Position numbers and translations under genes: made by a program. From NCBI RefSeq assembly GCF_014205845.1, contig NZ_JACHCR010000013.1, forward strand, positions 1 through 64,000: 64,000 nucleotides of DNA, read 5' to 3'. This document shows, in pieces, positions 1 through 64,000 of the stretch. Source of the stretch: Mucilaginibacter cryoferens. GTDB lineage: Bacteria > Bacteroidota > Bacteroidia > Sphingobacteriales > Sphingobacteriaceae. The first letter of the stretch is position 1; each line of letters opens with the position of its first letter. Under the pieces are notes generated by a model, which was not told the origin of the DNA, ran no database searches, and was given only the letters and a program-made list of their open reading frames with translations.

Positions 1-142
1 CCGTGGCTCCCGGGTACACGTGCCCCATGCGCTGGGTACCTATAATAGGACGTACGTACGGTACTAATTTCTCGGATGAATGCGTTTGCGCCTGTAAATT
101 AGCTACAGGACTTAAGAGCAGTACTAAAAGTAATTTCTTCAT
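1..142 (-). CDS. GH92 family alpha-mannosidase, N-terminal fragment (cut by window edge)
   Basis: An open frame runs leftward from ATG at 142 out of the window, giving 47 codons. It begins with a signal peptide (MKKLLLVLLL, then a likely cleavage after LQAQ) and continues into PYVRPIIGTQRMGHVYPGAT, which matches the conserved GH92 start (fIGT..GHtyPGA). GH92 enzymes are calcium-dependent exo-alpha-mannosidases that trim high-mannose N-glycans and related mannosides, usually in the periplasm or at the cell surface. The gene starts 17 bases after the stop of the BSP-family peptidase, so it is probably the next gene in the LacI-controlled operon. Substrate linkage cannot be told because the catalytic domain lies outside the window. 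Confidence 0.8.
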   Translation of the reverse strand, partial: MKKLLLVLLLSPVANLQAQTHSSEKLVPYVRPIIGTQRMGHVYPGAT

Positions 143-159
143 TTTACCTTATCAGGAAT

Positions 160-831
160 TTATATAGCTGGGTTTGCAGCGTAAGCAGCCCAAAGTTCAT
201 CAACTGTTTTGCCGGTTTCTTTTTTCCAGCTATCATCAGTAAAAGTATGATCACGTAATTGCTTATCAAATGTTTTTACCAGGTTAGGTTTAACATTTTT
301 TTCTATCCAAATTAAAAAACGGGCGGTAACACGGTAAGCATTATCATAGTTTTGGGTCGATTTAAAGGCAGGTAAAGTCCAGTTTGCACCGGCGTTATCT
401 ACGCCAAATTTGTTACGTGCATAATCTGCAATGCCTTCAGTTAACCATCCCGGCCCGGCACCATCACCGTAACCCTGCACAATGTGCATTACCTCGTGGG
501 TAACTACATCAATATCTTTAGGATGTTTGGTCATGTATTTTGAGCTGAATTTTACCACACCACCACCTGTTTCGGCCACGCCGCCATAAGCAGTGTCAAT
601 TAAAAAAGTTACTTCCTTTAAGGTTTTCTTGTTGTACTCCTTCTCCAACCTGGGGTATACCTCAAAAAAGGTTTCCTCCAATTTAACTATCTCGGCCTTA
701 TCAAAGGCGGCATCCTGGTTTATAACGGTTAGTTTATACCCTTTTTTGTTAAGTACCTCGGTACTCTGCGCATTACTTACAGCGCTAATTGCAAAAATTA
801 AAAATGTGCTCAGAAAAATTACTTTCTTCAT
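160..831 (-). CDS. Secreted basic secretory protein (BSP) family metallopeptidase
   Basis: This 223-residue protein has a type I signal peptide (residues 1-21, ending SNAQ). HEVMH at 112-116 is followed by GWLTEGIADYAR at about 128-139. This spacing and the second motif are the hallmark of the plant and bacterial BSP peptidase family (Pfam PF04450), where the two His and a downstream acidic residue bind zinc. It should be an exported endopeptidase. It lies between another zinc peptidase gene and a GH92 mannosidase start, downstream of susCD, so digestion of protein or glycoprotein at the cell surface is the natural reading. Family assignment is firm; the protein substrate is not known. Confidence 0.85.
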   Translation of the reverse strand: MKKVIFLSTFLIFAISAVSNAQSTEVLNKKGYKLTVINQDAAFDKAEIVKLEETFFEVYPRLEKEYNKKTLKEVTFLIDTAYGGVAETGGGVVKFSSKYMTKHPKDIDVVTHEVMHIVQGYGDGAGPGWLTEGIADYARNKFGVDNAGANWTLPAFKSTQNYDNAYRVTARFLIWIEKNVKPNLVKTFDKQLRDHTFTDDSWKKETGKTVDELWAAYAANPAI

Positions 832-924
832 GGTTTTGTGTATGTATAGTTATTTGTTAATTATAATGTCGCAACGTTTTAATCTTGTTTAATATTAACC
901 CGGCAGTTTAACATAATCTGATTT

Positions 925-1875
925 TTAATAAGTAACACCCGGAAAATCTTTTTTTGCCTGCTCCAGTTGCAGAGCCCAGCTATTACCGTGCTCATCTTTA
1001 TCGCCAAAGGCAGTTAAAGCCAGCGGCGCCAAATCGGCACCGGCCGCGCCACTCCAAAAATGTATAAACTCGCCCAGGTTTAAATCCCTGGAGTATTCGG
1101 GGTAGTTTTGCACACCGTTATTAAACGTGTGCTTAGGAAAGTATTTTGCCAACAGCGTAAAAAAATTATTCAATGCTTTTGTTTGTCCGTGCTGGGTATA
1201 TATTGGTAAAAACCAATCCCTGTACCAATGTGTACCCGCCCGCGGAAAATCATCTGAGGTTGATAATTTCATGTTACTCCAGCGTACTGCATCATCATTA
1301 CGCCCAAGGCCCAGGTAAACATCGTACTGATAAATTTCCATCCATTTGCTATCGTGCCAGATAACAAATGCCGGTGAGCCATGTACGCCTTTTGATGCAC
1401 CTTCTACTATGTGTCCAATTTCGTGGGTAGATAAATCAATGTCGTTACCGGTACCCGCTGTCCAGGCGTTAGGATCGTTAGAACCACAATCTGTTACGTT
1501 ATGATAATCGTGACTGGCATCCATATAAGTTGAAGGGTGCCCACCGCCATATTTACCAGCGTGATAAATTACAAATAACCTCGAATCGGCACCAAAACTG
1601 CCGTACGTTTTTTTGGTATAATCCCAGGCCTGGGCCATATATTTTTTGGGCCAGGTAATATCGGGGTGTACGTCTTTATCATAATAAACTGCAACGCTGG
1701 TATCATAGCTTACTACGTTAAGCAGTTGCACATGTTCAAACCAATGCTCTTGCCATGTAGCCATTGGCGCAGTGGGGTCTATATTTACCGCCGGCGTTTT
1801 GGGTATTGTAACTGTTTTTTTGCTACACCCGGCTATTAAACCAAGCAGGCATAAAAAAAGGAATGTTTGTTTCAT
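925..1875 (-). CDS. Zinc metallopeptidase-like lipoprotein (HEIGH motif)
   Basis: The start at 1875 is chosen because MKQTFLFLCLLGLIAGCSKK is a clean lipoprotein signal with Cys17; an upstream in-frame start at 1917 would bury it. The product is 316 residues. THEIGHIVEGASKG at about 150-163 gives an HExxH zinc site, and Glu180 in KWMEIYQYD could be the third ligand (inference). The sequence is not obviously homologous to the neighbouring BSP peptidase, so the operon carries two distinct zinc peptidases. It is probably anchored at the outer membrane and acts on protein before import. I do not recognise the exact peptidase family. It follows susD after a 12-bp-stem hairpin in the 166-base spacer. 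Confidence 0.7.
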   Translation of the reverse strand: MKQTFLFLCLLGLIAGCSKKTVTIPKTPAVNIDPTAPMATWQEHWFEHVQLLNVVSYDTSVAVYYDKDVHPDITWPKKYMAQAWDYTKKTYGSFGADSRLFVIYHAGKYGGGHPSTYMDASHDYHNVTDCGSNDPNAWTAGTGNDIDLSTHEIGHIVEGASKGVHGSPAFVIWHDSKWMEIYQYDVYLGLGRNDDAVRWSNMKLSTSDDFPRAGTHWYRDWFLPIYTQHGQTKALNNFFTLLAKYFPKHTFNNGVQNYPEYSRDLNLGEFIHFWSGAAGADLAPLALTAFGDKDEHGNSWALQLEQAKKDFPGVTY

Positions 1876-1992
1876 TTTTGATAGATAGGTTATAGTAAGA
1901 TTATACTTTATTAACAACCAGAGCAGATAGCAGGCTCACATGTGTTTTATTTTTAAACGGTTATACTTTACATTATGAATAAAACCGTAATT

Positions 1993-2035
1993 AACCGCCG
2001 GTAACAAAGCAGGGGATATTTTATTACCGGCGGTT
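1993..2035 (-). terminator. Hairpin just after susD (attenuator or partial terminator)
   Basis: Twelve-base arms at 1993-2004 (AACCGCCGGTAA) and 2024-2035 (TTACCGGCGGTT) are perfectly complementary around a 19-base loop. It sits 7 bases past the susD stop. On the minus strand the following bases (TTAATTACGG) are only modestly U-rich, so partial termination or 3'-end protection of susCD mRNA is more likely than a full stop. Confidence 0.55.
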
Positions 2036-2041
2036 TTTATA

Positions 2042-3853
2042 TTACCAACCTGGGTTTTGAACCATGTTATTGTTCTTTAACACCTCATCATTAGGTACCG
2101 GGAACAAATAATCGCGTTCTTTTTTGAATACGCGGGTTTCTAAAAGTGTTTTATTATAAAAACTATTATCGCTTTTGCTCATATCCATACCGAAAAATTG
2201 ACCGGCATCTGTAGTTGCAGCTATTTTCCATCTGCGGGTATCAAAATAACGCACATTTTCAAAAGCCAATTCTACACGACGTTCGTTTTGAATTGCTAAA
2301 CGCATAGCAGCCTGGCCAGCAGGAGCAGGTAATGTTGTGCTACCATACGCCGGAACATCGGCACGTTGACGAATAAGGTTAATGTATTTTAAGATATCTG
2401 CATCGCCAGGGGCCGACTCGTTGAGTGCTTCAGCATAATCCAAATAGATATTAGCGAGCCTTAACATAATTGCACCTCTTGATCCGTCGCTTTGGGTTAC
2501 ATCTTTACGTGGTATGTAACCTGTAGGTGTTACATCTGACGTACTTTGTACACGACCGGAGTTGCCATTGTAAGTAAAATCAGTAATAAGTGTTGAACCC
2601 GTTACCTGGTTTAACCAATAACTTCCATTGTAGGTTACACCCACATAAAAGCGAGGCTCGCGACCTACCCATTGATTATAAGTATTTCTGGCGGCTACGT
2701 CAAAGGGTGCTTTAAAGCTCGAAAAACCACTTGAAACATAACCTGAAGCAGGATCTGTAATAGGCAAACCATTGGCCATAAAATAAGCATCAACCATAGT
2801 TTGTGTTACACCCAATGCCCCTCCACCCTGATTGGCAGAACTTGGAGAAGCCGCTCCAACATGTTTTGGAGTACGGTCATACTGTGTATAACTGCCACTG
2901 TTTGATCTTGCAAAGATCCACTCACTATTCCAGTCTGTAGTTACCACATCGCGGCATGATTTATAGGCAGCAATAAAAGGATCGGGATCTGTTTCCGTAT
3001 AAAGACTATAAGTAGTTGGCACAAATGCATTTATGAACTCCTTGGCAGCAGCAGCAGCGGCAGTCCATTTGGTTACATCAACAGATTGGCTTATTAATGC
3101 TGTACCATCGTGATTTTTTAACGATGCAAAATCAGTATTACCATTATAAAGCGGGCTGGCCTTAAGTAACAAAGCTTCAACCTTATACGCTTTACAAATT
3201 CCGCTTGTGATCCTGCCGTATTGACCTGTTGCCGGAGTTGCTTCTAAATCAGTAGCAGATGCATCAAGTTCAGACACAACATAATCAATCCCTTGGTCAA
3301 AAGGCGTACGGGCCAGTCTTAAATCGACAATAGGCGCATTGATATCCAGCACCTTATCACCCACAATAGGCACCGGACCGTAAGTGCGTAATAGCCAGTA
3401 ATAGTAAAGCGCACGTAAGCCACGTGCTTCAGCTTTATAGGTTTTCTTTAAGTTTACATCTACTTCTACAGGGTTGGCGCTATCAATGTTTTGTATAAAG
3501 TAAGTTGCATTACGGATAGCTATATAATAGTTATTCCAATAAACTGCTACATCACCATCGGTGTTGCTCCAGGTGCTGGCGTTCATGTTATTGCTATAAT
3601 TAAAATCCCAGTTGTATTTAGCTTCGTCAGATGATGCTGTCCACGGTCCAGAATTACTTGTTCCATTGTATCGCTGCGTTAACTCATCGGGTATGGCACT
3701 GTAAATATTAGCTAAAAAATTATCTGTATTGGTTTTAGAAGTAAATATCTTATCTGTTGTGATGATATCATCCGGAACCTGGCTCAGATATTTCTTGCAT
3801 GAACCCAGGCTTAGCGCGAGTACACACAAACTTATATATGTAATTTTTTTCAT
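2042..3853 (-). CDS. SusD/RagB family nutrient-binding outer-membrane lipoprotein
   Basis: This 603-residue protein starts with a lipoprotein signal (Cys19 in LSLGSCKK). It has the SusD layout: an N-terminal helical region with TPR-like packing (KAEARGLRALYYYWLL near 140) and a C-terminal part with NERRVELAFENVRYFDTRRW near 525, both typical of the family. SusD proteins form the surface lid of a SusC transporter and bind the glycan or peptide to be imported. It lies 26 bases downstream of a susC gene. The neighbours (two peptidases and a GH92 mannosidase) suggest a glycoprotein or glycopeptide ligand, an inference from context only. Confidence 0.93.
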   Translation of the reverse strand: MKKITYISLCVLALSLGSCKKYLSQVPDDIITTDKIFTSKTNTDNFLANIYSAIPDELTQRYNGTSNSGPWTASSDEAKYNWDFNYSNNMNASTWSNTDGDVAVYWNNYYIAIRNATYFIQNIDSANPVEVDVNLKKTYKAEARGLRALYYYWLLRTYGPVPIVGDKVLDINAPIVDLRLARTPFDQGIDYVVSELDASATDLEATPATGQYGRITSGICKAYKVEALLLKASPLYNGNTDFASLKNHDGTALISQSVDVTKWTAAAAAAKEFINAFVPTTYSLYTETDPDPFIAAYKSCRDVVTTDWNSEWIFARSNSGSYTQYDRTPKHVGAASPSSANQGGGALGVTQTMVDAYFMANGLPITDPASGYVSSGFSSFKAPFDVAARNTYNQWVGREPRFYVGVTYNGSYWLNQVTGSTLITDFTYNGNSGRVQSTSDVTPTGYIPRKDVTQSDGSRGAIMLRLANIYLDYAEALNESAPGDADILKYINLIRQRADVPAYGSTTLPAPAGQAAMRLAIQNERRVELAFENVRYFDTRRWKIAATTDAGQFFGMDMSKSDNSFYNKTLLETRVFKKERDYLFPVPNDEVLKNNNMVQNPGW

Positions 3854-3879
3854 TTTGTGTTAGTTATACTTTTTATACT

Positions 3880-6800
3880 TTAAAAATTAGCTTGAACGCC
3901 CAGTGTTAATGTTCTTATGTTAGGGTAAGCGGTACCATTGGAGGTGTTAAGCTCCGGGTCCCATAATTTGAAAGGACTCCAGTATAATAGGTTTAAGCCT
4001 TGCATATATACGCGGGAGCTTTTAAGACCAATGTTTTTAAGAAACCCTTTAGGAAGATTATAACCTAAATCGGCCGTTTTTAAACGGATAAAATCGATAT
4101 TTTTAACCCACCATGATGATGCCACCGCGTTGTTTTTATTAGCACTGTTGCCATAAGCCAGGCGAGGGTAAAAAGCATTTGGGTTAGGATTCTCCGGTGT
4201 CCACCTGTCTTCGGCAACCTCAAAAAGGTTACTCCGCTCGGCACCGGTGCTATTGTTAAATGGTATAATACCATCGCCGCTAAGCAACCTATCGGCACCA
4301 GCTACACCCTGGAAGAATACACCGATGTAAAAGTTTTTGTATTGTAAATTGAAACCGATACCGTAAGTTGTTGTAGGCACGTCACCATTACCAATACGCG
4401 TAACGTCATTGGCATCAATTTTACCATCGCCATTTAAATCTTTGTACCTGATATCGCCTGGACGTACTGTACCAAGTGCCGATTGAGATGGAGCAGCATC
4501 AATCTCTGCCTGGTTTTTAAAAAGACCGGTAGCTACGTAACCAAAGGTTGCCAGGTAATTGGTGCCTCGTCTTTCCATATACGGAAAAGGCTGTGGGGCT
4601 TGGTCATTTTCAATAACCTTATCGCGGTTATAAGTAAAGGTACCACGTACATCAAGTGTAAATGCGCCTATTTTGGTAGGGTTAAGCGCTACTGTTGCAT
4701 CAATACCTTTGTTTGTTATGATACCAAGGTTAGCTGTAGGTTGGCTGCTAAGCCCTACAATTGCAGGTAATGAAGCTCGGTCTAAAAACACACCGCTTCT
4801 TCTTTCGTTGAAAAAATCAACAGTTAATGAAAATAATGATCTGAATGCCTGGATCTCTAAACCTAAATCCCTTTTGTGCGATCTTGCCCAGGTTACATCA
4901 GTACCGTAACTGGTAATAGCTGTTCCGCCATATCCCGTATTACCGGCCGAAGTGCCATTACCGAATGTATAACCACTTGCGCCAGTGCTAACTAATGTCA
5001 AATAGCCAAATCGCCTGCCAGTACCGCCAGCTTGCACACCTCCGTCGCCCACAATACCATCAGAATACCTGACCTTTGCAAAATCAATAACGCCTTTTAA
5101 AGGCTCATAAAACTTCTCGTTAGATATTACCCATCCTACGCCAAAAGATGGGAAAAATCCAAACTTTTTAGCGGGTGCAAAGTTTTCAGAACCATTATAA
5201 CCAAAGTTACCTTCGGCAAAATACTTGTTATCATAAGAGTACGTAACCCTGCCAGCCAAACCCTGGCTACGATAAGGAAGAGAGCCGGTTAAATCTGTTG
5301 CCGAATTTAACAGTTGTTCCCTTTGATTAAACAATGCCAATGCGGTTATGTGATTTTTTTTGTCAATATTTTTATCATAATTCAACGATGCCTCGGTATA
5401 GTACTGACGTGTGCCATTAGCATCACCTGTTGGGCTAAAACCAAGTTGATCTGTCCCTTGTTGAATTACATTCAAATTAATTGAGCCATCATCATTATAT
5501 GGGTTACTTCTGTTTATCTGGTACCAACTCCTGGTGCGGGTACGGTTAATGGTATGTGTATTGTAAACATCAAATGAGTACAAGGCGCTAAATGTTAAAC
5601 CGGGAACCCAGAATTTCAAATCCTGTGTTAACCTTGCATTCGACAAAACCTGGTTACTAAAAATATTGGAATATCCGGTTTGTGTGATCTCGGCATATGG
5701 GTTAGGCTGTGCACCGGCCGAACTTACTCCCGGCACCAGGTTGCCCGGGTACATAACCGGGTAAAGTACCGGGTTGGTTTGCATTACATCGGCAAACGCG
5801 CTATTAGGGCTTACACCCGGATAATTGGTATTGGTTATGTAGCCTTGCACACCTAAGTCAAACTTGGTAGTACTTGTCCAGTTCATGGAAACGTTTGATG
5901 TAAAATTATAACGTTTAAACCTTGTGCTTGCATCATAACTTTGTAAGTTGTCCGTTTTCAGCAAACTTTCCTCATCATAATAAGCTCCCGATACATAATA
6001 GGTTGCCGTTTCAGATCCGCCGCGTGCGCTAAAGTTAGCCCGCCTGTTTTGTGCCGTATTGTTAAATAAAGCCTTCATCCAGTCTACGTTAGGGTAAAGG
6101 TTAGGGTCGGCATTTTGGATGGTTGAGTTAATATAATTGTTGCTATACTCTTTAGTTTGACCGCTGGCCAAACGGGCCTCGTTCCTTAGCATCATATATT
6201 GAATACCATCTGTAAGCTCGGGAGTTTTTGTAAACGATGTGATACCCTGGTTGTAATTAAACATTAACACCGGTTTGCTGTTGGTACCTTTTTTAGTGTT
6301 TATCAAAATAACTCCGTTAGCGCCAGATACACCGTATACCGCTGTTGCAGATGCATCCTTCAAAATGGTAAATGAAGAAATATCTTCGGGGTCAAGCCCG
6401 TTAATGTCTCTGCCTTGTACACCGTCGACAATGATCAGCGGAGACGCATTGTTATTAGCGTTGAAAGTAGAGATACCACGAATCCAAAGATCGGCGCCGT
6501 TTTGACCTGGTAAGCCAGATCGCTGCACACCAACCAAACCGCTGATGCGACCTGCAAGCGTTGCGCTTAAATTGGCTACCGGTTGCTTAATATCTTCCAG
6601 ATTAACGGTTGATTGCGCGCCAACAAGGCTTATTTTCTTCTGTTGGCCGTAACCAACAATAGCAACCTCGTTTAAGCTGTTTTCTGCCGCCTGTAAAGAA
6701 ATGGTAATGTTAATTACATCTTTAATTACAGTGCTATAAGTACGATAACCAATATAGGTTACTATTAATGAATCGCCGCGTACTGCATCAATGCTGTACT

Positions 6801-7020
6801 TACCATTAACATCGGTAATGTTTATTTTTTTGGAACGTTGGTTTTTTACACTTACTCCGGGAAGCGGCATGTTAAGCTCATCTTTAACCGTTCCGGTTAT
6901 TTTTAGCGTTTCCTGTGCGTGAGCCTGTATAATAAACGCCATGAATATAAAAGCTATATGCAGGAGTTTATTATTTTTCAACTTGGCAACAAGAAGATTA
7001 AGGAGTCGAATTTTTGACAT
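3880..7020 (-). CDS. SusC/RagA family TonB-dependent outer-membrane transporter
   Basis: The product has 1046 residues. A signal peptide ends near residue 35 (QAHAQ). Next come a carboxypeptidase-regulatory-like beta-sandwich (ITGTVKDELNMPLPGVSV, about 40-115), a plug domain with the SusC signature (LKDASATAVYGVSGANGVI, about 225-243) and a long beta-barrel ending in an aromatic residue (GVQANF). It has no N-terminal STN domain, so it should not signal through an anti-sigma factor; control is presumably by the LacI repressor upstream. It forms the import pore with the SusD encoded next. The 49-base gap to the F5/8-domain gene upstream suggests co-transcription. Confidence 0.95.
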   Translation of the reverse strand: MSKIRLLNLLVAKLKNNKLLHIAFIFMAFIIQAHAQETLKITGTVKDELNMPLPGVSVKNQRSKKINITDVNGKYSIDAVRGDSLIVTYIGYRTYSTVIKDVINITISLQAAENSLNEVAIVGYGQQKKISLVGAQSTVNLEDIKQPVANLSATLAGRISGLVGVQRSGLPGQNGADLWIRGISTFNANNNASPLIIVDGVQGRDINGLDPEDISSFTILKDASATAVYGVSGANGVILINTKKGTNSKPVLMFNYNQGITSFTKTPELTDGIQYMMLRNEARLASGQTKEYSNNYINSTIQNADPNLYPNVDWMKALFNNTAQNRRANFSARGGSETATYYVSGAYYDEESLLKTDNLQSYDASTRFKRYNFTSNVSMNWTSTTKFDLGVQGYITNTNYPGVSPNSAFADVMQTNPVLYPVMYPGNLVPGVSSAGAQPNPYAEITQTGYSNIFSNQVLSNARLTQDLKFWVPGLTFSALYSFDVYNTHTINRTRTRSWYQINRSNPYNDDGSINLNVIQQGTDQLGFSPTGDANGTRQYYTEASLNYDKNIDKKNHITALALFNQREQLLNSATDLTGSLPYRSQGLAGRVTYSYDNKYFAEGNFGYNGSENFAPAKKFGFFPSFGVGWVISNEKFYEPLKGVIDFAKVRYSDGIVGDGGVQAGGTGRRFGYLTLVSTGASGYTFGNGTSAGNTGYGGTAITSYGTDVTWARSHKRDLGLEIQAFRSLFSLTVDFFNERRSGVFLDRASLPAIVGLSSQPTANLGIITNKGIDATVALNPTKIGAFTLDVRGTFTYNRDKVIENDQAPQPFPYMERRGTNYLATFGYVATGLFKNQAEIDAAPSQSALGTVRPGDIRYKDLNGDGKIDANDVTRIGNGDVPTTTYGIGFNLQYKNFYIGVFFQGVAGADRLLSGDGIIPFNNSTGAERSNLFEVAEDRWTPENPNPNAFYPRLAYGNSANKNNAVASSWWVKNIDFIRLKTADLGYNLPKGFLKNIGLKSSRVYMQGLNLLYWSPFKLWDPELNTSNGTAYPNIRTLTLGVQANF

Positions 7021-7069
7021 AATTTCTTTATTTGTTGTGTGAATATTGGGTTGGGTTTATACAGTGTGC

Positions 7070-7633
7070 TTATTTGGTTGTAGTTACAGGATAGTTAACT
7101 ACACGCCACTCGGCCATCTGGAATAATGCGCTTCCGCCATTTGCGGTGATATTCAGCCTGTAATAAGTATAGGATGACGCATTGGTAAAATCATAGGTGT
7201 TTGTTTGCGCACGGGCGGCAAAGGTTTCGCCGGTACGAGTATCCAATACCGTCCATGTTGCACCATCATTTGAGCCGGAAAGGTTCCAATCTTTTGGATC
7301 TCGTGACGGCGAATCATTTGCTGAGGTAAGCGAGTAAGTAGCGATGTGTTGTGCTACTTTAAATTTCAGCTGAATGTAAAAGGTTGGATCGTAGGTAAAA
7401 ATCAAGAACTTTGTGCCGGTATCACCGTCGGTTACTCTTGTTGAGCCTTCGGTTGCATCCGGGCCACCTGTGTTTTCAATATTTGTTGATAATGCCCCCT
7501 GTGCGGTTACGTCTTCCGGATCGGGAGGCAGCAGATCATAATGCCGTACCTTGTCCTTTTTACAGCCCGCGCAAAACATTGCGGCAACACAAAGCATTAA
7601 TAGTACCTGCCTGGTTCGTTTTAATACATTCAT
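7070..7633 (-). CDS. F5/8 type C (discoidin-like) domain lipoprotein
   Basis: The 187-residue product has a lipoprotein-type leader (FCAGC, Cys24). After it comes a single discoidin-type beta-sandwich: VTDGDTGTKFLIF, then YIQLKFKVAQHIATYSLTSANDSPSRDPKDWNLSGSNDG and a C-terminal YYRLNIT segment. F5/8C domains bind glycans and are common in surface glycan-binding proteins of SusCD loci. It is the first gene of the leftward operon, so it is probably a surface ligand-capture protein for the transporter. No catalytic domain is present. Fold and location are well supported; ligand is not known. Confidence 0.8.
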   Translation of the reverse strand: MNVLKRTRQVLLMLCVAAMFCAGCKKDKVRHYDLLPPDPEDVTAQGALSTNIENTGGPDATEGSTRVTDGDTGTKFLIFTYDPTFYIQLKFKVAQHIATYSLTSANDSPSRDPKDWNLSGSNDGATWTVLDTRTGETFAARAQTNTYDFTNASSYTYYRLNITANGGSALFQMAEWRVVNYPVTTTK

Positions 7634-8032
7634 AAGTTGGTGGTTAAGTGTTTAAAAAAATGAATCATATATGTTATTTAGTTAATTGCTGAGATAACAA
7701 AAGGCAAGACCTAAAATTGAGGCAATACTTCACTAACACGATTTAGCAACCGAGCAGTGGCGTATTCACTTACTATTAAGGAATAATTTTATATCAATAA
7801 AAAACAATGGCAAATTGCACGTTACCGCAATCGCGAAAACATCAGAAAAGATCTCGTGAATTGCATCTTAACCCCTCCGGCAAGGCGAAGCATACAAAAC
7901 AAGATTGCAGCCGCTAATTGGCAGCGCCGGATTTAGACATGTAAAATTTAATCATAGGTGGTTTTTATTTAAGTTTTAGAACCATCAATCATCCCTTTGA
8001 AACACAGGAGTAACCGAATTTTATTAAACCAA

Positions 8033-8050
8033 TGATAAAACGTTTTATCA
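8033..8050. promoter_or_regulatory. LacI-family operator O1 (perfect 18-bp palindrome)
   Basis: TGATAAAACGTTTTATCA is a perfect inverted repeat with the central CG typical of LacI-family operators. It lies about 30 bases downstream of the predicted transcription start of the leftward operon and next to lacI. Related sites occur at 8096-8113 (14 of 18 identical) and 9566-9583 (15 of 18 identical). Confidence 0.75.
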
Positions 8051-8083
8051 ACACGCGCACACGTTTTTAACAATAGGATAATT

Positions 8084-8115
8084 CAAATATAATATTAGTA
8101 AAATGTTTTACCAAA
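8084..8115 (-). promoter_or_regulatory. Bacteroidota sigma-A type promoter for the peptidase/susCD operon
   Basis: On the minus strand TTTG (8115-8112), a 20-base spacer and TATATTTG (8091-8084) fit the Bacteroidota -33/-7 consensus TTTG-N19..21-TAnnTTTG. The second LacI-type palindrome lies inside the spacer, so bound repressor would block RNA polymerase directly. Confidence 0.6.
8096..8113. promoter_or_regulatory. LacI-family operator O2 inside the promoter spacer
   Basis: TAGTAAAATGTTTTACCA matches the perfect operator at 8033-8050 at 14 of 18 positions and keeps the AAAA-nG-TTTT core. Its centre is 63 bases from the centre of O1, which is six turns of B-DNA, so both face the same side of the helix. 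Confidence 0.6.
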
Positions 8116-8306
8116 AAAATTCTTCACTTTTTATAATAAACATGAAAAAAATTCGATATCTTCAACAGTAAGTATACAAAATCAAACAAATCAATAACAA
8201 ATGCAGCTATTTTATAAATTATTTTCAACAATAAATTACAAAACTGAAAACTGACAGTTAAAAACCACTAGTCATCACAGAAAATAAACGTATTTGGCGG
8301 AAAGAT

Positions 8307-9332
8307 TTAATTAACTAATGTAGTTGAACCACGCTCAACCAATTGAGCCGGAATCTGAAGTTTAATTTTGGAAATATCGTACTTTTCGTTACTCATTTGG
8401 GATAGTAACACATCAATTGCCGATTTGGCTATTTCATAGGTAGGTTGCCTAACGGTGGTAATACCCGGCGGGTACAAATTAAAAATTTCATTATCATCAA
8501 AACTAATGACGGCCAAATCGGCCGGAATGTTCAGCTTAAGCTCTGTGATACTTTGCAGCCCCATTGTACCCAAATAGTTGGTAGTAAAAAACACCGCGTC
8601 CATTTGCTTTTGCTGTTTCAAAAAAGCTTTTATAGCATCTACCGCTGCTTCCCGCTCCATATCAAAAGGCAATTTAAAGATCATCTTTTTATCATCTTTA
8701 AAACCGGCTGCTTTTAAAGCATCCTTGTACCCCTGCGTTCTATCCTGTAGTTGAATAAGCTCAAGATCGGCCGTAACCAGGCCAATATTTTTGTAGCCCG
8801 AATTTGCCAAAAACTTTACGGCATCATAGGCGCCGTTATAATTATCAACCAGTACATGAGGTATATCCAACCCCGGGAAATAGCCATCTATCAGCACCAC
8901 AGGCTTTTCGTTAGCCACCAGGTTTTGAATTTCTTTCTCCAAACCTTTCATCGGGGTTATAATATAGCCATCAACCAGTTGCTGCGAAAGCATCCGGATA
9001 ACATCTTTCCCTTTTTGAATATTGTTATTGGTACTACAGTAAATAACCCCATAGCCCGCCTTTTCTGCTTCTTCTTCAATTACTTTGGCCATTGCTCCAA
9101 AAAACGGGCCGCCAATTGTTTCAACAATTAGCCCGATAACTTTTGATACTCCTGTGCGTAAACCTACGGCCATACGGTTAGGTTCGTAACCGTTTTGCTG
9201 AGCTACGTCTAATATTTTTTTTGAGATCTCTTTACTTATACGCCCTTTTCCATTTAAAACAAACGATACCGTAGTTATAGAAGTATTGGTAAGTTTTGCA
9301 ATATCTTTTATCGATATTTTTTTGTTCATCAT
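8307..9332 (-). CDS. LacI family transcriptional regulator
   Basis: The 341-residue protein has an N-terminal LacI helix-turn-helix and hinge (ISIKDIAKLTNTSITTVSFVLNGKG, about residues 6-30, then YEPNRMA at about 50-56). A periplasmic-binding-protein-like effector domain follows (VIGLIVETIGGPFFGAMAKVIEE and later LAVISFDDNEIFNLYPPGITTVRQP). It is probably a repressor released by a small sugar or derived metabolite. Palindromes on both sides of the gene, before the leftward susCD operon and before the rightward permease, indicate it controls both arms and perhaps itself. ATG at 9332 or 9329 are both possible starts. The effector is unknown. Confidence 0.92.
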   Translation of the reverse strand: MMNKKISIKDIAKLTNTSITTVSFVLNGKGRISKEISKKILDVAQQNGYEPNRMAVGLRTGVSKVIGLIVETIGGPFFGAMAKVIEEEAEKAGYGVIYCSTNNNIQKGKDVIRMLSQQLVDGYIITPMKGLEKEIQNLVANEKPVVLIDGYFPGLDIPHVLVDNYNGAYDAVKFLANSGYKNIGLVTADLELIQLQDRTQGYKDALKAAGFKDDKKMIFKLPFDMEREAAVDAIKAFLKQQKQMDAVFFTTNYLGTMGLQSITELKLNIPADLAVISFDDNEIFNLYPPGITTVRQPTYEIAKSAIDVLLSQMSNEKYDISKIKLQIPAQLVERGSTTLVN

Positions 9333-9659
9333 GTTGCTATAGTTCCGCTATGTTTACTTTCTTAAAAACAAACAAATGCTTTCTTTCAAAATTATAATTT
9401 TATGAACCTGCGAGGCCCCAAAACATCTCAACTCAAAATTTATTAACAATATTTAACGTTTTTGAAAAGGATTTTAAGGCTTTTAGGTTTATAATAATAT
9501 TCTGCGGTTAAATATAATAAATGATTCTACCGTTTTACTGTTTATCTAACAATTATTGTAAAAGATGATAAAACCTTTTACCTTGTTGTTTAATAAGTAC
9601 CCAAATTAGTAACTTACCCTACTTTGTAAAAAAACAACTATTGATATCTGCAAATTTAT
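9333..9659. promoter_or_regulatory. Divergent control region between lacI and the permease
   Basis: This 327-base AT-rich intergenic stretch separates divergent genes. It contains a LacI-type operator at 9566-9583. A weak leftward -7 box (TAATTTTG, minus strand of 9387-9394) could serve lacI, but its -33 partner is poorly spaced. I cannot place the permease promoter with confidence. No small gene is seen. Confidence 0.5.
9566..9583. promoter_or_regulatory. LacI-family operator O3 upstream of the amino-acid permease
   Basis: TGATAAAACCTTTTACCT agrees with the perfect O1 palindrome at 15 of 18 positions. It lies 77 bases before the permease start. It links the permease and PLP-enzyme pair to the same repressor as the peptidase/susCD operon. 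Confidence 0.6.
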
Positions 9660-10991
9660 ATGGGCATAATTCCAAAGCTTAACCGTTTTGATCTGTCAAT
9701 GATCGTTATCAGCCTGGTTATTGGTATGGGAATTTTTGCCACCCCTACCCAGGTGGCCGCCCATTTAAGCAATCCTTTTTTATACTTCGGGGCCTGGCTT
9801 TTTGGCGGGGCTATAAGTTTATGCGGAGCACTCACTTTTGCCGAAATAGGTGCCAGGTACCCTCACACCGGAGGTTTTTATAAAACTTTTTCGTATTGCT
9901 TTCATCCCGCATTCGCGTTCATGATCAACTGGATATTGGTTATCAGCAACGCGGCCTCGGTTGCAGCCGTTGCACTTATAGGCGCCGAGTATATTAACCC
10001 AATTATAATGCCACACCACCTGCAAAATGATACCGGCATCAAAATTATGTCTATTACCTCGGTGCTTGTTTTATATTTTATTAGCCTTATTGGTATTAAG
10101 GTGAGCGCACGCACCCAAAACGTGCTCGCGCTGTTTAAAATAGGAATGATATTAGTGTTGTGTATGGCAGTTTTTAAAAATCCGGCACCTAACGCACCTA
10201 TTCATCTATATAAATATGCCGGCAACAATAGTATACGCGGCTTTGGCGTAAGTTTAATAGCCATATTTTTTACCTACGGCGGCTATCAGCAAACCATTAA
10301 TTTTGGAGGCGATAGCATTAACGCCAAGGTTAACATTCCAAGAGCCATTTTTAGGGGGATGGCGGTAGTTATAAGTTTATATATACTTATAAATTTTGCA
10401 TACTATTATGTTTTGGGCATTGGCGGTATACAACACCGGCCGGCCTTAGCCGCCACTTTAGCCGGTGTTATTTTTGGTGCTACCGGGTATAAGATCATCT
10501 CGCTGCTGATGTTTGTTTCGGTACTGGCCTTTATCAATGTAAATATAATGGCCAACCCCCGGGTATACTATGCCATGGCCGAAGATGGCATACTACCCCC
10601 AATATTTAAGCATGTAAACCCCCAAACACAGGTGCAGGAGTTTGGATTAACTTTTTTTGTAGCAGCTGTTTTAATTATCCTTTTTTTTGTGGGCTCGTTT
10701 GAAAAGATGATGAGCTACGTAATGTTTTTTGACACCATAGGCCTTTCAACGGCCGCCATGTCTATTTTTATTTTACGAAAAAAAACCAAACAGCTGGATG
10801 GTAACGGCATATACACCATTAAATGGTACCCGCTTATACCACTTATTTTTATTATTACTTATTGGTTTGTTACCATATCTATTTTTATAGATAACCCCAT
10901 GGCCTCGCTTATATGCCTTTGTACATTTGCAATAGGCCTTATTATATATTTTATTACCAAACGCGGCCAAAAATCAATTTCAATACCTTAA
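9660..10991 (+). CDS. APC family amino-acid permease
   Basis: This 443-residue, very hydrophobic protein has about 12 predicted transmembrane helices. It begins with the APC-type first helix (VIGMGIFATPTQVAAHL, with the unwound G-x-G stretch) and has GALTFAEIGARYPHTGGFYKTF in the second-helix region, which is characteristic of APC amino-acid/polyamine transporters. It would import an amino acid across the inner membrane by proton-coupled symport or exchange. Its stop is separated by only 2 bases from the start of a PLP enzyme, so the two are translationally linked. The LacI-type site upstream ties it to the peptidase locus. Substrate is not predictable from sequence alone. Confidence 0.88.
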   Translation: MGIIPKLNRFDLSMIVISLVIGMGIFATPTQVAAHLSNPFLYFGAWLFGGAISLCGALTFAEIGARYPHTGGFYKTFSYCFHPAFAFMINWILVISNAASVAAVALIGAEYINPIIMPHHLQNDTGIKIMSITSVLVLYFISLIGIKVSARTQNVLALFKIGMILVLCMAVFKNPAPNAPIHLYKYAGNNSIRGFGVSLIAIFFTYGGYQQTINFGGDSINAKVNIPRAIFRGMAVVISLYILINFAYYYVLGIGGIQHRPALAATLAGVIFGATGYKIISLLMFVSVLAFINVNIMANPRVYYAMAEDGILPPIFKHVNPQTQVQEFGLTFFVAAVLIILFFVGSFEKMMSYVMFFDTIGLSTAAMSIFILRKKTKQLDGNGIYTIKWYPLIPLIFIITYWFVTISIFIDNPMASLICLCTFAIGLIIYFITKRGQKSISIP

Positions 10992-10993
10992 CT

Positions 10994-12160
10994 ATGGATC
11001 TTTCATTTATTTTAAATGAACTTGGCGAAGACAGGGAAAATTACTTCAACGCTGTTTCGCCGCCTATTATGCAATCAAGCAACTTCGCTTTTAAAACGGT
11101 TGCCGATATAAGGCAAGCCATGACCTGTGAATTTGATACCAACTTATACTCGCGCGGCCAAAATCCAACACTTACTATTTTAAGAAAAAAACTGGCAGCA
11201 CTTGATGGTGCCGAGGATGCCTTATTGTTTAACAGCGGCATTGCTGCTATAACTGTTTCGATGTTATCGCTGCTAAAATCCGGAGATCATGTTATTGCTA
11301 TTGATGATGCATACAGCTGGACATCAAAGTTTTTCAAATCGTTTTTACCAAAGTTCAATGTTACCACCACACTTATTGATGGTACCGATTTTAGCAATTT
11401 CGAAAATGCCATATTACCCTCAACTCGCCTTATTTTTTTAGAGAGCCCCAACACCTTAACTTACCAGTTACAGGATATTAAAAAAGTTGCCGGTTTGGCA
11501 AAATCAAAAGGGATATTAACAATGATAGATAATAGTTATTGTACTCCGCTTTTTCAACAACCCATCAATTTGGGGATCGACCTGGTTGCGCAATCTGCAA
11601 CCAAATATATTGGCGGTCATTCTGATGTTGTTGCAGGTGTAATAACCGGCCGCAAAGCACTTATAAAGCAAATTTTTGAAAACGAGTTTATGAACTTCGG
11701 TCCTGCCCTGTCTCCACATTCGGCATGGCTATTACTCAGGGGACTGCGCACACTCCCTTTGCGCTTGCAGCGCAGTTTTGAAAGCACCCAAATTATTACC
11801 CAATGGCTGGAAGCTAATGAAGCTATACAGAAAGTGCTATGGCCTTTTAGTGCCAGCTTTAATCAGTTAACATTGGCTCATGAGCAAATGCAAGGCTGTG
11901 GGGGCCTGTTTAGTTTTATATTAAAAGACTCCTCTCTTTCTAAAATTGAAGATTTTTGTAACCGTTTAAAACATATTATGATAGCTGTTTCATGGGGTGG
12001 TCACGAAAGTTTAATAGTGCCATCTATTGCATCCATCCCTGAAAATCAATACCGTACCGATGACGAACATCATCAACTCATAAGAATGTATATTGGTTTA
12101 GAAGAGCCCGATTATTTGATAAAAGACCTGGCGCAGGCTTTAGCTAGCAAAAACCAATAG
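10994..12160 (+). CDS. Cys/Met metabolism PLP-dependent enzyme (trans-sulfuration family)
   Basis: The start at 10994 (MDLSFILNELGE) is 2 bases after the permease stop; an earlier in-frame start at 10913 would overlap the permease by 79 bases. The 388-residue product has family landmarks: LYSRGQNPT (phosphate-binding and Tyr-Arg motif), FNSGIAAI, FLESPNTLTYQ, IDNSYCTP (the Asp that pairs with the PLP nitrogen) and SATKYIGGHSD with the Schiff-base Lys. Members are cystathionine gamma-lyase, beta-lyase, gamma-synthase or methionine gamma-lyase; which one cannot be told here. Coupling to a permease under the peptidase-locus repressor suggests a catabolic lyase acting on an imported amino acid. 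Confidence 0.88.
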   Translation: MDLSFILNELGEDRENYFNAVSPPIMQSSNFAFKTVADIRQAMTCEFDTNLYSRGQNPTLTILRKKLAALDGAEDALLFNSGIAAITVSMLSLLKSGDHVIAIDDAYSWTSKFFKSFLPKFNVTTTLIDGTDFSNFENAILPSTRLIFLESPNTLTYQLQDIKKVAGLAKSKGILTMIDNSYCTPLFQQPINLGIDLVAQSATKYIGGHSDVVAGVITGRKALIKQIFENEFMNFGPALSPHSAWLLLRGLRTLPLRLQRSFESTQIITQWLEANEAIQKVLWPFSASFNQLTLAHEQMQGCGGLFSFILKDSSLSKIEDFCNRLKHIMIAVSWGGHESLIVPSIASIPENQYRTDDEHHQLIRMYIGLEEPDYLIKDLAQALASKNQ

Positions 12161-12469
12161 CTCCAATTTGCTGTATCATGGTTTGCCTGCCATTAAATTG
12201 AACAAATGCGAATATTAGAGTTATTACGGAAGTTATGGCCATTTAACCAAGTCGCAATTATGTACCTGGTTAAATGATATACTGTTAATAGAACTTTAAA
12301 ATCGCCTTGTAAAAGGTTCATTAATTGCTTTGGTCGCAATCTATATAATACAGGTGGTTGTATCTCGCTTCTAATATCGTAAATGTTTAGGTTAAGCGAT
12401 CTTTTAAATAACTTTGAATTATTTAGCCATATTTACACTGGCTAATTGTATAAAATAAACATTCTGAAA
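12161..12469. other. Intergenic region before the ECF sigma gene
   Basis: These 309 bases hold an inverted repeat CATTTAACCA (12240-12249) / TGGTTAAATG (12267-12276) with a 17-base loop. It may be a weak terminator or processing hairpin behind the PLP gene. The sigma promoter candidate lies at 12387-12416. No gene is seen. Confidence 0.45.
12387..12416 (+). promoter_or_regulatory. Promoter candidate for the ECF sigma operon
   Basis: TTA at 12387-12389, 19 bases, then TAACTTTG at 12409-12416 fits the Bacteroidota housekeeping promoter with one mismatch in the -33 box. It lies 53 bases before the chosen ATG of the sigma gene. Confidence 0.4.
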
Positions 12470-13063
12470 ATGATACCTGAGCAACGGTTTTTAGCAGTTA
12501 CTGACGATTCCGAACTCTGGGATATGTTTAGGGCTGGTGACGAAATTGCTTATACACAGCTCATAAAAAAATACTCAAAAATACTGTTTCACTACGGTTT
12601 CCGCATTTGCCAGGATAAGGATTTTTTAAAGGATTGCGTGCAGGATGTATTTTTGGAGCTCTGGAACAGAAGATTAAAGATCAGCCCAACCCAGGCCGTA
12701 AAATGGTATTTGTTTAAGGCGGTACGGCTCCGCATTTTCAGAGAGCAATCTAAATGGAACAGGGGCGAGGCGCTCGATGAAAACTATGAATTTCTGGTTG
12801 AATTTAATATCGAATCTAAAATGATAACTGATCTGGAGAGTGTAGAACTTTCGCACAAGATCAAACAAATACTTAATGCCTTGCCACCACGCCAGCGCGA
12901 GATCATGTACCTGCGGTTTTACGAAGGCGTTGATTTTGATAGTATTGCCCAGATCATGGAAATCAGCAAACAATCGGTACACAACTTATTGCAAAAGGCT
13001 TATAAAAACTTCCGTTCGGAGTGGTTGATAGCCTTATTGGTTTTCTGGAGCAAAAATCTATAA
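12470..13063 (+). CDS. ECF-type RNA polymerase sigma factor
   Basis: The ATG at 12470 is preferred to an in-frame TTG at 12446. The 197-residue product has sigma region 2 (DEIAYTQLIKKYSKILFHYGFRICQDKDFLKDCVQDVFLELW, split over about 22-63) and region 4 (LPPRQREIMYLRFYEGVDFDSIAQIMEISKQSVHNLLQKAYK, about 136-180). This is the Bacteroidota FecI-like ECF group. The next genes are FecR, STN-SusC and SusD, so it should be released by FecR when the outer-membrane transporter is occupied, and then drive transcription of the susCD pair. The C-terminal hydrophobic stretch is short and probably not membrane-spanning. Confidence 0.93.
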   Translation: MIPEQRFLAVTDDSELWDMFRAGDEIAYTQLIKKYSKILFHYGFRICQDKDFLKDCVQDVFLELWNRRLKISPTQAVKWYLFKAVRLRIFREQSKWNRGEALDENYEFLVEFNIESKMITDLESVELSHKIKQILNALPPRQREIMYLRFYEGVDFDSIAQIMEISKQSVHNLLQKAYKNFRSEWLIALLVFWSKNL

Positions 13064-13190
13064 AAAATACATAACTGTTAATCAGACGGTTATAATAAAT
13101 CTATTTAAATCCTTTAATTTTTTAGTTTTAAGAGGGGTAATATCTAACTGTTTTGGAATATATATACTATAAACCAATTATACAGTTACC

Positions 13191-14276
13191 GTGACCAATT
13201 ATACAAACTACGAGGTAGAGGATTTTCTGCATGACGATTTTTTTATTAACTGGGTTTTAAAAGGCGCAGATGAGCACAATGCATTCTGGAATGACTGGCT
13301 ATTAAATAACCCAGACAAAAAATCTGTAGTAGAAAATGCTCGTCGTATTGTATCCTCCATTACCGTACAACCGCTTGATACCACCCTAAGCGATACCGAA
13401 GTAGATGAGCTTGTTGGATATATTAAAAACCAACTGCAACACAAACCTCAAAATGATAATGTTGTTGCTTTAAAATTTAACTTTTCGAAATATCTTAAAG
13501 TTGCTGCCATCTTATTGGCTTTTATTTTGGTTGGGGTACTATTTGTTAAAACACGGCAAGCTGGCGGGCCTCAGTTACAGCAACAGCTGCCAGGTAAACC
13601 AGGTAGCGAATATTTTAGCATAATCAACACATCAACCGATTCAAAATTAATACGGATGAGCGATGGCAGTCTTGCAGTTTTAAAACCAGGATCTGGCATA
13701 AAATATCTCAAATCGTTTACAAAGGCGAGAGAGGTTTTTTTGGATGGCGAGGCTTTTTTTGAGGTTCACAAAAATCCGGCGATACCTTTCCAGGTACATA
13801 GCAGCAACATGGTAGTACGGGTGCTGGGCACAAGTTTTACCGTAAAATCTCAAAAAGATAAGCAGGAGTTTAAAGTAATTGTTAATACCGGTAAAGTATT
13901 GGTTTATAAAGCAAAAAAGGCTACAGATAGTTCTTCAGACAATCAAAACTCAGTTACATTAATCCCCAACCAACAGGTAACTTATCAATTAAAATTTAAA
14001 AAGGAAACGCTGCCGGTGCCATTGATCCTGTCAAAAGAGATCGCTCAAAAAGAATTTACTTTTGATAATACACCATTCTCGGTAATTGTTGAAAAGATCA
14101 ACAGGGTTTACGGCGTACATATAGAATACGATAAAGCCCTGCTTGGCAATATCAGCCTGAATGCGTCACTATCTGACAGGCCGCTGGATGAAAAGGTTAA
14201 ACTAATATGCAAGGCAGTTAATGCTTCATGCGAGTTTATAGACGGCCGAATAGTAATAAGCGCCCAAAACAAATGA
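13191..14276 (+). CDS. FecR family anti-sigma factor
   Basis: This 361-residue protein must start at GTG (13191), because no ATG precedes its conserved N-terminal helical domain (EVEDFLHDDFFINWVLKG). One membrane helix (YLKVAAILLAFILVGVLFV) lies near 97-115. The periplasmic FecR domain follows (MSDGSLAVLKPGSGIKYLKSF, FLDGEAFFEVHKNPAIPFQVH, VLGTSFTVKS). The C-terminal DUF4974-like module is FTFDNTPFSVIVEKINRVYGV to the end. It should hold the sigma factor at the inner membrane and receive the signal from the STN domain of the SusC encoded next. The 127-base gap to the sigma gene has no obvious terminator. Confidence 0.93.
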   Translation: MTNYTNYEVEDFLHDDFFINWVLKGADEHNAFWNDWLLNNPDKKSVVENARRIVSSITVQPLDTTLSDTEVDELVGYIKNQLQHKPQNDNVVALKFNFSKYLKVAAILLAFILVGVLFVKTRQAGGPQLQQQLPGKPGSEYFSIINTSTDSKLIRMSDGSLAVLKPGSGIKYLKSFTKAREVFLDGEAFFEVHKNPAIPFQVHSSNMVVRVLGTSFTVKSQKDKQEFKVIVNTGKVLVYKAKKATDSSSDNQNSVTLIPNQQVTYQLKFKKETLPVPLILSKEIAQKEFTFDNTPFSVIVEKINRVYGVHIEYDKALLGNISLNASLSDRPLDEKVKLICKAVNASCEFIDGRIVISAQNK

Positions 14277-14372
14277 TATTATATCCAATTAACCAATTAT
14301 CAACCAACTATTAACCCAATTAAAACAAAGAATGTAGAAAGAAACATTACCCAAATACCCATCAAATAAAAA

Positions 14373-14468
14373 ACCGACAATATTTGCGGTATTGCCGGTC
14401 CAGATTTTAGCCCCAAAAATGTTTTAACATCCCATTTTACTGTAACCGCCAGGCGGTTGAGGCGGGGC
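14373..14468 (+). other. Structured spacer between fecR and susC
   Basis: Two hairpins lie in the 235-base spacer. ACCGACAATA (14373-14382) pairs with TATTGCCGGT (14390-14399) with one mismatch, and AACCG (14444-14448) pairs with CGGTT (14454-14458). They are flanked by AGCCCC and GGGGCT, which could pair across both. This may separate expression of sigma/fecR from susCD; function is inferred. Confidence 0.4.
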
Positions 14469-14511
14469 TTTCTTGTTAGTTACTAAATTAATTATTAACC
14501 AAATTAAAATT

Positions 14512-17500
14512 ATGAAATATAAACCGATACTCATAAAAATAATGAAGATTACATTTTTACAGTTAACATTAAGTCTCTCATTATTAGGAAGCGCCATAGC
14601 AAAAGATGGTAAAGCGCAAGCTATTTTAGATACGAAGATCACTGTAAACGAAAGCAATACCGCCTTGAAAACGGTAATAAAAAAGCTGGAGCAAAATTAC
14701 CACATTAACTTTGTGTTTAGTCCGGCCCTGATCAATGATAACCAAAAGGTAAATGCTTCATTTAAAGAAAAACCATTAGGAAGCGTATTAACCCAACTGT
14801 TTACGCCGCTTAACCTGGCTTATGAAGTTTCGGGCGATGTGATAGTGATCAGTAATAACACTTCTGAAGTAACCACCAAAAAAGTTGATCTTGATATGAC
14901 CCAAGCCCCTATCACGGGTAACGTTGTAGATGATAGAGGATTGCCGGCTCCCGGTGTTACAGTAACTATTAAAGGTACCAAAACCGGAACAATTACAGAT
15001 GTTAACGGTAATTTTTCGCTAAATGTAAGCCCGGGTACTACGTTGCTCGTTACCGCTATTGGCTTTGAGCCAAAGGAGGTGATTGCTACGGCAGAGCCAA
15101 TGAAAATTACCATGATAGTATCAAACAATAGCCTTGCAGAAATTGTAGTGGTGGGCGCAACCTTCAAAAAAGGCGACCTTACCGGCGCTGTGAGTAATGT
15201 AGATGCTAAAACATTACAGGAACGCCCGGTTACTAATGTTAACGACGCCTTACAAGGCCGTGTGGCTGGTGTATTTATTGGCGGCGGCTCAAAACCAAGC
15301 GATGATGCTGTCATCAAAATCCGCGGCACCAACACCATAAACTCTGGCTCAACGCCTATTTATGTAGTTGATGGTTTAATTATGGAAAACAACCTGGGTG
15401 GCTTTAATTCCATCAACATGAACGATGTAGCCTCGGTATCCATTTTAAAAGATGCGTCTGCCACTGCCCTTTACGGCTCACGCGGTGCAAATGGCGTTGT
15501 GGTTATCACCACAAAAAAAGGCAAGAAAACATCTGGCGATGGAACCATCACCTACGATGGCTGGGCGGGGTTCTCCAACTTTGCCAAAATGCCTGCAACC
15601 ATGAATGCCCAACAATTGTTTGATTTAAGAGTGGATGCCTATGCAAACGGTTACATCAAGGATAATCCTGATGCTAACAGGCAGAACTACGTTGATAACA
15701 CTTTGCTAAAAACCAACCTCGCTTTCTCACAGCAAGAGTTTGATACCAACAACAGTGGTAAAAGCTACGACTGGCTTAAAGCTATTTCACAAACAGGTTA
15801 TCAGCAAAATCATGCTTTAAGTTTCGCAGGTGGCACAGAGAAAGGTTCATTTTACCTGAGTTTGGGTTATGCCGGCACAAAAGGGCTTATTCAGGATGTA
15901 AATCAAAATAAATATACCGGCCGCTTTAATGCTGATTATTTAGTTAAAAAATGGTTAAAGGTGGGCACCAATACCGGTTATACCCGTACCGACGACGATT
16001 TGGCCGATGACGATGTATATAACCAGGCCCTTAATGCCAACCCACTTTTAAACTACGACCCGTACCGGGCTGCGGATACCAGGTATACAGCTAATTACCT
16101 AACCATATATTACCGTGCGCTTGGTCAAAACAGTAACAATAATTTTAACCCGTTCAACGCGCTTGATATTACCCGCAAACAAAACCGTAACCGCCTGGTA
16201 ACATCAAATTTTATAAACGTAAACCCAATACCGGGCCTGGATATACGTTCAACCTTCTCTGTTGATTACGGGCAACAAAGTTATTCTACTTTTACGCCAA
16301 ACAACATACAGGAAGCTATCCGCAACTATAATGGGGATGCGCGTGCCAAGGCCGAACGCTGGAATGATTTGTACTGGCAATGGGATAATACCGCCACTTA
16401 CACTAAAACCTTCAACTCTAAGCACAGAATCTCTGCTTTATTAGGGACCAGCGCCAGTAAACGCACCTCTGATTATACCCTGGCACAGGGCGACCGATTT
16501 GCAAGTAATGATCTTTTATATTACGATCTTGGAGGCGCTGCCGCTCAGGATAAAACAACCATCGGCTCAAACTTCTATGCTTACTCCATCTTTTCGGTGA
16601 TCGCCCGTTTTACGTATAGCTATGACGACAAGTATTTCCTGACCGCTACTGCCCGTGATGATGGCTCTTCCAGGTTTGCTCAAGGGCATCAATATGGTAT
16701 TTTCCCATCGGCTTCTGTTAGATGGGATGTTACTAAAGAAGATTTTCTGAAAGAGCAGAAAATATTTAACCAGTTGAGCCTGCGGGTGGGTTACGGCGTT
16801 GTAGGTAACCAGGATATTACCAATTACGCTTTCCAAACGTTATATGGCTCAAAGGTGAACAATAATAACGCCTTATTAGCCAACGATGGCTTAAAGGGAA
16901 ATCCGGATCTCACCTGGGAAAAGCAAAAACAGGCTAACCTTGGCCTCGATATGGCTTTCCTCAACTCGCGCCTTTCTGTTACTGCCGACGCGTTTTATAT
17001 TAATAACGATAACCTGCTGCTTGATCGCGGGCTGGCGCTCACTACCGGTTACAGTCATCAGTTACAAAACATCGGCCGTGTTAATAACAAAGGTGTCGAC
17101 CTGTCTTTAAGCGGTCAGGTGATCAAATCTGCCGACTGGAATTGGACGCTTTCCGGCAATGTTTCCTTCGCTAAAAATACGGTGAAGCAATTATACGGCA
17201 ACGCCACAACCATTTATAGCACCTCTGGCGATAGCCGTGAAAATAACTTGTTTATTGGCCAGTCACTACACAACATTTATACCCTCCGTTCTGGTGGTAT
17301 AGCACAGGAATCAAACCGTGCAGAATGGCAAGGCCTCAATTACAACGGCAAAACAGTAGGTCTGGGCGATTTGTTTGCACAGGATGTATCTGGCCCTAAT
17401 GGGGTTAAAGACGGTATTGTTAACCAATACGACAGACAGGTTGTAGGTAATGAAGACCCTAAATACTATGGCGGTTTTTCAACCGACCTTTCCTACAAAG

Positions 17501-17928
17501 GGTTTGCTTTAAATGCCGTTTTTGTATACTCTCATGGTGCCAAAAAAATTAGCGGTTATTACGAAGGGTTGATCAATAGTGTTGGTTCGAGCATGGCTTC
17601 AACCGATCTGTTAAACCGGTGGACGCCAACCAACACCAATACCAATATCCCCCGTGTAATTGACAATACCAGCTATAACAGGTATAACCCTTCTGATTTG
17701 GATTACGCCATTCAGAATGCGTCATACCTTCGTTTGTCGGCACTTACTTTGGGCTATAACCTGCCGCAAAAATTGCTGAGCAGCTGGCATGCCAGCCGCG
17801 TACGGCTATATGCTACGGGTTCAAACCTGTTCTGTATCACCAAATACAAAGGGCTTGATCCGGAAACCGGCGACTATGGTTATCCACCGGTAAGGACATT
17901 TGTTCTTGGGGTAAATTTTGGATTTTAA
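14512..17928 (+). CDS. SusC/RagA TonB-dependent transporter with STN signalling domain
   Basis: ATG at 14512 gives a signal peptide ending near GSAIAKDGKAQA; the in-frame TTG at 14473 is less likely. The product has 1138 residues. Order: an STN (secretin/TonB short N-terminal) domain at about 45-115 (ALKTVIKKLEQNYHINFVFS, then LTQLFTPLNLAYEVSGDVIVI), a carboxypeptidase-like beta-sandwich (ITGNVVDDRGLPAPGVTVTI), a plug (VSILKDASATALYGSRGANG) and the beta-barrel ending GVNFGF. The STN domain makes it a transducer that contacts the FecR encoded upstream. It pairs with the SusD encoded immediately after. No hydrolase gene follows, so the substrate cannot be inferred from context. Confidence 0.95.
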   Translation: MKYKPILIKIMKITFLQLTLSLSLLGSAIAKDGKAQAILDTKITVNESNTALKTVIKKLEQNYHINFVFSPALINDNQKVNASFKEKPLGSVLTQLFTPLNLAYEVSGDVIVISNNTSEVTTKKVDLDMTQAPITGNVVDDRGLPAPGVTVTIKGTKTGTITDVNGNFSLNVSPGTTLLVTAIGFEPKEVIATAEPMKITMIVSNNSLAEIVVVGATFKKGDLTGAVSNVDAKTLQERPVTNVNDALQGRVAGVFIGGGSKPSDDAVIKIRGTNTINSGSTPIYVVDGLIMENNLGGFNSINMNDVASVSILKDASATALYGSRGANGVVVITTKKGKKTSGDGTITYDGWAGFSNFAKMPATMNAQQLFDLRVDAYANGYIKDNPDANRQNYVDNTLLKTNLAFSQQEFDTNNSGKSYDWLKAISQTGYQQNHALSFAGGTEKGSFYLSLGYAGTKGLIQDVNQNKYTGRFNADYLVKKWLKVGTNTGYTRTDDDLADDDVYNQALNANPLLNYDPYRAADTRYTANYLTIYYRALGQNSNNNFNPFNALDITRKQNRNRLVTSNFINVNPIPGLDIRSTFSVDYGQQSYSTFTPNNIQEAIRNYNGDARAKAERWNDLYWQWDNTATYTKTFNSKHRISALLGTSASKRTSDYTLAQGDRFASNDLLYYDLGGAAAQDKTTIGSNFYAYSIFSVIARFTYSYDDKYFLTATARDDGSSRFAQGHQYGIFPSASVRWDVTKEDFLKEQKIFNQLSLRVGYGVVGNQDITNYAFQTLYGSKVNNNNALLANDGLKGNPDLTWEKQKQANLGLDMAFLNSRLSVTADAFYINNDNLLLDRGLALTTGYSHQLQNIGRVNNKGVDLSLSGQVIKSADWNWTLSGNVSFAKNTVKQLYGNATTIYSTSGDSRENNLFIGQSLHNIYTLRSGGIAQESNRAEWQGLNYNGKTVGLGDLFAQDVSGPNGVKDGIVNQYDRQVVGNEDPKYYGGFSTDLSYKGFALNAVFVYSHGAKKISGYYEGLINSVGSSMASTDLLNRWTPTNTNTNIPRVIDNTSYNRYNPSDLDYAIQNASYLRLSALTLGYNLPQKLLSSWHASRVRLYATGSNLFCITKYKGLDPETGDYGYPPVRTFVLGVNFGF

Positions 17929-17946
17929 ACTTCAATGCAAGAGATC

Positions 17947-19509
17947 ATGAAAAAAACCATTATAAATATATTTATTGCAGCAACGGTAATATTTTCCGTT
18001 TCCTGTAAAAAACTCCTGAACCAGGATAGTTTGACAAAACTGGATGAAAGTAAGGTGTATGCAGATATCAATCTGGTGCAAACAAGTTTAAAGGGCGTAT
18101 ATGCCAGCTGGTTAAATAACCGGGTAGATGAGCAGGGAACCGTTTTAATGATGGGTACCGACGAAACCCAACAGGGCGCCTATCAGATGAAAAGCGATGC
18201 CTCCAAAGGTGGGTTGGACAGGTACGATGGCAACCTTAACTCGTTACAGGGCCAGGTAACCACCCAGTGGAACCTTCGCTGGCCGTTGGTAAATGAAGCC
18301 GCAAAAATTATCAATGGAGTTGATAAGCCTACACTCCAGGCTGGTTCTGTGGAAGCCGGCATTGTAGGCGAAGCCTGTTTTATAAGAGGCTTTATTGACT
18401 TTGAACTGGCCATGTACTGGGGCGAAATACCCATCAGAGACCTTAGTCGCGAATCGCAATTGGGCCTTAAACGCCAGCCCCTTAAAGATGTGTGGACATT
18501 TATCATCAGCGACCTTACCAAGGCGGCCGCTTTTTGCCCGCAAACAAATGATCCGGGCAGGGCAACAAGTGGTGCTGCCCTGGCTATGCTGGGTAAGGCC
18601 TATATGTCGGCCCCGGTATCAACCGGCTTACGTGATTTTGACAAAGCACGCGATTGCTTTGAAAAAATGATGGGCAGATACACCCTGGTACCCTACCAGA
18701 ATCTTTGGGATTATAAAATATCCAACACCAACGAAGCCATCCTGGAGTTTCAGTACAGCCCTGTTTCTCCTAACAACAATAAGGTACAATTCCAGATAGG
18801 CTCGCGTGCCGTGCAAAATACATTTGGTGATGGCTGTTATTATTCGGGGTATGATAAAGTTGTGCCAACAATACACGCTTATGAAACTGTAGCTAATGGT
18901 GGCATATGGGAAGACGGCGACCAACGCCGTGCCGAAAATATCCGCTATGATTTTACTTACTATGGCGTTACACCAACACTCGACATTATATCGTGGGAAG
19001 GCCTGGGTGCTGATTTTGATGAGTTAAAACCTCACATAAAAAAGTATGAGGATTTCCGTACCGACACACATAGTGGCCTTGGGTTCAACAACATGTATAA
19101 CTCTGGGAAAGACATGCCGGTGTTACGTTTAGGCGATATTAAACTATGCTATGCAGAATGTTTGAATGAGTTGAACAAAACAGGTGATGCAATAGCGGTA
19201 GTTAACGAAGTAAGAACCCGTGCATGGGGCGGTACCCTGCCAAGTGATAAAATGTGGACCATGATGTCGCAAAGCGACTTTCGTACCAATATTATGGATG
19301 AACGCACCAGGGAGCTTTTCGCGGAATGTTGGCGCCGTATCGATTTGATCAGGACAGGACTATTTGTTGACCGGGTTAAAAAGTACAACAAATGGACCGC
19401 CCAATCCGGAACAATTCAGGCATTTAATACCCTTTATCCAATACCTGATACCGAATTGAAACTGAATCCCGAAATAACGCCCGACGATCAAAATCCAGGC
19501 TATAAGTAG
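17947..19509 (+). CDS. SusD/RagB family outer-membrane lipoprotein
   Basis: ATG at 17947 (MKKTIINIFIAATVIFSVSCKK) gives a lipoprotein signal with Cys20; ATG at 17935 would only add four residues. The 520-residue product has SusD features: GIVGEACFIRGFIDFELAMYWG near 140-160 and, in the C-terminal part, RELFAECWRRIDLIRTG, followed by LYPIPDTELKLNPEI and a final NPGYK. It is the surface-binding partner of the STN-SusC encoded just upstream (18-base gap). It is the last gene of the sigma/fecR/susC/susD unit and is followed by a strong hairpin terminator. Confidence 0.93.
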   Translation: MKKTIINIFIAATVIFSVSCKKLLNQDSLTKLDESKVYADINLVQTSLKGVYASWLNNRVDEQGTVLMMGTDETQQGAYQMKSDASKGGLDRYDGNLNSLQGQVTTQWNLRWPLVNEAAKIINGVDKPTLQAGSVEAGIVGEACFIRGFIDFELAMYWGEIPIRDLSRESQLGLKRQPLKDVWTFIISDLTKAAAFCPQTNDPGRATSGAALAMLGKAYMSAPVSTGLRDFDKARDCFEKMMGRYTLVPYQNLWDYKISNTNEAILEFQYSPVSPNNNKVQFQIGSRAVQNTFGDGCYYSGYDKVVPTIHAYETVANGGIWEDGDQRRAENIRYDFTYYGVTPTLDIISWEGLGADFDELKPHIKKYEDFRTDTHSGLGFNNMYNSGKDMPVLRLGDIKLCYAECLNELNKTGDAIAVVNEVRTRAWGGTLPSDKMWTMMSQSDFRTNIMDERTRELFAECWRRIDLIRTGLFVDRVKKYNKWTAQSGTIQAFNTLYPIPDTELKLNPEITPDDQNPGYK

Positions 19510-19562
19510 CAGCTAGGGTTTACAGAAGCATATCAAACTGATGCTGATATGCCGTCGTAACG

Positions 19563-19598
19563 AAAACCGCCTCATTTTTAGTAATGAGGCGGTTTTTT
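19563..19598. terminator. Rho-independent terminator, bidirectional
   Basis: AAAACCGCCTCATT (19563-19576) and AATGAGGCGGTTTT (19583-19596) form a perfect 14-bp stem with a 6-base loop, followed by further T on the plus strand and preceded by an A run. It sits between convergent genes (susD stop at 19509, sigma-54 regulator stop at 19666) and can serve both strands. Confidence 0.88.
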
Positions 19599-19665
19599 AG
19601 TTTGATATATAATTGGCATTGGCCGAAGTATAAGAGTGCAGGATACTACTAAGGTTTCCAGATAC

Positions 19666-21018
19666 TTAACCCTCTATTTTATATTCGTCAATTTTTCTAT
19701 ACAAGGTAGCCGAGCTGATATTCAACAATTTAGCAGCCTGCGTTTTATTCCCTTTTGTATATTGCAGCACCTGGTTAATATGTACCCGTTCTACACTGGA
19801 AAGATCAAATGCAGAAAGCGTATTTGATTTTAGTGTGGTACTATATTGTAAATCAACAGGTAAGTTATCTATACTCAACTCGGTTCCCGGGCAAACAATA
19901 AGCGACCTTTCAATTACATTTCTTAATTCCCTGATATTGCCCCGCCATTCATTTTTTTGCAACCGTTCAACAAAGGCCTTTGTCATGCCTTTTACCTGCT
20001 GATAAGCATCACGTGTAAGTTTTTTAACAAAATAGTTAGCCAGTAAGGGAATATCATCCTGCCGCTCTCTTAACGGTGGTAAGCTTATGGTGACCAAATT
20101 TAACCGGTAAAACAAATCTTCTCTAAATTTTCCTTTGCTGATCTCCTGCTGGATATCGCGGTTGGTTGCCGCTATAATCCTGATATTAACTTTAACCTGT
20201 TTGGTGTCTCCAACTTTGATAAATTCACTGGTTTCCAGCACGCGTAATAACTTGGCCTGCAAATCCAAAGGCATCTCACCAATTTCATCCAGAAACAACG
20301 TACCCTCGTTGGCTTCCTCAATTAATCCCTTTTTATCTTTATTGGCCCCGGTAAAAGCACCTGCTTTATGGCCAAAAAGCTCACTTTCTAAAATATCTTT
20401 GCCAAAGGCGCTGCAATTTAGTCCCAGGAAAGTTTTGGTATTCCTTTTACTTGCCGAATGGATAGCCTGTGCAAAAACTTCTTTCCCTGTACCTGTTTCT
20501 CCTAAAAGTAATACGGGCGCATCTGTTGGCGCAGCCATTTGCGCAAGCGTTTTTGCCTGGGTAATAGAAAGCGAATTACCGATGATAGAATCAAAATTAG
20601 CATAACGGTCTGCCGCTTGTTTTTCTAACTGTGCAACTCTTTTCTCTAATTTAACTTTCTCTAAGGCACGGTAAAGCAGCGGCAGGATACGCTGGTTATC
20701 ATTAGCCTTGGTAATATAGTCAAAAGCACCGTTCTTGATAGCCTGTACACTGTCTGGTATATTTCCATAAGCGGTTAGCACAATAATCTCTATATAAGGG
20801 TGAGTTGCTTTTATCTTGCTAATAAACTCTACCCCGTTACCATCGGGCAATTTAACATCGCATAGTACCAGGTCTATATTTTCAATCTCCAGCAGTTTGG
20901 ATGCCGATTTGATGTTCTCTGCTTCATAAACAACAAAGCCCTCTAAGGAGAGCACCCGCTTTAACAGCAAGCGAACATCGTTCTCATCTTCTACCAATAG
21001 TATATTTGCAATGGTCAT
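19666..21018 (-). CDS. Sigma-54-dependent response regulator (NtrC/AtoC type)
   Basis: Three domains are visible in 450 residues. The receiver domain (1-120) has the phospho-acceptor Asp54 in LVLCDVKLP. The AAA+ domain has Walker A GETGTGKE near 172, GAFTGA near 217 for sigma-54 contact, and Walker B LFLDEIGEM. The C-terminal Fis-type HTH reads KGNKTQAAKLLNISSATLYRKI. It is the last gene of the kdp operon, 15 bases after a histidine kinase gene, so it probably activates kdp transcription from a sigma-54 promoter. This replaces the OmpR-type KdpE seen in most bacteria. I could not find a convincing -24/-12 site upstream of the operon. Confidence 0.92.
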   Translation of the reverse strand: MTIANILLVEDENDVRLLLKRVLSLEGFVVYEAENIKSASKLLEIENIDLVLCDVKLPDGNGVEFISKIKATHPYIEIIVLTAYGNIPDSVQAIKNGAFDYITKANDNQRILPLLYRALEKVKLEKRVAQLEKQAADRYANFDSIIGNSLSITQAKTLAQMAAPTDAPVLLLGETGTGKEVFAQAIHSASKRNTKTFLGLNCSAFGKDILESELFGHKAGAFTGANKDKKGLIEEANEGTLFLDEIGEMPLDLQAKLLRVLETSEFIKVGDTKQVKVNIRIIAATNRDIQQEISKGKFREDLFYRLNLVTISLPPLRERQDDIPLLANYFVKKLTRDAYQQVKGMTKAFVERLQKNEWRGNIRELRNVIERSLIVCPGTELSIDNLPVDLQYSTTLKSNTLSAFDLSSVERVHINQVLQYTKGNKTQAAKLLNISSATLYRKIDEYKIEG

Positions 21019-21033
21019 ATCCTTATTTTATGT

Positions 21034-22734
21034 TCAGGCGTTAATTAAAATGTTAAAGCCAAAGGTACTTCCTTCGCCATATTTACTGTTTACCCATATC
21101 TTTCCCCCCTGCGCTTCAATAAACTCTTTGGAAATAGATAAACCTAATCCAGTGCCAGATCTTTCGGTTGTACCCGGAACCTGGAAATATTTATCAAATA
21201 CCCTATCCACATACTGCTCTTCAATTCCCTTGCCATAATCGGCCACCCAAAATTGTATAATTTCTTTTTCTTTATTTACATGCACTTCTACAATGCCACC
21301 CTCTGAAGAATATTTGATAGCGTTATTCAGGAAATTGATGAGCACCCAAACCGTCTTTTCTTCGTCCAGGTTAACCAGTGGCAAATCTTTTTCTACGTTC
21401 TCTTTCAATAACACCCCAAATTGAGTAGCCTGTTGCTGAACGGCCTGCATCGCTCTTAAAGCGATCACTTCCGGCTTTGCCAATTCTTTCTTTAGCTGTA
21501 TCCGTCCTGTTTCTATTTGAGACATATTCAACAATTCGCCGGTAATTTTTAACAGGCGCTCGGCATTCGCTTTTATGGTTCCCAATACTTCTGTTTGGTC
21601 CTTATTCATTTCACCCATTCGCTTATCTTCCAATAACTGGGTACTCATGTTAATGGCAAACAAAGGGATTTTCAACTCGTGCGATATGGTGGCTATAAAA
21701 TTGGTTTTGGCCGCATCTAACTCTTTAAATGGCGTAATATTTCGCAGGATAATTACCCGCCCACCTACAACCTGATCGTTCTGAATCAGGATAGACTCCT
21801 GTACAAAAAAGCTTTCCTTATTATCTAAAAATATTTTCAGCTGCTTACTGGTTTCGTTTTGCAAAACGGTTCGGAGCAAATCATTCTGAATAGCGATATC
21901 GGCAGCGTAACTGCCTATAATATCTTTCTCCTTTAACCCAAACAGGTTTTCTGCTGCTGAATTAAAAAATAGGATCTCGTTTTTATCATTAAGGCCAATA
22001 ATACCATCATTCATTTTGTTGATAATGGCCTCAATTCTTCCTTTTTCGGCTTTGATCTCGGCCAGGTTGCTATGTTCATATTCGTCCAGTTTCCCGGCCA
22101 TGGTATTAAAGGTATCGGCAAGGGTACCAAACTCATCTTTTTGCTCCAGGTGTATGCGTTTGCTGTAATTTTTATTTGCTATTTCTTTAATCCCCTCTGT
22201 TAACACCCTAATAGGTTTTGCAATTACAGAAGGGAAATTAACTACAAACGTAAAAGCCACTAAGCTTAAAACCGTTACAATAATGGTAAGCCACAGCGTA
22301 GCCTCTGTAGCATAATTTGAGGCGCGCGCATTTTTATGAATAATGGCAATTTCATTTACATCATCAATTTTAAAAATGGCCCGGTGCATTTCTTTTATTC
22401 TATTAAATCCGGCAGGGTCTTTTTTCAGTTGCTCAAATAAATAGCGCACTTCGGCGGTGGCCTGAAACTCACCAGGTTCTGTAATGTTATTTTCTTCCAG
22501 TTTTAAATTTTTTTCAAAGACCGCTATTTGCGACAGATTTTCAGGTATCTCATCAAGCGCCTTAAGCATCTTACTGCAATATTCTACACTAATCTGGTTG
22601 TCCTTTAATATCTTGCCGGCATCGTTGCTCAAACGGTTAACATAGTAAATACCCAATGCGCCAAAGCAGATAATAACTACAAACAGGAAAAGCAAGCCAA
22701 ACGTTAGTTTGGTTTTAATATTCATTCTCATCAT
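21034..22734 (-). CDS. Membrane sensor histidine kinase (HAMP-PAS-HisKA-HATPase), kdp-linked
   Basis: The ATG at 22734 overlaps the stop of the KdpD-like gene as ATGA, so translation is coupled. The 566-residue product has a first membrane helix near residues 10-30, a sensor region of about 130 residues, a second helix near 155-175, a HAMP segment (PIRVLTEGIKEIANKNYSKRI), a PAS domain (GLNDKNEILFFNSAAENLFGL), the H-box SHELKIPLFAINM near 350, and an HATPase domain with GTGLGLSISKEFIEAQGG. It supplies the kinase half missing from the preceding truncated KdpD and should phosphorylate the sigma-54 regulator encoded next. Confidence 0.93.
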   Translation of the reverse strand: MMRMNIKTKLTFGLLFLFVVIICFGALGIYYVNRLSNDAGKILKDNQISVEYCSKMLKALDEIPENLSQIAVFEKNLKLEENNITEPGEFQATAEVRYLFEQLKKDPAGFNRIKEMHRAIFKIDDVNEIAIIHKNARASNYATEATLWLTIIVTVLSLVAFTFVVNFPSVIAKPIRVLTEGIKEIANKNYSKRIHLEQKDEFGTLADTFNTMAGKLDEYEHSNLAEIKAEKGRIEAIINKMNDGIIGLNDKNEILFFNSAAENLFGLKEKDIIGSYAADIAIQNDLLRTVLQNETSKQLKIFLDNKESFFVQESILIQNDQVVGGRVIILRNITPFKELDAAKTNFIATISHELKIPLFAINMSTQLLEDKRMGEMNKDQTEVLGTIKANAERLLKITGELLNMSQIETGRIQLKKELAKPEVIALRAMQAVQQQATQFGVLLKENVEKDLPLVNLDEEKTVWVLINFLNNAIKYSSEGGIVEVHVNKEKEIIQFWVADYGKGIEEQYVDRVFDKYFQVPGTTERSGTGLGLSISKEFIEAQGGKIWVNSKYGEGSTFGFNILINA

Positions 22735-23858
22735 GATAGTATCACTAAATCTACATCTAATTTGCCCAGCGTTTTTAACAGGTTGTTAAAGGTGGCTGTC
22801 TTTAAAATAATACTTAGCAAAGATAGGTGAGGTTTGCCCATACAAAGTGTAGTGATCTTTTTATCTGCAACCGCTTTAAGCATGCCGCTAGCCACCACGT
22901 TGCTTTTAATACGCACTACTTCGGCCCCCATTTGCGTGGCCAGCTTAAAATTGTTAATAAGATGCCGCTGATCGGCCAGGCCGATGCGGTCTGCGCTCTC
23001 TTTGGGTGTTTGTATATAAACCACAAACCATTTGGCATTGTAATAAGTAGCCAGGCGAGCTGTTTTCCGGATAATGAGCTTTGCTGTTTCGTTGTTGGTG
23101 CTAATGCTGCACATCAATCGTTCGCGCTTGGCTTGCAATAAACCCGGTACCTCGGTCTGTATCTTTCGCTCTACCTGTGTGGCCACTTCTTTTAAGGCCA
23201 GCTCGCGTAATTGCAGTATTTTTTCACTTTGGAAAAAGTTTTGCAGGGCAAAGGCGATCTTATCGCTGGTATATATCTTTCCTTCTTTTAGGCGAATAAC
23301 CAGTTCATCGGCCGTCAGATCAATATTAACCACCTCATCTGCCTGTCGCAGTACATTATCCGGTACCCGTTCGCTCACCTCTATGCCGGTAATATTTTTT
23401 ACATCTTCATACAAACTTTCGATGTGCTGAATATTCACCGCGCTGATTACGTTAATACCTGCATCTAACAGCTGGATAACATCCTGCCAGCGTTTTTCAT
23501 TGGCGCTGCCTTCAATATTGGTATGCGCCAACTCATCTACTATAACTATTTCCGGTCGTAAAGATAAAATAGCCTGCACATCCATTTCCTGTAACTGCTT
23601 ACCCCTGTAAAACAAATCCCGTCGTGGTATTAACGGTAAGCCTGCTATCAGTTCCTGCGTTTCCTTACGCATGTGCGTTTCAATATATCCAATCTTAACG
23701 TCGATGCCATTGCGCAGCAAAGCATGTGCTTCCTGCAACATCCGGTAAGTTTTTCCAACGCCGGCACTCATGCCAATATATATCTTAAACTTACCACGCC
23801 TGGAACGCTTGATGAGTTCCAGGAAATGTTCGACAGACTGTTCTTTATTTTCTTCCAT
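22731..23858 (-). CDS. kdpD: KdpD N-terminal sensor protein lacking membrane and kinase domains
   Basis: The protein is 375 residues; full KdpD has about 900. It has the KdpD domain with Walker A GMSAGVGKT (29-37), IVDELAHTN near 105 and ISAVNIQHIESLYEDV, then a universal-stress-protein-like domain from about 250. The DUF4118 membrane segment and the histidine kinase are absent. A separate kinase gene overlaps it by 4 bases. In full KdpD this half is cytoplasmic and senses potassium, ATP or c-di-AMP; here it may act in trans on the kinase. The intact frame and good spacing argue that this is a real split architecture, not a broken gene. Confidence 0.92.
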   Translation of the reverse strand: MEENKEQSVEHFLELIKRSRRGKFKIYIGMSAGVGKTYRMLQEAHALLRNGIDVKIGYIETHMRKETQELIAGLPLIPRRDLFYRGKQLQEMDVQAILSLRPEIVIVDELAHTNIEGSANEKRWQDVIQLLDAGINVISAVNIQHIESLYEDVKNITGIEVSERVPDNVLRQADEVVNIDLTADELVIRLKEGKIYTSDKIAFALQNFFQSEKILQLRELALKEVATQVERKIQTEVPGLLQAKRERLMCSISTNNETAKLIIRKTARLATYYNAKWFVVYIQTPKESADRIGLADQRHLINNFKLATQMGAEVVRIKSNVVASGMLKAVADKKITTLCMGKPHLSLLSIILKTATFNNLLKTLGKLDVDLVILS

Positions 23859-23875
23859 TTTTTTATGAAAAAGGA

Positions 23876-23912
23876 AATTGTATCCACAAATACCAGCTTC
23901 ATGGATACAATT
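23876..23912 (-). terminator. Hairpin between porin and kdpD-like gene
   Basis: AATTGTATCCA (23876-23886) and TGGATACAATT (23902-23912) form a perfect 11-bp stem with a 15-base loop. On the minus strand it is followed by TTCCTTTTTC. It lies between the porin stop and the kdpD-like start, and could lower expression of the regulatory genes relative to kdpFABC. Partial termination is inferred. Confidence 0.5.
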
Positions 23913-23951
23913 ATTCCTGTTAAATCCTTTATTTCAGCAAAGGCAATTCAA

Positions 23952-25028
23952 TTAAAAACTAAATGCTAAAGAAGTGGTTAGGGCAATATCATGGCCAATC
24001 GCCTTATTGTTATTTTCAATAAAGATATCGTCCTTACTCTTCAGGCTTCTGATCTCGGCACGCCACATTAAGTTGCTTAAAATATTATAATCTACATTTG
24101 CCGAAAACCCCCATGTTTTAAAGCCATTAGGCGTGGCCGAAGCTATGATAACCCCATTTTTATCATCATAATATTCTGCCCTTACGGCTACACTTGTTTT
24201 AGAAGTTGCCGCATATTTTAAGATAAGGGCCGATGTGTACCATGTATTAAAGGCCGATGATCCTTTTGCTTTTTGTTCGGCCCCAATATCAAACCCCAGC
24301 GTAGCTGTCCATTTATTGCTTAATTGAAAAGCACCATAAAAATCATGGAAGTAACGCATCTTTCTCACGCTGTCGGGCTTATCGTTTCCAATAAAGCTAC
24401 TGCTGTTCAGTGTTATTTTTGACGACGGCTTAAAAGTAACCTGTGTACCAAAGGCTGGTGTGGTGTTGCCGTCTACCCTTTGTATTCGTTGCCAGCCGTT
24501 GAGTAATAAAGCGCTTAAATACCATTTTTCACTTTTGGAAGTATAGCTTAGCCTTACTCCTGTTTCAAAATAAGGTGAATTTTCTGCCGCTAAACTACGG
24601 CTTAGTGTAGGGTTATCCTTCCCAACGGCGCTTTCCCAGCCAATGTGAGATGGCAAAACACCGGCATCTAACCAAAAGTTATTTTTTGAGGACAACCTGA
24701 CACCAATATTGGCTTCGTAGATATTTTTCAGTAAACCAGGCTCTGCCGAGTAATTGGCATTCATATAAGTACCGGTGGCAAATGTAAAATTTGCCCTCAC
24801 TATATCAGAACTATAGGCTGCCTTAATATAACCCAGGTTTAAATTAACCTCGTTGTTTCTGTTAAAGTTGTATAAAAATGGCGGCATGGTATTGTTAAGC
24901 GGCCGGTTAAAATCATAATTATAGTAGGTTTCCAGGTAACCGTTGATGATGATGGGAGATATTTTTGTTTCCTGTGCCATTGCACCAGAGCCAATTAATA
25001 ATATTATTCCTGTTATAAGTTTTTTCAT
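23952..25028 (-). CDS. Outer-membrane beta-barrel porin linked to kdp
   Basis: The 358-residue protein has a signal peptide (cleavage after GSGAMA, QE following). It then shows repeated amphipathic beta-strands rich in aromatic residues, ending SLAFSF with terminal Phe, as in outer-membrane barrels. It starts with INGYLETYYNYDFNRPLNN, as in Bacteroidota porin-like proteins often annotated OmpL/BBP2-type. It starts 16 bases after kdpC and is followed by the kdpD-like gene, so it is embedded in the potassium operon. It may let potassium through the outer membrane when the ion is scarce; this role is inferred from position only. Confidence 0.8.
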   Translation of the reverse strand: MKKLITGIILLIGSGAMAQETKISPIIINGYLETYYNYDFNRPLNNTMPPFLYNFNRNNEVNLNLGYIKAAYSSDIVRANFTFATGTYMNANYSAEPGLLKNIYEANIGVRLSSKNNFWLDAGVLPSHIGWESAVGKDNPTLSRSLAAENSPYFETGVRLSYTSKSEKWYLSALLLNGWQRIQRVDGNTTPAFGTQVTFKPSSKITLNSSSFIGNDKPDSVRKMRYFHDFYGAFQLSNKWTATLGFDIGAEQKAKGSSAFNTWYTSALILKYAATSKTSVAVRAEYYDDKNGVIIASATPNGFKTWGFSANVDYNILSNLMWRAEIRSLKSKDDIFIENNNKAIGHDIALTTSLAFSF

Positions 25029-25044
25029 TTGTTGCTTTTTGCTT

Positions 25045-25617
25045 TTAGTTCTTTGATTTCAATTGGTCTAAGGCCACGTTTAACCTTAGCACATTTACCT
25101 TAGCAGGACCAAACATGCCAAGCAGCGGGTTTTCTATTTGCAGATCGACTATCTTATTGATCTGCTCTGCCGACATGTTACGGGCACGTGCAATACGTGC
25201 CACCTGTATTTTTGCACCGGCTGGCGACAGGTCGGGATCGAGCCCGCTGCCAGAAGCGGTAACCAGTTCGACTGGAATTTGTGCACGGGTTACGCCCGCG
25301 TTACGTTTCATAAAATCCTGGATGCGGCTTTCCACATCTTTTAAATAGTCGGGATTTGAAGGCCCCTTGTTTGAACCGCCCGAACCATCGGCGTGATAAT
25401 CAACCGCCGAAGGACGCGACCAAAAATACTCGTCCTTGGTAAACTTTTGCCCAATGTTGGCATAGCCAACGGTACGGCCTTTATATTGGATGGTTTGGCC
25501 ATCACCATGGCCCGGGGTTAGTTTCCCTACTGCTGCTATAGCCAGCGGATATATCCCCGCCAGGATCACCAGTAAAATGATGGTTAATTTAAGGGATGGC
25601 AATAAATACGTTTTCAT
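25045..25617 (-). CDS. kdpC: Potassium-transporting ATPase subunit KdpC
   Basis: The 190-residue protein has one N-terminal membrane helix (residues about 8-30) and the KdpC signature: YFWSRPSAVDYHADGSGGSNKGPSNPDYL (in parts, about 66-95), ELVTASGSGLDPDLSPAGAKIQVARIARAR and a C-terminal LGMFGPAKVNVLRLNVALD. KdpC stabilises the KdpFABC complex and raises ATP affinity of KdpB. It lies 101 bases downstream of kdpB; that gap carries a short direct repeat. Length and motifs agree with the family. Confidence 0.97.
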   Translation of the reverse strand: MKTYLLPSLKLTIILLVILAGIYPLAIAAVGKLTPGHGDGQTIQYKGRTVGYANIGQKFTKDEYFWSRPSAVDYHADGSGGSNKGPSNPDYLKDVESRIQDFMKRNAGVTRAQIPVELVTASGSGLDPDLSPAGAKIQVARIARARNMSAEQINKIVDLQIENPLLGMFGPAKVNVLRLNVALDQLKSKN

Positions 25618-25620
25618 TCT

Positions 25621-25655
25621 GTTTTGAGATTTGAGATGTTAGATTTGAGATATGA
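25621..25655. repeat. TTTGAGAT-type short direct repeats between kdpB and kdpC
   Basis: The spacer carries imperfect tandem copies of TTTGAGAT / TTAGATTTGAGATATGAGA. Such low-complexity TTTGAGAT arrays recur between genes in Sphingobacteriaceae genomes (recalled, not checked). No gene function is implied. Confidence 0.5.
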
Positions 25656-25718
25656 GACTGAAGCTTTTATGGGCACTGAGCGCTTTTGCCCCGCCTCTCC
25701 TATCTCCAATCCGATTAG

Positions 25719-27746
25719 TTATATAAATACTGCAACCAGCAGATCAATTAGTTTAATGCCTATAAATGGGATCAGGATACCGCCCAGGCCATAGATCAGC
25801 AGGTTACGGCGTAACAACGCGCTGGCGCCTATTGGTTTATACTCTACGCCTCTTAAAGCCAATGGTATTAGTAAGGGTATAATGATAGCGTTAAAGACCA
25901 CTGCCGATAATATGGCCGATTGCGGACTATGCAGATCCATAATATTAAGTGCCTTTAAAGCAGGTATAGATACCATGAACAAAGCCGGCACAATGGCGAA
26001 GTATTTGGCTACGTCATTGGCTATAGAGAATGTGGTAAGCGTTCCTCTCGTCATCAGCAATTGCTTGCCAATCTCCACAATCTCAATCAGTTTAGTGGGG
26101 TCATTATCCAGGTCAACCATATTACCGGCTTCTTTAGCGGCCTGTGTACCGCTGTTCATAGCCACACCAACATCTGCCTGAGCAAGTGCAGGGGCATCAT
26201 TGGTACCGTCGCCCATCATGGCTACCAATTTGCCGCCTTGCTGTTCAAGTTTTATGTAGTTCATTTTATCTTCGGGCTTAGCCTCGGCAATAAAATCATC
26301 CACACCGGCCTTTTCGGCAATAAATTTGGCCGTAAGCGGATTATCACCCGTCACCATCACTGTTTTTACGCCCATTTTACGCAGGCGCTCAAAGCGTTCG
26401 GCTATACCGGGTTTAATAATGTCCTGTAATTCAATCACACCCAGAATCTGTTCATTTTGTGATACTACCAGTGGCGTACCTCCATTTGATGAGATCTTTT
26501 TTACATTGTCTTCTACCTCAGCAGGAAATTTGTGACCAGCTTTGATGGCAATATTACGGATAGAATCAAAAGCGCCTTTACGAACACGCAGTCCATCGGG
26601 TGTATCCAAACCACTGGAGCGTGTTTCGGCAGTAAATTTGATGAATACAGAACCTTTGGGAGCTATAACGGATGGGACTGTTTTGTTTTGGCTTGCCAAT
26701 TCAACAATTGATTTACCTTCTGGAGTTTCATCGGCCAATGAACTCAGCACACAAGCAATTACAAAGCTTTCTTCACCAACTCCTTTAGCAGGGTAAAAGT
26801 TGGTTGCCTTACGATTACCTATAGTGATGGTTCCGGTTTTGTCTAACAACAGCACATCTAAATCGCCTGCGGTTTCAACCGCTTTACCCGATTTGGTGAT
26901 TACGTTTGCACGTAATGCCCTATCCATCCCGGCAATACCGATGGCCGATAACAGGCCACCAATAGTTGTGGGTATTAAACAAACAAACAAGGATATAAAT
27001 GCCGCTATCGAGATTGGTGTATTAGCATAATCGGCAAAGGGTTTAAGCGTAACACATACAATTACAAAGATTAAAGTAAAACCAGCCAGCAAAATAGTTA
27101 AGGCTATTTCGTTTGGAGTTTTCTGGCGTGAAGCGCCTTCAACCAAAGCGATCATTTTATCCAGAAAGCTTTCACCGGGCTGGGTGGTTACTTGTACCTT
27201 AATCCTATCTGATAATACTTTGGTACCACCCGTAACAGATGATTTATCACCACCCGATTCACGGATAACCGGAGCCGATTCGCCTGTTATGGCCGATTCG
27301 TCAATAGTGGCGATACCTTCAATAATTTCGCCGTCGGTAGGTATATTATCCCCTGTTTCGCAAATAAACACATCGCCTTTTTTGAGGAGGGACGACATTA
27401 CTATTTGTTCTTTACCATTAACCAGCAAACGGGCAGGCGTTTCTTCACGGGTTTTGCGCAAGCTTTCGGCTTGCGCCTTGCCTCGTGCTTCGGCTATGGC
27501 TTCTGCAAAATTGGCAAACAGCACCGTAAGCAGCAGCACAATAAAAACGGTGAAGTTATAGCCAAAGCTGCCCTGGCTTTTATTTGTAAAAGAGTAGATA
27601 CTGACAATCAGCATCACAAAAGTGCCAATCTCCACGGTAAACATAACCGGGTTACGGATTAACTGGCGCGGATCGAGCTTGATAAATGACTGCTTTAAGG
27701 CCACTCTTACCTGCTCACCCTGGAATAATGTATTTGGAGTTCTCAT
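25719..27746 (-). CDS. kdpB: Potassium-transporting P-type ATPase catalytic subunit KdpB
   Basis: The 675-residue protein has all P-type ATPase landmarks: TGES at 154-157 (actuator), PT in CLIPTTIGG near 258 in the membrane, LLDKTGT with phosphorylated Asp302, MVTGDN, and [24 protein letters not shown]. The [11 protein letters not shown] segment is diagnostic for KdpB. It hydrolyses ATP to drive uptake of potassium through KdpA in the inner membrane. Length is normal and I see no missing catalytic residue. It is separated from kdpA by 112 bases that hold a palindromic repeat element. Confidence 0.98.
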
Positions 27747-27759
27747 GATTATTTTAATG

Positions 27760-27855
27760 GTAGCCCCCGCTAAATCTCCCCCTAAAGGGTGAGACTTTTG
27801 ATTTGCATCTTTTTTAAGTCCTCCCCTGCAGGGGAGGATTTAGGTGGGGCTGTTG
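27760..27855. repeat. Palindromic intergenic repeat element between kdpA and kdpB
   Basis: TCCTCCCCTGCAGGGGAGGA at 27819-27838 is a perfect 20-bp palindrome. It is flanked by long outer arms: AGCCCCCGCTAAATCTCCCC at about 27764-27783 pairs with GGGGAGGATTTAGGTGGGGCT at about 27831-27851 with few mismatches. The unit looks like the dispersed C-rich REP-like element common between genes in Sphingobacteriaceae (recalled). Lying inside an operon, it would fold in the mRNA between kdpA and kdpB. Confidence 0.65.
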
Positions 27856-27858
27856 TTT

Positions 27859-29574
27859 TTATTTTAAAGAAAAGTGTTCGGCAATAGGCCCTAATGTGAG
27901 GGCAGGGAAAAACGATAATGCAGCAACAATAAGGATTACAGCAAATACCATAATACCAAAGGTTGAAGTATCACTCTTTAATGTTCCGGCAGATTCTGGT
28001 ATAAACTTTTTACCTGCCAGGATGCCTGCAATGGCAACGGGGCCGATGATTGGCAAAAAGCGGCCAAGCAGCAATACAAAACCCGCGCTTACATTCCAGA
28101 ATATATTATTATCGCCCAAACCTTCAAAGCCCGAACCGTTGTTGGCGGCAGATGAGGTGTATTGATAAAGCATTTCTGAAAAGCCATGAAAACCCGGGTT
28201 ATTGAGCCATGCAGATGGTTTAACAGCCCAACCGGCATTAGGCATATGCACCAATATATACGATGATACAGCTGTACCTACCAATATAATAAACGGGTGT
28301 AGTAGGGCGATGATGGATGCTATCTTCATTTCCCGGGCCTCTATCTTTCGTCCGAAAAACTCCGGCGTTCGGCCTACCATCAACCCGGAAATAAATACCG
28401 CGATAATGATAAATACATAAAAATTCAATATCCCCACACCACAGCCACCGTAAAAACAGTTGGTCATCATGGCCATCATCATCATAAAGCCGGATACCGG
28501 CATGGCACTGTCATGCATAGAGTTAACCGAGCCTGTAGAAATGATGGTGGTTATAATATTCCAGTAAGCGGTATTAGCAGGCCCAAACCTCACTTCCTTA
28601 CCCTCCATTGCACCGGTTGGCTGGCTAATGCCCATACGGGCAATTGCCGGACTACCGTTGATCTCGGCGTTCATCGTAGGGATAAGTAGCATGAGCATCC
28701 CGAGGGTCATTACGCCAAACATTACGTAGGCAAACTTCTTCTTTTTGAGGTAAATGCCTAAAGCGAATACCAAAGCAATGGGGATGATGGTTTGGGCTAC
28801 CAACTCAACCGTATTGGTGAGATAATTTGGATTTTCCAGCGGATGGGCGGAGTTTGCACCAAACCAACCGCCGCCATTGGTACCTAAATGCTTAATAGCT
28901 ATCATGGCCGCCGCCGGACCTCTTGATACGTGCGTAGTATCACCCTGGAGGGTTATAAAAGAATCTTTACCCTTATAACTGGTAGGTGTACCGTTAAAGG
29001 CCAGTATAATGGCCATTACAACCGATAATGGTAATAATATGCGGGTAATGCTTTTTACAAAAAAGTCCCAGAAGTTGCCCAGCTTATCAGTTACCTTATC
29101 CCTGAATGCCTTAAATAGAATAAACAAAGCGGCAATGCCGGTAGCTGCTGATACGAATTGCAGGAACATGATCACAAAATGCTGTGTAAAATAGGTAGCA
29201 CCGCTTTCGCCCGAGTAATCCTGCAAATTACAGTTCACTAAAAAACTGATGGCTGTATTAAAAGCCAGATCAGGCGTTTGATTAGGATTTCCGTCGGGAT
29301 TTAAAGGCAGATGCGCCTGGAACAAGAGACAGAAAAAAGCATAAAATAGCCAAACGCTGTTAATGGTTAGTAAAGCAAACATATGCTGTTTCCAGTTCAT
29401 TTCTTTTTTGGTATCGATACCACTGAAACGAAAAATGAAACGTTCAAGCGGGGCCATAAAATCCAGCCAGGTTTTATCGCCACGAAACATCCGGGCGATG
29501 TAAATCCCAAGTGGAATAGCTATGGTAAGCGTAAGCAGGTAAGTAAATATTACTCCTGTAAGTTCAGTGTTCAT
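27859..29574 (-). CDS. kdpA: Potassium-transporting ATPase channel subunit KdpA
   Basis: The 571-residue membrane protein has about 10-12 helices and the four pore-loop signatures of KdpA: SFLVNCNLQDYSGE, HLGTNGGGWFGANSAHPLENP (in parts), NCFYGGCGVGILNF and SSAANNGSGFEGLG. It forms the selective potassium path of KdpFABC. Length fits the family. Unusual points are Cys in two filter-adjacent positions (NCN and NCF/GGCG), where Thr, Val or similar residues are familiar from the enterobacterial protein. It starts 12 bases after kdpF. Confidence 0.97.
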   Translation of the reverse strand: MNTELTGVIFTYLLTLTIAIPLGIYIARMFRGDKTWLDFMAPLERFIFRFSGIDTKKEMNWKQHMFALLTINSVWLFYAFFCLLFQAHLPLNPDGNPNQTPDLAFNTAISFLVNCNLQDYSGESGATYFTQHFVIMFLQFVSAATGIAALFILFKAFRDKVTDKLGNFWDFFVKSITRILLPLSVVMAIILAFNGTPTSYKGKDSFITLQGDTTHVSRGPAAAMIAIKHLGTNGGGWFGANSAHPLENPNYLTNTVELVAQTIIPIALVFALGIYLKKKKFAYVMFGVMTLGMLMLLIPTMNAEINGSPAIARMGISQPTGAMEGKEVRFGPANTAYWNIITTIISTGSVNSMHDSAMPVSGFMMMMAMMTNCFYGGCGVGILNFYVFIIIAVFISGLMVGRTPEFFGRKIEAREMKIASIIALLHPFIILVGTAVSSYILVHMPNAGWAVKPSAWLNNPGFHGFSEMLYQYTSSAANNGSGFEGLGDNNIFWNVSAGFVLLLGRFLPIIGPVAIAGILAGKKFIPESAGTLKSDTSTFGIMVFAVILIVAALSFFPALTLGPIAEHFSLK

Positions 29575-29586
29575 AGTTTTTATTAA

Positions 29587-29664
29587 TTAGAATTTTTCGG
29601 GGTTTAGCAGCACATAGATCATGTAAACAAACACGGCTATGGCAACGATGAAAAGTGCGGTCAT
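29587..29664 (-). CDS. kdpF: KdpF, small membrane subunit of the potassium ATPase
   Basis: A 25-residue frame starts at ATG 29664 and reads MTALFIVAIAVFVYMIYVLL then NPEKF. A single helix ending in an (N/H)PE(K/R)F tail is the KdpF signature; the E. coli protein is similarly short. It lies directly before kdpA, as in other kdpFABC operons. KdpF is a lipid-like stabiliser of the complex. It is easily missed because of its size. Confidence 0.9.
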   Translation of the reverse strand: MTALFIVAIAVFVYMIYVLLNPEKF

Positions 29665-29669
29665 GGCGA

Positions 29670-29753
29670 TTAGATTTTTTCGAAATAATTAACGGATTTG
29701 AAAAACAGCCAGAAGAAAACGAGGCCGAGCAGTACATAAGTCAGGGTTATCAT
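29670..29753 (-). CDS. 27-residue predicted membrane peptide preceding kdpF
   Basis: A frame from ATG 29753 encodes 27 residues, MITLTYVLLGLVFFWLFFKS followed by VNYFEKI. It is a single hydrophobic helix with a charged C-terminus, much like KdpF in size and design but without the NPEKF tail. Its stop is 5 bases before the kdpF ATG and it is on the operon strand. It may be a second small subunit or a leader peptide. I do not recognise a family. Confidence 0.55.
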   Translation of the reverse strand: MITLTYVLLGLVFFWLFFKSVNYFEKI

Positions 29754-29769
29754 TGTTTTTATAATTTAT

Positions 29770-29934
29770 TTAGTGGTGCAGAAAAAAATTGAATTTTAAG
29801 TAGCAGATATAAACCAGGGATAACGCCATTAACCAAGCGAAAGCGATTATCGCGATATCCTTAAAAGTGTATTTGTCCTTGTCTTCAGTATCGTCGGTGG
29901 TTTGCCGGTTGGGGTGGTATATTCGTTTTTGCAT
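29770..29934 (-). CDS. 54-residue single-pass membrane protein at head of kdp operon
   Basis: A frame from ATG 29934 encodes 54 residues. The first 27 are polar and charged (RQTTDDTEDKDKYTFKD), then a single membrane helix (IAIIAFAWLMALSLVYICYL) and a short tail FNFFLHH. It ends 16 bases before the 27-residue frame, and both precede kdpF. Tight spacing, same strand and a sensible hydrophobic profile support translation. Topology by the positive-inside rule is not clear. No family is recognised; it could be a kdp accessory subunit. Confidence 0.55.
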   Translation of the reverse strand: MQKRIYHPNRQTTDDTEDKDKYTFKDIAIIAFAWLMALSLVYICYLKFNFFLHH

Positions 29935-30324
29935 GATTAATATTTTTCCATTGCGGCATAGGAACCAAACCAGGAGCCAGAATAATAAAAGAATTGCAAT
30001 AGATACTTAACACACTGATCAATAATAGATTGAATCACAATTAAAGCATCTTGAGCATGGAAATAAAACAACCAAAAGTGCCTTATTTTGAGAGAGTATA
30101 TCAGGAATGAACAGTTAGTGAAGAGGCGATTACCCGATAGAAAAGTTTAAAATTGCTCAAAAACTAAAAATGCCCTTAGCAGTATTGCTAAGAGCATTTG
30201 TTCTGAGAGAGAGATGATGCCAGTTTGCCTAATATACAGGCCTGCAAATTACTTGATCATTAAGCGTTGGGTAACGTCGCAATATCATCGAAATTAGGAG
30301 AATCCCCATGTAAAATGAAGCAAA
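29935..30324. promoter_or_regulatory. Intergenic region upstream of the kdp operon
   Basis: These 390 bases lie between the kdp operon start and the end of the glycosidase operon. They contain the terminator at 30168-30199. The kdp promoter must lie between about 29940 and 30165. I see no Bacteroidota -7 box there, in keeping with sigma-54 control, but no good -24/-12 element either. No gene is seen. Confidence 0.5.
30168..30199 (-). terminator. Rho-independent terminator of the glycosidase operon
   Basis: On the minus strand a 14-base stem (one mismatch) with the 4-base loop at 30182-30185 is followed by a T-rich run (GGGCATTTTTAGTTTTTG). It closes the leftward transcript from 36637-30325 before the kdp operon. 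Confidence 0.75.
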
Positions 30325-32388
30325 CTATAGCTGTACTTTGGCTGTCTCTCCGTTTTTAATTATATAGCTTTTTTTCTCCGTTCCCTTTTGTACATATATG
30401 GCAATTTTGCCATCAGACCTCCTATCTATTTTCAGGTCGAAAACCGTCCCAAAAGAATGAATGTTATTTAAAGACATCGTTTTCCAGTTATTGGGCAACC
30501 GGGGTGTACAGCTAAATTTATGGAGACCGGTTGGCCTTATACCAAATAAGCCTTCAATAAATATGCGGCAGTATAAACCACTTTCGGCCGATAGATGCCG
30601 TTGGTTGCCTTCGGGATATGCTTCTACCGGGTAGGGTACATGCTCGCCTAATAGCCTGCGGCGAGAGTAATAATGCAGAAAGGTTATCGCTTTCTCCGTT
30701 TCGCCGGCCTGTAACACGCCGCGTAAGGCGTACAGGGTTGAACGATCCCAAAAAGTACCTTTCCCCGCTTCTGTCGACAGCCCGTCGGCAGTCCAAAGCT
30801 GCGGAGAAAACAGGGCATTGATTGTACCCTTGCTACGATCAAATATCCCCATTGCTATAGGCATGCAGATCCAGGCCCGTAGGGTATTGTTGGTTTCATA
30901 ATACCGGTATGTTTTATAGCCGTTAATAGTAGCTCCAAAATACTTTTCGATGTTTGCTTTTAACAACACGGCTTGCTTGTTATATCTCTCGGTAAGTGTA
31001 TCGGCTGCGTGCAACTGTTTGCCAAGCATGGCGGCAGAAATCAGCGCATCATAATACAAACAGTTGGTAGATAAATTGGCTTTGCCCGCCGGAAACCGCC
31101 CCTCCAATTCGTCAGCATCAGACGTTACTACCCCTTGCTCATTTAGATGCCTGCGGCTGTACTCCAGGCACCAGGTAATTAAAGGCCATAGTTTTTGGGC
31201 CGAGTCGATGTTGCCGTAGGTGAGCGCGTACCTGGATGCACCATAGGCAATCATCGCCTGGTCGCCGCGGTCGCCGGCACCATTCCAGGTGGCATCGCCT
31301 TCGGCAACTATCGAACTTGGAATTGGTTTATACTGCGGGTTCATATACCGGGCAAATAAGCGGTAACAATTCATGGCAGATAAATTACCAATACTATCGC
31401 CCGAAAAAGCAAAGTAAGGACTGATGTATTCGGCCTGATCATTGGCCCAAATGGCCGCGTAGTAAGATAACCCACCCGGGCCGTGCATGTAGCCGTTTTT
31501 AGTTTTAAAAATACTTTCAGTGGCGCGTATTTTGGCAAAAGCAAATTCCGTATTCAAAATGCTGTCGGGCGTTTCCAGTTGCAGCGGCTTCAGAATATCA
31601 GCTATCCGTTTTTCTCTTGCCTTTTCCTCGGCACCGGGATCAACCGGACTTAAAGCACCGGGATGGTTGGTTGCCAGATAACAAATTGAAAAAAAAGCAG
31701 ATTGGCCGGGCTTTAATATACGGCTGCCGTCGTTAACAGATTCCATGATCACCGTATGGGGGGATGATTTGCTGGTAAGTGAATCTGTTGTTACCTCCCG
31801 TCTTAACTTTTCCATCGAAACCGTAACCGGTTTATTGCTGATATTGGTGAGTTTAAACCGCTCAATGGCTAAAGGTTTATCTACCGAAGGGAACAGGCTT
31901 TGTTCTATAGCAACCAACCCGGTGTTACCTGCTTGAGCCGATATGCGCATAATGCCATGCTGGTTTATACTGTTAACTTTCAGCGGCAGCTCGCCGGCTG
32001 GCCCACCTGGTGGATTATCAATCTTCAGCAGTTTTTTGTTGATATAGATGCGTGGCAATTCATTATCCTGAAAAGTATAGGTTATATGGCTTCGGGTATC
32101 ATCGGGCAGCATCCTGAAGGTAGGAAAAACAACGGTACGGGTAATTTTAGCTAAACCGAGCGTATCTATACGATAACCAACCCAAAGCGAAACCTTTTCG
32201 CCCGACATTTCGATATGATCTGCATGGGGCAGCCTGCCATCTATTTTCCATAATATGCTACCGTTTTGTTGAATAGCCCACCGGTTATTTTGTACAGGTA
32301 AATTTTGTTGTTGTTGTTGTGCGTAAATTGTTAAATGAGCAAACAGGATAATTGACGTTGAAAAAAAAACTTTTTTAAAAAATTTCAT
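30325..32388 (-). CDS. Secreted six-hairpin glycosidase-like protein
   Basis: Start at 32388 (MKFFKKVFFSTSIILFAHLTIYAQ) gives a good signal peptide; ATG at 32412 would add eight residues in front. The product is 687 residues. An N-terminal beta-sandwich (to about 260) is followed by a helical region with GPGGLSYYAAIWANDQAEY, GDATWNGAGDRGDQAMIAYG, and later GTFWDRSTLYALRGVLQAG and HLSAESGLYCRIFIEGLFGI. These repeated acidic-helix pairs suggest an (alpha/alpha)6 toroid, as in GH families such as rhamnosidases or GH15-like enzymes. Catalytic residues cannot be assigned with confidence. It is last in a GntR-symporter-glycosidase operon, so it probably releases a monosaccharide that the symporter takes up. 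Confidence 0.65.
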   Translation of the reverse strand: MKFFKKVFFSTSIILFAHLTIYAQQQQQNLPVQNNRWAIQQNGSILWKIDGRLPHADHIEMSGEKVSLWVGYRIDTLGLAKITRTVVFPTFRMLPDDTRSHITYTFQDNELPRIYINKKLLKIDNPPGGPAGELPLKVNSINQHGIMRISAQAGNTGLVAIEQSLFPSVDKPLAIERFKLTNISNKPVTVSMEKLRREVTTDSLTSKSSPHTVIMESVNDGSRILKPGQSAFFSICYLATNHPGALSPVDPGAEEKAREKRIADILKPLQLETPDSILNTEFAFAKIRATESIFKTKNGYMHGPGGLSYYAAIWANDQAEYISPYFAFSGDSIGNLSAMNCYRLFARYMNPQYKPIPSSIVAEGDATWNGAGDRGDQAMIAYGASRYALTYGNIDSAQKLWPLITWCLEYSRRHLNEQGVVTSDADELEGRFPAGKANLSTNCLYYDALISAAMLGKQLHAADTLTERYNKQAVLLKANIEKYFGATINGYKTYRYYETNNTLRAWICMPIAMGIFDRSKGTINALFSPQLWTADGLSTEAGKGTFWDRSTLYALRGVLQAGETEKAITFLHYYSRRRLLGEHVPYPVEAYPEGNQRHLSAESGLYCRIFIEGLFGIRPTGLHKFSCTPRLPNNWKTMSLNNIHSFGTVFDLKIDRRSDGKIAIYVQKGTEKKSYIIKNGETAKVQL

Positions 32389-32417
32389 AAATGTGAACGA
32401 TGGAAATTGCAATAGGG

Positions 32418-33863
32418 TTAATACATTTTGATGTTTACTTTACGACCGGGCATTACGGTTGTTTCCACAAAAGAGATCACCCTGTGTTGGTCGTCTGTTT
32501 CATTTTTTACCATAGCAGTATTTCCATTAATATTGGCCCGTTTAAATGAACCATAGAACATCGCCTTCCATTTAAATGATCGTTTCCCTGTATTAGCAAT
32601 AATTGATTGCTGCCTGCTTATGTGCGCTAAATTGATGTTGGTATTTAAAAGAGACAGGTTACTAACGGCCGCATTGGCCGCGCTGTTGGTTTTATAAATA
32701 GTGCCCAGGGTTTTGGTTCGTGCATCTGGCGTAACCCCCATTAAACCCTGCACAACACCCTCAATTACACCATAAGATACCTCGGGGTATTCGCGCCTTG
32801 CCGTTGATGGGTTAGACAGTAATAGTATGTATTCCCTTGCCTTTTCCCACTCGCCAAATTTGTAAAGCAGGTAAGGGTAATAGGACATGTTTTCAACGTT
32901 CAATTTAGAAGCCGCGACACGTTTAAGCGTTTTATTTACTCTTACAGTATCTTTCAAAGCATCAAACCAAAGCAAAAATGTTTCTCCTTCTTGCATACCA
33001 AATTGGTTATTGTTGCTGTAATAAGTATAGTACTGATTGTTTTTCTCGTTCCACCAATCGGCCTCCAGGCGTTTTCTGTACTGTTGCGCCTTTTGCTCAT
33101 AAAGTGCCGCTTCTTTAAGCTTTCCCTTTGTTGTCAATATCTCCGAATAAGTAAGCATTCCCCGATAGAGCGCGGCAACCAGGTCGGCCCCGGTTTTTAA
33201 ATTCTGCACACCTTCAGAATAAGAAGGTAACCCGCGGCACCGGTGAAAAGAGTCACTTTCATTATACGGTACCGGCGCATTAGGATGGGCTGGCCTTTTC
33301 AACAAAGAATCGGGCGCAAGTACCCATGCATCTATATATTCCTTTACTGTTTTTTGCTGAAAATTGACAAAAGCGGGTGCATCAATATAATGGCTATCGC
33401 CCGTCCACAAATACATCCTCCAGCTTGCGTATAATATATCGAAATTGGCAGGCAGGTTGTACCAAAATTCCTGGTCGTTCCGGTAATCATCGGGTGCAGG
33501 CTTCCCCCATTTATTGATCTCCCAATAAGAACACCAGTTTTTTGATTGGGAGATGTTAGCCGCAAACAGGTTAAACATATTATTATTCTGACGGCTCAAT
33601 CCTAATATCTCGGCACCAATACATTGGTGAGATACATCACGCATGCAAAATGCCGATCTGGGTGGAAGGGCAGATTCATACCAGGGCCCTACAGCATCGG
33701 TATCTGCGCCTTTATAATGTAGCGCTGTTTCTTTGGCCCAGTTAAATGATTGTACAAGTTCTTTATCAGACGAGGTAAAAATGATCCCTTTTTCCTGGGC
33801 GATAGTTTTATAGCCTATAAAAAGGAACAAAAGCAAAGCCGCTTTGTATTTAAGCAAAACCAT
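32418..33863 (-). CDS. Secreted six-hairpin glycosidase-like protein (second copy type)
   Basis: The 481-residue protein has a signal peptide (cleavage near YKTIAQ). The body is helix-rich, with conserved-looking blocks PPRSAFCMRDVSHQCIGAEI, NKWGKPAPDDYRNDQEFWYN, and SDSFHRCRGLPSYSEGVQN. R-D and E-W patterns recall (alpha/alpha)6-barrel glycosidases, but I cannot name a family. It starts the glycosidase pair (29 bases before the next gene) and follows the symporter after 155 bases. Many acidic and aromatic residues in the likely active cleft fit a sugar-acting enzyme. Function as a glycosidase is an inference. Confidence 0.6.
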   Translation of the reverse strand: MVLLKYKAALLLFLFIGYKTIAQEKGIIFTSSDKELVQSFNWAKETALHYKGADTDAVGPWYESALPPRSAFCMRDVSHQCIGAEILGLSRQNNNMFNLFAANISQSKNWCSYWEINKWGKPAPDDYRNDQEFWYNLPANFDILYASWRMYLWTGDSHYIDAPAFVNFQQKTVKEYIDAWVLAPDSLLKRPAHPNAPVPYNESDSFHRCRGLPSYSEGVQNLKTGADLVAALYRGMLTYSEILTTKGKLKEAALYEQKAQQYRKRLEADWWNEKNNQYYTYYSNNNQFGMQEGETFLLWFDALKDTVRVNKTLKRVAASKLNVENMSYYPYLLYKFGEWEKAREYILLLSNPSTARREYPEVSYGVIEGVVQGLMGVTPDARTKTLGTIYKTNSAANAAVSNLSLLNTNINLAHISRQQSIIANTGKRSFKWKAMFYGSFKRANINGNTAMVKNETDDQHRVISFVETTVMPGRKVNIKMY

Positions 33864-34018
33864 GTTGTGTAAGTTGTAGTTTTTAGTTTTAATGAATTGG
33901 TATATTAAATATGAACTTACATAATCAATACTTGACCATGTAGTAGAATTTTGTCCGTTTGAAAAACACTATTCTGTTCTATTCTATAAAACTATTAAAT
34001 ATTTTTAGAAAGCCAAAA

Positions 34019-35617
34019 TTATTTTGAAAGAATAAGCGGCGAAAAACAAACAAACAGCATCACCATCAGAATAAGTAATATCACGGTATAGTAGTGACGA
34101 TTTTTCCAGGGTTTTATATCCACTACATTATTAAGCTTTAGTGTATACGGAACTGGCATGGGATATAATTTACCAATAACCAGCATAATAACACAGGTAA
34201 CCACAAATAAAATGGCCAGGATATGTAGGAAATGGATGTGTGTATCAAAAACTAACTGCGAAAGCGCGTAGCATACAATAAAAAATATCAAGCCAATTTT
34301 AGCCGCAATTGCAGGAACTTTTGTAGTAACAAAGCCCATAAACATAATGGTAAATATGGGTACGTTAAAAAAGCCATTAACTATTTGTACATAAGTATAA
34401 AAGCCATTTTTAACAAAAAGGATAAGTGGTGCAATAAACATGGCAGCCAGGCAAACCACAATTTCGAATTGCTTAGCTGTCCTTAGCAGTCGCTTTTCCG
34501 GAGCCTGCTTTGAATGTTTTTGTAGCCAGGGCTTATAAATATTCAACATAAACAATGTACTGGAGCTGTTAAGCCCCGCATTAAACGTGGTAAGGGCGGC
34601 AACAAATATCACCGCGGCAATAAAGCCTGCTATAAAAGGAGGAGATACCAGGCTGTCTAATCTCGGGAACACCTCGGCGGTATTATGCATTTTTGAAAAA
34701 ACATGTACTGCAATAATACCGGGTATATTTAAAAGCAAAGGAGAGATCAATTTGCCTAAAGAGGCTACAGCTAAACCTTTTTGCGAAGTTTTAAGATCTT
34801 TTGACGCAAGTACCTGCTGGATAATATATTGTTCGGTACCCCAATAATATAGATTAACCAGTAACATACCCGTAAACAATGTACCAAAGGGAATAGCATC
34901 GGTTGAAGAGCCGATACTATTTAAATGCGCTTTATGTACGGTAAGTACCTGGTGTAAACCTGCGCTGATATTGCCATGCCCTATATATTTTAAGCCAAAG
35001 AATGGCAGCAGGATTCCGCCGGTAAAAAAACCAATACCAAGCAAAATATCCAATGTGGTAATTGCTTTGAGCCCTCCCAGCATAGAAAAAAGACAGCCGA
35101 TTGTACCCATTATCCAAACCAGGATCAGGATAACGGTCCAGTACTCCATTTTCCAAACATCCGAAAAATGAAACAAGCCATTAAAGGCTACTGCCCCCGC
35201 GTAAAGCACGGATGGGAGCAAATTAAACACATAGCTTACCAGAAATATAACCGAAACTAATTTGCCAACACCTCCCCCATACCGCACGGTCAAAAAATCG
35301 GGTGTGGTAGCTATCCCCATTTTGATATATAGTGGCATAATAAACTCTGATACCAGCAACATGGCCAAAACAGAAGTTACCCCCCAGGCCATAACGGTCA
35401 TATTATTGGTATAGGTCAACTCGTTTTCACCAATAATGGAGGCTGTATTGATATTGGTAAATAACAAGCCGCCGCCAACCATTAAAAAGCCAAGGCTCCG
35501 GTTGGCAAAAAACAACCCATTTAATGTTTTAACCTTGCTTTTATCAGATTTGTACCAGGATGCAAATGCCACTATCCCGATAAAAAAAAGAAAGCCGATG
35601 ATCATTGTTAAATTCAT
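34019..35617 (-). CDS. Sodium:solute symporter (SSS family)
   Basis: The 532-residue protein has about 14 hydrophobic helices. It has SSS features: FANRSLGFLMVGGGLLFTNINTASIIGENE near 35-65, FTGMLLVNLYYWGTEQYIIQQVLASKDL near 245-270 and LTTFNAGLNSSSTLFMLNIY near 330. YYWGTEQYIIQ resembles the sugar-transporting SLC5/SGLT branch. It should import a monosaccharide with sodium. The gene begins 9 bases after a GntR-family regulator and precedes two secreted glycosidase-like proteins, which points to a sugar released outside the cell. The sugar is unknown. Confidence 0.88.
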   Translation of the reverse strand: MNLTMIIGFLFFIGIVAFASWYKSDKSKVKTLNGLFFANRSLGFLMVGGGLLFTNINTASIIGENELTYTNNMTVMAWGVTSVLAMLLVSEFIMPLYIKMGIATTPDFLTVRYGGGVGKLVSVIFLVSYVFNLLPSVLYAGAVAFNGLFHFSDVWKMEYWTVILILVWIMGTIGCLFSMLGGLKAITTLDILLGIGFFTGGILLPFFGLKYIGHGNISAGLHQVLTVHKAHLNSIGSSTDAIPFGTLFTGMLLVNLYYWGTEQYIIQQVLASKDLKTSQKGLAVASLGKLISPLLLNIPGIIAVHVFSKMHNTAEVFPRLDSLVSPPFIAGFIAAVIFVAALTTFNAGLNSSSTLFMLNIYKPWLQKHSKQAPEKRLLRTAKQFEIVVCLAAMFIAPLILFVKNGFYTYVQIVNGFFNVPIFTIMFMGFVTTKVPAIAAKIGLIFFIVCYALSQLVFDTHIHFLHILAILFVVTCVIMLVIGKLYPMPVPYTLKLNNVVDIKPWKNRHYYTVILLILMVMLFVCFSPLILSK

Positions 35618-35626
35618 AGCAAATGC

Positions 35627-36637
35627 CTAAAGAGTGTGCCGGGCAAATAAGATCATAGGAACGGTTAATTGTATTTTTTCTTTAGATAAAACAGCTTTTC
35701 CCGCCATTTTCCCCATGTTCGAGAAATCGGCAGAAAAGGTGGTGATGCCAATAATCTCTTTGGCCGGTTCATCATTATGAGATAACACGCCCAGATCTTT
35801 ACCTGGTTTTAGTTTTTGGGTTTTGCAATCGCGCATAATCTGCCACAGGGCAAAGTTATCCAATGTAAAATATACCTTTCCTTTTTCAACAGACCCCGGC
35901 AGGTATTCTTCAACTATCCTACCTTTAATATTAAAATCTTTAAGGAATTTTCTAAACGACTGAGCAATCTCTCTTGGATCAAGGGAGCTGGTGGAATGAT
36001 AAAAAATAAATTCATCAAACTGGCTTATCTTAGGTGCAAGTTTTGAAAAAACAGCATAAGAAGCCAGGCCAAACTCCTGGGTAATGTGGTTAAATTCGCC
36101 ATCCAGTTGTTCGTACCTATCAAACATCAGAAACTTATTGCGTGGAATATTCTCCAACAACGCCTTTGTTTTAGGATGTGGAATAGGGGCTACCACGTAC
36201 ATGCCGTATTTGCCTTTTATTTGCAGCAAAATGGTCTCAAAAATTTCGATATTACCGTGATGGAAATAGGTGGTCAACTGAACGTTCTCTCCTAATTCAT
36301 ACCTGAAATTGCGGTAAAACTGCTCCTCAAAAGTATCCAGATTATACATTAGCAAAGCTACGTTTAAGGTTTGCCCGGTATTGCCGTTACCTACAAAATA
36401 ACCCAAACGGTTCTTGGCTTCTACAATTCCGCGGCTTATAAGGTCCTTATAACCTTTCACTATGGTTTCTCTTGAAAAACCGAGTTCCTTGATCAGCTTA
36501 TTTACAGACGGCAGCATTTCGTCCTGACCAATTATCTTCTCGTCGATGGAATTAATAATCCCCTGCACAAACCGGTCGTGTTTTGAATAAGATGGGATCT
36601 CGGCCAGCTTTCTTATTTCTTCAAAAATTCTATCCAT
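35627..36637 (-). CDS. GntR-type regulator with periplasmic-binding-protein-like effector domain
   Basis: The 336-residue protein has an N-terminal GntR winged helix (QGIINSIDEKIIGQDEMLPSVNKLIKELGFSRETIVKGYKDLISRGIV, about 24-72) with the GntR-like order LPSVNKLIKELGFSRETV. It continues into a LacI-like sugar-binding fold (LNVALLMYNLDTFEEQFYRNF through GVLSHNDEPAKEIIGITTFSADF). The C-terminal domain should bind the inducing sugar. It is first in the leftward operon with the symporter. It is divergent from pckA with 293 bases between, so it could also influence gluconeogenic genes; no clear operator was found. Confidence 0.9.
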   Translation of the reverse strand: MDRIFEEIRKLAEIPSYSKHDRFVQGIINSIDEKIIGQDEMLPSVNKLIKELGFSRETIVKGYKDLISRGIVEAKNRLGYFVGNGNTGQTLNVALLMYNLDTFEEQFYRNFRYELGENVQLTTYFHHGNIEIFETILLQIKGKYGMYVVAPIPHPKTKALLENIPRNKFLMFDRYEQLDGEFNHITQEFGLASYAVFSKLAPKISQFDEFIFYHSTSSLDPREIAQSFRKFLKDFNIKGRIVEEYLPGSVEKGKVYFTLDNFALWQIMRDCKTQKLKPGKDLGVLSHNDEPAKEIIGITTFSADFSNMGKMAGKAVLSKEKIQLTVPMILFARHTL

Positions 36638-36873
36638 TAAATAAGCTTAGTTTTAGCCAAAGTAAGAAAAAAAAAGACAGCTACCTTACTGCCTTTTTTA
36701 TGCACAGATTGATGTTAATTGTAATTTTCGGGCATTGCCGATATCTGTCAAATCTACAGCTTAGTGTAAAAAACTTCTTAAATAAAAATAAAATATCAAT
36801 TATAAATATCTAAAAATCAATTAATTAAACTATGTGTAAAACATACATCATGTAAATATATATACCAAAACAC

Positions 36874-36905
36874 TTGTTTTATAAGCTATTTAAAAGCTAA
36901 TTTTG
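36874..36905 (+). promoter_or_regulatory. Bacteroidota promoter for pckA
   Basis: TTG (36874-36876), 21 bases and TAATTTTG (36898-36905) match the -33/-7 consensus. Transcription would start near 36911, about 20 bases before the pckA ATG. Confidence 0.6.
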
Positions 36906-36930
36906 GGGTAACCAATTATAAGTAATCTTC

Positions 36931-38535
36931 ATGAACAGCATCAAAAATCAGGTACCCAACCTGGGCTATCTTGGCATTGGCCATACAGTTCTGTTACACT
37001 ATCAACTCACGCCTGCCCAGCTGATTGAACAAGCGGTGAAACGCCACGAAGGTATGCTTACCGAAAACGGTGCCCTGGCAATAGATACAGGTAAATTTAC
37101 CGGGCGCTCACCTAAAGACCGTTTTATTGTTGAAGATGAGATCACATCCGGCAATGTATGGTGGAGCGATATCAATACCAGGTTTGATGCCGGCAAATTT
37201 GAGTCTTTATATTCGGGGATCATTGCTTACCTGGCGGGTAAAGAGATCTTTGTTCGTGACGCGGGGATTTGCGCCAATGAAAAATACCGTACAAACATCA
37301 GGGTAATTACCGAAACAGCCTATCAGAACCTGTTTGCACATCATTTATTTATCCGCCCGGAGATAACAGATGCCAGCCGCCAACCAGAATGGACGGTTAT
37401 CGCCGCGCCGGGTTTTATGGCCGATCCATCCACTGATGGCACCCGCCAACCCAATTTCACCATCATCAGCTTCAGCAAAAAAATTATTATTATAGGTGGA
37501 ACGGGTTACACCGGCGAAATAAAGAAGGGGATATTTTCTGTTCTCAACTTTATACTCCCGCATGATAAGCAGGTACTATCCATGCATTGTTCTGCCAATA
37601 CCGGGGCTAAAGGAGATACAGCTTTATTTTTCGGGCTATCCGGCACGGGCAAAACAACCCTCTCCGCAGATCCAACCCGCCGATTGATAGGCGATGACGA
37701 GCATGGCTGGAGCGATTATGCGGTATTTAACTTTGAGGGCGGCTGTTACGCCAAATGCGCAGGCCTTACACCCGAAAAGGAGCCACAGATATTTAAAGCT
37801 ATCCGCTATGGCGCCCTGCTGGAAAACACCAATTTTTTTGCAGGTACCCGTAGTATAAATTTTTCGGATATCAGCAAAACGGAAAACACACGCGTAGCCT
37901 ACCCTTTAGAGAATGTAGATAACGCGGCTATACCCTCACTTGGCCCACCGCCCAAAAATATTTTTTTCCTTACGGCAGACGCCTTCGGTATCCTCCCCCC
38001 TATATCCAGGCTTACACCAGAACAGGCCATGTACCATTTCATATCTGGTTACACCGCCAAAATAGCAGGCACCGAGACCGGAATTACCGAACCCAAAGCC
38101 ACTTTTTCGGCTTGTTTCGGTGAAGCTTTTCTTCCGTTACACCCCGTTGTATACGCCAAACTATTGGGGCAAAAGATAAAGGAACACCGGGTTACAGTAT
38201 GGCTTATCAATACCGGCTGGACCGGAGGAGCCTATGGTACGGGGCAGCGTATTAAACTGGCGTATACCAGGGCCATAATCACAGCCGCGTTAAATGGCAA
38301 CCTGAATGACGTTAACTACCGCACATTAACCTCGTTTAATCTTGCCGTACCCGAATCATGTCCTGATGTGCCCGAAAACATCCTTGATCCACGAAGATCA
38401 TGGAGTAACAGCGAGGCCTACGACGAAGCCGAAAGTAACCTGGCCCTTCTATTTACAGAAAATTTCAGCAAATACACATTTAATGGATCTGAAGAAATTG
38501 CCAACGCCAATCCCGCCGCAACAATAAATATCTGA
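36931..38535 (+). CDS. pckA: Phosphoenolpyruvate carboxykinase (ATP)
   Basis: The 534-residue protein carries PckA motifs: [13 protein letters not shown] near 60, [43 protein letters not shown] (in parts, about 215-255, with the kinase-type P-loop near 233), and FEGGCYAKC. It makes phosphoenolpyruvate from oxaloacetate and ATP, the entry step of gluconeogenesis, in the cytoplasm. Length is normal. A good promoter precedes it, and fbp starts 25 bases downstream, so the two gluconeogenic steps are co-transcribed. Confidence 0.98.
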
Positions 38536-38560
38536 ACCAGAAGTAAAACCCATATTAAAC

Positions 38561-39622
38561 ATGTCAAAAGTCACTACTTTAGGCCAATTCATTATCGAAA
38601 AACAAGCCGATTTCCCTTATGCAAAAGGTGAGCTTTCCCGGCTACTACGGGATATTGCCATAGCCGGTAAAACTGTGAACCGGGAAGTTAACAAGGCGGG
38701 GTTAATGGACATTTTGGGCAAGGCAGGCAGCAGCAATATACAAGGTGAAGACCAGCAAAAACTGGATATTTATGCCAACGAGCAATTCATTTCGGCTTTA
38801 ACCAGTGGTGGCGAATGCTGCATCGTTGCATCTGAGGAAAATGAGGATATTATCCGCATAGGATCGGCCGTAGCGAAAAATGCCAAATACATCGTCGCCA
38901 TCGATCCGTTAGACGGCTCTTCCAACATTGATGTAAATGTTCCGGTAGGTACTATTTTTTCCATATACCGGAAACTATCGCCAGAACGCGATGCTGATAT
39001 TTCGGATGTGCTGCAATCCGGAACGGCGCAGGTAGCTGCGGGTTACATTATTTACGGCTCGTCTACAATGTTGGTTTACACAACCGGTAACGGCGTTAAC
39101 GGATTTACGCTCGATCCCTCTATCGGCGAGTTCTGCCTCTCTCACCCACAAATGCGAATCCCTTGCGATGGCCGGATCTACTCCATCAACGAAGGCAATT
39201 ATATCCATTTCCCTAAAGGGGTTAAACAATATATCAAGTACTGCCAGGAAGAAGATCAGCTTAGTCAAAGGCCTTACATGTCTCGCTATATTGGCTCCAT
39301 GGTAGCAGATATTCACCGTAACCTTATCAAAGGCGGCATTTTTATATACCCCTACACGGCATCTGCCCCAAACGGAAAACTGAGACTGGTATACGAGTGT
39401 AACCCCATGGCTTTTATCATAGAACAGGCCGGCGGCCGGGCAACCAATGGCAAAGACCGCATTATGGGCCTGCAAGTGAATGAACTGCATCAGCGAACAC
39501 CGGTGTTTATTGGCTCCAGAAATATGGTAATGCAGGCCGAGCATTTCCTGCAGGATGCTATCGACCTATCGTTTAACTATAATGAAAATAGCGCATTTAT
39601 TTATTCGGCCGATACACACTGA
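38561..39622 (+). CDS. fbp: Fructose-1,6-bisphosphatase, class I
   Basis: The 353-residue protein has the class I signature. [22 protein letters not shown] near 112-133 holds the metal-binding Asp residues, and [20 protein letters not shown] near 280-300 is the second conserved motif. It hydrolyses fructose-1,6-bisphosphate to fructose-6-phosphate. It lies 25 bases after pckA and is convergent with the ebo cluster. No terminator hairpin is evident in the 127-base gap behind it. Assignment is firm. Confidence 0.98.
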
Positions 39623-39749
39623 TATTAATAGCAGCGCTGATTTAGCTGAAACAATAGCCCCCACCGAATATCAAAAAACAATAAAAAGGGCCACTAATAA
39701 CAGTACGTGATATTCCCAAAAAAGCACATGGCACGAAGTAATCACTTAG

Positions 39750-41114
39750 CTATGGCGATACTGTACCGTTGAGATGACTCCAGATAACATCAAATACATC
39801 TGTAGATGCAATGCTTTCTGAAACTATTTTTTGCCTGGTAACCAAAACCGGAGCATATTTCTTTAGAACTCCAATCCTTCCATGAGACCCTTTTATCAAA
39901 TTTGCATCCAACGGTATCACATCCATAACGTACCTCAAACCAGCTTTTTTACGCAACAACTTATATCCTGCACGTGCTTTTGACGTCATGAACATTTCAA
40001 CAGGATCGTATCCCGGCTTTTTATGAATATCAACCACGCGGGCATAATCTGGCGCTTTATCATCATCCAGCCAAAAATAATAGGTGAACCAGCTATTTTC
40101 CGCGGCAACCAACACCAGGTCGCCAGAGCGCTCATGGTTAATGTGATACTTTGATTGTTCTTGCTTGTTCAGAATAAGTTCAACCCCGGGTTCGTTTTTT
40201 AGTAAACTCACAACTTGCTCTGCAACCGAAGGGTCGTTGATATAAACATGAGCTATTTGATGGTCGGCAACAACAAATGCTTTGGATGCTCCCGGATCGA
40301 GCAGTTCGAGCCCACGCTCTATCCTTACGTTTAACAATCCATGCTGGCGAAACAAGCGGTTTAGGTGTACCGGATTATTTACAGGAGCAATACCATACTC
40401 TGATAGCAAAATAATTTGAGCACCTTTCTTTTCGTAAAATACAACAAGCTCTTCCACCAATTTATCAATCTGCTCAAGATCGGTCGCAATCTTTGATTCA
40501 TCCGGACCAAATTTCTGGAGACAATAATCCAAATGCGGAAGGTAGATTAATGTAAGTGTGGGATCATGAAGATCGTCTGTGAGCATTGACGCATCTGCAA
40601 TCCATTTGCTCGACTTGATATTAGCGCCGGGCCCCCAGAACTGAAAAAGTGGAAACTGCCCTAATTTTTCCTGCAACTGATCACGAAGCTCCGGCGGATT
40701 AGAATAGCAGTCAGGCATCTTTCGGCCATCTGCCAGATAATTAGGTCGTGGTGTTACCGAATAATCGGCTGTCGAATACATATTATACCACCAAAACATC
40801 ATCGACGAGGTAAAAGAAGCATCTTGCGCTTTAGCTTTATCCCATATTTTTTCGCCAATAACCAACTTGTTGGATTGTTTCCAGAATTTTACTTCGCAAT
40901 CAATACGATCATACCAGCCATTGCCCACTATTCCGTGGTCAACCGGGTATTTTCCGGTAAGATAGGTTGATTGTACCGATGTTGTAACCGCAGGCAAAAG
41001 TGGCTCGATGTTGGTTAAATGCCGGCTGGCTATATATTTCTTCAGAAAAGGCGTATGGTTGCCAATTACAGCGGTAGAAAGGCCAACAATATCAATTACA
41101 ACAGTTTTATTCAT
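39750..41114 (-). CDS. eboF: EboF-type alkaline phosphatase superfamily phosphodiesterase
   Basis: The 454-residue cytoplasmic-looking protein starts VIDIVGLSTAVIGNHTPFLKKY and has PLLPAVTTSVQSTYLTGKYPVDHGIVGNGWYDR, matching the nucleotide pyrophosphatase/phosphodiesterase fold with a catalytic Thr and metal-binding Asp/His residues (later LPHLDYCLQKFGPD, LLSEYGIAP, KGSHGRIG). It is the final gene of a complete ebo cluster, so it is EboF by position and family. Ebo proteins are linked to export of the scytonemin precursor in Nostoc, but the role of EboF is unproven. It starts 11 bases after eboE. Confidence 0.88.
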   Translation of the reverse strand: MNKTVVIDIVGLSTAVIGNHTPFLKKYIASRHLTNIEPLLPAVTTSVQSTYLTGKYPVDHGIVGNGWYDRIDCEVKFWKQSNKLVIGEKIWDKAKAQDASFTSSMMFWWYNMYSTADYSVTPRPNYLADGRKMPDCYSNPPELRDQLQEKLGQFPLFQFWGPGANIKSSKWIADASMLTDDLHDPTLTLIYLPHLDYCLQKFGPDESKIATDLEQIDKLVEELVVFYEKKGAQIILLSEYGIAPVNNPVHLNRLFRQHGLLNVRIERGLELLDPGASKAFVVADHQIAHVYINDPSVAEQVVSLLKNEPGVELILNKQEQSKYHINHERSGDLVLVAAENSWFTYYFWLDDDKAPDYARVVDIHKKPGYDPVEMFMTSKARAGYKLLRKKAGLRYVMDVIPLDANLIKGSHGRIGVLKKYAPVLVTRQKIVSESIASTDVFDVIWSHLNGTVSP

Positions 41115-41125
41115 AACAGTAATTT

Positions 41126-42331
41126 TTAATGGCTCAAAATATGTTTAACCCAGTTTAACTCTCTTATGATAGACTGCGTTAGCGGTAGTTTTAATTCGCC
41201 CGGCAAAACGCCCCAGGTATAGGTTTCAACCTCCAGATGCTGTGTAAAGTTTTTTTGTGCCTGTAATTCCAATACTTTAACAATATCGTCCTGCGTGGAT
41301 TGCAGCACTCCGAAGCTTTCTAAAAAAACGGGAACATGAAAGTGCGCCCTCCATTCTTCAGCATAATCCTGCGCAGCCAAAGCAGCGGGCAGATCGGGAT
41401 ATCTAACAAGCGAACCATCGCTATTTCTTGCAACTACCTGGTGCAGGTAGGTGGGCTCATTAAAGTAGCTAAAGGCTGTCAATATATCCTGCTTATTACG
41501 CCCCTCAGCATCAAAACTTCCTTTAAGCGCAGCGCTGAGCTGTATTTTACCAACTTTAATACCTTTTTGAGCCAGTATATTTATTACTTCCTCATGAGAC
41601 TCATAACCGATAGCAAAATGGCATACATCATAACACAATCTTATATGCTCTTTTATAACTTCCTCGGCCTCAGTAGCATTTAATTCAAATTGGTTTTGGA
41701 AATATAATATGCCGGCAGGCAAAAGAACAGTTTCAAACCATGCTATAAATTCACTGCCGGTTTCCAGAATACCATCGGGCTCTGGTTCAATATCCAGATG
41801 CATGGTTACCCCTTTTGTTAATTTCATCAAATAAAGTTCTTCGGCTACCTTCAGTATGTTTTGCGTAGCAACTTTTTTAGCTTCAGATATTTCTTCAGCC
41901 TCATTAAACCAATACCTGTAGCTTAATGGAGAAGTAGAAATACCTCCTTCCATTCCAGGAGGAAGCAACCCGGCAAGAATATTAAAAAGCCTTAAGGTAT
42001 ATGCTAACCGATTTTCGGTGGTCCAATCCGGAGCATGTACCTGGTCTTTTACTATGGTATCATGAAACCCGCCATAAGGAAACCCGTTCATGGTAAATAC
42101 ATACGCATCATTATCATGGAGCCATTGTTTAAATAACTGCAGGTTTTCTGCTTCCAATATAGCTATACTGGCTATATTAGATAACCGCAGCCCAATACCC
42201 ATCGGTGCTTCTGGTGATAAATCATTCTTGATCGTCGGGAAATCACCTTTTAAAGCGCTGAAATGATCGGCCCAGCTTTCCCCGGCGTAAATATTGGTGC
42301 AATAAGTAAAATCCGTTGTATTAATCTTCAT
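41126..42331 (-). CDS. eboE: EboE, xylose-isomerase-like TIM-barrel metabolite traffic protein
   Basis: ATG at 42331 (MKINTTDFTYCTNIYAGESWADH) is preferred to the in-frame GTG two codons earlier. The 401-residue protein has the sugar-isomerase-like TIM-barrel pattern: NGFPYGGFHD, MHLDIEPEPDGILE, IRLCYDVCHFAIGYES and KVGKIQLSAALKG, with His/Asp/Glu residues placed as in metal-dependent isomerases. The opening TYCTNIHxGExW-like motif is typical of EboE. It lies between eboD and eboF with spacings of 21 and 11 bases. Its substrate is unknown. Confidence 0.9.
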   Translation of the reverse strand: MKINTTDFTYCTNIYAGESWADHFSALKGDFPTIKNDLSPEAPMGIGLRLSNIASIAILEAENLQLFKQWLHDNDAYVFTMNGFPYGGFHDTIVKDQVHAPDWTTENRLAYTLRLFNILAGLLPPGMEGGISTSPLSYRYWFNEAEEISEAKKVATQNILKVAEELYLMKLTKGVTMHLDIEPEPDGILETGSEFIAWFETVLLPAGILYFQNQFELNATEAEEVIKEHIRLCYDVCHFAIGYESHEEVINILAQKGIKVGKIQLSAALKGSFDAEGRNKQDILTAFSYFNEPTYLHQVVARNSDGSLVRYPDLPAALAAQDYAEEWRAHFHVPVFLESFGVLQSTQDDIVKVLELQAQKNFTQHLEVETYTWGVLPGELKLPLTQSIIRELNWVKHILSH

Positions 42332-42352
42332 GGCCACTTATAATTATTCTAA

Positions 42353-43507
42353 TCAACGTACCTGTATTTCATTAAGCTTTTCGCCCGCCTGTTTCAGTAG
42401 TTCAATGTCTATTTCATGAACTTCCTCTCCTTCGCCAATGCCTTTTAATAGCATGATGGTTAGCTGCCCGCCCAAGTGTTCCCTAAACTCTCCCAATCCG
42501 CTGACGATCGGGCTTTCTCCTCCATCAACCTGCAATAAGGGATGCGAAATTGCAAAGCCCAAACCTAACAGCGTTTTCACAATAAGTTCGGTATCCTCAT
42601 TTGATAAGCGCCCCGAAAGATTGGAATATACGGTATCCAGCGCAATACCCAGGGCAACGGCTTCCCCATGCCGCACCTCAAAATTAGTAAGGTATTCCAG
42701 TTTGTGCGCGCTCCAGTGCCCAAAATCAAGCGGACGGGATGAACCGCTTTCAAACGGATCATTACCGGCTATGTGCTGCATATGCAATTGCGCGCAACGC
42801 CAGATCAGGTAATTCATCGTAGCCATATCCCTTTCAACAAGAGCAACAACGTTATCGGATATCCAATTAAAAAATGCAGCATCCTTTAATAAACCTACTT
42901 TTACGGCCTCAGAAATCCCGGAACGCCAATCGCGTATACTTAAGGTTTCCAGAAATTTTTCGTCATTAAAAACCGCCACAGGCGGAACAAATGTTCCAAG
43001 GAAGTTTTTTTTGGAAAAGTAATTGATCCCATTTTTTACACCGATGCCAGAATCATTTTGTGATAATACCGTAGTTGGGATACGAATGTGCTTTATGCCA
43101 CGATGGGCTACTGCAGCAGCATAACCAACCATATCAAGTACAGCACCACCGCCAACGGCAGCAATGTAAGAATGACGGTCGATACCATGCTTATTAACAG
43201 CATCAAGCACCTTGTTAAAATACTTTTCGCTGCTTTTTACAACCTCGCCTCCAGTAACAATTATAATATCGGGAATCAGGTTAACAGTATTATGAACAGC
43301 AAAATACGCTTTGATGTCAGCCATTAAATTCGGCGTTGCATTGGCAACACCCTCATCTACCACAAACATGATCTTACGTGTAATACCTGTAGGAGATGCC
43401 TGCTGCAAATAATCGTTTAACAACGTATTTTCTTTTTTAAAAATGGCCGATGTAAAGTATATAGGGTATTCAAATTTTATAGAGAATGATTGAGTTAAAT
43501 GCTTCAT
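42353..43507 (-). CDS. eboD: EboD, 3-dehydroquinate synthase-like sugar phosphate cyclase
   Basis: The 384-residue protein has the dehydroquinate-synthase fold: AAVGGGAVLDMVGYAAAVAHRGI near 115-137 for NAD, RIPTTVLSQNDSGIGVKNGIN, GTFVPPVAVFND, SGISEAVKVGLLKD with metal-binding Glu, and DFGHWSAHKLEYL plus RHGEAVALGIALD with His ligands. EboD proteins form a separate branch of the sugar phosphate cyclases, so it is probably not the shikimate-pathway AroB. It sits between eboC and eboE. Confidence 0.9.
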   Translation of the reverse strand: MKHLTQSFSIKFEYPIYFTSAIFKKENTLLNDYLQQASPTGITRKIMFVVDEGVANATPNLMADIKAYFAVHNTVNLIPDIIIVTGGEVVKSSEKYFNKVLDAVNKHGIDRHSYIAAVGGGAVLDMVGYAAAVAHRGIKHIRIPTTVLSQNDSGIGVKNGINYFSKKNFLGTFVPPVAVFNDEKFLETLSIRDWRSGISEAVKVGLLKDAAFFNWISDNVVALVERDMATMNYLIWRCAQLHMQHIAGNDPFESGSSRPLDFGHWSAHKLEYLTNFEVRHGEAVALGIALDTVYSNLSGRLSNEDTELIVKTLLGLGFAISHPLLQVDGGESPIVSGLGEFREHLGGQLTIMLLKGIGEGEEVHEIDIELLKQAGEKLNEIQVR

Positions 43508-43539
43508 GTTGGAATTAAGAACATAGTAAATTCAATTGT

Positions 43540-44427
43540 TTACGTAACTGCAAAGAATTTTGCAAGCCACAATGATAAAGGCAACAAACAGGCAATGCCT
43601 ATTGCCGCGTAAATATTGCTGAAAGTTATTGCCCATGCCGCATCCATTAAAATAAGAGATATCACCCCTGCTTTAACCGCAGGGCCTATATTTTTACCTA
43701 CCGGATTTTGGATAGCCTTGAACAGCGGCTTATAAATCATCCACAAGAATGGGATTAAAATAATGGCCGACAACAGCAATTTGTTATTGATGTATGAAAA
43801 AGAAAGGATGCTTCCAGTAACAATTGCATATAATACCGCGGCGATCCATAAATTTCTTTTATTCCCTCCGTTTACCTCCCCATGACTAATCATGGTGATG
43901 GAAAAAATATAAACTACAGGCACTACAGCCAGCGCGTACCATGTGCTTAATGATGCGGTTATAATACTAACACCTAAAAGCAGGTTAAGCCCCCTGCAAA
44001 AGCCCATATTCAAAGGGCCGAAAAACGGGTTATGCTTGCTAATCTTATTATACAATAACGCAAAAAAGGCGATTGCCACAGCTAAAATAGCCGAAGACAA
44101 ATTATTAAACCCGGCTAATATAACACCAGCTGCTAACAGTATGCCCCCGAATGTGGCAGCCTGCCCTTTGGTGATTAAACCACTTGGAATAGCCCGTTCG
44201 GGGCGTTCAACCCTATCCAGGTCTGCATCAAAAACATCGTTGAATACAATACCACCGCCATATAAACAGGCCGTTGAAATGCTAAGCAACAATATCCCTG
44301 GCCAGTTATCTTTAAATAGGTTGGGTAAAAAAGCGCCGGATATAGCAGCACCTGCCAAAACATCAGCAATTGAGGTTACAACATTTGCAGGCCGAACCAT
44401 GCGTAAATAAACAAACAGTCGGTTCAA
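43540..44427 (-). CDS. eboC: EboC, UbiA-family prenyltransferase
   Basis: The 295-residue membrane protein has about 8-9 helices and UbiA motifs: NDVFDADLDRVERPERAIPSG (NDxxDxxxD, near 64-84) and a weaker second acidic motif, replaced by SHGEVNGGNKR near 182. The frame opens at TTG 44427 (5 bases after eboB); ATG at 44400 (MVRPANVVTS) is the alternative start and I cannot decide. UbiA enzymes transfer prenyl groups onto aromatic or other acceptors in the membrane. In the ebo cluster the acceptor is unknown. Poor conservation of the second Asp motif is worth noting. Confidence 0.88.
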   Translation of the reverse strand: MNRLFVYLRMVRPANVVTSIADVLAGAAISGAFLPNLFKDNWPGILLLSISTACLYGGGIVFNDVFDADLDRVERPERAIPSGLITKGQAATFGGILLAAGVILAGFNNLSSAILAVAIAFFALLYNKISKHNPFFGPLNMGFCRGLNLLLGVSIITASLSTWYALAVVPVVYIFSITMISHGEVNGGNKRNLWIAAVLYAIVTGSILSFSYINNKLLLSAIILIPFLWMIYKPLFKAIQNPVGKNIGPAVKAGVISLILMDAAWAITFSNIYAAIGIACLLPLSLWLAKFFAVT

Positions 44428-44432
44428 ATCAG

Positions 44433-45416
44433 TTAGCTTATAATGATAGATGATTTGTCAATGCGGGGTTGTTGCCCGCCACGCAAAATACTGTTTCCTT
44501 CAAACCGGCCGCTCTGATCAACCACTGCGTTAAAATCTACCTCATTGATTTGCCCGCTTTGCCCAAAGGCCGATATTGCATTGGTATAAGTCACCAGCTC
44601 AATATCATGGTCGCTGATACCACTCAGTTTCATTAACGCGGCAGTTTTAGGCACAGCCAGCGGATCGCTTATTCCCCAGTCTGCTGCAGAGTTTACCATA
44701 ATACGTTCCGGGCCGTATTGTTTAACAATCTCAACCATCCTTTCGTTTCCCATTTTGGTAAAAGGGTAAATGGTAAATGCAGCCCAAAAACCGCGATCAA
44801 GCACTTCCTTTACAGTTTCCTCGTTGTTGTGATCAACAATTACCATATGCGGATCGAGCCCGTGTTCAATTGCGATATCCATACTTCGCTGTGTACCACG
44901 CTTTTTATCGCGGTGCGGGGTATGTATCTGCACCGGCAAACCAGCTTCCTTCGCAAGATCAAGTTGTAAACGATAGTATTTTTCTTCTGCAGCCGTTTGG
45001 TCATCAAATCCAATTTCACCAATCCCAACTACCCCCTCTTTGTATATAAACAAAGGCAGCATCTCCATAACCTGCTCGGCAAGGGCTTCATTATTGGCCT
45101 CACGGGAGTTTAAACCGATGGTACAATAATGTTTTACGCCGAACTGCGAAGAACGAAAACGTTCCCAACCAATGAGGCTGCTATAATAATCTTTAAAACT
45201 ATCCGACCCTGTACGCGGCTGACCCAGCCAAAAAGAAGGTTCAATAATCGCTACTACGCCCGCATCGGCCATGGCCTCGTAATCATCCGTTGTACGGGAG
45301 GTCATGTGTACATGCGGATCAAAAAACTTCATTCCTTTTATAATGCCAATATCAAATATTCCCGATGCTTTTTCGGCCGGGATAACTCTTTCCTCCTGGT
45401 AATGACTGCAACACAT
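44433..45416 (-). CDS. eboB: EboB, TatD-like metal-dependent hydrolase
   Basis: ATG at 45416 is used; a TTG at 45440 opens the frame 3 bases after eboA, and ATG at 45332 (MKFFDPHVHM) is a shorter choice. The protein has FFDPHVHMTSRTTDDYEAMADAGV (metal-binding HxH), EPSFWLGQP, GIGEIGFDDQT, LPVQIHTPHRD (metal His) and NSAADWGISDPLAVP. These match the TatD/amidohydrolase fold of EboB. It lies between eboA and eboC with tight spacing. Substrate is unknown. Confidence 0.88.
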   Translation of the reverse strand: MCCSHYQEERVIPAEKASGIFDIGIIKGMKFFDPHVHMTSRTTDDYEAMADAGVVAIIEPSFWLGQPRTGSDSFKDYYSSLIGWERFRSSQFGVKHYCTIGLNSREANNEALAEQVMEMLPLFIYKEGVVGIGEIGFDDQTAAEEKYYRLQLDLAKEAGLPVQIHTPHRDKKRGTQRSMDIAIEHGLDPHMVIVDHNNEETVKEVLDRGFWAAFTIYPFTKMGNERMVEIVKQYGPERIMVNSAADWGISDPLAVPKTAALMKLSGISDHDIELVTYTNAISAFGQSGQINEVDFNAVVDQSGRFEGNSILRGGQQPRIDKSSIIIS

Positions 45417-45443
45417 ATCTTTTATATATAAAATCAACAATTA

Positions 45444-46163
45444 TTAAAAAAAACCTCGCTTCATCGCATCCAACACTGGTTCATCTACAAATTTCGCCAC
45501 CAGATACCAAAGCATGGGGTCGACACCACGACCAGCTGCCTGCCGCTCCCTTGCATAATCGGTTAAAATACGGGCAAGTTCCTTATTTGCCCTCTCATCA
45601 AGTCCTTGTATCTGACTGATCTGCTTTTCTGTAAAAAATGCTTTTATCACCATCTGATTCCAGGCCGCCTCGTCCAATTGCTCGGCGGGATAAGGATTCT
45701 GATACATGATCGCTTCAAGCACACTCCCTATATTACTCCTGATCCCCTCAGCGCAGCGTTTGCCCCATAGCTCAGGAAAGGGTAACACAGGTAAGGCAGA
45801 ATAAAGGGCAACCTGTTCATTCATCTCAGCTGCCGAAAACAAATCTTCAATTAATTGATAGTTTTTGTCCTTTTCTTCACTACCTTTTGTAACCAGTAAG
45901 TACACCCTGCATAATCTATCTGTCGTCCATTCATCAATTGTAAAACCTGGCCGTATATGTTTCAACTGTTGCGACTCCGCTTCGCTAAAAACCACCTTAG
46001 CCTTGCCCACTCTTCGCGGCATTTGCACAAATGCACCCTTAACAAAGCTTAGCTGGTCAACTACCTGGTGGCCTTGCAGCCATTGAAAAGCATCTGCTGA
46101 AATATTGCGCTGAATAACAACCGATAACCCTTCCCTTAGGTTATTAACATCATAGTTAAACAT
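45444..46163 (-). CDS. eboA: EboA domain protein
   Basis: The 239-residue, mostly helical, cytoplasmic protein ends with LTDYARERQAAGRGVDPMLWYLVAKFV, matching the conserved C-terminal EboA block (DYA.ERw.A.R.v.p.LW). It has no signal peptide or membrane helix. EboA has no known activity; in Nostoc the ebo genes are needed to move the scytonemin monomer to the periplasm. It is the first canonical ebo gene, 10 bases after the TMEM220-like gene. Confidence 0.87.
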   Translation of the reverse strand: MFNYDVNNLREGLSVVIQRNISADAFQWLQGHQVVDQLSFVKGAFVQMPRRVGKAKVVFSEAESQQLKHIRPGFTIDEWTTDRLCRVYLLVTKGSEEKDKNYQLIEDLFSAAEMNEQVALYSALPVLPFPELWGKRCAEGIRSNIGSVLEAIMYQNPYPAEQLDEAAWNQMVIKAFFTEKQISQIQGLDERANKELARILTDYARERQAAGRGVDPMLWYLVAKFVDEPVLDAMKRGFF

Positions 46164-46173
46164 TTAAGCTTGT

Positions 46174-46539
46174 TTATAAAGTAAAATAATCAATAAGCAA
46201 AGCACCCGCAATAATAAGCAAACCAAAAAATTCCCTTGTTTTTTCTATGTAAGGTTTTGTGGCTTGCATGCTCTCCACCAAGCTAGGCTTGTTATACTTG
46301 GTTATCCAATCCCGTACACCATCTTTTTGAAAAAAAAGCAAGAGTGCATAAAACAGGTAACAGGTAATCAATAAAAGATAAATCGTATAAAAAACATGCC
46401 CAAATGCCGCCAAACCGCAACAAACAGCCGCACTCAAATAAATTGGCACCCATAGGTACCAATCAATATCATTAAAATTCAAATAGGCAAAGGCAAGAAA
46501 TGCGATTAAAAAAAAGAGATTTAATATAACTAGTATCAT
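46174..46539 (-). CDS. TMEM220-like small membrane protein heading the ebo operon
   Basis: The 121-residue protein has four predicted helices (about 1-20, 28-47, 50-70, 102-119), with FNDIDWYLWVPIYLSAAVCC and KTREFFGLLIIAGALLIDYF. NDxDwxlW and a C-terminal REFxGL are the recognisable marks of the TMEM220 family. It starts the leftward operon that continues with eboABCDEF, with only 10 bases to eboA. It may be a membrane partner of the pathway; function is unknown. Confidence 0.75.
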   Translation of the reverse strand: MILVILNLFFLIAFLAFAYLNFNDIDWYLWVPIYLSAAVCCGLAAFGHVFYTIYLLLITCYLFYALLLFFQKDGVRDWITKYNKPSLVESMQATKPYIEKTREFFGLLIIAGALLIDYFTL

Positions 46540-46808
46540 CTATTGTTAGGTGTCTTTTGGGGACATTTGGCTGCTGGCTAATTTAAAGAATATAATGTTT
46601 TAATGTTTCATTTAACCCCAAATTAAGTGATATCTTTTATTGAAAGCACATTCTTAAAAATCAGTACTAAAAATTACAATAATCAAATGCGCTATAGTTA
46701 TAATAACAGGATGCCGAATAATGCGCTTAAATAAGCAGGCGTTCCACTTACTTATGGTTCATCAGCATCTCTGCCTGGCCAGATAGCCACTTGCTACAAT
46801 ATCGAAAA

Positions 46809-47705
46809 TCAGTTAAGTGACCTGTATTCATTCGGTGTATAACCGGTACTCTTTTTAAACGCCCGTGTAAAATGCTGGGGGTATTTAAACCCGAGTTCAT
46901 AAGCTATTTCGCTAACCGACCGGCTCATATCCAGTATTCTTTCTTTGGCCATATCCATCACCTTTAATTGAATATATTCCAGCGCGGTTTTACCGGTTTC
47001 CTTTTTTACCATATCGCCAAAGTAGTTGGGAGAAAGGTGTAATTGTTCGGCACAGTAAGTAACGGCTGGCAACCCGATGGTTTGCGGTTTGTTTGAATGA
47101 AAGTAGTCTTTTAACAGGTTATCGAACTTCTCGACATTGCTTTTATGCACATCGCTCCTGGTGATGAACTGCCGGTCGTAAAAACGGACACAATAGTTGA
47201 GGAATAATTCAATATTTGCCGCGATCAGGGTTTTGCTGTGCTTATCCACTCCCTGCTCCAGTTCGTACCTGATCTTTCCAAAACAATCCAGCACTATTCT
47301 TCTTTCCTTCTCCGAAAGGTGCAGAGCCTCTCTTGATTCATAGGAAAAAAAGCTGTAATCATCCATGTGCTTACCAAGCGGTGTCCCGTGGATCAAATCG
47401 GGATGAAAAAGCAAACCAAAGCCCTGCGGCTTATAATCCGGATGGATACTGACATTGATAACCTGCCCAGGTGCCACAAACACCAATGTCCGGTCTTGGT
47501 AATCGTACGTATAACGGCCATATTTGATATCGCCGCAACGAACATCTTTCAGATAAACGGCATAAAAGCCGAAAGTCATTTTAGCTGCATACACCTCCGG
47601 CGTAGTACCCTCAAAATCGATAACGCTAACCAGGGGATGCAGGTTCTCCTGGTGGTAAAAGGCATCGTGTTTGCTGATGTGGTCTATCCTCAAGATCTTT
47701 TCCAT
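46809..47705 (-). CDS. AraC family transcriptional regulator
   Basis: The ATG at 47705 (MEKILRIDHISKHDAFY) is preferred over the in-frame TTG at 47729; a promoter at 47727-47758 supports this. The 298-residue protein has an N-terminal cupin-like sensing domain and a C-terminal double helix-turn-helix (LPAVTYCAEQLHLSPNYFGDMVKKETGKTALEYIQ, then SVSEIAYELGFKYPQHFTRAFKKSTGYTPNEYR). It is divergent from an SDR gene and is likely its activator. Direct repeats in the gap (47770-47799) are candidate binding sites. The inducer is unknown. Confidence 0.93.
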   Translation of the reverse strand: MEKILRIDHISKHDAFYHQENLHPLVSVIDFEGTTPEVYAAKMTFGFYAVYLKDVRCGDIKYGRYTYDYQDRTLVFVAPGQVINVSIHPDYKPQGFGLLFHPDLIHGTPLGKHMDDYSFFSYESREALHLSEKERRIVLDCFGKIRYELEQGVDKHSKTLIAANIELFLNYCVRFYDRQFITRSDVHKSNVEKFDNLLKDYFHSNKPQTIGLPAVTYCAEQLHLSPNYFGDMVKKETGKTALEYIQLKVMDMAKERILDMSRSVSEIAYELGFKYPQHFTRAFKKSTGYTPNEYRSLN

Positions 47706-47726
47706 AACTTTTATCTTAAACTGATT

Positions 47727-47758
47727 CAAATTTAACTTTATTCCTTTCCTAATTTCAA
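47727..47758 (-). promoter_or_regulatory. Promoter of the AraC regulator gene
   Basis: On the minus strand TTG (47758-47756), 21 bases and TAAATTTG (47734-47727) match the Bacteroidota consensus. Transcription would begin near 47720, about 15 bases before the chosen ATG. Confidence 0.55.
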
Positions 47759-47769
47759 TTCAAAAAGCC

Positions 47770-47799
47770 GAACCTGTAAAAATGGTAAGAGAACCTGTA
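47770..47799. promoter_or_regulatory. Direct repeats GAACCTGTA, candidate AraC-type operator
   Basis: GAACCTGTA occurs at 47770-47778 and 47791-47799, exactly 21 bases apart (two helix turns), and CCTGTA recurs at 47801-47806. Such spacing is usual for AraC-family half-sites. The repeats lie in the divergent gap, 66-95 bases before the SDR start. Confidence 0.55.
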
Positions 47800-47864
47800 T
47801 CCTGTATAAGTATTATTCGTCGCAGCGGCCTCACCTTTGTATCCAGACAAATAAAACACAAGCA

Positions 47865-48623
47865 ATGAAAACGATGGAAGGAAAAGTGGCATTGGTTACC
47901 GGTGCCGCATCAGGATTAGGATTGGCAACTGCCAAAGCATTTGCCCAAGCCGGCGCGGCAGTTGCCTTAGCCGACTGGGATGAACAGGCTGTTAAAGCCG
48001 CAGCCGACCAATTAGCAGCAGAAGGATACCAGACCCTTGCGATCAAATGCGACGTATCTGACGATAAGCAGGTAGAAGAAATGGTTAGCAAAACTGTTCA
48101 AGCATTTGGTCGCCTGGATTATGCGTATAATAATGCGGGGGTGCAAAATGAACTGGCAGAAGCCGCCGATCAAACATTAGCCGATTTTGAACACGTTAAC
48201 AGTATCAACTATCAAGGCATCTGGAGTTGTATGAAATATGAATTGCAGCACATGCGCAAACAGGAAAGTGGCGCTATAGTGAATTGTTCTTCCATTGGCG
48301 GGATCAGAGCAGGTGCGCAGCGCGGTGTTTATCACGGCGCAAAGCATGGCGTTATCGGGTTAACTATCAGCGCAGCCGTAGAGTACGCCAATCGTGGTAT
48401 CCGTATCAACAGCGTTAGTCCAGGTCTTTTTCAAACGGCAATGTCCGACAAAATGATCGCGGCCGGTCAAAAGGAAGCACTGGATGCCATACTGCAAGCA
48501 GTACCAATAGGGCGTTTGGGCCGTGCAGAAGAGATTGCCAGTACGGTGCTGTTTTTGTGCAGTGATGCAGCAAGCATGGTGGTTGGTCACAATTTAGTTG
48601 TTGATGGTGGTTTAACCATCTAA
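47865..48623 (+). CDS. SDR family NAD(P)-dependent oxidoreductase
   Basis: The 252-residue protein is a classical SDR: TGAASGLGLATAKAFAQAGA (TGxxxGxG, about 12-31), CDVSD near 62, NNAGVQNE near 90, Ser in NCSSIGG near 140, the YHGAKHG catalytic Tyr-x-x-x-Lys near 155, and the C-terminal VVGHNLVVDGGLT. It resembles glucose 1-dehydrogenase / 3-oxoacyl reductase-like SDRs. It is the first gene of the set divergent from araC. Substrate unknown. The downstream secreted CMD-like gene starts 97 bases later. Confidence 0.92.
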   Translation: MKTMEGKVALVTGAASGLGLATAKAFAQAGAAVALADWDEQAVKAAADQLAAEGYQTLAIKCDVSDDKQVEEMVSKTVQAFGRLDYAYNNAGVQNELAEAADQTLADFEHVNSINYQGIWSCMKYELQHMRKQESGAIVNCSSIGGIRAGAQRGVYHGAKHGVIGLTISAAVEYANRGIRINSVSPGLFQTAMSDKMIAAGQKEALDAILQAVPIGRLGRAEEIASTVLFLCSDAASMVVGHNLVVDGGLTI

Positions 48624-48720
48624 TTGATCATTTCAATAAATTTTATGAAAAGCATCATCATAACCGTAGCGGTAACTGATCAGGAATATAATAGCCAGAA
48701 GGGTAACCATTAAAACAAAT

Positions 48721-49446
48721 ATGATGAAGATACTATTTTCATTCGCAGTACTCTTAATTATCACCTGTTTCAACACAGGTGCTAAAGCACAAAACAAAAT
48801 GGAAAACGATCAAAAATTAAAAAACAAACAACAGCGCATAGTTAGCATATCGGCATTAACCGCCACCGGGGATATCGGGCAATTAGAAATTGAGCTGAAT
48901 AAAGGACTGAATGCCGGGCTAACCCTTAACGAGATTAAAGAAGTATTGGTGCAGTTATACGCATACTGCGGGTTTCCGCGTAGCTTGAACGGCATTACCA
49001 CACTCATGGCCGTTGTAGAAAACCGCAAAGCAAAAGGCATTACCGACACCGAGGGAAAAACAGCATCGCCGGTCAATGATCATGACAAATATCAAACCGG
49101 GAAAAAGACCTTACAAACCCTAACAGGTCGTGAAGAAAAATCGCTTGCAGGTGCCAATGCTTTTGCACCTGTTATTGATACTTTTTTAAAGGAGCATTTG
49201 TTCGCAGATATTTTCAGCCGTGATGTGCTGACCTATCAACAACGCGAACTGGTGACTGTATCCGCTTTGGCTGCCTTAAGCGGCCTAGCACCACAATTGC
49301 AGGCACATATCGGCATAGCAATAAATACAGGGCTTACCGAACCTCAATTTTTGGAAGCTTTCGAGATCATAGATCAGGTGATCAACAAAAGTCAGGGGGA
49401 TATAGCAAGGGTAGCCCTGTACAAGGTGATCGCTACAAAAAACTAA
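48721..49446 (+). CDS. Exported carboxymuconolactone decarboxylase-like (double CMD) protein
   Basis: The 241-residue protein starts with a signal peptide (LLIITCFNTGAKAQ). It has two CMD domains: first IVSISALTATGDIGQLEIELNKGLNAGLTLNEIKEVLVQLYAYCGFPRSLNGI, second about 175-235 (RELVTVSALAALSGLAPQLQAHIGIAINTGLT). The AhpD redox CxxC pair is absent (only YCGFP). CMD proteins are usually cytoplasmic, so an exported form is unusual. It lies between an SDR and a cupin gene, a set often seen together in Bacteroidota. Enzymatic role is not assigned. Confidence 0.85.
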   Translation: MMKILFSFAVLLIITCFNTGAKAQNKMENDQKLKNKQQRIVSISALTATGDIGQLEIELNKGLNAGLTLNEIKEVLVQLYAYCGFPRSLNGITTLMAVVENRKAKGITDTEGKTASPVNDHDKYQTGKKTLQTLTGREEKSLAGANAFAPVIDTFLKEHLFADIFSRDVLTYQQRELVTVSALAALSGLAPQLQAHIGIAINTGLTEPQFLEAFEIIDQVINKSQGDIARVALYKVIATKN

Positions 49447-49640
49447 TAGCTGTTTTTTCACCTGTGGATGATAGAGAGATCAACAACCACATTGATATAG
49501 CTTATCAGAAAAAATATAACAAAAGTCCCTATATGGCGCACATGATCGGTAACAGCGCAAGATCTGCTACCGTTAACATCATACCCAAAAGCAAATGAAA
49601 ACATTACGGTACACTAATAATTAAGAACAACAAGCTCAAA

Positions 49641-50051
49641 ATGAAAAATCAACAACAAAGCAATAAAGCACCGGAAGGGTTTGGCCCGGTTGCAGCACAA
49701 TATTTTACCGGCACAGCCTGGTTAAAAATGCGGGTTGTTCCCGATGAAATTACCAATTGTGCAATTGGCGAAGTAATATTCGAGCCAGGCTGCAGGAACA
49801 ACTGGCATACTCATCCAGGTAATCAAATACTGATAGTTACACAGGGCGTAGGCTACTATCAGGAAGAAGGTTCACCCATCCGCGAAATTAAGGTTGGCGA
49901 TGTGGTTAACGTGCTGCCCGGCATCAAACACTGGCATGGAGCAACACCAAACAGTAGGTTTACGCATTACGCGGTTAGCATTAATACGGAAAAAGGTGTT
50001 GTAGACTGGCTGGAGCCGGTTACGGATGAACAATATAACAGCTTTAAATAA
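49641..50051 (+). CDS. Cupin domain protein
   Basis: The 136-residue protein has a single cupin: FEPGCRNNWHTHPGNQILIVTQGVGYYQEEG (motif 1, with HxH metal ligands and Glu/Gln) and VGDVVNVLPGIKHWHGATP (motif 2 with His). It is cytoplasmic, with no signal peptide. Related small cupins are neighbours of carboxymuconolactone-decarboxylase-like genes, as here. It probably binds a metal; substrate is unknown. It starts 194 bases after the CMD-like gene. Confidence 0.88.
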   Translation: MKNQQQSNKAPEGFGPVAAQYFTGTAWLKMRVVPDEITNCAIGEVIFEPGCRNNWHTHPGNQILIVTQGVGYYQEEGSPIREIKVGDVVNVLPGIKHWHGATPNSRFTHYAVSINTEKGVVDWLEPVTDEQYNSFK

Positions 50052-50095
50052 TATACATATACCACGCCCCGCAAGCGGCGATAACATAATATAAC

Positions 50096-50935
50096 ATGAC
50101 AAAAGAAAAAGTATGGCTAATTACCGGCGCAGGGCGCGGTATGGGCCTTGATATTGCTAAAGCTGCTTTGGCAGCAGGTTTTAAAGTAGTAGCAACGGGG
50201 AGAAATTCTACCAAAGTAGCTACGGCTATTGGAGACCACCCTAACCTATTGGTAGTTAAACTGGATATTACCAATGCTGCCGATGCAGATACGGCAGTTA
50301 AAGCTACAATAGAAAAATTTGGTCACATAGACGTACTGGTTAACAATGCGGCAAATTTTTATGGAGGTTATTTTGAAGAGTTGTCTATGGAAGAAATTGA
50401 ACAGCAGGTTGCAACCAGCCTGTTCGGCCCTATGAAAGTTACCCGCGCAGTGTTGCCAATAATGCGCAAGCAACGCTCGGGGCATATCATTACCATTTCT
50501 TCAACCGCCGGCCTTATGGGTTATACTTTTTGTGCTGCCTATGCCGCATCAAAATTCGGTATTGACGGCTGGATGGAATCATTGCAAACCGAGGTAGAGC
50601 AATTTGGCATTCGGACCACCATTGTTAATCCGGGCTTTTTCCGTACCGAGCTGCTTACTGAGGAGTCGACCAATTACGCCAACCAGGCAATTGATGATTA
50701 CAACGAAGGAAGAAAGCAGCAAATGGAGTTTTGGAAAGGTGCAAACGGACAGCAGTCGGGCGATCCGGCCAAGCTTGCACAGGCGTTGATCACCATTGCC
50801 AGCCAGGAAAAACCGCCGCTTCGTTTTATTGCAGGCGCAGACGCCATTGGCACTGCCGATCAGGTTGTTTCAACGCTTAAATTGCAGGCAGATGCCTATC
50901 GGGAGCTATCTTCTTCCCTGGATTACGAAAGCTAA
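50096..50935 (+). CDS. SDR family oxidoreductase
   Basis: The 279-residue protein is a classical SDR with TGAGRGMGLDIAKAALAAGF (9-28), LDITNAAD near 60, NNAANFYGGYFEELSMEEI, Ser in ISSTAGLMG near 140, and catalytic Tyr-Lys in CAAYAASKFG near 152. The long C-terminal extension fits SDRs of the retinol dehydrogenase or ketoacyl type. It is the last gene of the AraC-linked set, 44 bases after the cupin. Substrate unknown. Confidence 0.92.
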   Translation: MTKEKVWLITGAGRGMGLDIAKAALAAGFKVVATGRNSTKVATAIGDHPNLLVVKLDITNAADADTAVKATIEKFGHIDVLVNNAANFYGGYFEELSMEEIEQQVATSLFGPMKVTRAVLPIMRKQRSGHIITISSTAGLMGYTFCAAYAASKFGIDGWMESLQTEVEQFGIRTTIVNPGFFRTELLTEESTNYANQAIDDYNEGRKQQMEFWKGANGQQSGDPAKLAQALITIASQEKPPLRFIAGADAIGTADQVVSTLKLQADAYRELSSSLDYES

Positions 50936-51065
50936 ATATTATTCAAATGAGTACACAAGCAGCATGTGCCGGTTGTACTAACTGAGCGGGACGCCGATGT
51001 AAAAAAACTGCATCAAGTTCTCTGAAAAAACCTTTTATATTTCTGAGCATTAGGTGCTTTATTTT

Positions 51066-51122
51066 AAAGCCGATCTCAGAGCAAAATGGGGCAATGACCC
51101 ATTTTGCTCTGAGATCGGCTTT
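51066..51122. terminator. 25-bp perfect hairpin, bidirectional terminator candidate
   Basis: Arms at 51066-51090 and 51098-51122 are perfectly complementary over 25 bp with loop GCAATGA. It lies between the rightward SDR operon and the leftward SulP side. The stem is much longer than usual for a terminator. T-rich bases follow on the plus strand (TTTGATTTATATTC). Confidence 0.7.
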
Positions 51123-51220
51123 GATTTATATTCTTTTCACGGACCAACAATTGAGTCTTCGCTATTATTTCCTGGCGGTATTAGTTAAATATTGGATCAC
51201 TATAGCAACAAGTCCGTTTT

Positions 51221-51442
51221 TTAGTTTGGTTCGATTTTATCGTTTGTATAAACTGGCAGGTTCCAGTGATAGCGGAGTGCCAACAAACATTAGCCGAAGC
51301 AGATGATTAAAGCAATGATGGAGTCCCAATCACTTGATAGCCATTTTAAATAGTCTCCTAAAACCACCACTATAGCTCCTATAAGTGCTGCTGATGCATA
51401 AATTTCTTTTTCCAATATAACAGGGACACGGTTAAGCAACAT
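51221..51442 (-). pseudogene. Decayed TRIC/UPF0126 family membrane protein (C-terminal remnant)
   Basis: Leftward from 51442 a frame reads LLNRVPVILEKEIYASAALI and continues hydrophobic to IIALIICFG, then TAA (51290-51292), then resumes in the same frame with CLLALRYHWNLPVY to a stop at 51221. The pattern (R)D.LLnrvPvvL.keiYA and RllAlrynWnLP is the C-terminal half of trimeric intracellular cation channel-like UPF0126 proteins. The internal stop and lack of an N-terminal half mark a pseudogene. It lies downstream of the SulP gene on the same strand. Confidence 0.7.
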
Positions 51443-51681
51443 ATGATTTATCGCCAAACTTTGCATCAAAGGCTTCGGCCACTCATAACATCAGAAGTAT
51501 TTTAGTATGAACCTGGTAAAAAGCTTGTTTTATGGTGCATAATAAATAAACCAAACAGTTTTAGGGCTAAATTATTTGCTTCGAGTTTTATTATTGACTC
51601 CTTCTGTTCCCCCCATAAGTGAAGAATCTAAGATAACTATTCATTTAAACCATCAACCAGGAGCTTTTCTTTGCTCTTTAG

Positions 51682-53217
51682 CTATTCAGTAGCTATATGA
51701 TACGTTGGATCTTCTATGATGTTCACCTCAATAACATCTGCTGCATTTTTAAGCAATAAGCGGCAGTCTGCACTCAGATGTTTCAGGTGCAGTTTTTTGC
51801 CTGCCTGATGGTATCGTTCCGTCAATTTATTTAACGCTTCAATGCCCGACATATCAGATACCCTGCTTTCCTTAAAGTCGATTATTACTTCTTCGGGATC
51901 ATTAAGCACATCGAACTTTTCATTGAAGTTAGTTACAGAGCCAAAGAATAACGGCCCAAATATTTCGTAATGTTTAACTCCTTTTTCATCAAGATATTTC
52001 CTCGCTCTGATTCTTTTGGCACTTTCCCAGGCAAACACCAATGCAGATATAATAACACCAATCAACACCGCCAAAGCAAGGTTATGGAGCCAGATGGTAA
52101 TTAAAGCCACCAGTATGCCCACAAATACATCCTGCCGGGGCATTTTATTGATTATACGGAAACTGATCCATTCAAAAGTGCCAATGGCCACCATGATCAT
52201 TACTCCGGTTAAAGCAGCCATTGGTACACGCTCTATAATAGGCGCACCGAACAGGATAATGACAAGAATAGTTAATGAAGCAATAATGCCTGATAATCTT
52301 GCCCTGGCTCCGGCAGACAGATTAACCAGCGTTTGTGCGATCATCGGGCAACCACCCATACCAAAGAAAAAGCCATTGAGGATGTTGGCACTACCCTGTG
52401 CAATACATTCCCGGTTGCTATTGCCACGGGTAGCGGTCATTTCATCAACCAAATTCAGGGTTAGCAATCCTTCCGTTAGCCCAACCCCTGCCATGATAAG
52501 GGCATAAGGAAAAATAATTTTTAAGGTATCTAAATTAAACGGCACTGCTGGAATATGAAAGGGTGGAAAACCACCACTTACTGCTGCAATATCTCCTACC
52601 GTTTTGGTGTGTATTCCGAAACAAAGGACAATAGTAAAAACAACGATAATAGCTACCAGGGATGGTGGTACAGCTTTAGTTATCCGAGGCAATAAAACAA
52701 CAATGCCAATAGTTAAAGTGACTAATCCGGCCATAATATAAAGTGGAGTTCCTGACAACCAGGTTTCATGCCCTCCCACTACTGTTTTAAACTGCTCCAA
52801 TTGTGCCATGAAAATAATTATAGCTAATCCGTTTACAAACCCATACATCACAGGCTGCGGTACAAGGCGGATAAATTTACCCAACTTAAACAAGCCAACT
52901 AATATTTGAATTGCACCCGCTAACGCTACAGCTGCAAAAACATAATCGAGGCCATTAGATTTCATCAGGGCAATTAATACAATAACAGTAGCCCCTGCGC
53001 CGCCGGAAACCAAACCTGGCCTACCACCAAATACAGACGTTACCAAACCCATAATAAAAGCAGCATATAAACCTGCTAAGGGCGGAAAGCCTGCCAGTAT
53101 AGCAAATGATAATGATTCGGGCATCATGGTCATGGCGACAGTTAAACCCGCTAATATTTCATTTTTATAGTTGATTTTTTGAGAAAAGTCGAATAAGGCC
53201 AATTTATAATTTGACAT
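51682..53217 (-). CDS. SulP family inorganic anion transporter with STAS domain
   Basis: The 511-residue protein has about 10-14 helices with SulP motifs (FPPLAGLYAAFIMGLVTSVFGGRPGLVSGGAG near 45-75, then GGCPMIAQTLVNLSAGARARLSGI) and a cytoplasmic STAS domain from about 400 (VIIDFKESRVSDMSGIEALNKL). It would move sulfate, bicarbonate or another anion with sodium or protons. It starts 17 bases after cobC on the same strand, so co-transcription with cob genes is possible but has no obvious metabolic reason. Confidence 0.93.
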   Translation of the reverse strand: MSNYKLALFDFSQKINYKNEILAGLTVAMTMMPESLSFAILAGFPPLAGLYAAFIMGLVTSVFGGRPGLVSGGAGATVIVLIALMKSNGLDYVFAAVALAGAIQILVGLFKLGKFIRLVPQPVMYGFVNGLAIIIFMAQLEQFKTVVGGHETWLSGTPLYIMAGLVTLTIGIVVLLPRITKAVPPSLVAIIVVFTIVLCFGIHTKTVGDIAAVSGGFPPFHIPAVPFNLDTLKIIFPYALIMAGVGLTEGLLTLNLVDEMTATRGNSNRECIAQGSANILNGFFFGMGGCPMIAQTLVNLSAGARARLSGIIASLTILVIILFGAPIIERVPMAALTGVMIMVAIGTFEWISFRIINKMPRQDVFVGILVALITIWLHNLALAVLIGVIISALVFAWESAKRIRARKYLDEKGVKHYEIFGPLFFGSVTNFNEKFDVLNDPEEVIIDFKESRVSDMSGIEALNKLTERYHQAGKKLHLKHLSADCRLLLKNAADVIEVNIIEDPTYHIATE

Positions 53218-53234
53218 GCGGCAAATATATATGT

Positions 53235-53798
53235 TTAAGGCATTTTCTTAATACTATCCAAATCGGCAGTTACTTTAAGATTAAATACAAAAGTCTCCAT
53301 GTAATTAACAGGTATTTTAAAAATGTGCTGTAACGGAATTGCTAATAAATAGGCCCATATACATCTGATTACACCTGCGTGGCTAATCAGTAATACTTTT
53401 TTATGAGGTTGAAGTCGTAAATTATCTAAAAAGAATTTTACCCGTTCGTATAGTTCTATTAAACTTTCTCCCCCTGGTGTTTTTACGTTTACAAAATCAG
53501 CCATCCAACTGTTAAGGTCATCTTGATCCAGGTCGTCCCAGTTCTTGTTTTCCCAGTCGCCAAAATTCATTTCCATGAGGGCGTTGTCCAAAAGAACATT
53601 ATCCAATTCTAAAGCGTTTGCTAACCTAACACAGCGCTGTAACGGGCTACTAAAAACCCTATCAAAGTTGGCTGGAAGTTTACTTTTAAATTGTTGCACA
53701 TCCTGTAAAAATGTTTCGGCTACCAGAAGATCACTTTGTCCATAGCAAATATTTTTACCTGCAAGCACGGGTGTATGCCGAATTATATATACTTCCAT
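53235..53798 (-). CDS. cobC: Alpha-ribazole phosphatase-like histidine phosphatase
   Basis: ATG at 53798 (MEVYIIRHTPV) starts right at the RHxx motif; an in-frame ATG at 53828 would overlap cobS further. The 187-residue protein has the phosphoglycerate mutase-like core: RHTPV with catalytic His, SSPLQRCVRLAN, EMNFGDWENK and LLISHAGVIRC. Gene context with cobS and cobT makes CobC (removal of phosphate from alpha-ribazole phosphate) the best call. It overlaps the end of cobS by 16 bases. Confidence 0.85.
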   Translation of the reverse strand: MEVYIIRHTPVLAGKNICYGQSDLLVAETFLQDVQQFKSKLPANFDRVFSSPLQRCVRLANALELDNVLLDNALMEMNFGDWENKNWDDLDQDDLNSWMADFVNVKTPGGESLIELYERVKFFLDNLRLQPHKKVLLISHAGVIRCIWAYLLAIPLQHIFKIPVNYMETFVFNLKVTADLDSIKKMP

Positions 53799-54571
53799 AA
53801 TACCAAAAAAGTAAGCATACATACACATTCAGCAATTTGTTCAACAGCGCCCAGGCAGTCGCCCGTATAGCCGTCAATCCATTTATTGAAGTAATACCTG
53901 GAATAAACATAAAGTAGGGCAAGCGGTATCAGTACAAGGCAATACTGCCATTGTAGAAAACACAGTATAAGCAAAGGCAGCAGCCCGAAGAAATAGGCCC
54001 CTCCTATTTCTTTATAAGTATTTTCTTTTGCTATTGGTTTTGCCTTGCTGTCTTCATTTTCCCTGGAATATTGCGACGTAAAGCAAATATTGATAGCCGT
54101 TAATCTCGACAAAGAATGATAGGTAATAAACAGTAATGCGATTAAAAAACAGTGGTGGGTATTGATCTTTGAAAGTAAATTATCTAAAGCATATAATTTA
54201 AAAGCGAACAGAAAGATCAGGGCAATTACACCATAAGCACCTACACGGCTATCCTTCATGATATCTAATATTTTTGCCTTAGTCCAGCCGCCGCCAAAGC
54301 CATCAAACACATCCGCTAAGCCATCTTCATGAAAAGCCCCCGTTACCAAAACACCCGAAATAAGCGATAGCACAACCGAAATATTTATATCGAACAAAAA
54401 CGAACTTAACCAAAATACCAGGAATGATATCGATCCAACAATCCATCCAATTAAAGGAAAATACCTGGTAGCTTTATTTAGGTAATCAGCAGAGTGATCA
54501 ATATTTTTCGGACAAGGTATCCTGGTATAAAACATTAAAGCCGTAAAAAAAATACGTATTTCTTCCTTCAT
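53783..54571 (-). CDS. cobS: Adenosylcobinamide-GDP ribazoletransferase CobS
   Basis: The 262-residue membrane protein has several helices and the CobS signature FHEDGLADVFDGFGGGWTKAKILDIMKDSRVGAYG near 80-115 (acidic cluster binding magnesium). It joins adenosylcobinamide-GDP to alpha-ribazole to make cobalamin, at the inner membrane. It overlaps cobC by 16 bases and follows cobT after 3 bases, so the three are a tight operon. Confidence 0.97.
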   Translation of the reverse strand: MKEEIRIFFTALMFYTRIPCPKNIDHSADYLNKATRYFPLIGWIVGSISFLVFWLSSFLFDINISVVLSLISGVLVTGAFHEDGLADVFDGFGGGWTKAKILDIMKDSRVGAYGVIALIFLFAFKLYALDNLLSKINTHHCFLIALLFITYHSLSRLTAINICFTSQYSRENEDSKAKPIAKENTYKEIGGAYFFGLLPLLILCFLQWQYCLVLIPLALLYVYSRYYFNKWIDGYTGDCLGAVEQIAECVCMLTFLVLWKYI

Positions 54572-54574
54572 TAT

Positions 54575-55582
54575 CTATTGTTTGTTGGTAACTGCTGCAC
54601 TTTCAAAACTCGCCATATTATTTAGAAAAGCCACCGCGCTCTCAATAATTGGATAAGCAACTGCACAGCCTGTCCCCTCCCCTAAACGCATATTTAGTTT
54701 TAACAAGGGATCAACGTTCAAATAACTAAGCAAATTTTGATGGCCGTACTCATCGCTTAAATGGCAAAATATGGCGTTGTTAATAATTTCAGGCTTTATT
54801 TGATAAGCAACTAAAAAAGCGCTACTTGCTATAAAACCATCAATTAACAGGAGCATTTTATTTTCAAAAGCAGCAAGCATTGCACCACAAATCTGTGCAA
54901 TCTCAAACCCGCCAAAAGTTTGTAAAACCTCTTTGGGGTCTTCAATTTCACCATGAAAAGCTTGTGCCTGCTTTAAAATAGAAATTTTATTTTCTAACTG
55001 GATATCATTTAAGCCGGTACCGCGCCCAACGCATTTTTCAATGGGTAGCTTGCATAAGTAACTCATGAGCATAGTAGCAGATGAGGTGTTGCCAATGCCC
55101 ATTTCGCCAAAGCCAATAACGTTGCTTTTACTTTCAAAAATTTCGTTTACTATTTTGGCAGCTTCATCAAAACATTGGGCTAATTGAGTTTTACTCATTG
55201 CTTTTTCTTTCAGGAAGTTTTTTGTTCCGCAAGCAATTTTTGCATTTATTAATTTTTCTGATGGCTCAAAATCAAAATTAACACCGGCATCCACAATTTT
55301 TAAGTTGATATGATGCTGCTTTGAAAAAACATTTATAGCCGCCCCGCCATTTAGAAAGTTCATCACCATTTGGTAAGTCACTTCTTGTGGGTAGGCGCTT
55401 ACACCTTCTTTTGTTATGCCATGATCTCCTGCAAAAACAACAATATTAGGCTTGGTAAGTGTTGGTGTTAATGTGTTTTGAACTTGTCCAATTAGCAAAG
55501 CCAATTTTTCGAGTGTTCCTAAAGCACCGATGGGCTTTGTTTTAAGATCTATTTTTTGTTGTAATTCTTTTATTATAGTCAT
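54575..55582 (-). CDS. cobT: Nicotinate-nucleotide:dimethylbenzimidazole phosphoribosyltransferase CobT
   Basis: The 335-residue protein has VFAGDHGITKEGVSAYPQEVT near 48-68, GFGEMGIGNTSSATMLMSYL, GRGTGLND and, at the C-terminal end, MRLGEGTGCAVAYPIIESA with the catalytic Glu. It makes alpha-ribazole phosphate from dimethylbenzimidazole, the lower-ligand step of cobalamin. It lies 3 bases before cobS. A cobU-type kinase gene and a B12 riboswitch are not seen in this window. Confidence 0.97.
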   Translation of the reverse strand: MTIIKELQQKIDLKTKPIGALGTLEKLALLIGQVQNTLTPTLTKPNIVVFAGDHGITKEGVSAYPQEVTYQMVMNFLNGGAAINVFSKQHHINLKIVDAGVNFDFEPSEKLINAKIACGTKNFLKEKAMSKTQLAQCFDEAAKIVNEIFESKSNVIGFGEMGIGNTSSATMLMSYLCKLPIEKCVGRGTGLNDIQLENKISILKQAQAFHGEIEDPKEVLQTFGGFEIAQICGAMLAAFENKMLLLIDGFIASSAFLVAYQIKPEIINNAIFCHLSDEYGHQNLLSYLNVDPLLKLNMRLGEGTGCAVAYPIIESAVAFLNNMASFESAAVTNKQ

Positions 55583-55670
55583 TAGGTATTTGGATAGTTA
55601 ATATTAGTGCTTCCATGCAAGTGTATCGGCAATGCAAGTTTCAAAGCAATTATTGAGATTTAAAGAAAGT

Positions 55671-56243
55671 TTAATCAAGGTAAGCTATACGTAAAACTGG
55701 AAAACGTAGCTGCGCTAAAGCAAATGAGCCAAATAAAATTGCCGAATAGCATACATCTCCTAATAATGTTCCTTTTAAAAATGGAATGCCGGCTATATAA
55801 CAAGTTATTAGGCCGCCAAAGTTTTGTGGATATGTAGAATTATCTATCCAGCTGCCAAAATTTGAAACCAAAAAGAAAATGGCCGTAGAGGTTATTACAC
55901 CTGCAATTACCCTTTTGGCGTTAACCTTTTTGAAAATGAAAATACCGGCGAGTGTAATTAATAGATAACTCCCGTATTGCCAGTAAAACCCTGCATAAAA
56001 CCAAGTAAATTTTGGATAATACTGCCCATAAATGATATTATTGATAAACAGGTCACTTAACCAGGTAGCGGCTATTGGAATTAGAAATGCCTGCCATTTT
56101 TTAACGAAATGGGCTGCGCCAAATAATCCGATTGCTGCCAATGGCGAAAAATTCGGCATGTGAGGAATCATACGGCAAAACGATGCCGAGAAAATTAATG
56201 CTGTAATAACGGCAAAACGAAGGGTGATTTTTTGTATATCCAT
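55671..56243 (-). CDS. Integral membrane protein, DUF6580-like, at head of cob genes
   Basis: ATG at 56243 (MDIQKITLRFAVITALIF) is chosen; an ATG at 56285 would add 14 unlikely residues. The 190-residue protein has about 5-6 helices and the motif CRMIPHMPNFSPLAAIGLFGAAHF, typical of a small family often beside cobalamin genes in Bacteroidota. It resembles S components of ECF vitamin transporters, so import of a corrinoid or dimethylbenzimidazole is a possibility (inference). It starts the cob operon, 88 bases before cobT. Confidence 0.7.
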   Translation of the reverse strand: MDIQKITLRFAVITALIFSASFCRMIPHMPNFSPLAAIGLFGAAHFVKKWQAFLIPIAATWLSDLFINNIIYGQYYPKFTWFYAGFYWQYGSYLLITLAGIFIFKKVNAKRVIAGVITSTAIFFLVSNFGSWIDNSTYPQNFGGLITCYIAGIPFLKGTLLGDVCYSAILFGSFALAQLRFPVLRIAYLD

Positions 56244-56317
56244 TTGTTTGAGAATAAAATTTAAAAAAGTGAAATGGATATACACAATACGCCTGTGCTA
56301 TCTATCTGCACCGCCGT

Positions 56318-58333
56318 TTAAAAAGATTTTTGCAAAACAATATAACCAGTAGGCCTTACAATGGTGATCACTCCTTTACCCTGATACAGATCGTCGGCTT
56401 CGAATGTAATTCGTTCTCCCGGCTTAATTTCTGGCAGCAGGTAGCTTTTTACACCTTGGTAATTATGTTCATTATCCGACAAATAAAGCTGGTATCCTTT
56501 TGCCGTATATTGTGGTAAACCAATACTCCCTAAAATAGCTATGGCTATCTTACCATTCCTGCCCCTGGAAATACCCTGCACTTCTATCGGTGAGGATAAT
56601 TCTCTCAATACTTTCATAGATGGTTTGGGGTTACCATACATATCGTACACCCCATGAATACGCCTTCTAAACTTAGTGGTATCCGAAGTACCAGGGTAGT
56701 GTGTACGGTAGTCCGTCAGATCAAAATATATTGCGCCTTCTATATAGGGTTTACTTTCATATACAGCCATGTGATATATCAAATCACTAACCCTGCGCTC
56801 GTCACCTCCCTGAAAATTAGGCTCACATAATCCAAATTCTGATATAAAGAAAGGCTTATCTGGATAACTCATGTGGATACTATCCAAATAAGCGCTGATC
56901 TTACCAACGGGAATTTTCCACCAGCTTCCGCCATATTCATTCATCATCAGATAATCGCCTAAGCTTCCAGCATCGGGTGTAAACTTTGGGTTAGTACTAA
57001 AACCATCTTTCAGTGTGTTGCTTACATAGGCCACTTTTCTTGTCGGGTCCAACGCTTTTGCCTTAATGATTAAGTCTGTTATCATCTTTTTCATGCTCGC
57101 GTTCCTGCCATTAAGTTCGTTACCCACTCCCCATGAAATGATAGAAGGGTGATTATAATGATCCTGGATCATGCGCTCTAATTGCTTGCCTGCAATTTCC
57201 TTAATCGCATCTGTTGATGGGGTTTCTGCTCCCCATAAGGGCACTTCTTCCTGGATCAGTATGCCGTTTCGGTCACAAAAATCATAGAAAGTATCACTTT
57301 GTTGAAAATGCTGGCGACTGAATATGGCATTTACATCTTTCATCAACTTCCCATTCTTTACAATTTCAGCATCACTTTCTGCAAAGCCAAACTCAGGGTT
57401 TGAACCGGCTGTCCATTCTACGCCCATTAGCTTAATGCGCTCACCATTCAGATAGGTTTGGTTGTTTATAAACCTCAATTGCCTGAAGCCTACAGTTGAA
57501 CTGATCTTATCTACCCGATGGCCATCCTTTTCAACCACAACATTAACCTGGTAAAGGTTAGGAAAATCAAAATGCCAGGGATGTACCTGCTTTAAAGAAT
57601 AGTTAAGTAGTACGGTATTGTTTTGCCATACTGGTTTTGTAGTTGCCTCAAGTATAATATGGTGTGTTTGCTGGTTTGCTTCGGTAACGGTAACCTTAAA
57701 CATCAAATCTTTACTGTATTGATCAAATCCCAGTTTTATCTTTAGCTCCCCCGATTTATCAGATACATTTAATACCGGTTCTATTTTCATATAGTTGGCT
57801 GTAGGCTTATCTGATACAATAAGGGAAACAGTGCGGATTAACCCGCCATCATTAGGCCAATCAAAAGAATCGGCATACGGTACTTTATTTTTCCCATAGT
57901 CATTATTACAAGCTACTGTAATTACGTTTTCTGCTCCGTAAATAACGTTTCCATCTATATGGATTGATATTTTATTAAATCCGTCACCAATATTTTCGGC
58001 GATCTTTTTTCCGTTGATATAGATATATGCAGTATGATTAACAGCGCCAAACTGCAGAACAAGGCGCTTATTCCGCCATTTTTGGGGTACCGTTATTCTT
58101 TTTTGATACCAACCCCACCCATAGTGATTTTGATTTTCAGGTTCTGTATTCCAGGTATGGGGTAATTGAACATCGTGGCTATTAGCGAGATTTGTTTGAA
58201 ACCATTGGTGCGATAATCCTTCGTTTTTTTTATCTATACAGAATTTCCAGCCATTATTCAAACCGATAGTATCCCGTTGGGCGGAAGCCTGAAGGGTTGA
58301 CAATAATATGATAACGATGTAAAAATACTTCAT
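56318..58333 (-). CDS. GH2 family exo-beta-glycosidase
   Basis: The 671-residue protein has a signal peptide (QASAQ) and the three-part GH2 layout: sugar-binding jelly roll (about 20-190, NHYGWGWYQKRITVPQKWRNKRL), an immunoglobulin-like domain, and a TIM barrel with ISWGVGNELNGR (acid/base Glu) and FFISEFGL (nucleophile Glu). GH2 includes beta-galactosidases, glucuronidases and mannosidases; I cannot choose between them, though beta-galactosidase fits the neighbours. It is downstream of GH29, sulfatases and GH16 on the same strand, 129 bases after GH29. Confidence 0.92.
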   Translation of the reverse strand: MKYFYIVIILLSTLQASAQRDTIGLNNGWKFCIDKKNEGLSHQWFQTNLANSHDVQLPHTWNTEPENQNHYGWGWYQKRITVPQKWRNKRLVLQFGAVNHTAYIYINGKKIAENIGDGFNKISIHIDGNVIYGAENVITVACNNDYGKNKVPYADSFDWPNDGGLIRTVSLIVSDKPTANYMKIEPVLNVSDKSGELKIKLGFDQYSKDLMFKVTVTEANQQTHHIILEATTKPVWQNNTVLLNYSLKQVHPWHFDFPNLYQVNVVVEKDGHRVDKISSTVGFRQLRFINNQTYLNGERIKLMGVEWTAGSNPEFGFAESDAEIVKNGKLMKDVNAIFSRQHFQQSDTFYDFCDRNGILIQEEVPLWGAETPSTDAIKEIAGKQLERMIQDHYNHPSIISWGVGNELNGRNASMKKMITDLIIKAKALDPTRKVAYVSNTLKDGFSTNPKFTPDAGSLGDYLMMNEYGGSWWKIPVGKISAYLDSIHMSYPDKPFFISEFGLCEPNFQGGDERRVSDLIYHMAVYESKPYIEGAIYFDLTDYRTHYPGTSDTTKFRRRIHGVYDMYGNPKPSMKVLRELSSPIEVQGISRGRNGKIAIAILGSIGLPQYTAKGYQLYLSDNEHNYQGVKSYLLPEIKPGERITFEADDLYQGKGVITIVRPTGYIVLQKSF

Positions 58334-58462
58334 CCTTATTTAATGATTAATATATTAAAAATGTGTTTCCAAAAACTCCATACCCTTATCGGGTATAGAG
58401 CATACCTCTTATAGTATTATGTTCGGTTTTCCCTTTGCCATTACGGTAGTAAATCACTGCTT

Positions 58463-59974
58463 TTATGGCTGCTTATATAACGCGAATGCAGCAATTGCCG
58501 GGTTTAAACGGGCTGATAAACTTAATCTTACTTTATTGGTTGTAATTGTGGGGAAGCGCAGTAATCTTTTGTAACCAATAGTGGTGCCTTCGGTTGTTTT
58601 TACCCATGCTTTACCATCCCAACATTCCAATGTAAATTTCTCTACCCGTTGCCCTATGCTAATATTTTCTTGCAATAGTAATACGTCAAAAGTTTTTGCG
58701 CCCTGCAAATTCAATGTAATTGTTGTTGACGTATCGATGCCGCTGGTAGTAAAATAAGTTTGATAGTCATCATCTAAGAGGGCATTTAAATGCAGTCCAT
58801 TTGCGCATTGAACGGAAGCGTTCCTGGCCAAATTTGTTTTAAACGTTTCATCACGTAGTTTTTTCCAGCCTTGTAGTGCTTTTATATCAGACTCGCTAAC
58901 TAATCCCTTTTTATCTGGTGGAATATTCAATAACAACACGCTGTTCATCCCAACAGAGTTATAATAGATATCGAGCAACTTTTCGGGAGATTTCACTTTA
59001 TCATCCTCGGCTGCGTGATAAAACCATCCGGGCCGGATAGACACATCTGTTTCTGCCGGAAACCAGACAAGCCCCTTCGCATTTTTAATTTTATCGCGCC
59101 CACCCAGATCACTTCCGCGCATATCCCCTTCAGGCTTGAAAATTTTATCGTGCTGTGAGCTTTTTGTGATCACGTTCTGATCTAAATTATTGGCAGGTAC
59201 AACGCTCCATTCCGTTTCGCGCCCATGCCCGCTTTCGGTGCCCACCCAGCGTACATCCGGGCCCATAATTGCGATCACGGCATTGGGCTGTAATTTCCTG
59301 ATCAGGGCATACCACCTGTTAAAATCATACACCTGCTTTTTGCCATTTGGCCCTCCGCCGTTAGCACCATCAAACCATACCTCATCAACACGGCCATACT
59401 GGGTAAGTAATTCGGTAAGCTGGTTTACAAAATAATCGTTGTAAGCTTCGGTACCATAAATGGGCGAATTTCTATCCCAAGGTGATAAATAGATGCCAAA
59501 GCCCATTTTATATCTTTTACAAGCATCGGCAACTTCTTTAACCACATCGCCCTTTCCTTCTTTCCAGGGGCTATTTTTTACACTATGTTGGGTGTATTTA
59601 CTTGGCCATAAACAAAAGCCGTCATGATGTTTGGCGGTAATTATCACTTGTTTAATACCTGCGTCTTTAACCGTGCGCACCCATTGCCCGGCATCAAGCG
59701 CGGTTGGGTTAAATAATAGTGGATTTTCAGTGCCATCGCCCCATTCTTTACCGGTAAATGTATTCATGCCATAATGAAAAAAACAGGTCAGCTCCAGTTG
59801 CTGCCATCTTAACTGGCGTGGCGACGGTGTTAACATTGCCGCTTCGTGAACAATATCTTCGGCCGTATCGCCTGGCTTAATAACCAGATAATTACTCTCT
59901 GTTGATGACTGTGCACGGGCAAATGAAACCAGGCAAAATAAGCCCAAAAGAACTTTAATGAATTTTGTTGACAT
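58463..59974 (-). CDS. GH29 family alpha-L-fucosidase with C-terminal F5/8-like domain
   Basis: The 503-residue protein has a signal peptide (SFARAQ) and a GH29 TIM barrel: ELTCFFHYGMNTFTGKEWGDG, AKHHDGFCLWPSKYTQHSV, and GRVDEVWFDGANGGG with the catalytic nucleophile Asp. A C-terminal beta-sandwich (about 370-503) resembles F5/8C carbohydrate-binding domains. GH29 enzymes release alpha-L-fucose; some act on alpha-L-galactose in porphyran. Next to sulfatases, either use is plausible. It lies between sulfatase and GH2 genes. Confidence 0.93.
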   Translation of the reverse strand: MSTKFIKVLLGLFCLVSFARAQSSTESNYLVIKPGDTAEDIVHEAAMLTPSPRQLRWQQLELTCFFHYGMNTFTGKEWGDGTENPLLFNPTALDAGQWVRTVKDAGIKQVIITAKHHDGFCLWPSKYTQHSVKNSPWKEGKGDVVKEVADACKRYKMGFGIYLSPWDRNSPIYGTEAYNDYFVNQLTELLTQYGRVDEVWFDGANGGGPNGKKQVYDFNRWYALIRKLQPNAVIAIMGPDVRWVGTESGHGRETEWSVVPANNLDQNVITKSSQHDKIFKPEGDMRGSDLGGRDKIKNAKGLVWFPAETDVSIRPGWFYHAAEDDKVKSPEKLLDIYYNSVGMNSVLLLNIPPDKKGLVSESDIKALQGWKKLRDETFKTNLARNASVQCANGLHLNALLDDDYQTYFTTSGIDTSTTITLNLQGAKTFDVLLLQENISIGQRVEKFTLECWDGKAWVKTTEGTTIGYKRLLRFPTITTNKVRLSLSARLNPAIAAFALYKQP

Positions 59975-60042
59975 TTTTTTGCTGTTGAATTTTAAAAACT
60001 TAGCACTATTTGCTTAATAACACATCTCTTTTTTATACTACT

Positions 60043-61566
60043 CTATTTCTTTTGTTCAATGGATTTTAATAATGACGCGAGTTCCTTCACCTTTTCAGGA
60101 TATTGAGCAGCCAGGTTATATTTTTCTCCAATATCATTATTCAGGTTATACAATTGAGGCTCTGTGGAATTTCCTGTTTCTATATCTACTAAATTATTAT
60201 AAGAGGCACCATTGTTTGGTGTAATATATTTCCATCCATCCTTAACAATGGCAAGCGCGCCCCCTTGCTCTATATATACAGAACGCCCTTTATCAGATTT
60301 CCCCAGAAAAGCATCCATTAAGTTCTCGCTATCGGTTGCATCACCAGCTGGTATAGGTTGTTTAAAATACGCAGAGAAGGAAGCCAGCAAATCCATCTGA
60401 GATACCAGAGCTCCCGAAACCCGAGGTTTGATTTTCCCCGGCCAACTAACAATAAACGGAATATGCGTTCCTCCTTCCAAAGCACTGTATTTTCCGCCCC
60501 GCATTGGGCCTGCCGGTGTATGCCCGTTCAATTTAGCTACGGCTTCATCCTGATACCCATCATTTAATACCGGCCCGTTATCGCTGGTAAAAATAATTAT
60601 CGTGTTTTTATCAAGGCCCAGGTATTTAAGCTGTTTCATTATTTCACCCACCGTCCAGTCCAGTTGTAAAATAACATCTCCCCGCAAACCTAAACCGCTT
60701 TTGCCTTTAAAACGGGTTGCAGGCATCCTGGGCACGTGCGGTTCGGTCATAGTAAAATATAAGAAAAAAGGTTGCTTCTGATTTTCTTCAATAAACCCCT
60801 CCGCTTTTGCTAAAAAAGTTGACGATACTTCTTCATCTACCCATCGCGCCAATTTCCCGCCACTCATATAGCCAATTCTGCCTATGCCATTCACAATAGT
60901 ACCATCATGGCCCTGACCTGGCGACGATTTTAGTTTTAGTAACTCCGAATGTTCTTTTCCTGTAGGATCATTGCCTATCTTTTGGGTATAATCTACCGCA
61001 ATGGGGTCACTAGGGTCTAATGCTACTATATGATGATTTTCTAAAAACACGGTTGGTACCCTATCAGCAGTTGCCGGGAAAATGAAAGAATAATCAAAGC
61101 CTACCTCATTTGGCCCCGGTTTAACTTCCCCATTCCAATCTTTTGCCACGGCATTCCCTAATCCTAAATGCCACTTACCTACAATTCCGGTTTTATACCC
61201 GGCTTTCTTAAACATATTAGGTAAGGTGGTTCTGTCAGTAGGGATAATCAAAGCGGCATCTCCGGGTAAAATGCCTGTACCTTTTTTACGCCAGGGGTAT
61301 TCGCCCGTCATCAAGGCATACCGCGATGGTGTACACGTTGCCGAGGTACAATGCCCGTTGGTAAACCGGATACCTGCCGCGGCTATCTTATCCACATTTG
61401 GCGTATGAATTTTAGTGGCCCCATAACAGCTTAAATCACCATAGCCAAGATCATCCGCATAAATGTATATTACATTAGGGCGATTAGCTTTTGATTTTGA
61501 TGAGGTTTGCCCCGCCGCGGTAAATGCGGTTACAATAAACATTAAGGACAGCAAATTTTTATTCAT
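60043..61566 (-). CDS. Secreted sulfatase (S1 family), C-T-P-S-R type
   Basis: The 507-residue protein has a signal peptide (FTAAGQ). Its formylglycine site is CTPSR with Cys78, and the metal-binding ADDLGYGD starts near 37. Further marks are GKWHLGLG and IIFTSDNGPV. It should hydrolyse a sulfate ester after Cys maturation by an anaerobic or oxygen-dependent enzyme encoded elsewhere. It lies 67 bases after another sulfatase gene and 68 before GH29. Substrate subfamily is not certain; galactose-type sulfates are possible. Confidence 0.95.
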   Translation of the reverse strand: MNKNLLSLMFIVTAFTAAGQTSSKSKANRPNVIYIYADDLGYGDLSCYGATKIHTPNVDKIAAAGIRFTNGHCTSATCTPSRYALMTGEYPWRKKGTGILPGDAALIIPTDRTTLPNMFKKAGYKTGIVGKWHLGLGNAVAKDWNGEVKPGPNEVGFDYSFIFPATADRVPTVFLENHHIVALDPSDPIAVDYTQKIGNDPTGKEHSELLKLKSSPGQGHDGTIVNGIGRIGYMSGGKLARWVDEEVSSTFLAKAEGFIEENQKQPFFLYFTMTEPHVPRMPATRFKGKSGLGLRGDVILQLDWTVGEIMKQLKYLGLDKNTIIIFTSDNGPVLNDGYQDEAVAKLNGHTPAGPMRGGKYSALEGGTHIPFIVSWPGKIKPRVSGALVSQMDLLASFSAYFKQPIPAGDATDSENLMDAFLGKSDKGRSVYIEQGGALAIVKDGWKYITPNNGASYNNLVDIETGNSTEPQLYNLNNDIGEKYNLAAQYPEKVKELASLLKSIEQKK

Positions 61567-61633
61567 GATAAAACATTATGATATTAGAAATTACCTGTTC
61601 CGACAACTTATCATAGTATGAATATTTATGATG

Positions 61634-63196
61634 TTATTTGTCATTTATTAATATTTGTCGTGCTTCATTGTCATCAAACTTATCAATTTGTTGATCCAAT
61701 TCTGCCTTTAATTGGCTGGTGATATTTTCATATCCTTTTTCACCATAAATATTATTCATCTCATTTTTATCTTTTTGCAGATCATATAATTCCCAGTTAT
61801 TTACACGGGTATAAAAGCGGATGAGTTTATAGCGCTTGGTTTTGATGCCAAAATGCGGCGATACGGAATGTTCGCCATTTTCATAATAATGATAATAGAT
61901 CACATCCCGGCCTTTCGCTTTATTTTTTGCAAATAAAGGCAGCATAGATTGGCCTTGCATATCTTTAGGTATGGCTACACCGGCGGCATCTAAAACTGTT
62001 GGTGCGATATCTAAATTCAAAACAAAATCGTTTGATTTTGTCCCTGGTTTTATTTTATCCGGGTAGCGCATAACCATAGGTGTACGAAATGATTCTTCAT
62101 AGATCCAGCGTTTATCAAACCAGCCGTGCTCGCCCAGATAAAAGCCCTGATCTGACATATAGATCACGATGGTGTTTTTGCGCAGGTTATGCTTATCCAA
62201 GTAATCTAAAGTACGGCCTATATTTCGGTCCAGGGCAGTTGCTGTACTTAAATAATCGCGCATATAGCGCTGGTACTTCCACTCCGTTAAAGCATTTCCG
62301 GTAAGGTTTCTTGCTTTCAAATCTTCATAAATGGGCTTATAATAGGCATCCATTCTTTTCCGTTGTGCACTATTCATTCGCTTTATGGTACCCTCTTTGC
62401 TTTCTTCTTCGTCACTGGTAAACATTTTAAGGTCATATCCCATAATCATTGTTTTGGCAATAGTCATATCCTGCACCTTTGCCGCTTCGCGGTTTGCATA
62501 CTTATCATAAAAGTCATGCGGTAAGGGGAATGTTACCTTATCAAAACGGCCCAGATCAGTTGTATCCGGTAACCATGTGCGATGTGTTGCCTTATGCCCT
62601 ACCACCAAACAAAACGGTTTGGTGGTATCACGGGTATCCAGCCAGTTTTCGGTAGCATCTTCAATAACATTACTGGCGTAACCATCTATCTGTTTCTTTG
62701 AACCGTCCATCATTAAAAAATCAGGATTGTAATATTGCCCTTGTCCTGGCAGTATCTGCCAGTAATCAAAACCTTGCGGCTGGCTTTCCAGGTGCCATTT
62801 ACCAATCCAGGCCGTTAAATAACCGGATGCACGTAATTGCTTTATAAATGAGTCCTGCGAACCATCAAACGTGGAATGCTCATTATCTTTAAAGCCGTTT
62901 TTATTGCTGTACTTCCCCGTTAAAATAGTGGCCCTGCTTGGCCCGCAGATGGAATTGGTTACATACGCTTTATTAAAAACCACCCCTTCGGCGGCTATCC
63001 TGTCAATATTAGGCGTTTGCATTAGCTTACTACCATAGGCACCGATGGACTGGTAAGCATGATCATCGGAGATAATAATAATGATATTGGGCCTCTCTTG
63101 AGCATGGCATTGGTTGCCCAGGATAAAACCCAGTATTGTTACAATAATCAGTTTAGATGAACTATTCAAAGCCATCCTTATAATTCTAAGTTTCAT
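61634..63196 (-). CDS. Secreted sulfatase (S1 family), C-G-P-S-R type
   Basis: Start at 63196 (MKLRIIRMALNSSSKL) precedes a signal peptide ending near CHAQ; ATG at 63175 is an alternative, while the open frame extends to 63319 inside GH16. The 520-residue protein has SDDHAYQS, the formylglycine motif ICGPSR with Cys84, GKWHLESQPQGFDYWQILPGQG and MSDQGFYLGEHGWFDKR. The WQILPGQG.YYNP block recalls the N-acetylglucosamine-6-sulfatase-like subfamily (recalled, to be checked). It is placed between GH16 and the other sulfatase. Confidence 0.93.
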   Translation of the reverse strand: MKLRIIRMALNSSSKLIIVTILGFILGNQCHAQERPNIIIIISDDHAYQSIGAYGSKLMQTPNIDRIAAEGVVFNKAYVTNSICGPSRATILTGKYSNKNGFKDNEHSTFDGSQDSFIKQLRASGYLTAWIGKWHLESQPQGFDYWQILPGQGQYYNPDFLMMDGSKKQIDGYASNVIEDATENWLDTRDTTKPFCLVVGHKATHRTWLPDTTDLGRFDKVTFPLPHDFYDKYANREAAKVQDMTIAKTMIMGYDLKMFTSDEEESKEGTIKRMNSAQRKRMDAYYKPIYEDLKARNLTGNALTEWKYQRYMRDYLSTATALDRNIGRTLDYLDKHNLRKNTIVIYMSDQGFYLGEHGWFDKRWIYEESFRTPMVMRYPDKIKPGTKSNDFVLNLDIAPTVLDAAGVAIPKDMQGQSMLPLFAKNKAKGRDVIYYHYYENGEHSVSPHFGIKTKRYKLIRFYTRVNNWELYDLQKDKNEMNNIYGEKGYENITSQLKAELDQQIDKFDDNEARQILINDK

Positions 63197-63230
63197 TTTT
63201 TGTTCAATAAAAATATGTTTCTTTTTGCTG

Positions 63231-64000
63231 CTATTGATATACCCTAACATAATCAATATAGTATTTAATTGGTAATATCTTGTCATCAACCGGCCCGGCC
63301 CAGGAGCCCTGATGCCCAAGCGCCGTATTCAGCAATAAATAAAAATCTTTTTGGAATATATTGCCGGAGCTACCATTTGGAGTGCTAAGTTCAAATACAA
63401 AATATTTTAGGCTGTCGTAATAAAATGCTATTTGTTTATCGTCCCACTCTATGGCATAAATATGGAACCCATCTGCCGGTTTCCCCACAACGGGCCCGCT
63501 CCCCCGGTCGCGAAGTTGCCCTGTAGTATCTGCATAATGAACCGTGCCATATACCTTTGCTGAATCACGGCCCAAAAACTCCATAATATCAATTTCACCG
63601 CATGCGGGCCATTTAACTGTGTTCTTGTTATATCCCAGCATCCAAAATGCTGGCCAGCTACCTAAACCACCTGGCACCTTCGCCCGCATCTCTATCCGGC
63701 CATATTTCCATGATTCTTTTCCTTTGGTATTGATGGATGCGGAGGTATACTGTGCAAACTGTTCCTTTTGGTTCCACTTGGCCGACCCTTGCAGGTAAGC
63801 AGCATTAGGATACGTTTCTTTCCGGGTTTCAATAACCAAACAGCCATTCTCAACACGGCAGTTCTCTGGTCGTTTTACAGTATAATACTGAAGCTCCTGG
63901 TTACGGACGAAACCTTGTTCGTAACCCCATTTAGTAGTATCGGGTAATCCATTATAATTAAATTCGTCCGACCAAATCGGCTTTCTTTTGCTCTTAACAT
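63231..64000 (-). CDS. GH16 family endo-beta-glycanase, N-terminus beyond window
   Basis: A leftward frame is open from the window edge to a stop at 63231. It begins VKSKRKPIWSDEFNYNGLPD, continues TKWGYEQGFVRNQELQYYT, and holds the GH16 catalytic motif GEIDIMEFLG (ExDxxE), ending with YIDYVRVYQ. An in-frame internal TTG at 63839 is not the start. GH16 members cleave laminarin, agar, carrageenan, porphyran or keratan/mucin chains. The signal peptide is outside the window. Beside sulfatases, GH29 and GH2, a sulfated galactan or a mucin-type O-glycan is more likely than laminarin (inference). Confidence 0.93.
   Translation of the reverse strand, partial: VKSKRKPIWSDEFNYNGLPDTTKWGYEQGFVRNQELQYYTVKRPENCRVENGCLVIETRKETYPNAAYLQGSAKWNQKEQFAQYTSASINTKGKESWKYGRIEMRAKVPGGLGSWPAFWMLGYNKNTVKWPACGEIDIMEFLGRDSAKVYGTVHYADTTGQLRDRGSGPVVGKPADGFHIYAIEWDDKQIAFYYDSLKYFVFELSTPNGSSGNIFQKDFYLLLNTALGHQGSWAGPVDDKILPIKYYIDYVRVYQ

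What the first reader, a model, noticed from the sequence alone, without database searches (positions are those of the whole stretch)
39750..46539. Complete eboABCDEF cluster led by a TMEM220-like membrane protein
All six ebo families occur in order, tightly spaced, with a small membrane protein as first gene. Ebo clusters serve export or modification of unknown specialised metabolites in cyanobacteria, algae plastids and pseudomonads. No scytonemin genes are near, so this host must use it for something else.
Basis: partly seen in the sequence, partly recalled or inferred. Interest (0 to 1): 0.75.

Follow-up and report, generated by a model that had tools for sequence, protein, structure and literature searches.

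The report
Ebo operon with seventh TMEM220 gene
A Mucilaginibacter-like bacterium carries the known but unsolved six-gene "ebo" pathway together with a small membrane protein, TMEM220, and comparisons suggest that the pathway joins a ring-shaped sugar alcohol to an isoprenoid tail and that TMEM220, a family with a human member of unknown biochemistry, is repeatedly drawn into it.

Summary
On the minus strand, 46539-39750, lie TMEM220 and eboA to eboF, in order, with gaps of 32 bp or less. The ebo operon is known (PMC5133447, PMC6282210); its product is not.

New here: (1) The TMEM220 link recurs. It is the first gene in most Sphingobacteriaceae loci read, divergent in some Chitinophagaceae, last (after eboF) in 16 of 23 Flavobacteriaceae ebo genomes. 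TMEM220 is in 76 of 87 ebo genomes against 24 of 163 others (order) and 22 of 23 against 10 of 126 (Flavobacteriaceae). Linked proteins fall in at least three TMEM220 clades. (2) In 6 of 6 multi-gene Streptomyces ebo loci read, inositol-3-phosphate synthase is present and eboD is not, which supports cyclitol formation. (3) EboF lost four of seven metal-ligand positions of its phosphodiesterase relatives.

Best reading: EboD makes a cyclitol, EboE and EboB modify it, EboC prenylates it, TMEM220 acts on the product in the membrane. Product, chemistry and TMEM220's action are inferred. Against: most TMEM220 copies phylum-wide are unlinked.

The parts
46174..46539 (-). TMEM220-family small membrane protein, 121 aa, first gene of the operon; predicted four long helices
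   Evidence: PF15071 9.7e-25; AlphaFold2 pLDDT 89.1, helices 2-23, 27-45, 51-70, 97-120; N23 D24 D26 W30 Y34 / E99 R102 E103 G106 each in at least 97% of 88 rows
45444..46163 (-). eboA, 239 aa, all-helical protein without a known relative of known function
   Evidence: NF035938/NF035937; AlphaFold2 pLDDT 94.0, pTM 0.90; no confident fold match
44433..45440 (-). eboB, TatD-like metal-dependent hydrolase family; possible start ATG at 45416
   Evidence: PF01026 1.7e-17; H43, H45, E142, H173, H204, D254 conserved at 97% or more in 93 rows
43540..44427 (-). eboC, UbiA-superfamily intramembrane prenyltransferase
   Evidence: NF035940 378 bits; first Asp-rich motif N63 D64 D67 D71 conserved, second one absent; best solved match digeranylgeranylglyceryl phosphate synthase, 63.9 bits
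42353..43507 (-). eboD, sugar phosphate cyclase, not the genome's AroB
   Evidence: PRK06203 560.3 bits, aroB TIGR01357 219.1 below cut-off 305; separate AroB at G000:C10 with 347.6 bits
41126..42337 (-). eboE, TIM-barrel (xylose-isomerase-like) protein by family name; possible start ATG at 42331
   Evidence: NF035939 488.5 bits; E184, E186, D237, H240, Q266, H299, E369, E371 conserved at 97% or more in 137 rows
39750..41114 (-). eboF, PF01663-family protein with an altered metal site
   Evidence: PF01663 1.9e-62; V10, Q200, E239, Y240 conserved at 97% or more in 135 rows where phosphonoacetate hydrolase has D, H, D, H

Best explanation
The operon encodes a small biosynthetic pathway at the cytoplasmic membrane that makes an isoprenoid-cyclitol compound. 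EboD closes a sugar phosphate (probably sedoheptulose 7-phosphate) to a cyclitol; EboE (xylose-isomerase-like) and EboB (TatD-like metal site) reshape it; EboC attaches a prenyl chain to a hydroxyl group inside the membrane; EboF, which no longer has the two-metal site of phosphodiesterases, acts on or holds a phosphorylated intermediate; EboA is a helical scaffold. TMEM220 is a seventh, membrane-embedded component in many Bacteroidota that modifies or moves the lipid product. In hosts that also make indole alkaloids this product would be needed to bring a precursor across the membrane; in this host the operon stands alone. SHOWN: gene content, order, conservation, the recurrent TMEM220 link, presence of inositol-3-phosphate synthase and absence of eboD in the Streptomyces loci, the changed EboF ligand positions. 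INFERRED: substrates, order of steps, the product, EboA's and TMEM220's action.
For: Operon. EboD is a sugar phosphate cyclase distinct from the genome's own AroB, with D261 and S257 (S or A in the family) where dehydroquinate synthases have N and R. In 6 of 6 multi-gene Streptomyces loci read, inositol-3-phosphate synthase stands next to UbiA, a xylose-isomerase-like protein, EboA, EboB, EboE and EboF homologues (Pfam check of 4 of the 6), and no EboD was found in the 17-19 kb held of each. Gfo/Idh/MocA oxidoreductases (the family that includes inositol dehydrogenase, recalled) sit in front of the ebo genes in Ketogulonicigenium and in all 10 TMEM220-less ebo genomes of one genus of the order sample. 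EboC's best solved match is an enzyme that adds a prenyl chain to a polyol phosphate (reaction recalled). TMEM220: order sample 76 of 87 against 24 of 163, Flavobacteriaceae 22 of 23 against 10 of 126; linked in at least three clades.
Against: No metabolite or enzyme assay supports a cyclitol; the one biochemical study of EboC seen (PMC9235831) found farnesylation of quinoline acids, which are aromatic. In Nostoc every ebo deletion tested keeps the scytonemin monomer in the cytoplasm (PMC6282210), which reads as transport. Inositol phosphate synthase yields a phosphorylated product whereas sugar phosphate cyclases release phosphate (recalled for the former; PMC5133447 for the latter), so the swap is not strictly one for one. 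Phylum-wide only 6 of 24 EboE genomes have TMEM220 within 7 kb, 12 have it elsewhere and 6 have none. TMEM220 was found in none of 12 non-Bacteroidota ebo loci, nor in the Aureibacter locus, so it cannot be essential to the core chemistry. The Gfo/Idh plus 3-keto-disaccharide hydrolase pair may instead belong to glycoside breakdown. The TMEM220 model matched no informative fold.
Confidence: 0.5

Rival explanations
1. The ebo proteins together are a translocation machine for small molecules (the published reading from Nostoc), and TMEM220 is its membrane channel or flippase; no separate product is made.
For: Deletion of any of the five ebo genes tested in Nostoc leaves the scytonemin monomer in the cytoplasm without detectable gene-specific intermediates (PMC6282210, discussion part 1 read). 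TMEM220 is a predicted four-helix membrane protein tied to the operon.
Against: By family, only EboC and TMEM220 are membrane proteins, and no ATPase or porter family was hit among the seven proteins. EboB and EboE keep sets of metal-ligand-like residues across phyla, as enzymes do. Presence of inositol-3-phosphate synthase where EboD is missing is easiest to explain as a metabolic step.
Confidence: 0.2
2. The pathway prenylates an aromatic (quinoline- or indole-type) compound made elsewhere; EboD feeds aromatic precursor supply.
For: EboC homologues from three marine Bacteroidota farnesylate 8-hydroxyquinoline-2-carboxylic acid in vitro (PMC9235831). Some ebo clusters lie beside tryptophan-type genes: PF12902 ferritin-like proteins in Aureibacter, Mycetohabitans and G236, scytonemin genes (PMC6282210), the EDB cluster (PMC9655573, passages).
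Against: The window's operon stands alone; no neighbour family beyond the seven genes was shared by more than 8 of the 80 named loci. EboD is not AroB, and inositol-3-phosphate synthase would not supply aromatics. The authors saw no change with R145A, probably the same residue as the R145 invariant in all 8 sequences aligned here.
Confidence: 0.15
3. TMEM220 is a hitch-hiking neighbour with no role in the pathway.
For: In the phylum-wide sample 12 of 24 EboE genomes carry TMEM220 farther than 7 kb away or on another contig and 6 carry none; 22 of 80 named loci lack it beside eboA.
Against: Linkage in three positions (5' end, divergent, 3' end) and in at least three TMEM220 clades, with at least 8 changes of the linked/unlinked label forced by starred branches; association p 1.2e-17 in a family sample of one genome per genus.
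Confidence: 0.1
4. EboD is an extra dehydroquinate synthase that boosts the shikimate pathway.
For: Database names say 3-dehydroquinate synthase (annotations).
Against: Scores below the aroB cut-off (219.1 of 305), a separate AroB in the same genome passes it (347.6), and substrate-site positions differ. PMC5133447 places EboD in its own clade.
Confidence: 0.05

Closest known systems
ebo operon of Bacteroidota, Cyanobacteria and eustigmatophyte plastids (Yurchenko 2016, PMC5133447)
   Same: All six genes in ABCDEF order, same families
   Different: TMEM220 leads the operon here; the main text of that paper holds 'TMEM220' and 'inositol' 0 times; its supplements were not seen
ebo cluster of Nostoc punctiforme (Klicki 2018, PMC6282210)
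   Same: Homologous Ebo proteins
   Different: There needed for scytonemin and eboD is not in the cluster proper; here no scytonemin gene lies beside it and eboD is inside the operon
UbiA-297 / EboC of Maribacter, Zobellia and Algoriphagus (PMC9235831)
   Same: Same prenyltransferase family and operon
   Different: Assayed with aromatic acceptors; the acceptor here is unknown
Streptomyces ebo-like loci with a SCO3242-family prenyltransferase
   Same: UbiA, EboA, EboB, EboE, EboF homologues in one run
   Different: Inositol-3-phosphate synthase and an extra xylose-isomerase-like protein, no EboD and no TMEM220 in 6 of 6 loci
Phosphonoacetate hydrolase / nucleotide pyrophosphatase family (PF01663)
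   Same: Fold family, Thr at the nucleophile position, one Asp and probably one His ligand
   Different: Four of seven metal-ligand positions replaced by conserved V, Q, E, Y

Membership tests
ebo operon, ABCDEF type | All six eboA-F families present | tested here: met
   EboA passes NF035938 (171.3 of 50) but not NF035937 (218.6 of 320)
ebo operon, ABCDEF type | Order ABCDEF on one strand, tightly spaced | tested here: met
   gaps 3 to 32 bp
ebo operon, ABCDEF type | Function in metabolite export to the periplasm | not testable with these tools
   Needs mutants and metabolite localisation
TMEM220 (PF15071) | Score above the curated cut-off | tested here: met
   87.6 bits, cut-off 27
3-dehydroquinate synthase (AroB) | TIGR01357 equivalog cut-off | tested here: not met
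   219.1 bits, cut-off 305; it does pass NF004852/PRK06203, which NCBI also names 3-dehydroquinate synthase
3-dehydroquinate synthase (AroB) | Asn and Arg of the substrate site (N268, R264 of A. nidulans, numbering and role recalled) | tested here: not met
   D261 and S257 in EboD; D261 conserved at 97% or more in 137 rows
Type I phosphodiesterase / nucleotide pyrophosphatase | PF01663 cut-off | tested here: met
   212.3 bits, cut-off 23
Type I phosphodiesterase / nucleotide pyrophosphatase | Two-metal ligand set D, T, D, H, D, H, H (assignment in phosphonoacetate hydrolase recalled) | tested here: not met
   V10, T44, D196, Q200, E239, Y240, H411; the match of H411 to the last His is my guess, not covered by the printed alignments
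TatD DNase | TIGR00010 cut-off | tested here: not met
   41.1 bits, cut-off 206
TatD-like metal-dependent hydrolases | HxH, Glu, His, His, Asp metal set (recalled) | tested here: met
   H43, H45, E142, H173, H204, D254, conserved at 97% or more in 93 rows
UbiA superfamily | PF01040 cut-off and first Asp-rich motif | tested here: met
   73.1 bits, cut-off 34.2; N63 D64 D67 D71
UbiA superfamily | Second Asp-rich motif (recalled) | tested here: not met
   T178 and E184 (Q in Mycetohabitans) instead; PMC9235831 reports activity of related EboC all the same
HEAT-like helical repeats (EboA) | Confident structural match | tested here: inconclusive

The most novel reading that the evidence does not exclude
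The ebo operon makes a prenylated cyclitol lipid that serves as a carrier or cofactor for moving hydrophobic metabolites, and TMEM220, with its conserved NDxD / ExxRExxG site, is a new type of membrane enzyme or flippase for cyclitol lipids. The orphan eukaryotic TMEM220 proteins would then be expected to act on inositol-type lipids.
Probability: 0.12. Interest if true: 0.85.

Novelty: new variant of a known kind. Interest (0 to 1): 0.5.

Why it matters
The product of the ebo operon, reported in seven bacterial phyla and in some algal plastids (PMC5133447), has been an open question since 2016. Finding inositol-3-phosphate synthase where EboD is missing turns the cyclitol idea from a guess into a rescue test. 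The recurrent link gives the TMEM220 family, which has a human member studied in disease but, as far as I know, of unknown biochemistry, a first pathway context; no paper joining the two turned up in the searches made. The altered metal site of EboF warns against reading it as a phosphodiesterase.

Tried and rejected
EboA: AlphaFold2 model confident, but no fold match in PDB beats background; HEAT-like resemblance to the PP2A scaffold is not claimed as homology. TMEM220: I expected a small-multidrug-resistance (EmrE-like) fold; none was listed, which does not exclude it. EboE: no solved relative at E up to 1 by profile, one chance-level hit by sequence. Bacteroidota promoter consensus (recalled): three hits in the window, none before TMEM220, 4.99 expected by chance. 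Other conserved neighbours: clustering of flanking ORFs in the 82 loci then held (80 of them the named eboA loci) gave only the seven genes in more than 8 loci. Host indole cluster: two PF12902 ferritin-like genes exist elsewhere in the genome; the ORF lists around them, read by eye from their first 50 residues, show no obvious tryptophan-dimer cluster. Rfam and tRNA scans of the window: none. A small membrane protein in place of TMEM220: in 13 loci without adjacent TMEM220 no recurrent small one was seen by a crude hydropathy count, but two have a larger polytopic protein just upstream of eboA on the same strand (L014, 454 aa; L068, 301 aa).

Caveats: co-occurrence counts are not corrected for relatedness except that the Flavobacteriaceae sample is one genome per genus. 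The three genome samples share genomes (at least G000, G002, G003, G005, G006, G007; G375, G379, G426). Conservation counts contain near-duplicate loci of the same genomes and leave out ORFs below a length limit or with E above 1e-30. The TMEM220 tree rests on 129 columns; 123 rows were thinned to 87, and ORFs under 80 or over 230 aa were dropped; its deep forks are weak, so three gains could in part be losses. 'Unlinked' rows from short loci were judged on about 1.5 kb of flank. Linkage by the EboE-distance rule misses G056, where T-A-B-C-D-F is intact and eboE lies 45 kb away. EboD and TMEM220 absence in plasmid loci covers only the stretches held.
Full report
WHAT IS THERE. The minus strand from 46539 to 39750 carries seven genes: TMEM220, eboA, eboB, eboC, eboD, eboE, eboF. 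Family searches support each (EboA also by PF28008 on its listed homologues). Gaps are 3 to 32 bp. By my reading of the translations (no family search), the flanks are a phosphoenolpyruvate carboxykinase and a fructose-bisphosphatase gene, convergent, on one side and an AraC-type regulator on the other; none looks like a scytonemin gene. Named near homologues of EboA and TMEM220 are mostly from Mucilaginibacter. The window lies in a 6.95 Mb draft genome.

WHAT IS KNOWN. The operon was named in 2016 and predicted to make an isoprenoid-cyclitol compound (PMC5133447; abstract, first parts of sections 3.2 and 3.4, and sections 3.4.3, 3.4.4 and 3.7 read). In Nostoc, deletion of any of five ebo genes keeps the scytonemin monomer in the cytoplasm (PMC6282210; abstract, discussion part 1, one further section and passages). 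EboC homologues farnesylate quinoline acids in vitro (PMC9235831; parts 1 and 2 of 4). Product studies of the Pseudomonas EDB cluster were seen only through a review (PMC9655573; passages); the paper itself was not held. A Rickettsiales endosymbiont also has the operon (PMC6092422; passages). 'TMEM220' occurs 0 times in the main texts of PMC5133447, PMC6282210, PMC9235831 and PMC6092422, and none of the 5 papers found for at least two of five TMEM220 and ebo terms holds 'TMEM220'. Of the 100 papers that hold TMEM220, the 20 listed concern human disease, cell biology or animal genomics by title. 'inositol' occurs 0 times in those four main texts.

TMEM220 LINKAGE. (a) 80 named eboA loci were fetched (555 candidates, best 80 kept). 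TMEM220 lies directly upstream in the same direction in 52, divergent in 5, absent from that place in 22; 1 has no flank. (b) In 250 genomes of the order, EboE is in 87 and TMEM220 in 100; 66 of the 87 have TMEM220 on the same strand 3.8 to 6.8 kb upstream of EboE, 10 have it elsewhere (one of these, G056, is in fact linked to eboA with eboE displaced), 11 have none; 24 of the 163 genomes without EboE have TMEM220 (Fisher p 1.6e-30). (c) In 296 genomes across the phylum, EboE is in 24 and TMEM220 in 40 (one below cut-off), both in 18; 22 of 272 without EboE have TMEM220 (p 3.4e-13). Only 6 of the 24 are within 7 kb: 3 upstream, 3 downstream. (d) In 149 Flavobacteriaceae, one per genus, EboE is in 23 and TMEM220 in 32 (one below cut-off). 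By eye, TMEM220 lies 1.4 to 1.6 kb downstream of eboE on the same strand in 16 of the 23 (eboF seen between them in all 12 of these whose locus was fetched; the other 4 by distance), leads the operon in 3 (read in full), lies 4.6 kb downstream in 1, is unlinked in 2 and absent in 1; 10 of 126 without EboE have it (p 1.2e-17). (e) A tree of 87 TMEM220 rows puts most linked ones in separate supported clades: Sphingobacteriaceae/Chitinophagaceae (36 rows, 34 linked, support 100/100), Flavobacteriaceae 3' type (16 rows, 13 linked, 100/98), Flavobacteriaceae 5' type (7 rows, 3 linked, 100/99), and two Segetibacter second copies converging on eboF (100/97); two linked rows, L236 and L082, lie outside these. 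Starred branches force at least 8 changes between linked and unlinked. Recruitment in different positions and clades is what a working connection predicts and plain neighbourhood inheritance does not.

WHAT STANDS IN ITS PLACE. All 10 ebo genomes of one genus (g2) of the order sample that lack TMEM220 have a Gfo/Idh/MocA oxidoreductase and a 3-keto-disaccharide hydrolase directly before eboA; the eleventh TMEM220-less genome, G236, has a PF12902 ferritin-like gene there, as do the Aureibacter and Mycetohabitans plasmids before their ebo genes. None of 12 non-Bacteroidota plasmid loci (L178-L183, L219-L224), nor Aureibacter L177, holds a recognisable TMEM220 in the stretch held.

EBOD EXCHANGE. 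tblastn of EboE in plasmid records matched 47 records, 28 of them Streptomyces. Of 7 Streptomyces records fetched, 6 have a multi-gene ebo locus, and all 6 have inositol-3-phosphate synthase before the prenyltransferase (annotation; tblastn in two unannotated ones) and no EboD in the stretch held; the seventh, L222, is a lone eboE. Pfam confirms the synthase in the 4 annotated ones. Their prenyltransferase is annotated as SCO3242 family in those 4; the one scanned (L182) scores 346.9 bits there and 101 against EboC, while the window's EboC scores 378 against EboC and 148.2 against SCO3242. The simplest account is that the step in question makes a cyclitol.

ACTIVE SITES. Alignments of 86 to 137 rows per protein, including Deinococcus, Alpha- and Betaproteobacteria and Streptomyces (EboD without Streptomyces), show EboB's full metal set, EboE's conserved E184, E186, D237, H240, Q266, H299, E369 and E371, and EboD's K158, E200, K203, H264 and H280 with D261 and W265 of its own type. 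EboF keeps T44, D196 and H411 but has V10, Q200, E239 and Y240 where phosphonoacetate hydrolase has metal-binding D, H, D and H (ligand identities recalled). It is thus a member of the fold family that should not be called a two-metal phosphodiesterase without test. EboC has the first but not the second Asp-rich motif of UbiA enzymes.

TMEM220 ITSELF. Four long predicted helices with a charged loop between the third and fourth. Nearly invariant N23, D24, D26, W30, Y34, E99, R102, E103, G106 in 88 rows: conserved charged residues in so small a membrane protein suggest a binding or catalytic site. By the positive-inside rule (my reading, no tool) both motifs face the cytoplasm. No fold match helps.

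VERDICT. The finding is real and mostly of a known kind. What is added is TMEM220 as a recurrent seventh partner, a genetic argument for cyclitol chemistry, and the altered EboF site. The proposed product and TMEM220's action remain inference.

Noticed in passing
L222 (Streptomyces sp. NBC_01244 plasmid), 7977-9155: A lone eboE beside genes annotated as type II polyketide synthase parts, with no other ebo gene recognised in the 17 kb held.
   Followed up: partly
L219 (Streptomyces sp. NBC_00663 plasmid), 1939-3138: A gene annotated ScyD/ScyE family lies just upstream of an ebo-like locus in an actinobacterium, recalling the scytonemin cluster.
   Followed up: no
L177 2067-5127 and L181 6048-9066: A large unnamed protein plus a PF12902 ferritin-like protein precede ebo in Aureibacter and Mycetohabitans; the Aureibacter large protein weakly matches VioB (28.9 bits, cut-off 1250). 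This hints at ties of ebo to tryptophan-dimer chemistry.
   Followed up: partly
L247 6588-9260 and L248 7399-9492 (host genome, other contigs): The host carries two PF12902 ferritin-like proteins away from ebo.
   Followed up: partly
L067 14593-14973 and L069 10329-10724: Segetibacter loci have a second TMEM220 copy of another clade converging on eboF.
   Followed up: partly
window 44433-45440: EboB is the most conserved Ebo protein among the relatives read: 78-93% identity in nearly all of the named loci and 53-64% in 6 of 7 loci of other phyla, but 38% in Deinococcus.
   Followed up: no
L229 (G557): A flavobacterial genome with eboE but no other ebo gene recognised in the 11 kb held around it and no TMEM220.
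   Followed up: no
L068 8820-9737 and L014 8408-9787: Two TMEM220-less loci have a larger polytopic protein (8 and 9 hydrophobic stretches by a crude count) just upstream of eboA on the same strand.
   Followed up: no
control: The EboE model rings below its cut-off in Haloferax volcanii.
   Followed up: no
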